Source of the DNA: Kiritimatiellales bacterium
GTDB lineage: Bacteria > Verrucomicrobiota > Kiritimatiellia > Kiritimatiellales > Pontiellaceae
Direction: 5' to 3'
Length of the DNA: 32,365 nt
Assembly: GCA_003230915.1 (NCBI GenBank)
Contig: QIHI01000001.1
Span: 1 to 32,365 of the forward strand
Shown here piece after piece: positions 1 to 32,365 of this stretch. The notes below the pieces were generated by a model that ran no database searches, was not told the DNA's origin, and saw nothing but the letters and a program-made list of their open reading frames with translations. Position numbers and translations under genes: made by a program. Positions within the stretch are counted from its first letter, which is position 1; each line of letters opens with the position of its first letter.

Positions 1-1415
1 TCGACAGCAAACTCCATCGGCAACTCCTTAAATACTTCCTTGCAAAACCCATTTACGATCAGGCTTACCGCTTCTTCCGTATCGAGGCCGCGCTGATTGC
101 AGTAGAAAATTTGATCCTCGCCGATTTTTGTGGTGGTGGCTTCGTGCTCCACCTGCGCGGTTGGGTTATTTACATCAATATACGGAAACGTGTGCGCACC
201 GCATCGGTCGCCGATCAGCATCGAGTCGCATTGTGAATAGTTGCGGGCGTTCTCGGCGGTTTCTTGCACGCGGACGAGGCCACGGTAGACATTCTGCGCC
301 TTACCGGCGGAGATGCCTTTACTAATGATTGTACTACGGGTGTTCTTGCCCACATGGATCATCTTGGTTCCAGTGTCGGCCTGCTGCATGTTGTTGGTGA
401 CAGCGACGGAGTAGAACTCGCCAACCGAATTATCACCCTTAAGGATGCAACTGGGATACTTCCACGTGATCGCGGAACCGGTCTCAACCTGCGTCCACGA
501 AATCTTCGAGTTGTCGCCGCGACAATGCCCGCGTTTGGTGACGAAGTTATAGATGCCGCCCTTACCATTTTTGTCGCCGGGATACCAGTTCTGGACGGTG
601 GAGTATTTAATCTGTGCATCCTTGTGGGCGATGAGTTCGACGACCGCCGCGTGCAATTGATTTTCGTCACGCTGCGGTGCGGTGCAACCCTCAAGATAGC
701 TCACGTACGCGCCTTCATCGGCGATGAGCAACGTCCGTTCAAACTGTCCAGTGTTGGCCGCGTTAATGCGGAAGTAGGTGGAGAGCTCCATCGGACAACG
801 AATGCCCTTGGGAATATAACAAAATGATCCGTCGGAAAAGACGGCCGAATTGAGCGTGGCATAATAGTTATCCTTATAAGGAACCACCGTACCGAGGTAT
901 TGCTTCACCAGCTCAGGATGTTCTTTCACGGCATCGGAAAAGGAGCCGAAGATGATTCCCATTTCCTCTAGATTTTTCTTGAAGGTGGTCGCTACGGAAA
1001 CCGAATCGAACACGGCATCGACCGCCACGGTGGCCACCCCGGCCAGCACCTCTTGTTCGCCGAGAGGAATGCCTAGCTTTTTATAGGTTTCGAGCAATTC
1101 AGGATCGACGTCGTCGAGACTCTGCGGCATATCGATCTTTTGCTTCGGCGCAGAATAATAGCTCAGCGCCTGGTAGTCGATTGGAGGAAACTCCACCTTC
1201 GCCCATTCCGGCGGGGTCAGCGTGAGCCAGTGGTGATAGGCCTTCACGCGCCATTCGGCCAGCCATTCCGGCTCCTCTTTTCGGCGTGAAATTTCGCGAA
1301 CAATCTCCTCGCTCAAGCCAGGTGGAAGGCTGTCGGATTCAATATCGGTGACAAAGCCGTATTTGTATTCCTTATCGGTTAATTCATTGAATGATTTTTC
1401 GTCTTTAATCTTCAT
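1..1415 (-). CDS. sufB: Fe-S cluster assembly scaffold protein SufB (3' end beyond window)
   Basis: SufB is the core of the SufBCD scaffold that builds Fe-S clusters in the cytoplasm. About 471 codons are visible from the ATG at 1415, and the reading frame runs off the left edge just after the typical end motif MEFAV, so only roughly the last 15 residues are missing compared with usual SufB proteins. Recognisable stretches include [40 protein letters not shown], and the beta-helix core with [14 protein letters not shown] and [19 protein letters not shown]. The C-terminal region has [18 protein letters not shown], which carries the conserved Cys and His region. The gene lies 71 bases downstream of an Rrf2-family regulator on the same strand and is probably cotranscribed with it; sufC, sufD and sufS would be expected beyond the left edge. 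Identification is confident. Confidence 0.97.
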
Positions 1416-1486
1416 AGCATTCCTGTGTATCGCTTTTATGTATCTGGATCGGGTGTATCGAACGGTGGAATTAGAGTTCTATCGGC

Positions 1487-1882
1487 CTAACTCTCGGCCA
1501 TAGTAGCTAGCGAAAGGTTCGCCAGTGCTTCGAGTACCACTCCGTTCACCCTTTGCCAGCTCGTACTGACTTGGCAATTACGCTCGCATCCTTCGGCACT
1601 AGAGCATTCGGTGAGGGCGACGGGGCCTTCAACGACCTCGACCACCTCAGCCGCCGTTATCTGAGCGGCCGGACGGGCAAGGGAATAGCCTCCCTTGCTC
1701 CCTTGATAGGATTTTAAAATATGACCTTGTGTTAAAATTTTCAGTACCTTACTTACGGTTGGAAGTGCCAACCCACTCGCCGCCGAAAGATCCTTTGCAT
1801 TATGCAACAGATCTTCCTCACGGCTAGCCATATAGGCCAGCAGGATAAATCCATAATCCGTGATTTTTGTAATCCTGAGCAT
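1487..1882 (-). CDS. Rrf2-family Fe-S-responsive regulator of the SUF operon
   Basis: This 131-residue protein is a winged-helix transcription factor of the Rrf2 family (IscR/SufR type). The N-terminus MLRITKITDYGFILLAYMA and the helix-turn-helix around residues 28-50 (AKDLSAASGLALPTVSKVLK) are typical, followed by the wing GSKGGYSLARP. Three cysteines, Cys93, Cys99 and Cys103 (C-x5-C-x3-C), are placed where IscR ligates its [2Fe-2S] cluster, so it probably senses Fe-S status. It resembles the subgroup annotated as SUF system Fe-S assembly regulator. It is the first gene before sufB on the same strand. An IscR-type inverted repeat lies 21-33 bases upstream of the start codon, so autoregulation is likely. 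The ATG at 1882 has a weak ribosome-binding site (AAGAGACG). The family is certain; the exact name and cofactor are inferred. Confidence 0.93.
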   Translation of the reverse strand: MLRITKITDYGFILLAYMASREEDLLHNAKDLSAASGLALPTVSKVLKILTQGHILKSYQGSKGGYSLARPAAQITAAEVVEVVEGPVALTECSSAEGCERNCQVSTSWQRVNGVVLEALANLSLATMAES

Positions 1883-1902
1883 CGTCTCTTTTTAATATAT
1901 TA

Positions 1903-1915
1903 GACCTATTTAGTC
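1903..1915. promoter_or_regulatory. IscR/Rrf2-type operator upstream of the suf regulator
   Basis: The sequence GACCTATTTAGTC has GAC and GTC half-sites separated by seven A/T-rich bases, matching 11 of 13 positions of the IscR type 1 core GACTRWWWYAGTC. Flanking bases extend the dyad (ATTA on one side, TTAAT on the other). On the minus strand a possible TTGGCG -35 and TAATAT -10 with a 19-base spacer bracket the site, so a bound regulator would block its own promoter. Binding is inferred from sequence only. Confidence 0.5.
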
Positions 1916-2104
1916 TTAATTCGCCAACAACCTAGCAGAAGCTTTTTTGCGGGCAAGCCTTTTGTTCCATATTTTCTGTCCGCCTAGGCCTCTTGCTGAA
2001 AAGCCAAGCGCACTACATAAAAACAGAGCCTCGTACGCAATAAAAACGGCGATATGTTTGTCTTTATTAAACGTGCGCATATTGGGAGTATCGCACCGAA
2101 TTAT

Positions 2105-2515
2105 ATGAACCGAAAATCCACATCCAAAATCGGCATGACGCTGATCGAAGTGCTCATCGCGATGGTCATCCTAAGCGTTGGCGTGTCGTCCATGATGGTG
2201 GCGATGTCGCGGTGTCTCGCAGTGGTTCGCACCGCCCGCAACCTCGATGTGGTCCGCAGCCTGATACGGCAGGTGGATCTCGAGAACCCCATCGACCGGA
2301 AAAACATCGAGGAAACCACTGAAACCGGCGACTTTGAAGATACGGAGGGCTATACGTGGAGCCGCGAAATATTCATGGTCGACGAGGAGGAACGACCCGG
2401 ACTATTTCTTGTGACAACACGCATTAACTGGTCGGAGCGGGGTAAGGATTCCTTCGAGGAAGTTATCACCTACAAATACGCCCCCGATGCCGAAAGCCTA
2501 ACGAGGGAGTTTTGA
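2105..2515 (+). CDS. gspI: Type II secretion pseudopilin, GspI-like
   Basis: A small type IV pilin-like protein of about 136 residues. The prepilin leader MNRKSTSKIG is followed by MTLIEVLIAMVILSVGVSSM, giving the GspO cleavage site G|M, Glu at +5 and the N-terminal hydrophobic helix. GspI is a minor pseudopilin that forms the tip complex with GspJ and GspK and primes pseudopilus assembly in the inner membrane. An earlier in-frame ATG at 2054 would give a 27-residue leader, which is unusually long, so the ATG at 2105 is preferred although neither has a clear Shine-Dalgarno sequence. It is first in an operon with GspJ-, GspK-, GspL- and GspM-like genes. The I rather than H assignment rests on this order and the short size; the globular part is too divergent to confirm by eye. 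Confidence 0.8.
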   Translation: MNRKSTSKIGMTLIEVLIAMVILSVGVSSMMVAMSRCLAVVRTARNLDVVRSLIRQVDLENPIDRKNIEETTETGDFEDTEGYTWSREIFMVDEEERPGLFLVTTRINWSERGKDSFEEVITYKYAPDAESLTREF

Positions 2516-2540
2516 ACTCCTGAAAATTGAGCCCTGAAAT

Positions 2541-3257
2541 TTGACCCTTAAAACTCAAAATTTAAAGCTTAAAACCGCTCGGGGATTCACCCTGCTGGAG
2601 TTGATGGTGGCAATGGTAATCCTGACGATTGCCATGTCGATCGCCTTTCAAGCTTTTAGCGGAACCATCCGCGCTTGGAAGCGGGGTACGGAGGTGATCG
2701 AAAGTATCAAGCACGGTCACTTTTCCATGACCCAGCTGGCCAATGCACTCAATTCCACGATCTACTTTTTCAACGGCCGCAAAAGCTATGCCTTCAAACT
2801 CAAAAAGGATACCTTTTCCGGTCTCCCAGCCGATACCCTCAGTTTTGTGACCGCCAGTAGTGCTTTCATGCCGGAAGGTTCGCCGCTCCAGCACGGTCCG
2901 CACCGACTCAAGCTCTACATCGCCGACGACGACCGCGGTAACCCCGCCCTCTTCTCCACCGCCTTCCCCGCCATTGCAAATGAAGAAGATGCCGAAGAGG
3001 AATACGACGAGGATCCCCATCTGGTTTCCCGTGCAGTCCAAGGTTTGGAAATCCTACTCTACGACGAGGAGTTGGAGGATTGGACCACTGACGCGTGGGA
3101 AAATGAAAACTCCATTCCCGAGCGCCTGATGATCATCATCTACGTTGCCTCGGAAAATGAAAAAGAGGAACCCATCGTTTTCACGCGTATTCTCGAAATC
3201 CCTGTTGCCCAATCTCTCGACGCAAAACTACTCGGCCCGACCAACGTAAAAAAATGA
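2541..3257 (+). CDS. gspJ: Type II secretion pseudopilin, GspJ-like
   Basis: A 238-residue pseudopilin. After a 15-residue basic leader (ending in TARG) comes FTLLELMVAMVILTIAMSIA, with the G|F cleavage site, Glu at +5 and the hydrophobic helix. The size and the position between GspI and GspK fit GspJ, the minor pseudopilin of the I-J-K tip complex. The start must be the TTG at 2541: a stop codon lies in frame just upstream at 2535-2537 and no ATG or GTG occurs before the cleavage site. No good ribosome-binding site is visible. The middle of the protein (about residues 150-170) is very acidic (Glu/Asp-rich), plausibly a calcium-stabilised or exposed loop. The stop codon overlaps the ATG of the next gene (ATGA), indicating translational coupling. 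Confidence 0.85.
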   Translation: MTLKTQNLKLKTARGFTLLELMVAMVILTIAMSIAFQAFSGTIRAWKRGTEVIESIKHGHFSMTQLANALNSTIYFFNGRKSYAFKLKKDTFSGLPADTLSFVTASSAFMPEGSPLQHGPHRLKLYIADDDRGNPALFSTAFPAIANEEDAEEEYDEDPHLVSRAVQGLEILLYDEELEDWTTDAWENENSIPERLMIIIYVASENEKEEPIVFTRILEIPVAQSLDAKLLGPTNVKK

Positions 3258-4261
3258 ACATGATCAAAAAATCCAAAAAAGGCGCAGCCTTGCTGGTGGC
3301 ACTATGGGTGCTTATCATCCTATCGTTGATCGTGGGTTCCTTCGCCTTCGAAATCCAACTTGAAGCGATGCTGGTCTCGCACCAGCGCAAAAAATTCCAC
3401 GCGGAAATGGCGGCATATTCAGGCCTCGAGTATGCCCGCGCAATCCTCGACCAGCAAGCCAATGCAAAAGAACTTGAAATCGAGGACATGGCTGAGGACC
3501 TTGATGGATTCATGCAGGCGGCGCTCTTTATTAAGCGCGGCCTCTCCACCACCTCTAAAATCGAACTGGATGACAGTACCTTCCACGTTACGCTCAAATC
3601 GGCCGAGGCCGGTCGTAACATTAACCTGCTTGTCCGCGGGGAGTGGCTTGAAATTTTTGAAATGGCCAATATCCCTTCCACAGAATGGGACACGATGATC
3701 GACTGCTTGGAAGATTGGATCGACGAAGGCGATCTCCACCAACTCAACGGCGCGGAGTCCGACGATCCCTTCTATCAAGACCGCGGCTATCCGGTGAAGA
3801 ATGGCCCGCTCGATAGCGTCGAAGAACTACTCCTGATTAAAGGTTGGGGGGAAGATGTTCTTTTTGGCAAAGAGGAGGATGAAGAGAGTGATGCTATTTT
3901 TGGCATTGCCAACCTGTTGACGGTTTGGGGTGACGGCAAAGTCAATCTGAACACAGCTACGGCCGATGTATTGTTAAGCTACGCCGAGTATGAAGATTGG
4001 GAGCTGGCAAGCGTTCTGGAAGCGCGTAATGGCGAAGATGGTGAGCCAGGAACACTCGACGACGGTATTAAGGATCTGGCCGAAGTTGGGGCCGATCCCA
4101 GTAAATTTAAATTGCAAAGTGATTTTGTGAAGGTAACGTCTGTAGGCGATGCGTTCGGCAACCAATATCAAATTGAATGCATCTTCTTGCTCGGTGAGGG
4201 GAACGCCGTAGTCGTTTATTGGGAAGAAGGGTCGGTCAAAAGCCATGAAAATACGCGATAA
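3254..4261 (+). CDS. gspK: Type II secretion minor pseudopilin GspK-like
   Basis: A 335-residue GspK-family protein, the large minor pseudopilin that caps the pseudopilus. The N-terminus MNMIKKSKKG|AALLVALWVLIILSLIVGS has a prepilin cleavage site but no Glu at +5, which is characteristic of GspK. Near residue 230 the sequence GKVNLNTATADVLLSYA matches the family's conserved NVNTA motif in the helical domain. Acidic stretches (for example EEDEES around residue 212) are notable. Its ATG overlaps the gspJ stop codon, and its own end overlaps the gspL start by 17 bases. The calls for GspI and GspJ are strengthened by this more recognisable neighbour. Confidence 0.9.
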   Translation: MNMIKKSKKGAALLVALWVLIILSLIVGSFAFEIQLEAMLVSHQRKKFHAEMAAYSGLEYARAILDQQANAKELEIEDMAEDLDGFMQAALFIKRGLSTTSKIELDDSTFHVTLKSAEAGRNINLLVRGEWLEIFEMANIPSTEWDTMIDCLEDWIDEGDLHQLNGAESDDPFYQDRGYPVKNGPLDSVEELLLIKGWGEDVLFGKEEDEESDAIFGIANLLTVWGDGKVNLNTATADVLLSYAEYEDWELASVLEARNGEDGEPGTLDDGIKDLAEVGADPSKFKLQSDFVKVTSVGDAFGNQYQIECIFLLGEGNAVVVYWEEGSVKSHENTR

Positions 4262-5636
4262 AATCATAACCGCTGTCTGCCGCACAGTGGACGGTCTCGA
4301 GTGGACCAGCTGGCAACTTAAACCGGACGGCCCCGAAACGCTCCAGCAAGACTCTGTTCCCGTGATCTTTTCCGGCAACACAACTGAAGAACTACTGGCT
4401 TCCATCGAGCTTCCGGAGAGTGTGACCGAGCACCTGACGGGCGATATTACTGTGCCGCTACGCACCGCCGAACTACTCCTACGGATCATGGAACTCCCTG
4501 CCGTAGAAGCTGGCGAAGTGGCCGACATGGTCGGATTTCAAATCGATAAAATCTCCCCGTTTCCTTTGGATCAACTCGCCATCTCGCATGAGATACTCAA
4601 GCAAACCGAAGAAACCTCGATCGTGCTGATGGTCGCCGCCAAACGCAGCCACATCGATGCCATTGGCGACACCTTCCAGCAGAAAGGGGTTCGTATTCAC
4701 AGCATCGACGCGCGAGTACTTGGTTGGATGCACCTGCTACAGGATGAGGGACACATCTCCACCGAGGGGTGCGAAATCATCGTCATCGACGATGCTATCG
4801 ACTTTTCGCTGGTGATCATCGAGTCTGGAATTCCAGTGGCCTTCCGCATGCTCGATACGCAGAGTGACGACATGAACGTGGTCGATGAACTGGCCTACGA
4901 AATTGGCTACACGCTCACCACGCTCGACACCGAACGCGACCTACCCGCCCCGTCCGCCATCCAATTCTGGAGTCATGGAGATCTCTCGGCCAGCATGCGT
5001 GCCAAACTATCGGAAAAATGCGGTCTTCCCGTCCATCACAACCGACTCGCGATCCTCCCACCGCTCTCGGAAGGCATTGTGCGCCGCACCTTGGCCGATG
5101 GAAGCCATATCGAGCTAATCCCACGCGAATGGGTCGAGTTCGAGAACCGAAGGCAGCTCCACCATAGGTTTATCCGAATCTTCTCCGCAATTGCCGCCAC
5201 CTGGCTCGCCGTGCTGTTGATCTTCTATACCATCTACAAGGTTCGCGACGTTCGCCTCAATAAAGTCACGAGTCGCGTCTCCGCCATCGATTCCGATGGC
5301 AAGAAGGCGCTTTTGAACCGGCAAGAACTCCATGATCTCAAGGTCTACACAGACCGCTCCGGATCCGCGCTTGAATGCCTACGCGAAGTCACCCGCATGC
5401 TTCCCATTGGCAATATTGAGTTTGTCTCGTACAACTATAAAAAAGGTAAAGGGGTCACGCTACGCGGAACCGCCAGCACCGACGATACCGTCTACGATTT
5501 TTTCGCAACCCTCACCGCTTCCGAACTTTTTGAGCAACTTAAAACCCAATCGGTAAACATCAAAACCACTAAAGGGGTACGGCGCGCTGTTTTTTCAGTC
5601 ACCCTCGAACTCCCCACCGAGGAGGAATCTAAATGA
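4245..5636 (+). CDS. gspL: GspL-like inner-membrane platform protein (PilM-PilN type)
   Basis: A 463-residue protein with an N-terminal actin-fold (PilM/GspL cytoplasmic) domain over about residues 1-290, one transmembrane helix at about 308-332 (IFSAIAATWLAVLLIFYTIY) and a C-terminal periplasmic PilN-like domain. Features of the first domain include VPLRTAELLLRIMELPAVEA and MVGFQIDKISPFPLDQL, typical of the surface that binds the secretion ATPase. In type II secretion GspL connects the GspE ATPase to GspM and the pseudopilus. This protein looks like a PilM-PilN fusion, which is what GspL is structurally. It overlaps gspK by 17 bases and ends in an ATGA overlap with the next gene. GspE, GspF, GspG and GspD are not in the window and must be encoded elsewhere. 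Confidence 0.85.
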   Translation: MKIRDKIITAVCRTVDGLEWTSWQLKPDGPETLQQDSVPVIFSGNTTEELLASIELPESVTEHLTGDITVPLRTAELLLRIMELPAVEAGEVADMVGFQIDKISPFPLDQLAISHEILKQTEETSIVLMVAAKRSHIDAIGDTFQQKGVRIHSIDARVLGWMHLLQDEGHISTEGCEIIVIDDAIDFSLVIIESGIPVAFRMLDTQSDDMNVVDELAYEIGYTLTTLDTERDLPAPSAIQFWSHGDLSASMRAKLSEKCGLPVHHNRLAILPPLSEGIVRRTLADGSHIELIPREWVEFENRRQLHHRFIRIFSAIAATWLAVLLIFYTIYKVRDVRLNKVTSRVSAIDSDGKKALLNRQELHDLKVYTDRSGSALECLREVTRMLPIGNIEFVSYNYKKGKGVTLRGTASTDDTVYDFFATLTASELFEQLKTQSVNIKTTKGVRRAVFSVTLELPTEEESK

Positions 5637-6184
5637 ATATCTCTCAACGGGAAATGATCCTAGGTGCCGCCACACTGACCGCCGTTCTGATCGGCCTAAC
5701 GTGGTACATCGTCGACAGCAAAGCTGAGGAATGGAAGGCCAAAGCCAACGAAATAGAAAAGGCCAAACAGCAGATCCGCCATTACGAGGCCGCCATTAAG
5801 ATGCAGGAAAACTGGCTCGACGAACTCAATGCCCTGCAAGGCGATCTACGTGTCTTCAATAGTCAAAATCATTCCGTATCGCCGGAACTGATGAAGACCA
5901 TCAAATCGATCTCGAGCAAGCACGGGCTGGATATTACCCGTAGTCAGCCCTACAATGAAAAGTCCACTGGCAATCTCTTTGAACTCGGCATCAACTGCAC
6001 CTGGCAAGGGAAGCTCGTTGCCATGGTCAACTTTCTCACCGACCTTCAACAGCAGGGCGTTCGCTACGATGTCCGCCAGCTCAACGTGACCCCCGTTGGG
6101 AAAAACACCGGCGAACTCAAGGGCAACATGGTCATCCACTGCGCCTATACCCGCAAACCAGCGGCAGACAAAGGCGCGAAATGA
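5633..6184 (+). CDS. gspM: GspM/PilO-like inner-membrane protein
   Basis: A 183-residue bitopic protein: a short cytoplasmic N-terminus, a transmembrane helix at about residues 8-26 (MILGAATLTAVLIGLTWYIV), a coiled-coil-like helix (about 28-75, rich in Lys, Glu and Ala) and a C-terminal ferredoxin-like fold (about 85-175). This is the GspM/PilO architecture, which pairs with GspL/PilN in the inner-membrane platform. It overlaps the gspL stop codon (ATGA) and is the last intact gene of the operon. The assignment rests on architecture and position rather than on a diagnostic motif. Downstream, its stop codon overlaps an ATG that begins a decayed gene, so the operon may once have continued. Confidence 0.8.
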   Translation: MNISQREMILGAATLTAVLIGLTWYIVDSKAEEWKAKANEIEKAKQQIRHYEAAIKMQENWLDELNALQGDLRVFNSQNHSVSPELMKTIKSISSKHGLDITRSQPYNEKSTGNLFELGINCTWQGKLVAMVNFLTDLQQQGVRYDVRQLNVTPVGKNTGELKGNMVIHCAYTRKPAADKGAK

Positions 6185-6508
6185 ATGTTGAAGCCATTCC
6201 CAGAGCCTACGAAGAAATCCTTCCGTTCGACAGACTGGATCTTTGCCCATCTGAACTTCCAGCGTATCGAACCCCCGGGACACACACCCGGCTCGTGCTA
6301 TATTCTCTTTCCCGAAGGCTGGAATTATGATCGCTGGCGGCACTCTATTATAAAGGCTCTTGTGGCTGGCGGCGATGTCCGACAGCTTCGCCAATCGCTC
6401 AACACACTCAAGCAGCTCCCCAGCGAAACCCACGTCTATCCCGGTCATAGCCCCAATACAACCATCGAAATCGAACGAATCATTAACTTTTTATGCAATG
6501 AAGGATAA
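6181..6508 (+). pseudogene. Decayed metallo-beta-lactamase-fold hydrolase (glyoxalase II-like), 5'-deleted and frameshifted
   Basis: Pieces of the C-terminal half of a glyoxalase II-like metallohydrolase can be read in order, but in changing frames: LPFDRLDL from the frame of the ATG at 6181; then HLNFQRIEPPGHTPGSCY in the second frame; MIAGGTL in the third (where family members have a metal-binding SGD or AGD); YYKGSCG back in the first; and GGDVRQLRQSLNTLKQLPSE with VYPGHSPNTTI in the second again. At least four indels are needed. The N-terminal HxHxDH metal site is absent, and the Asp expected in AGD is Gly. The ATG overlapping the gspM stop is therefore the edge of a deletion remnant, not evidence of a working gene. 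This is a pseudogene by direct reading of the sequence. Confidence 0.85.
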
Positions 6509-6625
6509 AGCGCGTCGGCGCGAGGCCCTTTCAAATGAATTTTATTTTCCTGTTGGCGCCCGTTTAGGTGTACACTTTCTATCCGTTAAACTTTCATGAA
6601 CAGTAGCGTAAACTAGGGGGCAGCA

Positions 6626-7405
6626 ATGAAAACAGATAACCCCGATTCTCACATCAACCTACTTTGGACGGGGGGTTGGGATTCAACGTTTCGCCTGCTG
6701 CACCTTATTCTTGTCGAGAAAAAGCGAGTCCAACCTTACTATGTAGTGGATCATGAAAGGAAATCCACCGAGTACGAATTTCTGGCCATGGAAAAGATTA
6801 AAAATAAACTGTTCCTCCAAAGCCCAGAAAGTAAGGAACTAGTACTGCCTACGATCATTGGATATCGGAACGAAGTGATCCCCAACGAAAAGATCACCCG
6901 CAAGGCTCAACAGCTGTGGGACGAGGTTAAACTGGGTCATCAATATGAGTGGCTACCTCTTTTTGCCAAGCAAAACGGCTTGCACGACCTAGAAATGTGC
7001 CATGAAAAGAAGCCCTCTCCCAGCTTGTTCGACCTGTTGCTCTACCCCGAATTAGTCGGGGAAGGTCACGATTGCCGGATCAACGATACCGTCAAAAATG
7101 ATCTCTTAGAAATTTTCAAGTATTTCCGCTTCCCCATTTGCCAGATTGAAAAAAAAGAAATGGAACAGATTTCCAAACAATATGGCTTTTTTAAACTCCT
7201 CCAGAATAGTTGGTTTTGCCATTCCCCAAAAAAGAACGGGGTTCCATGCGAAACCTGCAACCCCTGTCTAGCTGCCCGCAAGGCCGGCTATTCACACGGG
7301 TTACCGAAAACAAAATTTTTAAAGAGAAAATACTGCTACTTAACCTCGAAACTCTGGAATATAAAAAACCGCCTTGGTCGGCGGTTTCGGAGCAATGCTG
7401 CGTAA
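6626..7405 (+). CDS. PP-loop ATP pyrophosphatase, QueC-like, function unknown
   Basis: A 259-residue protein beginning INLLWTGGWDSTFRLLHLIL, which is the PP-loop signature (S/T-G-G-x-D-S) of the adenine-nucleotide alpha-hydrolase fold. Such enzymes adenylate a carboxyl or carbonyl group. Near the C-terminus WFCHSPKKNGVPCETCNPCL gives C-x10-C-x2-C-x2-C, resembling the zinc site of QueC (7-cyano-7-deazaguanine synthase), so QueC-like chemistry is possible. It lacks the overall QueC sequence and no queuosine genes are nearby, so the substrate is unknown. It stands alone between a pseudogene and the convergent ftsZ, and is visibly more A/T-rich and Lys-rich than its neighbours, which suggests acquisition by transfer. 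The ATG at 6626 follows GGGGGCAGCA. Its last 15 or so codons contain the ftsZ terminator hairpin. LarE, another PP-loop enzyme, was considered and rejected. Confidence 0.75.
   Translation: MKTDNPDSHINLLWTGGWDSTFRLLHLILVEKKRVQPYYVVDHERKSTEYEFLAMEKIKNKLFLQSPESKELVLPTIIGYRNEVIPNEKITRKAQQLWDEVKLGHQYEWLPLFAKQNGLHDLEMCHEKKPSPSLFDLLLYPELVGEGHDCRINDTVKNDLLEIFKYFRFPICQIEKKEMEQISKQYGFFKLLQNSWFCHSPKKNGVPCETCNPCLAARKAGYSHGLPKTKFLKRKYCYLTSKLWNIKNRLGRRFRSNAA
7363..7387 (-). terminator. Intrinsic terminator of the ddl-ftsQAZ operon
   Basis: An 8-bp perfect stem (AAACCGCC at 7366-7373 with GGCGGTTT at 7380-7387) and six-base loop; read on the minus strand it is followed by a run of six T. It lies about 33 bases past the ftsZ stop codon and entirely inside the 3' end of the convergent PP-loop coding sequence. 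There is no T-run on the plus-strand side, so it should terminate only the ftsZ transcript. Confidence 0.88.
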
Positions 7406-7419
7406 AGAGGTATGTCGGG

Positions 7420-8565
7420 TTAGCGGGGCAGCTTAATGCCGCGGCGTACGTAGGCGGGTACATCGAGATCCTGCCCTTCGTGGATAGCGGGATCGAGATT
7501 GGAAAAACGCCCTTTACCGATGGTTTCGAGAGGAAGCTCCCCTTGTCCTCGGTTGAAGCCAAAACCCATTTGGCGGCGGGCATCACTCAGCAGCGGTTCC
7601 TTCCACTCCTCGGCCACCAGCACAATGGCGGACAAACGATTCTCGTAGGTGGGGTCGATCACCACGCCAAAATTGACCCAGCTATCCTCGGGAAGCTTTT
7701 CCTGAATCCGGTTCATTACCTCATCCATCTCGCTTAGCATTAGATCGTGCCCGCCCGTCAGACCAACAATAAGCCCAGCTGCCTTTTCTAGCACCTTTCC
7801 GCCATTGAGCAGCCGGTGCGTCAGAATTCCTTCAGCCACCGCCGTACCACGGTTTTCGCCGGAGGCATCCGCACTGGCGTAGTGGCAGAAACCATCGCAA
7901 TTGCGTAGCATGGTTTGGATGCAGGCAAAGTCCAATCCGCGAATCCCGGTTTGCGAGAGCATGCGCCAAAGCGCAAAGATACCGTCGGTCATCATTTGCT
8001 GGCTACGGGCAAACACTTGTTCCGCCGGAAGGTCTACATCGGAGCGATCCACCATCATTTCATTCGGGATGCGGATGATGGCATCAGCATGGGTGCGAAT
8101 GCGCTTCAGCGCGTCCTCCGCCTTTCTCGTGATCGGCTTGCCCTCGAATGCGAACGGCAGAGTAAGCATGCACAGCACTAGCGTGCCAGCCTCGCGCGAA
8201 ATTCGGGTGATCACCGGAACCGCCCCCGATCCGGTTCCACCACCGAGGCCCGCAACAATCACCAACAGGTCGGCCTGTCGCAACTGCGTACGGATATTCG
8301 AAGAATCCTTTTCAATCGACTGCCGCCCAAGCTCCACATCGCCCCCGGCGCTAAACCCGTTGGTCACCGCCTGCCCCACATGGATCACACGGTTTGCCGT
8401 GGTGGCTTCTAACACCTTTGTATCTGTATCGATCACGACCGCGTTCAGTCCAGGGTTAAGTTCACACATGCACGCAACGGCCTGGGCTCCGCTACTGCCG
8501 ACACCCATTACCAAAATACGCGGTGCGGTCAGGCCGGATGTTTCCTTTCCAGAGCATTCACTCAT
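7420..8565 (-). CDS. ftsZ: Cell division protein FtsZ, divergent
   Basis: A 381-residue tubulin-family GTPase that forms the division ring. The tubulin signature is present as GLGGGTGSGAVP (residues 107-118), with T2 DTDTKVL, T6 IPNE and a C-terminal FtsA-binding peptide LDVPAYVRR near residue 368. Several otherwise strongly conserved positions differ. The T1 loop reads GVGSSGAQA instead of GVGGGGGNA. The T3 loop reads SAGGDVELG instead of GAGANPEVG. The T7 synergy loop reads GIRGLDFACI where E. coli has GLMNVDFADV, so the first Asp is kept (Asp212) but the second, catalytic one is Cys215 and the Asn is Gly210. The linker before the C-terminal peptide is short. Its start overlaps the ftsA stop by 8 bases, and position after ddl-ftsQ-ftsA supports genuine FtsZ rather than a paralogue. 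A terminator follows. Confidence 0.95.
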   Translation of the reverse strand: MSECSGKETSGLTAPRILVMGVGSSGAQAVACMCELNPGLNAVVIDTDTKVLEATTANRVIHVGQAVTNGFSAGGDVELGRQSIEKDSSNIRTQLRQADLLVIVAGLGGGTGSGAVPVITRISREAGTLVLCMLTLPFAFEGKPITRKAEDALKRIRTHADAIIRIPNEMMVDRSDVDLPAEQVFARSQQMMTDGIFALWRMLSQTGIRGLDFACIQTMLRNCDGFCHYASADASGENRGTAVAEGILTHRLLNGGKVLEKAAGLIVGLTGGHDLMLSEMDEVMNRIQEKLPEDSWVNFGVVIDPTYENRLSAIVLVAEEWKEPLLSDARRQMGFGFNRGQGELPLETIGKGRFSNLDPAIHEGQDLDVPAYVRRGIKLPR

Positions 8566-9781
8566 GCGAACCTCCCCAGAATAGCTTGGCGAGCTTCTTT
8601 CCGAACGATGATCTTTCCTCGTGCGTGTTTAGTGCGGCGGCATAGCGGATGCAACCGATGTGGGCGGCATAACGCGGCGCATCCTTGGCCGCAGGCAGCC
8701 CATGTACCTCGAACGGCTTACCGAACGAGCACGGCGCATTGAACACCTTCTGCCCTAGATCGCGCGCGCCGTTCAAGAACGCCCCGCCGCCGCAAAGTAG
8801 CACGCCGGCGATCATGGGTACATTCAGGCAATGCTGGTCGACATGCTCTTTCACCAACACGAAGATTTCCTCCATGCGGGCATTGATGATCGTATTCAGC
8901 GTTACCGCCCGCACCATCTTGCTTGGAAATCCCTGCTGGGCTGGGATCGATATGTTGTGATCGCGCTCCATCAAATTCGTGAGTGCACTACCGGCGCGTT
9001 GCTTGACCTGCTCCGCCTGACCAGACGGAACCTTAAGACCAATGGCGATATCGTTGGTGATATGTTCACCGCCTACGGCAATCGATGCGGCGGTCTGCAC
9101 CAGACCATCGTGGTAAAGCACGAAATCCGTGGTTCCACCACCGATATCGATCACCAAAACACCGGCCTTTTTTTGTTCGTTGTTCACGACTGCGATCGCC
9201 GAACAGAGGCCACTGAAGATGGCATCGGCACAATGGATCGGCGCGTCGTCGACAATCTTCCGGAAATTATCTACGGTGCTACGCTTACCGTGGATGCTGA
9301 GCATGTCGAGCCGCAGTTCTTCGCCGGCCATCCCGATCGGGCTGGTTACGTTGAGTAGGTCGTCGACTTGGAAATATTGCTGAAGGGTATGGAGCTTGAT
9401 TCGGGTTTCCGGAAGTGCCACCTTCCGCGCCACCTCGGCCACTTCATCAATATCATCCGTGTTGACCTCGGAAAGCTGGTTGTCCTCGGGATCAACCAAC
9501 TTGAGAATCCCGGTATTGGTTTTGCTTTCGGCCTGACCGCCCGAGGTGATGAGGTGGATGGAATGGATGTTTTTCCGGAGATCCGCCTCGGCTGACTTAA
9601 GTGCGGCACGTACGCTAGCGATGGCATGGTCACGGTTGATGATTTCGCCCTTGCGGATCCCGCGCGACTCGGCCTCGCCGAGTCCCGTCACCGAAACCAC
9701 TCCGTCGTCGCGCAGCTCGCCCACTACCACACGCACGGTGCTTGTTCCAATTTCCAAAACTGCGGTTGATTCGATGGCCAT
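8558..9781 (-). CDS. ftsA: Cell division protein FtsA
   Basis: A 407-residue actin-fold ATPase that tethers FtsZ filaments to the inner membrane and recruits later division proteins. The N-terminal phosphate-1 motif is VLEIGTSTVRVVVGE, and the phosphate-2 motif is GVLVIDIGGGTTDFVLY around residue 207. The adenosine motif is AGVLLCGGGAFLNG. The C-terminus SSFGKKLAKLFWGG is an amphipathic helix typical of the FtsA membrane-targeting sequence. It lies between ftsQ (15 bases upstream) and ftsZ (overlapping by 8 bases), the standard dcw order. Together with the intact FtsZ C-terminal peptide this indicates a normal FtsA-FtsZ contact. Confidence 0.96.
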   Translation of the reverse strand: MAIESTAVLEIGTSTVRVVVGELRDDGVVSVTGLGEAESRGIRKGEIINRDHAIASVRAALKSAEADLRKNIHSIHLITSGGQAESKTNTGILKLVDPEDNQLSEVNTDDIDEVAEVARKVALPETRIKLHTLQQYFQVDDLLNVTSPIGMAGEELRLDMLSIHGKRSTVDNFRKIVDDAPIHCADAIFSGLCSAIAVVNNEQKKAGVLVIDIGGGTTDFVLYHDGLVQTAASIAVGGEHITNDIAIGLKVPSGQAEQVKQRAGSALTNLMERDHNISIPAQQGFPSKMVRAVTLNTIINARMEEIFVLVKEHVDQHCLNVPMIAGVLLCGGGAFLNGARDLGQKVFNAPCSFGKPFEVHGLPAAKDAPRYAAHIGCIRYAAALNTHEERSSFGKKLAKLFWGGSHE

Positions 9782-9795
9782 GCCTTCCCCGAAAA

Positions 9796-10635
9796 TTAAT
9801 AATAGCTTACGGGCACCTTGGCCGAATCGAGAGTAAGATCCACTTCCTTCACGCGCTTGCCCTGTCCGCTGGCAATCTTGATGACCGTAGCTAGATTCTG
9901 CAACTTGGACTTGAGCGAAAAGCGCGGCATTCGCACGCGTATGCCGCCTTTAAGCCGCATATCGATAAAGTCGGCATATTTTATGTCGAGGGTTTCAAGC
10001 TGGACATAGGAGCGTAGCGAGCCGGAGCTGTCGCACAACGCAATAATCTTAAGTACGGTCTCCACATCCGGATGGTCTGCCGGAAGGCCGAGCCGCAGAT
10101 CGTCATCCAACCCCTTGATTAGTGGAAGTCCTGATGCACTCTGGCGCGGCGGAAGCACCACGCCATAACGATCCACCACAAACGGGAAACGGCGAGATTG
10201 CCGTCCGACAATCCGCGCAACCGGCAGGCGTTCTTTCACCCTCAAGATCAGCGTGTGCGGAAGCTTGCGTTCGAGATAAACGGACTCTACCACCGGCACT
10301 TTGCTCAGTGCCAGTTCGATCTCCTTGAAATCGACTGCAAACAGGTTCATACCTTCTGCTAAACTAGTATATTCGCGAATACGGTCTTCTGTCAGCTTCC
10401 CGTCGCAGGAGATCACCAAATGCTGAATTTCAAATTGAGGGTTAGCCGAGAAGAGTTTGCGGCCAATCAGGTCGAATCCCGCCTTGATCCCGAGCAGCAC
10501 CGCGCCGACGACCACAATCAAAAGAATCACGCTAAACGAGCGTCGTGCAAGCGCGGAAGAGTCCGCTCCCTTGCGCTTCTTGCTTCTGACATAGAGCGGC
10601 TTTCCCCGCTGCCCCTTCTTTTTCGGTCTGCCCAT
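9796..10635 (-). CDS. ftsQ: Cell division protein FtsQ
   Basis: A 279-residue bitopic protein of the FtsQ/DivIB family. A basic cytoplasmic tail (residues 1-31, rich in Lys and Arg) is followed by a transmembrane helix at 33-52 (SFSVILLIVVVGAVLLGIKA) and a POTRA domain at about 68-140, including FEIQHLVIS, GMNLFAVD and VESVYLERKLPHTLILRVKE. The following beta domain contains FPFVVDRYGVVLPP, characteristic of FtsQ. FtsQ links FtsK to FtsL, FtsB and the septal synthase at the divisome. The gene sits between ddl and ftsA, 51 bases from ddl and 14 bases from ftsA, in a single transcription direction. Confidence 0.94.
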   Translation of the reverse strand: MGRPKKKGQRGKPLYVRSKKRKGADSSALARRSFSVILLIVVVGAVLLGIKAGFDLIGRKLFSANPQFEIQHLVISCDGKLTEDRIREYTSLAEGMNLFAVDFKEIELALSKVPVVESVYLERKLPHTLILRVKERLPVARIVGRQSRRFPFVVDRYGVVLPPRQSASGLPLIKGLDDDLRLGLPADHPDVETVLKIIALCDSSGSLRSYVQLETLDIKYADFIDMRLKGGIRVRMPRFSLKSKLQNLATVIKIASGQGKRVKEVDLTLDSAKVPVSYY

Positions 10636-10686
10636 TCCTGCCTTAAAATTTTTGGATTCCCTACACCTCTAAAACTAATCCACACA

Positions 10687-11616
10687 CTATAAGTGAGCCT
10701 GTTCCATGATTCGACAACAAAGCTCCGAAAACCCGATTCCGGCCGCTTCGGCGGCTTTGGGTAAGAGGCTCGTAGCGGTGAAACCGGGAATGCTGTTGAG
10801 TTCGAGGACATAGGGGCTCCCATCAGGCGACAGGCGGAAATCGACGCGCCCGAAACCCTCTGCACCCAAGCACTCGAACGTTTTGAGAGCGATGGTCTGC
10901 ATTTGCTTTGTGGTTTCGCTGGGAAGCTCTGCGGGCACAGTATATTGCGTGTTGTCGGTCATGTATTTAGCCTCGAAATCATACCATTTGGAAGCCGTTC
11001 GGATCTCCACCACCGGAAGCACCTCCCCATCCACAATGCCCACAGTCAGCTCGCGTCCGGGAATATAGTTCTCCACCAGCGCCTCGCCGGAGTATTGGGC
11101 GGCATCGGTAAACGCGGCCTCCCAGTCGGCTTCGTCGAACACCAGGTGGCAGCCGACGCTCGATCCCTCGCAGGGCGGTTTCACGACCAGTGGAAGAGAA
11201 ATTTTTCGGGAATCGGGATCAGACAGCACCTCGCCCACCGGAACAGGAATTCCGTTGGACTCCAACCGATCACGCGTCATCACTTTGTCGAACGCGATCC
11301 GACACGACTCCACCCCAGATCCCGTATAAGGTATTTTTAGATTTTTCAACATCCGCTGAACTTCTCCATCTTCACCAAAGGTACCGTGCAAGGCCACAAA
11401 TACAGCCTCCACGCCAGCAGGAAGGGAAAATTCTGGTGTAACAACATCCACTTCCACTACCTTGTAGCCGCCATCACGTAGCCCCAGCGCAACCGCTGCC
11501 CCCGAACGAAGCGAAACATCGCGTTCCGACGAGACCCCACCCTTTAAGACCGCAACCCTCGTAAATCTTTTTCCCCTATCGCTCTCGATTTCCATGGTTT
11601 CCATTAAACAAAACAT
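10687..11616 (-). CDS. ddl: D-alanine--D-alanine ligase
   Basis: A 309-residue ATP-grasp enzyme that makes the D-Ala-D-Ala dipeptide for peptidoglycan. Conserved pieces are RVAVLKGGVSSERDVSLRSG at the N-terminus, FVALHGTFGEDGEVQ, IPYTGSGVESCRIAFDK, LVVKPPCEGSSVG (ATP-grasp lysine and loop), KYMTDNTQYTVPAEL, and the metal-binding segment FGRVDFRLSPDGSPYVLELN followed by SIPGFT. The length is normal. The first Met is followed by two other in-frame Mets within eight codons (11604 and 11595), so the true start could be slightly later; conserved homology begins around residue 20. It leads the ddl-ftsQ-ftsA-ftsZ cluster and is divergent from the M50-like gene, with 75 bases between them that must hold both promoters. 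Confidence 0.95.
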   Translation of the reverse strand: MFCLMETMEIESDRGKRFTRVAVLKGGVSSERDVSLRSGAAVALGLRDGGYKVVEVDVVTPEFSLPAGVEAVFVALHGTFGEDGEVQRMLKNLKIPYTGSGVESCRIAFDKVMTRDRLESNGIPVPVGEVLSDPDSRKISLPLVVKPPCEGSSVGCHLVFDEADWEAAFTDAAQYSGEALVENYIPGRELTVGIVDGEVLPVVEIRTASKWYDFEAKYMTDNTQYTVPAELPSETTKQMQTIALKTFECLGAEGFGRVDFRLSPDGSPYVLELNSIPGFTATSLLPKAAEAAGIGFSELCCRIMEQAHL

Positions 11617-11691
11617 TCCCGCCAGCGCAAAGCCGGAAAGCCAGTTGTCTGTTCCATTGCCTCTGGATGGAGAAATAGGGTAAAAGGTGTC

Positions 11692-12399
11692 GTGTTTAAG
11701 TTTTTTAAGATGCTGATTGGGATTGCGCTATTGCCCGCCTGCTGGGCGGTTTCGGTGGCCGTCTACAACCTCTACCAAATCTCGGTGGAGTCGGCGATGG
11801 AAACCCCCTTTGCAGTATGGGCGCTACCCAGTGGATTTGTGCTATGGGTGGCGATCTATTTCCTGCTACCCCGCCCGTTCCGCACCTACGTGCTGGGTCA
11901 TGAACTAACCCATGCTCTCTGGGCAATGATGATGGGCGGGCGTGTCGGGAGGATTAAAGTTGGAAAAAATGGAGGCTATGTGGAGCTGACGAAAACCAAC
12001 TTCGTTATCACCCTCGCACCCTATTTTTTTCCGTTTTATGCCTTCCTTGTGATCGCCGCCTACTATCTCTCCAGTATCTGGATGGAGGTTGAATCCTACA
12101 AAATTTGGTGGCTCGGTGCGGTCGGCTTCACCTGGGCGTTCCATGTCACCTTCACGCTGAACATGCTTTCCGAGCGGCAACCGGATATTCAGGAGCACGG
12201 GCGGATTTTCTCCTATGCAGTTATCTATCTAATGAATGTGCTGGTGATTGGCATCTGGATGGTTTTAGTGGGTTCTCCTGAGCTTAGGAGTTTTAGCGAC
12301 CTGCTCGCTCGAGAGAGTGCTGTGGCCTATAACTATGCTTTATGGATGGGACTCTCAGCCTGGATTTATTTGGCCACGTTGATCGAAAGTCTGAAGTGA
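11692..12399 (+). CDS. M50-like membrane metallopeptidase, function unknown
   Basis: A 235-residue integral membrane protein with about five or six hydrophobic segments (about residues 7-29, 42-60, 108-128, 138-156, 174-194 and 214-231). His70-Glu-Leu-Thr-His74 (HELTH) in VLGHELTHALWAMMMGG is an HExxH zinc site of the type found in site-2-protease-like M50 enzymes. The classic second M50 motif (NPxPxxxLDG) is not seen; Asp165 or His169 in QPDIQEHGRIFS could supply the third ligand. A role in intramembrane proteolysis is possible but not shown. The start is a GTG at 11692 with AAAAGG a few bases upstream; an ATG at 11710 is an alternative. The gene is a single cistron, divergent from ddl and convergent with ptsH. 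Confidence 0.7.
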   Translation: MFKFFKMLIGIALLPACWAVSVAVYNLYQISVESAMETPFAVWALPSGFVLWVAIYFLLPRPFRTYVLGHELTHALWAMMMGGRVGRIKVGKNGGYVELTKTNFVITLAPYFFPFYAFLVIAAYYLSSIWMEVESYKIWWLGAVGFTWAFHVTFTLNMLSERQPDIQEHGRIFSYAVIYLMNVLVIGIWMVLVGSPELRSFSDLLARESAVAYNYALWMGLSAWIYLATLIESLK

Positions 12400-12589
12400 C
12401 CCGAACACCGAGACGCCACATTCGATGAGCTTAGGAACATAAGTGGAGTCTCTTCGGCGGTCATGTCGCGTTGAACAGTCTGCTGGGTTTGAGGAGAAAG
12501 AAGTTGGACTCGATTAACAGCGTTCTCTGGGGAAGCCTCGATGCCCTTGAGGGCGCCTTCGCTCCTTTTATCTTGCTCCGGCACGGGGA

Positions 12590-12868
12590 TCAATCTTCGT
12601 AAAACTTGTTGACAAACAACTCCTCGATTTCGTCCATAGCATCCTGAGCATCCTCCCCCGAAGCACTTACCTGTATGGTACTACCGGGATAGCCCTCTAT
12701 CGTCATCAACCCCATGATGCTCTTGCAAGAAACTTTGTTATCATCTTTTTCAATAAAAATATCACAATCATACTTTCCCGCAGCCTTCACAAGCAATGCG
12801 GCCGGGCGAGCATGAATTCCATACTCATTTATGACTTTGAATTTCTTTATAATTTCCGTCTCAGCCAT
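12590..12868 (-). CDS. ptsH: Phosphocarrier protein HPr
   Basis: A 92-residue HPr. The catalytic histidine is His19 in YGIHARPAALLV, and the regulatory serine is Ser50 in CKSIMGLM, the site phosphorylated by HPr kinase. The C-terminal tail is acidic. It overlaps the end of hprK by 8 bases, so the two are translationally coupled, and no PTS enzyme I or permease gene is nearby. The context therefore points to a regulatory rather than transport role (P-Ser-HPr signalling), as is common in diderms that have HprK but an incomplete PTS; that is inference. About 190 bases follow before the convergent gene, with no clear feature. Confidence 0.96.
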   Translation of the reverse strand: MAETEIIKKFKVINEYGIHARPAALLVKAAGKYDCDIFIEKDDNKVSCKSIMGLMTIEGYPGSTIQVSASGEDAQDAMDEIEELFVNKFYED

Positions 12869-13799
12869 GGCGTACTCGACCTTTGGTTAGGCGTTCAATG
12901 ATCTTGTCATCAAGCTCCTTGGCGGCATCGTGTCCGAGTTCCTTAAGCTTCTGGTTAAGCGCAGCGACCTCAACAATATTCGCCATATCACGACCCGAAC
13001 GAACAGGCAAAGTGATGCACGGGATCTCCACATCCATCATCGTGATGGTATCGGGATGAACCCCTGTTCGATCCTCGTTCCCCGAAGGTTTCTTCAAATC
13101 AATCACCACATCGAGTTCGGTTTCTCGGCGGATGGCGGACACGCCGAACAGGCTCGGAACATGGATAATGCCCAGCCCGCGTATTTCCATGTGGTAGCGG
13201 GTCACTTCGTTCGCCCAACAGAGAATACGGTCGCGGCTTGTGCGACGGATTTCCGTGACATCGTCTGAAACCAGACAATAGCCTCGCTCGATTAATGATA
13301 GTGCCGTTTCACTTTTTCCGATGCCTGGATCGCCCCGCAGTAAAACTCCGATCCCCATAACTTCCATCATGGTTCCCTGAATACGTTTACGCGGTGCAGA
13401 AAGTTTTTTCAATAGCACCGTGCATTCGTTCACAAAATTCATCGTTACCATCGATGTCCGCAGGACGGGTACCTTGAACTTCTCCGCTAGTTCGAGGATT
13501 CCCTTGGGCGTCTTGCGATTGCGGGTGATCACGACACAGGGAATTTTTTGTTCGAACAACGCCCTGAGCCGAGCATCCTTTTCCGTGGTCGAAAGACTTT
13601 TTAGGTAGGTGAATTCAGCCAATCCAAAAATTTGAAGACGCTGGTTTGCAAAATATTGGAAAAACCCCGTCAACGCCAAACCAGGTCGGTTCATGGCGAT
13701 TTCTAAAAGGCTGTTATTCAAATAGTTCTCGCCCGCTACTATGCTAAGCGATAACCGTTCCGCACCCTCATCCCATAATTGTTGCACTGTAATAGCCAA
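12861..13799 (-). CDS. hprK: HPr kinase/phosphorylase
   Basis: A 312-residue bifunctional enzyme that phosphorylates and dephosphorylates the regulatory serine of HPr. The C-terminal catalytic domain has the Walker A loop GDPGIGKSE (residues 156-164), the aspartates LVSDDVTEI and the family signature EIRGLGIIHVPSLFGVSAIR near 205-224, then LPVRSGRDMANIVEVAALN. The N-terminal domain (1-130) is ordinary for the family. One oddity is that the segment just before Walker A reads RIQGTMMEVMG where many HprK proteins have VHG, so a commonly conserved His is Gln141 here. The gene overlaps ptsH, and lies just downstream of hpf. Confidence 0.95.
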   Translation of the reverse strand: MAITVQQLWDEGAERLSLSIVAGENYLNNSLLEIAMNRPGLALTGFFQYFANQRLQIFGLAEFTYLKSLSTTEKDARLRALFEQKIPCVVITRNRKTPKGILELAEKFKVPVLRTSMVTMNFVNECTVLLKKLSAPRKRIQGTMMEVMGIGVLLRGDPGIGKSETALSLIERGYCLVSDDVTEIRRTSRDRILCWANEVTRYHMEIRGLGIIHVPSLFGVSAIRRETELDVVIDLKKPSGNEDRTGVHPDTITMMDVEIPCITLPVRSGRDMANIVEVAALNQKLKELGHDAAKELDDKIIERLTKGRVRHG

Positions 13800-13832
13800 A
13801 ACCCACCTCCTGAAAACGCGTGTTCAATCTGT

Positions 13833-14129
13833 CTACTTGTGATGATCCTGCACTTTATCACGCTGCTTACGCAACTGACGCTCCGCGTGTTCGATCGATC
13901 GGTCGATCGCGTCATACATATTTTCCGAGTTCTCCGTTGAAGTCACACGGATATGGTTTGCCGCCTGAATAACAATCTCGCTCACATAGTCGCGGTTTTC
14001 CATATCCAGAATCACATGCACCGTCTCCACCCGCGGAAACATTCCTAGACAACGCTCCAACTTCTCGTCGAGATGCGCCTTAATATTGTCGGTTACCTTG
14101 ACATGCCGTCCTGTAATACTTACTTGCAT
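13833..14129 (-). CDS. hpf: Ribosome hibernation promoting factor, short form
   Basis: A 98-residue protein of the HPF/YfiA/RaiA family: MQVSITGRHVKVTDNIKAHL at the start, then VETVHVILDMEN, and NMYDAIDRSIEHAERQLRKQ near the C-terminus. It binds the 30S decoding region and inactivates ribosomes in stationary phase. It is the short form, lacking the C-terminal dimerisation domain of long HPF. The ATG at 14129 is preceded by a good ribosome-binding site (AAAGGAG). It lies between lptB and hprK, the position it also has near lptB and ptsN in gammaproteobacteria. Confidence 0.95.
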   Translation of the reverse strand: MQVSITGRHVKVTDNIKAHLDEKLERCLGMFPRVETVHVILDMENRDYVSEIVIQAANHIRVTSTENSENMYDAIDRSIEHAERQLRKQRDKVQDHHK

Positions 14130-14149
14130 GGCTACTCCTTTCGGTTAGG

Positions 14150-14896
14150 TTACATACTAAATCGCGGCCCCAGATAGAGGTCGCGGCTTACCTTGTCGTT
14201 TACTAGAAAATCGCTATTCCCCTCCCGCAAAACCTTGCCCTCGCACAGCAGGTAGGCGCGGTCGACCACTGCCAGTGTTTCGCGCACATTATGATCGGTG
14301 ATCAGTACGCCCAACCCCTTTTTCTTCAGGTCAAGCACAATATCCTGCACATCGTGCACGGCAAGCGGATCGACGCCACTAAAGGGTTCATCGAGCAGGA
14401 TGATCGAAGGATTAGTCACCAGTGCCCGAGTAATTTCGAGGCGGCGGCGCTCGCCGCCACTCAACGTATAGGCCTTCTGTTTAGCCAAGTGACTGATCTT
14501 CAGTTCCTCCAGCAGGAAATCTAGGCGCTGCCGGCGTTCCTTGCCGGAGATTGGAAGGGTTTCAAGAATCGACATCACGTTGTCGCGCACCGTCAGCTTG
14601 CGGAAGATGGAGGGTTCCTGAGAGAGATAGCCCATCCCCATACGCGCCCGCTTGTACATCGGAACGGAAGTCACATTCTTCCCGTTGAAGAACACTTTTC
14701 CGGCGGTTGGCCGCACCAGCCCGACAATCATATAAAAGCTGGTGGTTTTCCCAGCACCGTTCGGCCCAAGCAACCCGACGACCTCGCCGGGTCGGACGTT
14801 AATCTCAACCTCCTGCACCACCTTACGACCCTTGTAGGCCTTCACCAATTTTTCAGTCCGGATTAAATAGTTTTCTTCCGCTGCTATCTTAGTCAT
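14150..14896 (-). CDS. lptB: LPS export ABC transporter ATP-binding protein LptB
   Basis: A 248-residue ABC ATPase. Walker A is GLLGPNGAGKTTSFYMIVGL (about residues 41-60), the Q-loop follows at YLSQEPSIFRKLTVRDN, the signature is LSGGERRRLEITRAL, and Walker B is SIILLDEPFSGVDPLAV, with the H-loop LITDHNVRETL. The pattern FRKLTV and GVDPLAVHDVQ is diagnostic for LptB. It powers LptFG to extract LPS from the inner membrane and push it along the LptC-LptA bridge. It overlaps the lptA-like gene by 8 bases, indicating coupling. Confidence 0.97.
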   Translation of the reverse strand: MTKIAAEENYLIRTEKLVKAYKGRKVVQEVEINVRPGEVVGLLGPNGAGKTTSFYMIVGLVRPTAGKVFFNGKNVTSVPMYKRARMGMGYLSQEPSIFRKLTVRDNVMSILETLPISGKERRQRLDFLLEELKISHLAKQKAYTLSGGERRRLEITRALVTNPSIILLDEPFSGVDPLAVHDVQDIVLDLKKKGLGVLITDHNVRETLAVVDRAYLLCEGKVLREGNSDFLVNDKVSRDLYLGPRFSM

Positions 14897-15938
14897 TCAA
14901 ATCCTTAAGGAATTTCGCCTTCATCTCTTCGTCCGGATAGAGCAACACCCGCGCATTCGGCTCGCAGACCATCCGCCGTGTATCCTGCCAGAAGGTAATC
15001 CGGTCGCCGGTCATGATATTACGCCCTTGTTTAACTTTAGGGTCGCCCTCGAGTACAAATTTTCCTTCGTCTGCATAGTAGGTAGCGCGGTCAGCCAGTG
15101 CTTTCCTCACGTCTGATTGGATTATTACCTCGACCAGCGCTTCAATCCAATCAATTTCGTTATTCTCTTTCAAATGAAGCCGTATCTGGCCGCAGTTCAT
15201 TGCACCACGCGGACCGCGCATCCGCACGTTCCCGTCAAACTTCGCCAGTGCCTGATCCTCGTCATAAATCAAACGATCGGAGCGGATTTCTGTATCCCTC
15301 CCACCCTGCGGAACCCCTTCTCCAGCTAAGCCCGAAATATCCGTAATCTCCAGTAGCGCATTCGGCTCGCACACCATCCGACGGCTCCCTTTCAGCCAAA
15401 AGTGGATTCGCTCGCCTGATAGCCGATTGGCCCCTTCCGAAAGCTGCGCGGCACCTTTCAGTTCGATCGCGCCGCTCGAAAAGTCGTAAGTCGCCCCTTC
15501 CGCCGTCGCGATGCGCTCCTCGCTCGTGATCCGCACGCCCTTGCGCGCCTCTATCAACTCTACTCGGTGATCCGCTGAAAACCGACCCACCAGCGTTTCA
15601 GTCTCTAACACGCCGCGATCCTCCTCCACGGTCACATCCTGATCCATTCGTACAAAACGCCGCTCATAGTCGAATACGAGCTTCTCGCCCGTAATCATTA
15701 TCTCGCCCGGAGCACGAACGACCTCTCCCATCTCCGCCAGCCGCTCGATAAGTTTGGAATAATCCTCGCCTTCCGATTGGACGATACGCCGGGGTTGATC
15801 GGGGGCAGTAATGGCGGAATTCGTCAGCGGTTGGATCGCTGCCCACTCAGCCTCATCTACCTCCGACCGCTCGCGCTTGGAACAAGCCGAAAGGAGCACC
15901 AACCCACTAAGCAAGATGCTGGGGAAAATCCGAATCAC
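14889..15938 (-). CDS. LptA/OstA-like LPS-transport protein, predicted lipoprotein with two OstA domains
   Basis: A 349-residue periplasmic protein located between lptC and lptB, the lptA position. It starts with a signal peptide and lipobox (LVLLSAC, Cys19), so it is predicted to be lipid-anchored, unlike soluble E. coli LptA. Two OstA/LptA beta-jellyroll copies are seen at about residues 77-195 and 217-332. Both end with the same motif, RRMVCEPNA, at 186-194 and 321-329, preceded by GERIHFW and GDRITFW. E. coli LptA has one such domain and about 185 residues. The duplication would give a longer periplasmic bridge segment. It overlaps the start of lptB by 8 bases and the end of lptC by 4. 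Function is inferred from the domain and context. Confidence 0.88.
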   Translation of the reverse strand: MIRIFPSILLSGLVLLSACSKRERSEVDEAEWAAIQPLTNSAITAPDQPRRIVQSEGEDYSKLIERLAEMGEVVRAPGEIMITGEKLVFDYERRFVRMDQDVTVEEDRGVLETETLVGRFSADHRVELIEARKGVRITSEERIATAEGATYDFSSGAIELKGAAQLSEGANRLSGERIHFWLKGSRRMVCEPNALLEITDISGLAGEGVPQGGRDTEIRSDRLIYDEDQALAKFDGNVRMRGPRGAMNCGQIRLHLKENNEIDWIEALVEVIIQSDVRKALADRATYYADEGKFVLEGDPKVKQGRNIMTGDRITFWQDTRRMVCEPNARVLLYPDEEMKAKFLKDLND

Positions 15939-16372
15939 AGTTCAAATCCCTTCATATTGGCCTGGGTCGACTCCTTCACCAAGACCTTCGAATCGTGCAG
16001 AATCTCGAAGCGGCCAGCCTCCGCCGACCACGTAAACCCTTGCCCGACCACCGTCATGAACTCCGATTCGATCAACACCCGCCCTTCCGAATGCGCCTGG
16101 CGCGAATCCATGTTGAAGAAGCAGTGCGGTGAGAAGACGGTCATCACCACTTTGCCATCCCTGTACATCTCGATCTTGAGATGGGTGATCTCCACCTCGC
16201 CGCCCTCAAGCACCGTGGCATGTTCCCCGTAGAGTTGCGCACGCAGTTGACCTTTTTCATCGTAGTCGGGAACGCGGAATCCCGCCACCTCCATACCGGT
16301 ACTAAGATCCTGCGCACCGGCAATGCCACACACACAAAATAGAACCAGAAAATAATTTAAAACACGCTTCAT
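15935..16372 (-). CDS. lptC: LptC-like LPS export periplasmic component
   Basis: A 145-residue protein with an N-terminal hydrophobic segment (KRVLNYFLVLFCVCGIAGAQ) that is a signal peptide or membrane anchor, followed by an OstA/LptC-like beta-jellyroll containing GFRVPDYDEKGQLRAQLYGE and EGRVLIESEFMTVVGQGFTW. LptC sits in the LptB2FG complex and hands LPS to LptA. A Met five codons upstream (16387) is possible, but a GGAG sequence nine bases before the ATG at 16372 favours the latter. The order lptC-lptA-lptB matches E. coli. The jellyroll is short, so the LptC name relies partly on gene order. Confidence 0.82.
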   Translation of the reverse strand: MKRVLNYFLVLFCVCGIAGAQDLSTGMEVAGFRVPDYDEKGQLRAQLYGEHATVLEGGEVEITHLKIEMYRDGKVVMTVFSPHCFFNMDSRQAHSEGRVLIESEFMTVVGQGFTWSAEAGRFEILHDSKVLVKESTQANMKGFEL

Positions 16373-16473
16373 AAGTGACGACTCCATATTAAATAGACGG
16401 CTATATCTCCTTAACGCAAAGAACTTTTTCTACGAAACTTTGCGGGCTTCGTTCCTTTGTATTGAAACAGCAT

Positions 16474-18123
16474 CTACCCTACTTCAACAAGGCTCGGGGT
16501 GTAGTCCACCGGTGGCTTGTAGCCCAGTAGCGTAATGCACGTTGCCGCGAGACTCGCAATTCCCGCATCCGGAACATCGGCCTTCCGCACATTGGAAGTG
16601 CCAGCCGGGTCGTAAACCATTGCTGGAACTGGATTAAGCGAATGCGCCGTCTTGGGCAGCACCTTGCCCTCGCCATCGAGTTTCAATTCGCCGGTTTTCT
16701 TATCCAGCTCACACATGTCGTCCGAGTTACCGTGGTCGGCTGAACAGACCAGAATTCCGTTCGCTTTCTTCAGCGCTTCCACCAGCCTTCCAAGATTTTC
16801 GTCGACGGTCTCGATTGCCACTTTCACAGACTCCACCACGCCGGTATGGCCGACCATGTCGCCGTTCGGGAAATTGATCCGAATGAACTGGTATTCGCCA
16901 CCTTCGATAGCCTTCAGCACCTCGTCGGTAATTTCATCTGCCTTCATGCGCGGCGCATTTTCAAATGGGCAGTTGTCCGACGGGATTTCCATCCAGGTTT
17001 CGGTGTCGAACTTGCCGGAATTATTGCCGTTGAAGAAGTAGGTCACGTGGCCAAACTTCTGCGTTTCGGAAATGGCAAACTGTTTCACACCCGCATTGGA
17101 GAGATATTCGCTCATGGTGCGGTCAATCGCCGGTGGGGTGACTAGGTATTTTTCCGGTACGCCGAGATCGCCGTCATACTGCATCATGCCCGCATAGAGC
17201 ACATCCGGTTTCGGACCGCGGTTGAATTCGCTCAGCGCGTCAGCTTCGAACGCCTTGGTGATTTCCAGCGAGCGGTCGCCCCGGAAATTAAAGAAGATTA
17301 CACTGTCGCCATCAACGATCGGGCCAACAGGCACACCGTTGCGCTCGATCACACAAGCGGGAAGATCCTGATCGAGGATGCCGGGCTTTTCAGCACGGAA
17401 GGCTTCGATCGCTTCGCGCAGGGTGGCGAAGGTGCGCCCCTCGGCTTTCACATGGGCGGTCCAGCCTCGCTCGACCATGCTCCAATCGGCATTGTAGCGA
17501 TCCATCGTAATGTTCATGCGCCCGCCGCCGGAGGCAACGCAATAGTCGACCAAACCGTCGGCATTGATCTCTTCAAGAAACGTATCAAAACGCTCTACAT
17601 ATTCGAGCGCGGAGGTCGGCGGTACGTCGCGGCCATCGATTAGTGGATGGATACGTGCCGTTTTCACGCCTTCGGCCTTCGCACGGTTGAGCATCGCCTC
17701 AAGGTGGTTAATATTCGAGTGTACGTTTCCATCCGAAAGCAGCCCGATAAAGTGCAGGGTGGATTCCTTTTCATTCACATTGGCAACCAGTTCATTCCAA
17801 ACCTCGCCGTCGAACATCAGTTCGGATTCAATAGCCGCACCGACCAGTGCCGCGCCTTGTTCGAAGACTCGCCCGCAGCCGATTGCATTGTGACCGACCT
17901 CTGAGTTGCCCATGTCGCTGTCGTCCGGCAGGCCCACCGCCACGCCATGTGCCTTGATTTCATGGTAGACGGCATGCTCGCGGAGCCAATCCAGATTCGG
18001 GGTGTTCGCAATCTTCACATAGTCGCTCTCCGGATTCTTCCCGATCCCGACCCCATCCATAATCACCAGCACCACCGGCCCTTCAGGCCCGTCAAAAACT
18101 TCGTTCTTCTTTAATTTATTCAT
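16474..18123 (-). CDS. gpmI: 2,3-bisphosphoglycerate-independent phosphoglycerate mutase
   Basis: A 549-residue iPGM, the Mn-dependent glycolytic enzyme of the alkaline phosphatase superfamily. The catalytic serine is Ser74 in DSDMGNSEVGHNAIG. Other motifs are VVLVIMDGVGIG, HPLIDGRDVPPTSA, ASGGGRMNITMDRYNADW, FNFRGDRSLEI, NFPNGDMVGHTG and CSADHGNSDDM. Between the HGN motif and the TAHSLNPVP motif there is an insertion of about 20 residues relative to the shorter enzymes. The ATG at 18123 is preceded by GAGGAG seven bases upstream; the earlier TTG at 18138 is not needed. It lies 101 bases upstream of lptC on the same strand. Confidence 0.96.
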   Translation of the reverse strand: MNKLKKNEVFDGPEGPVVLVIMDGVGIGKNPESDYVKIANTPNLDWLREHAVYHEIKAHGVAVGLPDDSDMGNSEVGHNAIGCGRVFEQGAALVGAAIESELMFDGEVWNELVANVNEKESTLHFIGLLSDGNVHSNINHLEAMLNRAKAEGVKTARIHPLIDGRDVPPTSALEYVERFDTFLEEINADGLVDYCVASGGGRMNITMDRYNADWSMVERGWTAHVKAEGRTFATLREAIEAFRAEKPGILDQDLPACVIERNGVPVGPIVDGDSVIFFNFRGDRSLEITKAFEADALSEFNRGPKPDVLYAGMMQYDGDLGVPEKYLVTPPAIDRTMSEYLSNAGVKQFAISETQKFGHVTYFFNGNNSGKFDTETWMEIPSDNCPFENAPRMKADEITDEVLKAIEGGEYQFIRINFPNGDMVGHTGVVESVKVAIETVDENLGRLVEALKKANGILVCSADHGNSDDMCELDKKTGELKLDGEGKVLPKTAHSLNPVPAMVYDPAGTSNVRKADVPDAGIASLAATCITLLGYKPPVDYTPSLVEVG

Positions 18124-18165
18124 GGTTGTTCTCCTCAAATTTTCTATTTATCTCAATCGGTGGCA

Positions 18166-18194
18166 AATATGCCTTGCCCCACTCTTTCGAGCAA
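18166..18194 (-). promoter_or_regulatory. Candidate sigma-70 promoter of gpmI
   Basis: On the minus strand TTGCTC (18189-18194) and CATATT (18166-18171) are separated by 17 bases and end about 42 bases upstream of the gpmI start codon. Moderate match only. Confidence 0.35.
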
Positions 18195-18311
18195 TTTTAA
18201 ACGCGGCGGGATTAAAAATGATGTTCATGTTCGACACCCACGCAATCGATACGCCATGTTTTCCTGAACTCTACTTCTGGACAATTTCCTTATAAAAAAC
18301 CCCTCAAACCA

Positions 18312-18341
18312 TTGAGACAAAGGCTTAATAAAAACTAAAAT
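18312..18341 (+). promoter_or_regulatory. Candidate sigma-70 promoter of the SDR-kinase-gnd-larA operon
   Basis: TTGAGA (18312-18317) and TAAAAT (18336-18341) with an 18-base spacer, about 75 bases upstream of the SDR start codon. It lies in the A/T-rich part of the 292-base region separating the divergent gpmI and SDR genes. No operator was recognised. Confidence 0.4.
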
Positions 18342-18415
18342 CCATTTTTACTTGTGAAAATCAGGCACAACGACTATCCAAAACTCTCGATGCACGAAAT
18401 TAAAGGATGCGGGCC

Positions 18416-19231
18416 ATGAAAAACCTATTCGATCTATCCAACAAAGTGATCGCCGTAACTGGAGCAACCGGCGTATTGGCCGGTGGTGCGGCAAAATATC
18501 TTCAAGAACAGGGCGCGCACGTCGTCTACCTCGGCCGACGGAAGGAAAAAGTGGACGAGGCACTTACCGAAGCCTTGAAAATTTCCAAAAACTGTTTGGG
18601 CTACACCTGCGATGTGACCGACCAGACGTCCATCGATAACGTCCATAAAAACATCATCGCTGAACTTGGCCACATCGATGTACTCATCAACGGCGCCGGC
18701 GGTAACATGCCCGGTGCCACCATCGGCCCCGGCAAGGATGTGTTTGATTTGGACATGGACGACTACTCCAAGGTGCTCGACCTCAACCTAAAGGGAACCG
18801 TCATGCCTACCATGGCCTTCGCCAAGACCTTCAAGGCACAGGGCTCCGGTTGCGTGATCAACTTTTCATCGATGTCTGCGGCGCAAACGCTCACTCGCGT
18901 ACTCGGCTACTCCAATGCAAAGGCCGCCGTCGACAACTTTACCAAATGGATGTCCACCGAAATGGCCCTCAAATATGGCGACGGTATCCGTGTGAATGCC
19001 CTTGCCCCAGGATTTTTCATTAGCGACCAAAACCGCGCGCTGCTGATCAACGAAGATGGAAGCTATACGGAGCGCGGCCAGCAGGTGATCAACAAAACCC
19101 CCTTTCGCCGTTTCGGTAGGCAAGAGGAAGTCTTCGGTACCATCCACTTTCTTGCTTCGGATGCCGCTTCGTTTGTCACCGGTTCCGTCATTCCCGTCGA
19201 TGGCGGATTTTCAACATTCACAGGAGTCTAA
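18416..19231 (+). CDS. SDR-family oxidoreductase, D-mannonate oxidoreductase (fructuronate reductase) type
   Basis: A 271-residue short-chain dehydrogenase. The cofactor loop is TGATGVLAGGAAKYL, the catalytic tetrad motifs are NGAGG, SSM and YSNAKAAVDNF (Tyr and Lys spaced by three), and the end has VTGSVIPVDGGFSTFTGV. The segments LNLKGTVMPT and APGFFISDQNRALLINEDGS closely resemble the Bacillus UxuB/YjmF-type SDR that interconverts D-fructuronate and D-mannonate. It is the first gene of an operon with a PfkB kinase, gnd and a larA-like gene. The ATG at 18416 has AAAGG nine bases upstream and is preferred to the ATG at 18407, which overlaps that site. The SDR family is certain; the substrate is inferred. 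Confidence 0.85.
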   Translation: MKNLFDLSNKVIAVTGATGVLAGGAAKYLQEQGAHVVYLGRRKEKVDEALTEALKISKNCLGYTCDVTDQTSIDNVHKNIIAELGHIDVLINGAGGNMPGATIGPGKDVFDLDMDDYSKVLDLNLKGTVMPTMAFAKTFKAQGSGCVINFSSMSAAQTLTRVLGYSNAKAAVDNFTKWMSTEMALKYGDGIRVNALAPGFFISDQNRALLINEDGSYTERGQQVINKTPFRRFGRQEEVFGTIHFLASDAASFVTGSVIPVDGGFSTFTGV

Positions 19232-19233
19232 AA

Positions 19234-20307
19234 ATGACCGAAACCACACACAAAAAATATTCGCTGCTGGTTCCAACCAGCATGGGCGTTCGACTGACTC
19301 CGGCTGACTCTCAACCTTTCCATTGCAGCGACACCTTCAAAATGCAGGCCACCAGCGCAGAAAGCAACGTAGCGAGCATTGCTTCGTATCTCGGCATGCC
19401 GGTCAAGGTCTTAACTGCATTTGTTAAAGGCAGTCCCATCTCGCACTTTATCAAGGATAATATCAGAAGCCGCCGGATGGATTTTGAGGGACCGGAGTTT
19501 GAACAGACCAACCCATGGGGCTATCGCCATCAGATCAATATGGCCGACAGCGGCTGGGGCGCACGCGGACCGAGAGTTCAGAACGACCGAGCCGGTGAAG
19601 TCGGCCGGGAGCTCAGTGCGGATGATTTCGACCTTGATCGAATTTTTACGCAGGAAGGCGCTGAGATTGTGCATCTGTCGGGACTCATTGCAGCACTGTC
19701 GCCGAAGACGAGCCAGTTCTGTCTTGATATTGCCCGAATCGCCAAGAAAAACGGGTCAAAAATATCCTTCGACCTCAACCACCGAGCCAGTTTTTGGACG
19801 GGTAGAGAGGAAGAACTTGCCTCGGCATTTGCCGAGATCGCATCCCTTAGTGATATCCTGATCGGCAATGAAGAGGACTTCCAACTCTGTCTGGGCATCG
19901 AAGGCCCGGAGTCTGGCGGAAAAGGACTCGATGAAAAAATCGACGGGTTCAAAAAGATGATTGGGCGGGTTCAAGCCGCCTATCCTAACGCCAGCTACTT
20001 TGGAACAACGCTGCGTGAAGTGATTTCGGCAAACTCCCATATGTGGGGCGCGTTGGTGACCGATGGCAACGACTGGGAAATCATCAAACCTCGCGAAATC
20101 GGTGTTCTGGATCGCATTGGTGGTGGCGATGGGTTTGTCGGTGGGTTGCTTTACGGCATACTTAAGGGCTGGGATGTCAAAAAGTGTACTCGGTTCGGTT
20201 GGGCAAGCGGGGCGCTTGCGGCTACCATGCTGACCGATTATGCCCAACCCGCCGATGAAGATCAGCTTTGGAGCATTTGGGAAGGCAACGCGCGCGTTAA
20301 ACGGTAG
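19234..20307 (+). CDS. PfkB-family carbohydrate kinase (2-keto-3-deoxygluconate kinase-like)
   Basis: A 357-residue ribokinase-like enzyme. The PfkB C-terminal signature is present as DRIGGGDGFVGGLLYGIL, with the catalytic Asp in GGGD, and the N-terminal part has SAESNVASIASYLGMPV, the typical substrate-domain motif. FDLNHRASFW resembles KDG kinases (FDxNxRxxLW). It starts two bases after the SDR stop, and its ribosome-binding site (CAGGAG) lies in the end of that gene, so the two are coupled. If the usual route operates it would phosphorylate 2-keto-3-deoxygluconate. No mannonate dehydratase or KDPG aldolase gene is in the window, while gnd follows, so a sugar-acid substrate feeding 6-phosphogluconate is also possible. 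Confidence 0.8.
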   Translation: MTETTHKKYSLLVPTSMGVRLTPADSQPFHCSDTFKMQATSAESNVASIASYLGMPVKVLTAFVKGSPISHFIKDNIRSRRMDFEGPEFEQTNPWGYRHQINMADSGWGARGPRVQNDRAGEVGRELSADDFDLDRIFTQEGAEIVHLSGLIAALSPKTSQFCLDIARIAKKNGSKISFDLNHRASFWTGREEELASAFAEIASLSDILIGNEEDFQLCLGIEGPESGGKGLDEKIDGFKKMIGRVQAAYPNASYFGTTLREVISANSHMWGALVTDGNDWEIIKPREIGVLDRIGGGDGFVGGLLYGILKGWDVKKCTRFGWASGALAATMLTDYAQPADEDQLWSIWEGNARVKR

Positions 20308-20329
20308 ACAAATTTAAAAGGAGAGAGTG

Positions 20330-21778
20330 ATGAAAGCAGATATTGGATTAATTGGATTGGCCGTTATGGGCGAAAACCTCGTCCTCAACATGGAAAGCAA
20401 GGGATTCACGGTGGCGGTATACAATCGTACGGTGGCGAAGGTCGATGCCTTTATAGATGGCCGCGGTGCGGGAAAAAACTTCATCGGATGCCACAGCATC
20501 GAAGAACTATGCGCCAACCTTGAGCGCCCACGCAAGGTGATGATGCTTGTGAAGGCCGGAGACCCCGTAGATTCGTTCATCGAGCAAGTTCTCCCTTACC
20601 TCGAAGAGGGCGACATTATTATCGACGGTGGAAACAGCCACTATCCCGACACCATTCGCCGCACCGAATATGTTGAAAGTAAAGGCCTCCTCTATATCGG
20701 CACCGGCGTCTCCGGCGGCGAGGAAGGTGCCCTGCTCGGCCCGTCAATCATGCCCGGCGGATCGTCCGCTGCGTGGGATGCCGTGAAGCCGATCTTCCAG
20801 AAAATCTCCGCCCACACCGAAGCTGGTGAGCCCTGCTGCGAGTGGGTTGGCGAAGATGGCGCAGGCCACTTTGTCAAGATGGTCCACAATGGAATTGAAT
20901 ATGGCGACATGCAGATGATCTGCGAAACCTACCAAATGATGAAGGAGGGTTTAGGACTCTCCAACGAACAGATGCACGACGTGTTCAAGGAGTGGAACGA
21001 GGGGGAACTCGACTCCTACCTTATCGAAATCACCCGCGATATTCTTGGCTACAAAACCGATGAAGGCGAAGCCGTCATCGACCAGATTCTCGATACCGCC
21101 GGACAGAAAGGCACCGGCAAGTGGACTGCGGTTTCGGCACTCGACCTCGGCCAACCGCTAACGCTCATCGGCGAAGCCGTTTTCGCCCGGTGCCTCTCCG
21201 CGCTCAAGGACGAACGCGTCGAGGCCGCGAAGGTACTCTACGGTCCCTCCGTGGTATTCGACGGCGACCAGACCGCATTCCTCGATGACCTCAAGCTGGC
21301 GTTGTATGCCTCGAAGATCATCTCCTATGCCCAGGGCTACCAGCTCATGCGCGCCGCCGCCGAGGAGCATGGCTGGAAATTCGACAACGGATGCATTGCC
21401 CTCATGTGGCGAGGCGGTTGCATCATCCGCTCAGCCTTCCTTGGTAAAATTAAAGAGGCATTCGACACCAATCCCGATCTCGTCAACCTCTTGCTCGACC
21501 CATTCTTCAAAGACGCCATCGAAACCGCACAGTCGGCTTGGCGCCGCGTGGTGATGAAGTCCGTCGAACTCGGTATTCCGATGCCCGCCATCGGTGCGGC
21601 GCTGGCCTATTACGATGGCTACCGCACCGCCCGCCTTCCGGCCAACCTGTTGCAGGCGCAACGCGACTACTTCGGCGCACACACCTACGAGCGTCTCGAC
21701 AAGCCGCGCGGCGAATTCTTCCACACCAATTGGACTGGACGCGGTGGCGATACCTCCGCCTCGACCTATATTGTTTAG
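20330..21778 (+). CDS. gnd: 6-phosphogluconate dehydrogenase, decarboxylating
   Basis: A 482-residue enzyme that oxidises 6-phosphogluconate to ribulose-5-phosphate with release of CO2. The Rossmann motif is GLIGLAVMGENLVLNMESKG, followed by VAVYNRT (the NRT motif is typical of NADP use). The catalytic part includes IDGGNSHYPDTIRRTEY, GTGVSGGEEGALLGPSIMPG and GAGHFVKMVHNGIEYGDMQ, with the catalytic Lys in HFVKM. The C-terminus has RPANL-type and TNWTGRGGDTSAS segments. AAAGGAG six bases upstream supports the ATG at 20330 over the GTG three bases earlier. It belongs to the SDR-kinase-gnd-larA operon, an unusual setting in which gnd serves a sugar-acid pathway. Confidence 0.97.
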   Translation: MKADIGLIGLAVMGENLVLNMESKGFTVAVYNRTVAKVDAFIDGRGAGKNFIGCHSIEELCANLERPRKVMMLVKAGDPVDSFIEQVLPYLEEGDIIIDGGNSHYPDTIRRTEYVESKGLLYIGTGVSGGEEGALLGPSIMPGGSSAAWDAVKPIFQKISAHTEAGEPCCEWVGEDGAGHFVKMVHNGIEYGDMQMICETYQMMKEGLGLSNEQMHDVFKEWNEGELDSYLIEITRDILGYKTDEGEAVIDQILDTAGQKGTGKWTAVSALDLGQPLTLIGEAVFARCLSALKDERVEAAKVLYGPSVVFDGDQTAFLDDLKLALYASKIISYAQGYQLMRAAAEEHGWKFDNGCIALMWRGGCIIRSAFLGKIKEAFDTNPDLVNLLLDPFFKDAIETAQSAWRRVVMKSVELGIPMPAIGAALAYYDGYRTARLPANLLQAQRDYFGAHTYERLDKPRGEFFHTNWTGRGGDTSASTYIV

Positions 21779-21782
21779 TTTC

Positions 21783-21821
21783 TGTAAGGCTGGAAGGTTT
21801 TTTAAATATTCCAGCCCTACA
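21783..21821. repeat. Imperfect 13-bp inverted repeat between gnd and the larA-like gene
   Basis: TGTAAGGCTGGAA (21783-21795) and TTCCAGCCCTACA (21809-21821) pair at 12 of 13 positions around a 13-base A/T-rich loop. The inner 8-bp arms (GGCTGGAA/TTCCAGCC) are perfect. It lies in the 57-base gap between two cotranscribed genes and could be an extragenic palindromic repeat, a processing or stabilising hairpin, or a weak attenuator (a run of six T lies in the loop, not after the stem). Confidence 0.75.
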
Positions 21822-21835
21822 ATTTGGAGAAAAGC

Positions 21836-23116
21836 ATGATTAGTAAATTCGGAGAAGAGATTTCGATCCAACCGGATGAATTATGCAGGCTGGTTTTCCA
21901 ATGTTTAGAGCAGGCAGGAAAACTGGGCAAAGTGCTCATCCTCCCGCCGGATCACACGCGCCTGAATTCGATGGCGGGACCGATTACGGTAATGGTCTAC
22001 GAAAAGCTGACCGCCGAAGGGGCACAGGTAGATATCCTCCCCACCCTTGGAACACACAACCCGATGACGGATGCGCAGCTACGCATGATGTTCGGCGACT
22101 CGATTCCGTTGGAAACCTTCAAGGCACACGACTGGCGCAACGAGGTAGTTCGGAAGGGTTTGATTGAAGGGGAAATGCTCTCCGAGTGGTCGAATGGGAA
22201 GGTCGACTACACCGTCGGCGTCGAAGTGAATAAGATGCTGTTCGATGGCTACGATCTAATCCTTTCCATAGGCCAGGTTGTTCCGCATGAAGTGGTCGGC
22301 ATGGCGAACTATACCAAGAACGTGGTCGTTGGTGCAGGCGGCTCCGATATCATCAATAAATCGCACTTTCTCGGTGCGGTAGCAGGGATCGAAAATATCC
22401 TTGGCCAAACCGATACCCCGGTGCGCCGCTTGTTCAACCACTCGGTTGATGCCTACCTTTCCGATCTTCCGATCACGTATATCCTGACGGTGATGGAGCA
22501 GGATTATGAGTCCGGCGAAATGCATATGCGCGGGTTTTATGCCGGGGAAGAGGTTTCCGTTTTTGAAGAGGCCTGCAAACTGGCGCGCACGGTCAACATC
22601 ACCCTACTCGACCGCGAGCCGAAAAAGATCGTCGTCTACCTCGATCCGCACGAGTTTCAAAGCACGTGGCTGGGAAATAAGGCGGTCTACCGCACGCGCA
22701 TGGCCATTGCCGACGACGGAGAACTGATCGTACTCGCACCCGCGCTCAAGGAATTCGGCGAAGATCCAACCATTGATCGACTTATCCGTAAGTTTGGCTA
22801 TTACGGAACGCCCGCCACGCTCAAGGCCGTTAAGAACGATGCGGAATTGCACAATAACCTCGGCGCAGCGGCACACCTAATCCACGGATCGTCCGAAGGG
22901 CGCTTTAAAATCATCTACTGTCCCGGATCGGATATGACGCTCGACGAAATTCGCTCGGTTGGCTTCGAGGCTGTGGCCTACGATGAAATGGCTACACGCT
23001 ACAATCCCGAAACACTCAAAGACGGCTTCAACACGTTGCCTGATGGTGAAGAGATTTTCTACATCAGCAATCCCGCCCTCGGTCTCTGGGCCTATAAGGA
23101 AAAGTTTAGAGATTAG
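21836..23116 (+). CDS. LarA-family nickel-dependent 2-hydroxyacid racemase/epimerase
   Basis: A 426-residue protein of the lactate racemase (DUF2088) family, whose enzymes use a nickel-pincer nucleotide bound to a lysine. Residues corresponding to the LarA active site are all visible: Asp39 and Arg42 in PPDHTR, His74 in GTHNP, His151 in VPHEVVG, Lys161 in NYTKNVVVG and His177 in NKSHF. The spacing His-x9-Lys-x15-His is the same as in L. plantarum LarA (His174, Lys184, His200). Family members include lactate, malate and gluconate 2-epimerase enzymes. Placement after gnd and with a mannonate-type SDR makes sugar-acid epimerisation (D-mannonate/D-gluconate) more likely than lactate racemisation; this is inference. 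The ATG at 21836 has GGAG six bases upstream. Cofactor genes larB, larC and larE are not in the window. Confidence 0.9.
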   Translation: MISKFGEEISIQPDELCRLVFQCLEQAGKLGKVLILPPDHTRLNSMAGPITVMVYEKLTAEGAQVDILPTLGTHNPMTDAQLRMMFGDSIPLETFKAHDWRNEVVRKGLIEGEMLSEWSNGKVDYTVGVEVNKMLFDGYDLILSIGQVVPHEVVGMANYTKNVVVGAGGSDIINKSHFLGAVAGIENILGQTDTPVRRLFNHSVDAYLSDLPITYILTVMEQDYESGEMHMRGFYAGEEVSVFEEACKLARTVNITLLDREPKKIVVYLDPHEFQSTWLGNKAVYRTRMAIADDGELIVLAPALKEFGEDPTIDRLIRKFGYYGTPATLKAVKNDAELHNNLGAAAHLIHGSSEGRFKIIYCPGSDMTLDEIRSVGFEAVAYDEMATRYNPETLKDGFNTLPDGEEIFYISNPALGLWAYKEKFRD

Positions 23117-23131
23117 TCCATAAAAAAACTC

Positions 23132-23263
23132 ATGGACGAAATTTTTATCCTTTAAGCCACGGCCCATGCGGCAAAGATGCCGATCTACGACTACCACTGC
23201 CATCTACCTCTAAAGGAGATTGCGGAGGACAAACCGTACGGCAACCTCGGTGAAATCTGGTTA
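23132..23263 (+). pseudogene. uxaC: Truncated remnant of glucuronate isomerase gene (uxaC)
   Basis: Starting with the ATG at 23132, 15 bases after the larA-like stop, the sequence reads MDEIFIL, an in-frame stop at 23153-23155, then [18 protein letters not shown] and [17 protein letters not shown]. This matches the start of UxaC enzymes (M-D-E-x-F-L-L..., HAAKMPI-x-DYHCHL, IAED, IWL), including the first metal ligands in HCH, with a short internal deletion at the stop. Homology ends at 23263, well short of a UxaC of about 470 residues. UxaC converts D-glucuronate to D-fructuronate, the substrate of the SDR at the head of this operon, so the remnant is strong context evidence for the pathway served here. 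Confidence 0.85.
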
Positions 23264-23323
23264 GTGTACCGGGCCGATTGTTTTGACGACGTATCGTCTT
23301 CCATCGATTGGAAATGGATTGTC

Positions 23324-23544
23324 GATGCCGACTCCGACCATACTAGACGATTGGGAACTGCTCTATTTCGGCGGCGAAACCAATGACGTTGCCACGGATG
23401 ATGGAGATGGTTATCTCAACTGGCAGGAATATATTCTGGCAGATACTCACTAACTTCATTGGCGACGGCTCCGCCGCACAGATTATTGATCCCGCCAACA
23501 TACCCAGTTGCTTCTACCATGTGCAGATCGATTGGATGGAATAG
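23324..23544 (+). pseudogene. Remnant of a secreted-protein C-terminal calcium-binding repeat domain
   Basis: Frameshifted coding scraps follow the uxaC fragment: VDADSD, then (next frame) [20 protein letters not shown] and DGYLNWQEYILADT, then after another shift NFIGDGSAAQIIDPANIPSC ending at a TAG at 23542-23544. The pattern D-x-D-x-D, DDWE-x-x-YFGG, DGDG-Y-x-N-x-x-EY is that of thrombospondin type 3/EF-hand-like repeats found at the C-terminus of secreted sulfatases and glycoside hydrolases in PVC bacteria. At least two frameshifts are present. Position 23264-23323 between the two remnants shows no recognisable homology. Confidence 0.7.
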
Positions 23545-23661
23545 CCTTTTTCCAGTCCCAGAAAAACGTAGAATTGCCAAAAATAAGGGTTGCGCATGGG
23601 GCGAAGGGCGTATAGGTTTTGCGGCTGATTTTTCAACCCAATGAATTGGAAGAGGTTTGTC

Positions 23662-23844
23662 ATGAGAATTAGAAGAGCAATGCGAAAGAAGCCACTACGG
23701 CGACCGGTTAAGAAACCCCGTTTGAAGCGTCAGCGCATCATGCAGCAGAAAAAACGCCTGATGGGTGCTGGTATCACTGAAGAACAGTTGATCCACATGA
23801 ACACCAAACAGATTCGTGCCGCAATTCGCAAAACAGCTGCTTAA
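23662..23844 (+). CDS. Small basic protein, unknown function
   Basis: A 60-residue, strongly basic protein (MRIRRAMRKKPLRRPVKKPR at the start), followed by a helix with GITEEQLIHMNTKQIRAAIR. I do not recognise the family. The composition suggests nucleic-acid or ribosome binding. The ATG at 23662 has AGAGG six bases upstream; an ATG at 23641 is in frame but has no such site. A strong intrinsic terminator follows within 22 bases, showing that this is a discrete transcription unit and supporting that it is real. About 100 bases of unassigned sequence precede it. Confidence 0.7.
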   Translation: MRIRRAMRKKPLRRPVKKPRLKRQRIMQQKKRLMGAGITEEQLIHMNTKQIRAAIRKTAA

Positions 23845-23865
23845 AGTAAATGATCTTAAACGGTT

Positions 23866-23896
23866 AAAAAAAAACGCTCCAACCGGAGCGTTTTTT
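23866..23896. terminator. Bidirectional intrinsic terminator after the small basic gene
   Basis: A GC-rich stem ACGCTCC/GGAGCGT (23874-23880 with 23885-23891) and loop AACC, flanked by a run of A on the left and six T on the right (to 23896). It can terminate transcription in both directions and lies 22 bases after the small basic gene and 34 bases before aroK. Confidence 0.92.
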
Positions 23897-23929
23897 CTGT
23901 ATCTGGAACTCGAACCTGTTGGAGACGGA

Positions 23930-24445
23930 ATGAGTAGACGCAACATTGTACTGGTTGGATTCATGGGAACCGGAAAAACCACGATCGGCCAACTGCTGGC
24001 GGAACAGACTGGAATGCCGCTGGTAGACATGGATGCTCTGATCGAACAACGCGTGGAAAAACCCATCACCGACATCTTTGCGCAGGATGGCGAACCGTAC
24101 TTCCGAACCTTGGAACGCGAAATGGTACAGGAACTTGCTGCCCAAAACGGTCAAATTATATCCACCGGTGGTGGTATTGTACTCAACCCTGATAATATCG
24201 CCGACTATGAAAAAACTGGGTTGGTGGTCTGTCTGCTAGCTACGCCCACCGAAGTTCTCGGCCGTGTACAGCACGACGACACCCGTCCCTTGCTCGCCGG
24301 AGACAAACAGAAAAAAATTATCCAGCTCTTAGAAACCCGCAAGCCCCTTTACGAGGCTATCACCCACAAGATTGATACCAACAGCACCAACCCCGAAGTT
24401 ATCGCCACGCACATTATTACGCTGTATGAATCAAACAATTCTTGA
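23930..24445 (+). CDS. aroK: Shikimate kinase
   Basis: A 171-residue enzyme phosphorylating shikimate in aromatic amino acid synthesis. The P-loop is GFMGTGKTTIGQLL (residues 10-23), the shikimate-binding part has VDMDALIEQ, and TGGGIVLNPDN provides the glycine-rich loop; the LID contains DTRPLLAGD. The length is typical. The ATG at 23930 has GGAGACGG upstream. The reading frame is open further upstream through the terminator to 23816, but that extension lies in the terminator and the start at 23930 begins the conserved domain. Confidence 0.95.
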   Translation: MSRRNIVLVGFMGTGKTTIGQLLAEQTGMPLVDMDALIEQRVEKPITDIFAQDGEPYFRTLEREMVQELAAQNGQIISTGGGIVLNPDNIADYEKTGLVVCLLATPTEVLGRVQHDDTRPLLAGDKQKKIIQLLETRKPLYEAITHKIDTNSTNPEVIATHIITLYESNNS

Positions 24446-24505
24446 AACCGCGCCACAAAAAGCCAATATAGCCATTCTTTGCACCGACCCAGTAGGAGCC
24501 ATTTA

Positions 24506-25459
24506 ATGACTGAAGAAAAAAAAGACGATCTCAACGAACAGCAAACCTTCCTTAGCGGCCACGAAGAGCTACTGAAATCGATCAACTCCAAAACAGAAAT
24601 CCCGGATGAGCAACCCGAACAGATTGAAACTCCCAGCATCGATAAAGCCCCTTTGACCGAAGAATCCGACGTCGTTCATGAACCTGTAGCCAAAGAAAAA
24701 AAACCGGTGAACGAGCCAGAGATCGCGGCGCCGATTGCACAGCCCTCACCGGAAACCTCGAAACCGATCACCGTGCCGAACAAGATCGGAGGGAAAAAGA
24801 AAAAACAACAACCCCAACATTCCTCTCAGCACGAAGAAGTGTTGAAAAAACAGGCACTTGAACAACAGGAAGTGAAGGAAGTTCTCGTCTTCTTCCAAAA
24901 ATATGCAAAACCTGTAGCCATTGTGATCGTCGTGATCTGTGCCTTTATTCTAGTCGACCAGTTTCTCAAATCGCAACGGCAGAAGAAAGAACTCCGCGCC
25001 GATACCGCATTAATGCATGCACAAAGTGCCGAAGACCTGCAAGCAATTGTCAACGATTATGCCTCCACTCTGGCCTCCCCATTAGCGTTGATGGGCTTGG
25101 CTCGCGAGAAATTCAATGCCGGCCAGATCGATGAAGCCGAAGCCCTCTATACCCAATTCCTCAAAAAGCATGGAGATTCCGAACAAGCCGCTCAGGCTGA
25201 ACTGAACCTGATTGCCTGCAAAGAGTCCAAAGGCCAGCTTGGAGAGTCCCATCTGCTCTATGGAAAATTCGCCACCGACCATAAAGGATCTTTCCTTGTT
25301 CCCGTCGCCTTGATGGGACGAGCACGGTGCCTTGAGGTTCTAGGGGAGCTCGATGAAGCCCAAATCGCTTACGAAGACCTTATTGTCAACCACCCGGAAA
25401 GTAGCTGGTCCCGACTGGCCGAAGTCAACCTCAAGATGGTGCTGGCTAAAAAGCAGTAA
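24506..25459 (+). CDS. Membrane-anchored TPR protein (YfgM/BamD-like), unknown function
   Basis: A 317-residue protein. Residues 1-130 are charged and Pro/Glu/Lys-rich, with a basic patch (GGKKKKQQPQH, about 95-105) and coiled-coil-like stretch EEVLKKQALEQQEVKE. A transmembrane helix follows at 135-151 (PVAIVIVVICAFILVDQF), then tetratricopeptide repeats at about 175-315 (LMGLAREKFNAGQIDEAEAL, LLYGKFATDHKGSF, ALMGRARCLEVLGELDEAQI). The layout, N-in with periplasmic TPRs, resembles YfgM, an ancillary SecYEG/PpiD partner, but the long cytoplasmic region is unlike it. The ATG at 24506 has GGAG seven bases upstream. It follows aroK by 60 bases in the same direction. Confidence 0.75.
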   Translation: MTEEKKDDLNEQQTFLSGHEELLKSINSKTEIPDEQPEQIETPSIDKAPLTEESDVVHEPVAKEKKPVNEPEIAAPIAQPSPETSKPITVPNKIGGKKKKQQPQHSSQHEEVLKKQALEQQEVKEVLVFFQKYAKPVAIVIVVICAFILVDQFLKSQRQKKELRADTALMHAQSAEDLQAIVNDYASTLASPLALMGLAREKFNAGQIDEAEALYTQFLKKHGDSEQAAQAELNLIACKESKGQLGESHLLYGKFATDHKGSFLVPVALMGRARCLEVLGELDEAQIAYEDLIVNHPESSWSRLAEVNLKMVLAKKQ

Positions 25460-25685
25460 TTCTCTGTGCGTCGGTCACGGCTCCTAATCTTCAATGATTT
25501 CCCGATCAATTTCGGGACGGCACTGGTGATGGATCCAGCTGGTTTTCAGGAGCCCAGCCGATCCCCTCGTAATTGAAATGCCAACCCGCCGTTTCGGGGC
25601 TTTCAGGCCTTTGATCGCTCTGGGTGTCTAGAACGGGAATGGCCATGCCCTTTCATGGCTGATTTCCCAAATATGATGATCCCCT

Positions 25686-26786
25686 TTACACGTTAAACAG
25701 AAATTCAATCACATCGCCGTCTTTGACGATGTATTCCTTACCCTCAGTTCGTAGCAAGCCAGCTTCGCGGCAACCGGCCTCGCCTCCTTTTTCAATAAAA
25801 TCATCGAAGGCCATGACCTGTGCACGAATGAAGCCGCGTTCAAAGTCGGAGTGAATCACTCCGGCTGCCTTCGGCGCAGTGTCGCCTTGGTGGATGGTCC
25901 AGGCCCGCGTCTCCATCGGCCCTTGCGTCAGATAGCTCACGAGACCGAGCGTGTGGTATCCTGTGTGAATGATCTGGTCGAGGCCGCTCTCCTTCACACC
26001 GTACTCTTCGAGGAATTCGTCGCGCTCTTCGTCGGACATGCCATTCAGATCTTCCTCCATCTTGGCGCAAATTTTCACAACGTCCGCACCGCGTCCAGCG
26101 GCGTAGCCCTTGATGGCCTTAACGTAGTCGTTATCTTCGAGCAAGCCATCTTCATCGACATTGCAGCAGTAGATTACCTTTTTATTGGTCAAGAACTGCG
26201 ACTCTTTGAAAATCACCTTGCCCATCTCCGTGTCTTGATCCTCAAAATCAACAGCCATCTTACCGGAGCCGAGATGATCGAGTAGCTTCTCAAATGTGGG
26301 GAGTGTGGCGGCAACTGCCTTATCGGTGCGCGCCAGCTTCTTCACGCGTGCCGCACGGTTTTCCATCATCTGAAAGTCAGCAATAATTAATTCGGTTTCA
26401 ATCACCTCGATATCGCGAATAGGATCAACCGAACCATCGACGTGTACAATGTTCTCGTCGTCGAAGCAACGGATAACCTGAAGAAGGGCATCGGTTTCAC
26501 GAATATTGGTGAGGAATTTATTACCCAACCCTTCACCCTGACTGGCTCCCTTCACGAGACCAGCGATATCAACAAAGTCGACGGTAGCAGGAAGGGTTTT
26601 CTTCGACCCCGCGAGTTTTGCCAGCTTGTTAAGGCGCGGATCGGGCACGGGTACGACGGCCTTATTCGGTTCGATGGTGCAGAACGGATAGTTCGCACTC
26701 TCAGCATTTTGCTCGCGTGTCAGCGCATTAAAGATGGTGGATTTCCCGACGTTCGGAAGCCCTACAATACCTACACTTAGTCCCAT
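25686..26786 (-). CDS. ychF: Redox-responsive ATPase YchF (Obg family)
   Basis: A 366-residue P-loop protein. The G1 motif is GIVGLPNVGKSTIFNAL, the G3 region is VDFVDIAGLVKGASQGEGLGNKFL, and the C-terminal TGS domain is seen in the end region (KAAGVIHSDFERGFIRAQVM, DGDVIEFLFNV). It is the universally conserved YchF/Ola1 ATPase, which binds ribosomes and responds to oxidative stress. The start has AGGAG eight bases upstream. It follows fabI by 71 bases with a large hairpin in the gap. Confidence 0.97.
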   Translation of the reverse strand: MGLSVGIVGLPNVGKSTIFNALTREQNAESANYPFCTIEPNKAVVPVPDPRLNKLAKLAGSKKTLPATVDFVDIAGLVKGASQGEGLGNKFLTNIRETDALLQVIRCFDDENIVHVDGSVDPIRDIEVIETELIIADFQMMENRAARVKKLARTDKAVAATLPTFEKLLDHLGSGKMAVDFEDQDTEMGKVIFKESQFLTNKKVIYCCNVDEDGLLEDNDYVKAIKGYAAGRGADVVKICAKMEEDLNGMSDEERDEFLEEYGVKESGLDQIIHTGYHTLGLVSYLTQGPMETRAWTIHQGDTAPKAAGVIHSDFERGFIRAQVMAFDDFIEKGGEAGCREAGLLRTEGKEYIVKDGDVIEFLFNV

Positions 26787-26805
26787 GATAAACTCCTGAT
26801 ACGTA

Positions 26806-26840
26806 AAACGTGAGCCGTGAAAAAATCACGCCTCACGTTT
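26806..26840. repeat. Long nested inverted repeat in the fabI-ychF gap
   Basis: AAACGTGAG (26806-26814) pairs with CTCACGTTT (26832-26840), and inside it GTGA (26817-26820) pairs with TCAC (26826-26829), with two-base internal mismatch and a five-base A loop. It may act as a terminator for fabI on the minus strand (a short T-run follows the stem) or be an extragenic palindromic repeat. A role is not established by sequence alone. Confidence 0.7.
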
Positions 26841-26856
26841 CAACCATCACCTTGTT

Positions 26857-27666
26857 TTATTTCTTCGGCTTCTCGTAGTCCATTAACCGGCCGCCGATAA
26901 AGTTGGCGCCGCCGTCCACAAACAAGGTCTGCCCAGTGATCTTCTTGGAATATTCGCCCAACAGAAAAACGCAGGCATTTGCCACTTCGACTTTATCCTC
27001 CAGCGTGTCCCACGGAAGCGGGCTGATGTCTTCCCATGTGCTGGCTAATAGGTTAAAGGATGGAATAGATGAGGCTGCCTTCGTGGTGAGCGGCCCTGCC
27101 GACACGGCATTTACGCGGATATAGTCCTTCCCCATGTTACGCGCCAGTGCTTTCACAAGGGCTTCTAGAGCCGCCTTGTTTACACCCATCCAATTGTAAT
27201 ACGGAAATGGGCGCGATCCCTCAAAAGACAGCGTAACAATCGATCCGCCATTTTTCATTTTCGGTGCGGCAAAATGCGCTACCGTGGCCAACGAGGCCGC
27301 GCTGATATGAAATCCAGTAAGCACATCTTGCGAAGCGGGCGTGTACATTTCTTCAGCGCCCAGACAGGTTTTTGGATTAGCATAGCCAATGGAGTGTAAG
27401 ACACCGTCGATCTCACCGGTTTCGTTGAAGAGAGTCTCCACCTCTTCATCGATGGTCACATCACAATATTTGAACTGCATCGCATCTTTCTCTTCCACTG
27501 AAAGATCCTTGCAACCCCGATCGAAAAAGATTTTCTTCATGCGTTCGTTCTGCGCCGTCCAGATCACGTTGCCGCCCATTTCTTCGACCAACTTGCCCGT
27601 AGCATAGGCAATCGAGTCGGTGTTAAGCAGGCCCATTACGACATAAGTACTTCCCTTTTTAATCAT
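26857..27666 (-). CDS. fabI: Enoyl-[acyl-carrier-protein] reductase (NADH)
   Basis: A 269-residue SDR-fold enzyme that reduces trans-2-enoyl-ACP in fatty acid elongation. The N-terminal loop is VVMGLLNTDSIAYATGKLVE, followed by VLHSIGYANPKTCLG, and the catalytic Tyr and Lys are in YYNWMGVNKAALEALVKALA (Y-x6-K, the FabI spacing). The substrate and NAD segment SAGPLTTKAASSIPSF and the end TGQTLFVDGGANFIGG are typical. It lies upstream of ychF on the same strand, separated by a large inverted repeat. Confidence 0.96.
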   Translation of the reverse strand: MIKKGSTYVVMGLLNTDSIAYATGKLVEEMGGNVIWTAQNERMKKIFFDRGCKDLSVEEKDAMQFKYCDVTIDEEVETLFNETGEIDGVLHSIGYANPKTCLGAEEMYTPASQDVLTGFHISAASLATVAHFAAPKMKNGGSIVTLSFEGSRPFPYYNWMGVNKAALEALVKALARNMGKDYIRVNAVSAGPLTTKAASSIPSFNLLASTWEDISPLPWDTLEDKVEVANACVFLLGEYSKKITGQTLFVDGGANFIGGRLMDYEKPKK

Positions 27667-27744
27667 CGTTGAATTCCTCTTTCATCTATTAAAAACAGGC
27701 GTGAAATTATTCATTTTTCCGCGCTTCATGATCGGAGCATAAAA

Positions 27745-27801
27745 CGCTTTTCCGACACAAAAAGAAAGCGGTTTCTCGCCGATCCAGCAGGGATCGGCGA
27801 G
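27745..27801 (-). terminator. Terminator region downstream of thiC
   Basis: A perfect 11-bp stem with a five-base loop (CTCGCCGATCC at 27775-27785, GGATCGGCGAG at 27791-27801), starting about 10 bases past the thiC stop, followed on the minus strand by CTTTCTTTTT. A second, weaker stem (CGCTTT at 27745-27750 with AAAGCG at 27765-27770) lies just beyond. Together they form a strong termination zone before fabI. Confidence 0.85.
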
Positions 27802-27811
27802 CGGTAAACCC

Positions 27812-29857
<2,046 letters not shown>

Positions 29858-29868
29858 GTAAATGAGTG

Positions 29869-29896
29869 AATCTACGCCCATCATCATTCGAGTCAA
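29869..29896 (-). promoter_or_regulatory. Promoter of thiC
   Basis: On the minus strand TTGACT (29891-29896) and TAGATT (29869-29874) with a 16-base spacer, just upstream of the riboswitch, so transcription would start at about 29862. A 6-bp inverted repeat (CGAGTC/GACTCG at 29889-29894 and 29907-29912) overlaps its -35 element. Confidence 0.6.
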
Positions 29897-29941
29897 TTAT
29901 TTTCACGACTCGGTATTGGAATAATCGTCCGGAAAGATCGG

Positions 29942-29970
29942 TTGTGCCGTAGCGGACATTCAAATAGGAT
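29942..29970 (+). promoter_or_regulatory. Candidate promoter of the DUF4136-like lipoprotein gene
   Basis: TTGTGC (29942-29947) and TAGGAT (29965-29970) with a 17-base spacer, 27 bases upstream of the start codon. Moderate match. Confidence 0.4.
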
Positions 29971-29997
29971 GCCGAAATCTAACAAAAGGAGAACCCC

Positions 29998-30591
29998 ATG
30001 AAACAAATCTGCCTATCCCTTATCGCCGCCTGCCTACTGGCCTCCTGTAATACCGCTAAAATGAGTTCGTGGGTGGATCCACAGTTCGAAGGGCGGACGA
30101 TCGGGAAAACCATGGTGCTCGGCGTCGCTGATAGCGATAGCCTCAGCCGCCAGTATGAAGCTCTCTTTGTGGAGTATTTGACCGAAGCCAGCGTAGAGGC
30201 GCAATCATTGCATGCCCTCGTGCAAAAAACCGATCCGGTCTCGGAGGCAGCGCTCGTGGCCGCATTACAGCAAAAAAACTACACGTCTATTATCGTAACG
30301 CGCAAGCTCTCCGAAACCGAACGCCAGCAAACCTTCACCACCGGCTACTATCCGTCTCACTACGGCAACTACTACGGCTACTACTCCCACGCATACACCC
30401 TTTCCTACAACACAGCCACCGTGCAGAGCTTTTTGGAGTTTGAACTCGAGACCAATCTCTATGACATCAAGACCAAAAGACTCGTATGGACCGGGCGAAA
30501 CGTAGTCTACGACGACCGTTCCGACCAAAGCAACATGAAGGCCATCATTAAAGGCGTCGTCAAAGATCTCGAGAAAAAGGATCTCCTATAA
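29998..30591 (+). CDS. DUF4136-like lipoprotein
   Basis: A 197-residue predicted outer-membrane or periplasmic lipoprotein. The signal peptide ends in the lipobox LLASC with Cys17. The mature part resembles the DUF4136 fold (S-W-V-D-P near the start of the mature protein, then VLGVADSDSLSRQYE and a C-terminal VWTGRNVVYDDRSDQ). A Tyr/Gly-rich stretch (GYYPSHYGNYYGYYSHAY, about 118-135) is notable. Function is unknown. AAAGGAG is placed well before the ATG. It stands alone between the thiC leader and smc. Confidence 0.8.
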   Translation: MKQICLSLIAACLLASCNTAKMSSWVDPQFEGRTIGKTMVLGVADSDSLSRQYEALFVEYLTEASVEAQSLHALVQKTDPVSEAALVAALQQKNYTSIIVTRKLSETERQQTFTTGYYPSHYGNYYGYYSHAYTLSYNTATVQSFLEFELETNLYDIKTKRLVWTGRNVVYDDRSDQSNMKAIIKGVVKDLEKKDLL

Positions 30592-30613
30592 AACCTTGAT
30601 CCGCCACTCTGAA

Positions 30614-30625
30614 GGGGAATTCCCC
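30614..30625. repeat. Perfect 12-bp palindrome upstream of smc
   Basis: GGGGAATTCCCC, a perfect palindrome in the 105-base gap between the lipoprotein gene and smc. No T-run follows on either strand, so it is not a classical terminator. It could be an operator for an unknown regulator. Confidence 0.5.
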
Positions 30626-30696
30626 CGAAAAATCAGTTTTCATGCCCTTGCCCCTTTATGGTAGCTTTTCCCTTCGTTTTTTAGAGGAGTTTTCCT

Positions 30697-32365
30697 GTGT
30701 ACCTTAAAAGTCTGAACATCGTTGGCTTCAAGAGTTTTGCGAACAAGACCAAGCTCCAATTCGAGCCGGGAATGACCGCGATCGTGGGACCGAACGGTTG
30801 CGGAAAGAGTAACGTTTCTGATGCCGTACGCTGGGTACTCGGCGAGCAGCGCGCCCGCGCGCTGCGCGGCGCAAAGATGGAGGATGTGATCTTCAATGGC
30901 ACCGACTCCGCCAAACCGCTCGGCATGGCCGAGGTCAGCATCACACTGGCCGAGTGCACCGGCTTCCTTGGCGTTGAATACGACGAGGTCTGCATTACCC
31001 GCCGCGTGTTTCGTTCCGGTGAAAGCGGCTACTTTCTCAACCGCAAAGCCTGCCGCCTGAAAGATATCCAACGGCTGTTCATGGATACCGGCATCGGCAC
31101 CGATTCCTACTCCATTCTCGAACAAGGCAAGATCGACCAAATTCTCAGCTCGCGCCCAGACGACCGCCGTGCCGTCTTCGAAGAGGCCAGCGGCATCACC
31201 AAATACAAGGCCGACAAAAAGGAGGCCTTGCGCAAGCTTGAACATACCGAAGCCAACCTGCTGCGTCTAGCCGACGTGATCCGCGAAGTTAAGCGACAGA
31301 TCATCTCGCTCCAGCGGCAGGCCGGAAAGGCCAAGCGCTACAAAGAGCTCGCCGAAGAGGTGCGCGGCCTCGATATCTACGTAACGCGCGAACGGCTGGC
31401 CGAATATGCACAGAAAATCAACGAATTCACTGGAGAGCTTCAAATCCTCGAACGCAAAGTGCACGAGCTACACGAGCAGATTGAATCTGCCGAGGGCGAG
31501 GCTGAGTCGTCGCGTCAGGCACTCACCCAGCTTGAAGAGACGATTACCCAGGCCTTGGAACACGCCGCCGACGCTCGGAGCGAGCTGGAACGTACCCGCC
31601 ATCTGATCGCCATGAACACCGACCGCATTGCGGAACTATCCACCCTCGCCCAGCGCAACACACAGGAGACCAAAGAAGCCCATGCCCGGCTCGAAACCCA
31701 CCGAGCCGAGCTCGATAAAATCATCACCGAAATGGGCACTTCCGAGCAAGAGAAGGCTGAAGCCAAGGCTGAACTCGACCGCGTTACCTTCGTGCAGAAA
31801 GAAGCCGAAGAGCAGATGAATTTTACCCGCACGCAGCTCAACAACCTGCGCAACGAATCGGTTGCCCTCGACAGCACCGCCTCCAAACGGCAGAATGAAC
31901 TCAATGAACTCGATGCCCGCGACCGCTCCGCTATGCTCAAAAAAGAGCGCCTCTCCACTGAGAAGTCCGAGTTGGAACGTTCCCTCAAATCCTTTGTGGA
32001 ACATCAGGAGACGATGGATGCCAAGGTTGAGACCCTTGCCGCAAAAGTGGCCGAACAGGCCGAAACGCTCAACACCCTTAACGGCGAGCGTAGCGGTCGT
32101 AAGGAGCTGATCGGCGAGCAGGACCGGACGCTCAATGAAATGCACAAAACGGTAGCGGCTAAGCGCGCGCAACTCGAAATGCTTTCCGGCGGCGAGGCTC
32201 GCCAAGAGGGTTATCCACCCGGCGCACAGATATTATTCGATCCTCCCGCCGACTTTACGCCCGACCGCAGCGGAATCCTCGGCCCGCTGACCGATCAGCT
32301 CAAAACCTCGCCGGAATACCAGCCCGCGCTCGAAGCCATCCTGCGCCCGTGCATTTATGCCATCG
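30697..32365 (+). CDS. smc: Chromosome segregation protein SMC (C-terminal part beyond window)
   Basis: The N-terminal 556 codons of SMC are present; the frame is open at the right edge. The start is a GTG at 30697 with GAGGAG seven bases upstream, giving MYLKSLNIVGFKSFANKTKL. Walker A is GPNGCGKSNVSDAVRWVLGEQ near residue 32, and DTGIGTDSYSILEQGKIDQI is the conserved N-terminal head segment. A long coiled coil runs from about residue 165 to 490, with many Glu, Lys and Leu heptads. The last visible part (LTDQLKTSPEYQPALEAIL) is the beginning of the hinge. SMC with ScpA and ScpB organises and segregates the chromosome. Confidence 0.97.
   Translation, partial: MYLKSLNIVGFKSFANKTKLQFEPGMTAIVGPNGCGKSNVSDAVRWVLGEQRARALRGAKMEDVIFNGTDSAKPLGMAEVSITLAECTGFLGVEYDEVCITRRVFRSGESGYFLNRKACRLKDIQRLFMDTGIGTDSYSILEQGKIDQILSSRPDDRRAVFEEASGITKYKADKKEALRKLEHTEANLLRLADVIREVKRQIISLQRQAGKAKRYKELAEEVRGLDIYVTRERLAEYAQKINEFTGELQILERKVHELHEQIESAEGEAESSRQALTQLEETITQALEHAADARSELERTRHLIAMNTDRIAELSTLAQRNTQETKEAHARLETHRAELDKIITEMGTSEQEKAEAKAELDRVTFVQKEAEEQMNFTRTQLNNLRNESVALDSTASKRQNELNELDARDRSAMLKKERLSTEKSELERSLKSFVEHQETMDAKVETLAAKVAEQAETLNTLNGERSGRKELIGEQDRTLNEMHKTVAAKRAQLEMLSGGEARQEGYPPGAQILFDPPADFTPDRSGILGPLTDQLKTSPEYQPALEAILRPCIYAI

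What the first reader, a model, noticed from the sequence alone, without database searches (positions are those of the whole stretch)
18416..23263. Operon suggesting a nickel-epimerase route from uronate to 6-phosphogluconate
Seen: an SDR of the D-mannonate oxidoreductase type, a PfkB kinase, gnd, a LarA-family enzyme with all six catalytic residues, and a 5' remnant of uxaC, all in one direction. Known: UxaC makes fructuronate, UxuB-type SDRs reduce it to mannonate, and the LarA superfamily includes gluconate 2-epimerases. Gnd consumes 6-phosphogluconate. Inference: the LarA-like enzyme epimerises mannonate to gluconate, the kinase gives 6-phosphogluconate and Gnd gives ribulose-5-phosphate, avoiding KDG and its aldolase. 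The weak point is the kinase, which looks KDG kinase-like. The role of gnd in a uronate operon otherwise has no explanation.
Basis: partly seen in the sequence, partly recalled or inferred. Interest (0 to 1): 0.78.

Follow-up and report, generated by a model that had tools for sequence, protein, structure and literature searches.

The report
Nickel-epimerase sugar-acid operon
A bacterial gene cluster that probably turns the sugar acid mannonate into gluconate with a nickel enzyme, phosphorylates it and feeds it to the pentose phosphate pathway; a route of this kind was already proposed for another bacterium, but the epimerase subgroup and the kinase here are different and untested.

Summary
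LarA has the seven cofactor/catalytic residues and the published gluconate-epimerase signature (invariant in 162 of 162 homologues collected). larB, larC and larE are in the genome. Kinase, gnd and larA recur together in the genus and in most Bacteroidota loci seen. The kinase falls outside the KDG kinases that sit beside KDPG aldolase, and five related loci carry a GntK-type gluconokinase instead of it or beside it. No uxuA, KDPG aldolase or KDG kinase was found in this draft genome. So mannonate -> gluconate -> 6-phosphogluconate -> ribulose-5-P is the best reading, unassayed. Corrections: gnd is the only copy found and zwf is present, so gnd also serves the ordinary pathway; uxaC is dead, so uronate may not be the substrate; the route was proposed for Thermotoga in 2012 and its epimerase shown in 2020. 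Against: larA stands alone in 40 of 81 Verrucomicrobiota loci, a near relative (L052) lacks the kinase, and some larA genomes lack larBCE.

The parts
18416..19231 (+). SDR oxidoreductase, D-mannonate oxidoreductase (fructuronate reductase) type
   Evidence: NF006132 343 bits, cut-off 281; in the genus relatives and G081 the one over-cut-off copy lies elsewhere, in G081 beside uxaC
19234..20307 (+). PfkB-family kinase, proposed gluconate (hexonate) kinase
   Evidence: PF00294; clade of 63 rows apart from KDG kinases, 100/98; starts 2 bases after the SDR stop codon
20330..21778 (+). gnd, decarboxylating 6-phosphogluconate dehydrogenase; only copy found in the genome
   Evidence: TIGR00873 773 bits, cut-off 426.7; PF00393 one match in G000
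21839..23116 (+). LarA-superfamily group 18, proposed D-mannonate/D-gluconate 2-epimerase (nickel-pincer nucleotide)
   Evidence: NF052594 610 bits, cut-off 500; seven cofactor/catalytic residues and E151,V152,A345,H346
23132..23263 (+). uxaC remnant (5' end of uronate isomerase), decayed
   Evidence: PF02614 positions 22-56 only; in-frame stop, missing residues and end of homology

Best explanation
The operon encodes a KDG-independent branch of sugar-acid catabolism. The SDR interconverts D-fructuronate and D-mannonate. The group-18 LarA, carrying the nickel-pincer nucleotide made by the genome's LarB, LarC and LarE, epimerises D-mannonate to D-gluconate at C2. The PfkB-type kinase phosphorylates gluconate to 6-phosphogluconate, and Gnd converts that to ribulose-5-phosphate. 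In the relatives the block stands near uxaC and uxuA, so mannonate can go either way there. In this reduced genome uxuA, KDPG aldolase and a KDG kinase were not found and uxaC is decayed, so only the epimerase branch is left, fed probably by imported mannonate, gluconate or fructuronate. Shown here: gene identities, conserved neighbourhood, residues, presence or absence in the draft, kinase clade. Inferred: every substrate and the direction.
For: LarA residues and gluconate-epimerase signature invariant in 162 of 162 (signature from PMC11770544). larB/C/E over their cut-offs in the genome. Kinase-gnd-larA in 9 of 9 fetched genus/order genomes with larA18; 31 of 36 well-flanked Bacteroidota loci have kinase and gnd, 28 of 36 SDR, kinase and gnd. 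The operon kinase and a separate KdgK occur within 8 kb of larA in 7 loci and fall in different clades. GntK-type gluconokinase in the cluster in 5 loci. No UxuA, KDPG aldolase or KDG-kinase match in the window genome. Low dN against high or saturated dS for all four genes.
Against: No assay. In 40 of 81 Verrucomicrobiota loci larA has none of the queried neighbours within 7 kb, and 62 of 81 have no queried kinase on its strand. L052, the closest named relative (larA 80% identical), has a diphosphate-dependent phosphofructokinase-type protein and a HAD-like protein between uxuA and gnd and no PfkB kinase. Five Bacteroidota loci with SDR, larA and gnd lack this kinase (L096, L107, L113, L114, L126). 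L188 has both GntK and the PfkB kinase. gnd is the only copy and zwf is present. 25 of 136 larA18 genomes have no larC match. Absences rest on a 92.7% complete draft.
Confidence: 0.68

Rival explanations
1. Phosphorylation first: the PfkB enzyme is a D-mannonate 6-kinase and the group-18 LarA a 6-phosphomannonate 2-epimerase, giving 6-phosphogluconate for Gnd, as measured in Lactobacillus suebicus extracts where the genes are not identified.
For: The two activities exist in L. suebicus, where GntK homologues were suspected of preferring mannonate (PMC6978723, passages), so the GntK-bearing loci do not settle the order; gene order does not tell the order of reactions.
Against: The signature residues match those of gluconate epimerases tested on unphosphorylated mannonate; E. 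coli GntK was reported not to use mannonate (cited in PMC6978723).
Confidence: 0.12
2. The kinase is a divergent KDG kinase and the larA-gnd pair is a separate activity that merely shares the operon.
For: Nearest solved structure is a KDG kinase, 2afb, 123.5 bits; shared Arg and GxGD residues; uxuA lies next to the kinase in the relatives.
Against: Separate clade; a KdgK with KDPG aldolase exists elsewhere in the genus relatives and in some of the same clusters; no KDPG aldolase found in the window genome.
Confidence: 0.1
3. Relict: gnd is kept for the ordinary pentose phosphate pathway and its neighbours are remains of a uronate operon on the way out.
For: uxaC decayed; uxuA and aldolase not found; only gnd copy; genome 1.9 Mb against 3.0-6.3 Mb in the 8 larA18-bearing genus relatives.
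Against: SDR, kinase and larA are intact with low dN; larB, larC and larE are kept; the SDR, elsewhere in the relatives, is here 2 bases upstream of the kinase.
Confidence: 0.1

Closest known systems
Thermotoga maritima gnd-uxaRED-gntEK galacturonate route (proposed by Rodionova 2012, not read; described in PMC3750489)
   Same: gnd, a uronate-pathway oxidoreductase, a LarA-family epimerase and a kinase in one cluster; mannonate to gluconate to 6-phosphogluconate to pentose phosphates
   Different: Epimerase of group 20 there, group 18 here; kinase called GntK there, PfkB family here; uxaC decayed here
GntE1/GntE2 D-gluconate 2-epimerases, LarAH groups 19 and 20 (PMC7583248; structure 4NAR)
   Same: Seven cofactor/catalytic residues; E after the catalytic His and the aligned A-H pair
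   Different: Only remote similarity to 4NAR (119.9 bits); different group; V where 4NAR has S; no assay in group 18
Lactobacillus suebicus mannonate kinase and 6-phosphomannonate epimerase route (PMC6978723)
   Same: Joins mannonate to 6-phosphogluconate and 6-phosphogluconate dehydrogenase
   Different: Phosphorylation first; genes unidentified
PfkB KDG kinase (KdgK; 2afb)
   Same: Family and conserved Arg and GxGD residues
   Different: Separate clade; 17 aligned positions switched, including GG to SA at 41-42

Membership tests
D-gluconate 2-epimerase (GntE) of the LarA superfamily | Cofactor and catalytic residues of LarA | tested here: met
   D38, R41, H73, H150, K160, H176, K281; 162 of 162
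D-gluconate 2-epimerase (GntE) of the LarA superfamily | E,V,A,H at LarA F175, F176, W358, T359 | tested here: met
   E151, V152, A345, H346 in 162 of 162 (signature); the last two placed by alignment to 4NAR, not by superposition on LarA
D-gluconate 2-epimerase (GntE) of the LarA superfamily | Member of an assayed group (19 or 20) | tested here: not met
   Matches NF052594, group 18, hypothesised but unassayed in PMC7583248
D-gluconate 2-epimerase (GntE) of the LarA superfamily | Activity on D-mannonate/D-gluconate | not testable with these tools
   Needs purified enzyme and cofactor
D-gluconate 2-epimerase (GntE) of the LarA superfamily | Cofactor genes larB, larC, larE in the genome | tested here: met
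   286.8, 186.5 (LarC1) and 285.8 bits, all over cut-off
PfkB KDG kinase | Groups with KDG kinases adjacent to KDPG aldolase | tested here: not met
   63 operon kinases on one side of a 100/98 branch (labels by best match, long-branch warning)
PfkB KDG kinase | KDPG aldolase in the genome to use the product | tested here: not met
   No PF01081 match in G000, 92.7% complete
Gluconokinase GntK/IdnK type (TIGR01313) | Match to the family model | tested here: not met
   Window kinase is PfkB and TIGR01313 is not among its matches
Gluconate kinase by function | Phosphorylates D-gluconate | not testable with these tools
   Inferred from context only
Decarboxylating 6-phosphogluconate dehydrogenase | TIGR00873 over cut-off | tested here: met
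   773 of 426.7
SDR-type D-mannonate oxidoreductase | NF006132 over cut-off | tested here: met
   343 of 281; activity untested
Functional uronate isomerase UxaC | Full-length PF02614 protein | tested here: not met
   Only positions 22-56 of 464 in the genome

The most novel reading that the evidence does not exclude
The operon kinase is a D-mannonate 6-kinase and the group-18 LarA is a nickel-pincer epimerase of the phosphorylated acid (6-phosphomannonate to 6-phosphogluconate). It would supply the missing genes of the L. suebicus-type route and a LarA enzyme acting on a sugar phosphate, in a cluster common in Bacteroidota.
Probability: 0.12. Interest if true: 0.75.

Novelty: new variant of a known kind. 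Interest (0 to 1): 0.5.

Why it matters
It gives a directly testable function to an unassayed nickel-enzyme subgroup (LarA group 18) and to an unnamed PfkB kinase clade that recurs with it in Bacteroidota and part of Verrucomicrobiota. If right, many of these bacteria have a KDG-free branch that sends sugar acids to ribulose-5-phosphate, and the window genome, where only this branch was found, is a natural test case.

Tried and rejected
Lactate racemase: signature is E,V,A,H, not F,F,W,E/Q, and the lactate racemase model gives 31 of 460 bits. SDR as gluconate 5-dehydrogenase: 174 and 154 bits against cut-offs 279 and 369. Gnd as evidence by itself: dropped. Assembly chimera as the cause of the uxaC remnant: not excluded, but the kept piece also has an in-frame stop and missing residues. 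Promoter and terminator scan: 4 found against 4.7 expected and 9 against 7.3. Lone larA loci: eight sampled neighbours in six loci were CCA-transferase, threonine ammonia-lyase, two efflux proteins, ParA, ApbE and two unassigned, no substrate hint. FGGY kinase of L176: no model reaches its cut-off, specificity open. L061 (SDR-gnd-larA, no kinase): upstream genes are PanE-, YggS-, hexapeptide- and YicC-like. Structure prediction and fold search were not run. The larC association (111/25/127/124) ignores relatedness and is not used as proof.

Counting notes. The 80 G-genome loci cover 80 of the 136 genomes over the NF052594 cut-off; 11 of them were chosen because their genus g78 seemed to lack larC, and G211, G317, G235, G086 because the GntK of their relative G194 had been seen. 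Some loci are cut by contig ends. In one search proteins under 380 aa and identical strings were dropped; a few genes may be in twice with different ends.
Full report
Observation. The window is the whole contig C13 of a 1.9-Mb, 143-contig draft, 92.7% complete. Four intact genes follow each other on the + strand: SDR 18416-19231, PfkB kinase 19234-20307, gnd 20330-21778, LarA-superfamily gene 21839-23116; a uxaC remnant follows. SDR, Gnd and LarA pass curated cut-offs; the kinase passes only the general PfkB model. The best named matches to its LarA are Verrucomicrobia and Lentisphaerae MAGs.

Epimerase. PMC7583248 (outline and passages) sorted LarA homologues into 25 groups, showed mannonate-gluconate epimerisation for groups 19 and 20 and hypothesised hexonate epimerisation for group 18. 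PMC11770544 (passages) gives gluconate epimerases the residues E,V,A,H at LarA F175, F176, W358, T359. In 162 distinct group-18 protein strings of at least 380 aa, the seven cofactor/catalytic residues and E,V,A,H are invariant. The A-H pair was placed by alignment to 4NAR, not by superposition on LarA. LarB, LarC and LarE of the genome pass their cut-offs.

Neighbourhood. In the 8 same-genus genomes with larA18 the order is kinase-gnd-larA-(second gnd in 3)-uxaC; the same-order G081 has kinase-gnd-larA with uxaC elsewhere, next to its SDR; uxuA lies divergently upstream in 8 of these 9 loci, and in the ninth genome on another contig. L052, a named near relative, has uxuA, gnd, larA and uxaC, but a diphosphate-fructose-6-phosphate phosphotransferase-type protein and a HAD-like protein where the kinase should be. 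Of 59 Bacteroidota loci, 46 have the kinase, 47 gnd and 42 the SDR on larA's strand within 8 kb; of the 36 with over 4.5 kb on both sides, 31, 35 and 32. Of 81 Verrucomicrobiota loci (window plus 80), 14 have the kinase, 35 gnd, 28 SDR, 15 uxaC, and in 40 larA has no queried neighbour within 7 kb. The cluster is common but not universal.

Kinase. Its nearest solved relative is a KDG kinase. But within one cluster Carboxylicivirga linearis (L104) has uxaC, a KdgK (502 bits to NF041633), KDPG aldolase, SDR, this second kinase (160 bits to the same model), larA and gnd; L123 has the same plus uxuA. In 7 Bacteroidota loci both kinases lie within 8 kb of larA. The operon kinases are one side of a 100/98 branch (63 rows), with a long stem under a 61-row core; KdgK rows are not one clade, the labels come from best matches, and the tool warns of long branches meeting. 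The 61 keep the Arg and GxGD residues and switch 17 aligned positions against 21 KdgK rows, among them GG to SA at 41-42; that these line the substrate pocket is recalled, not tested. Five loci of family f55 have a GntK/IdnK-type gluconokinase: UxaC-SDR-GntK-LarA in L175, L186, L187, SDR-GntK-LarA in L189, UxaC-SDR-GntK-PfkB-LarA in L188 (TIGR01313 checked in L175 and L188; the others by phmmer). I read this as replacement with L188 in between; L188 can also mean two activities.

Window genome. No UxuA, no KDPG aldolase, only the uxaC remnant, one gnd, one zwf. Its four other PF00294 proteins match a hexose-kinase model just under cut-off, HMP-P kinase, a weak IolC match, and nothing; no KDG-kinase model appears at E 1e-20. 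The 8 larA18-bearing genus relatives keep UxuA, aldolase and uxaC. Pairs with three relatives give dN 0.06-0.21 and dS of 1.4 or more, or saturated, as expected under purifying selection.

Gnd. It is the only copy found and zwf can supply its substrate, so its place here has an ordinary explanation too. In 3 of 8 genus relatives a second gnd, 57-59% identical to the window's, lies between larA and uxaC.

Contrary findings. 25 of 136 larA18 genomes have no larC match; in genus g78 15 of 19, and the five tested there have no LarB or LarE match over cut-off. Draconibacterium aestuarii (L098) also has none over cut-off (larC not tested). Either the cofactor is taken up, or the enzymes work otherwise, or genes were missed.

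Literature. T. maritima has aldH-pelB-gnd-uxaRED-gntEK (PMC3750489, passages); Rodionova 2012 (not read; cited in PMC6978723 and PMC7583248) proposed the mannonate-gluconate link. PMC6978723 (abstract and passages) found the phosphorylation-first route in L. suebicus. In searches of the open-access library I saw no report of a group-18 assay or a PfkB-family gluconate kinase; beyond the named passages only listings were seen.

Verdict. A well-supported but unassayed variant of a known route: another epimerase subgroup and another kinase type in the gluconokinase position.

Noticed in passing
Bacteroidota loci, e.g. L127:12329-13450, L098, L130: A PdxB-like 4-phosphoerythronate dehydrogenase gene lies with larA and gnd in 36 of 59 loci (family model checked for L127 only). 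4-phosphoerythronate inhibits 6-phosphogluconate dehydrogenase in Bacillus subtilis (PMC6449344, passages), so it may protect Gnd.
   Followed up: partly
Genomes G016, G031, G058, G073, G097 (genus g78); L098: Group-18 larA with an intact active site, but no LarB or LarE match over cut-off: possible uptake of the nickel cofactor from other organisms.
   Followed up: partly
L035:8846-10234, L036, L037: A second, 57-59% identical gnd between larA and uxaC in 3 of 8 genus relatives.
   Followed up: partly
L188 (G235): GntK-type gluconokinase and the PfkB kinase side by side between SDR and larA.
   Followed up: partly
L052:2009-4185: Diphosphate-fructose-6-phosphate phosphotransferase-type gene and a HAD-like gene in place of the PfkB kinase.
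   Followed up: partly
window 1-32365 (genome G000): Genome of 1.9 Mb against 3.0-6.3 Mb in 8 larA18-bearing genus relatives; G300 of the same genus is 1.2 Mb and has no larA18, gnd, uxaC or uxuA match.
   Followed up: partly
window 29765-29863 (-): TPP riboswitch upstream of thiC.
   Followed up: no
window 2054-7405 (+): Six + strand ORFs (2054, 2541, 3254, 4245, 5633, 6626) without a Pfam match at E 1e-8.
   Followed up: no
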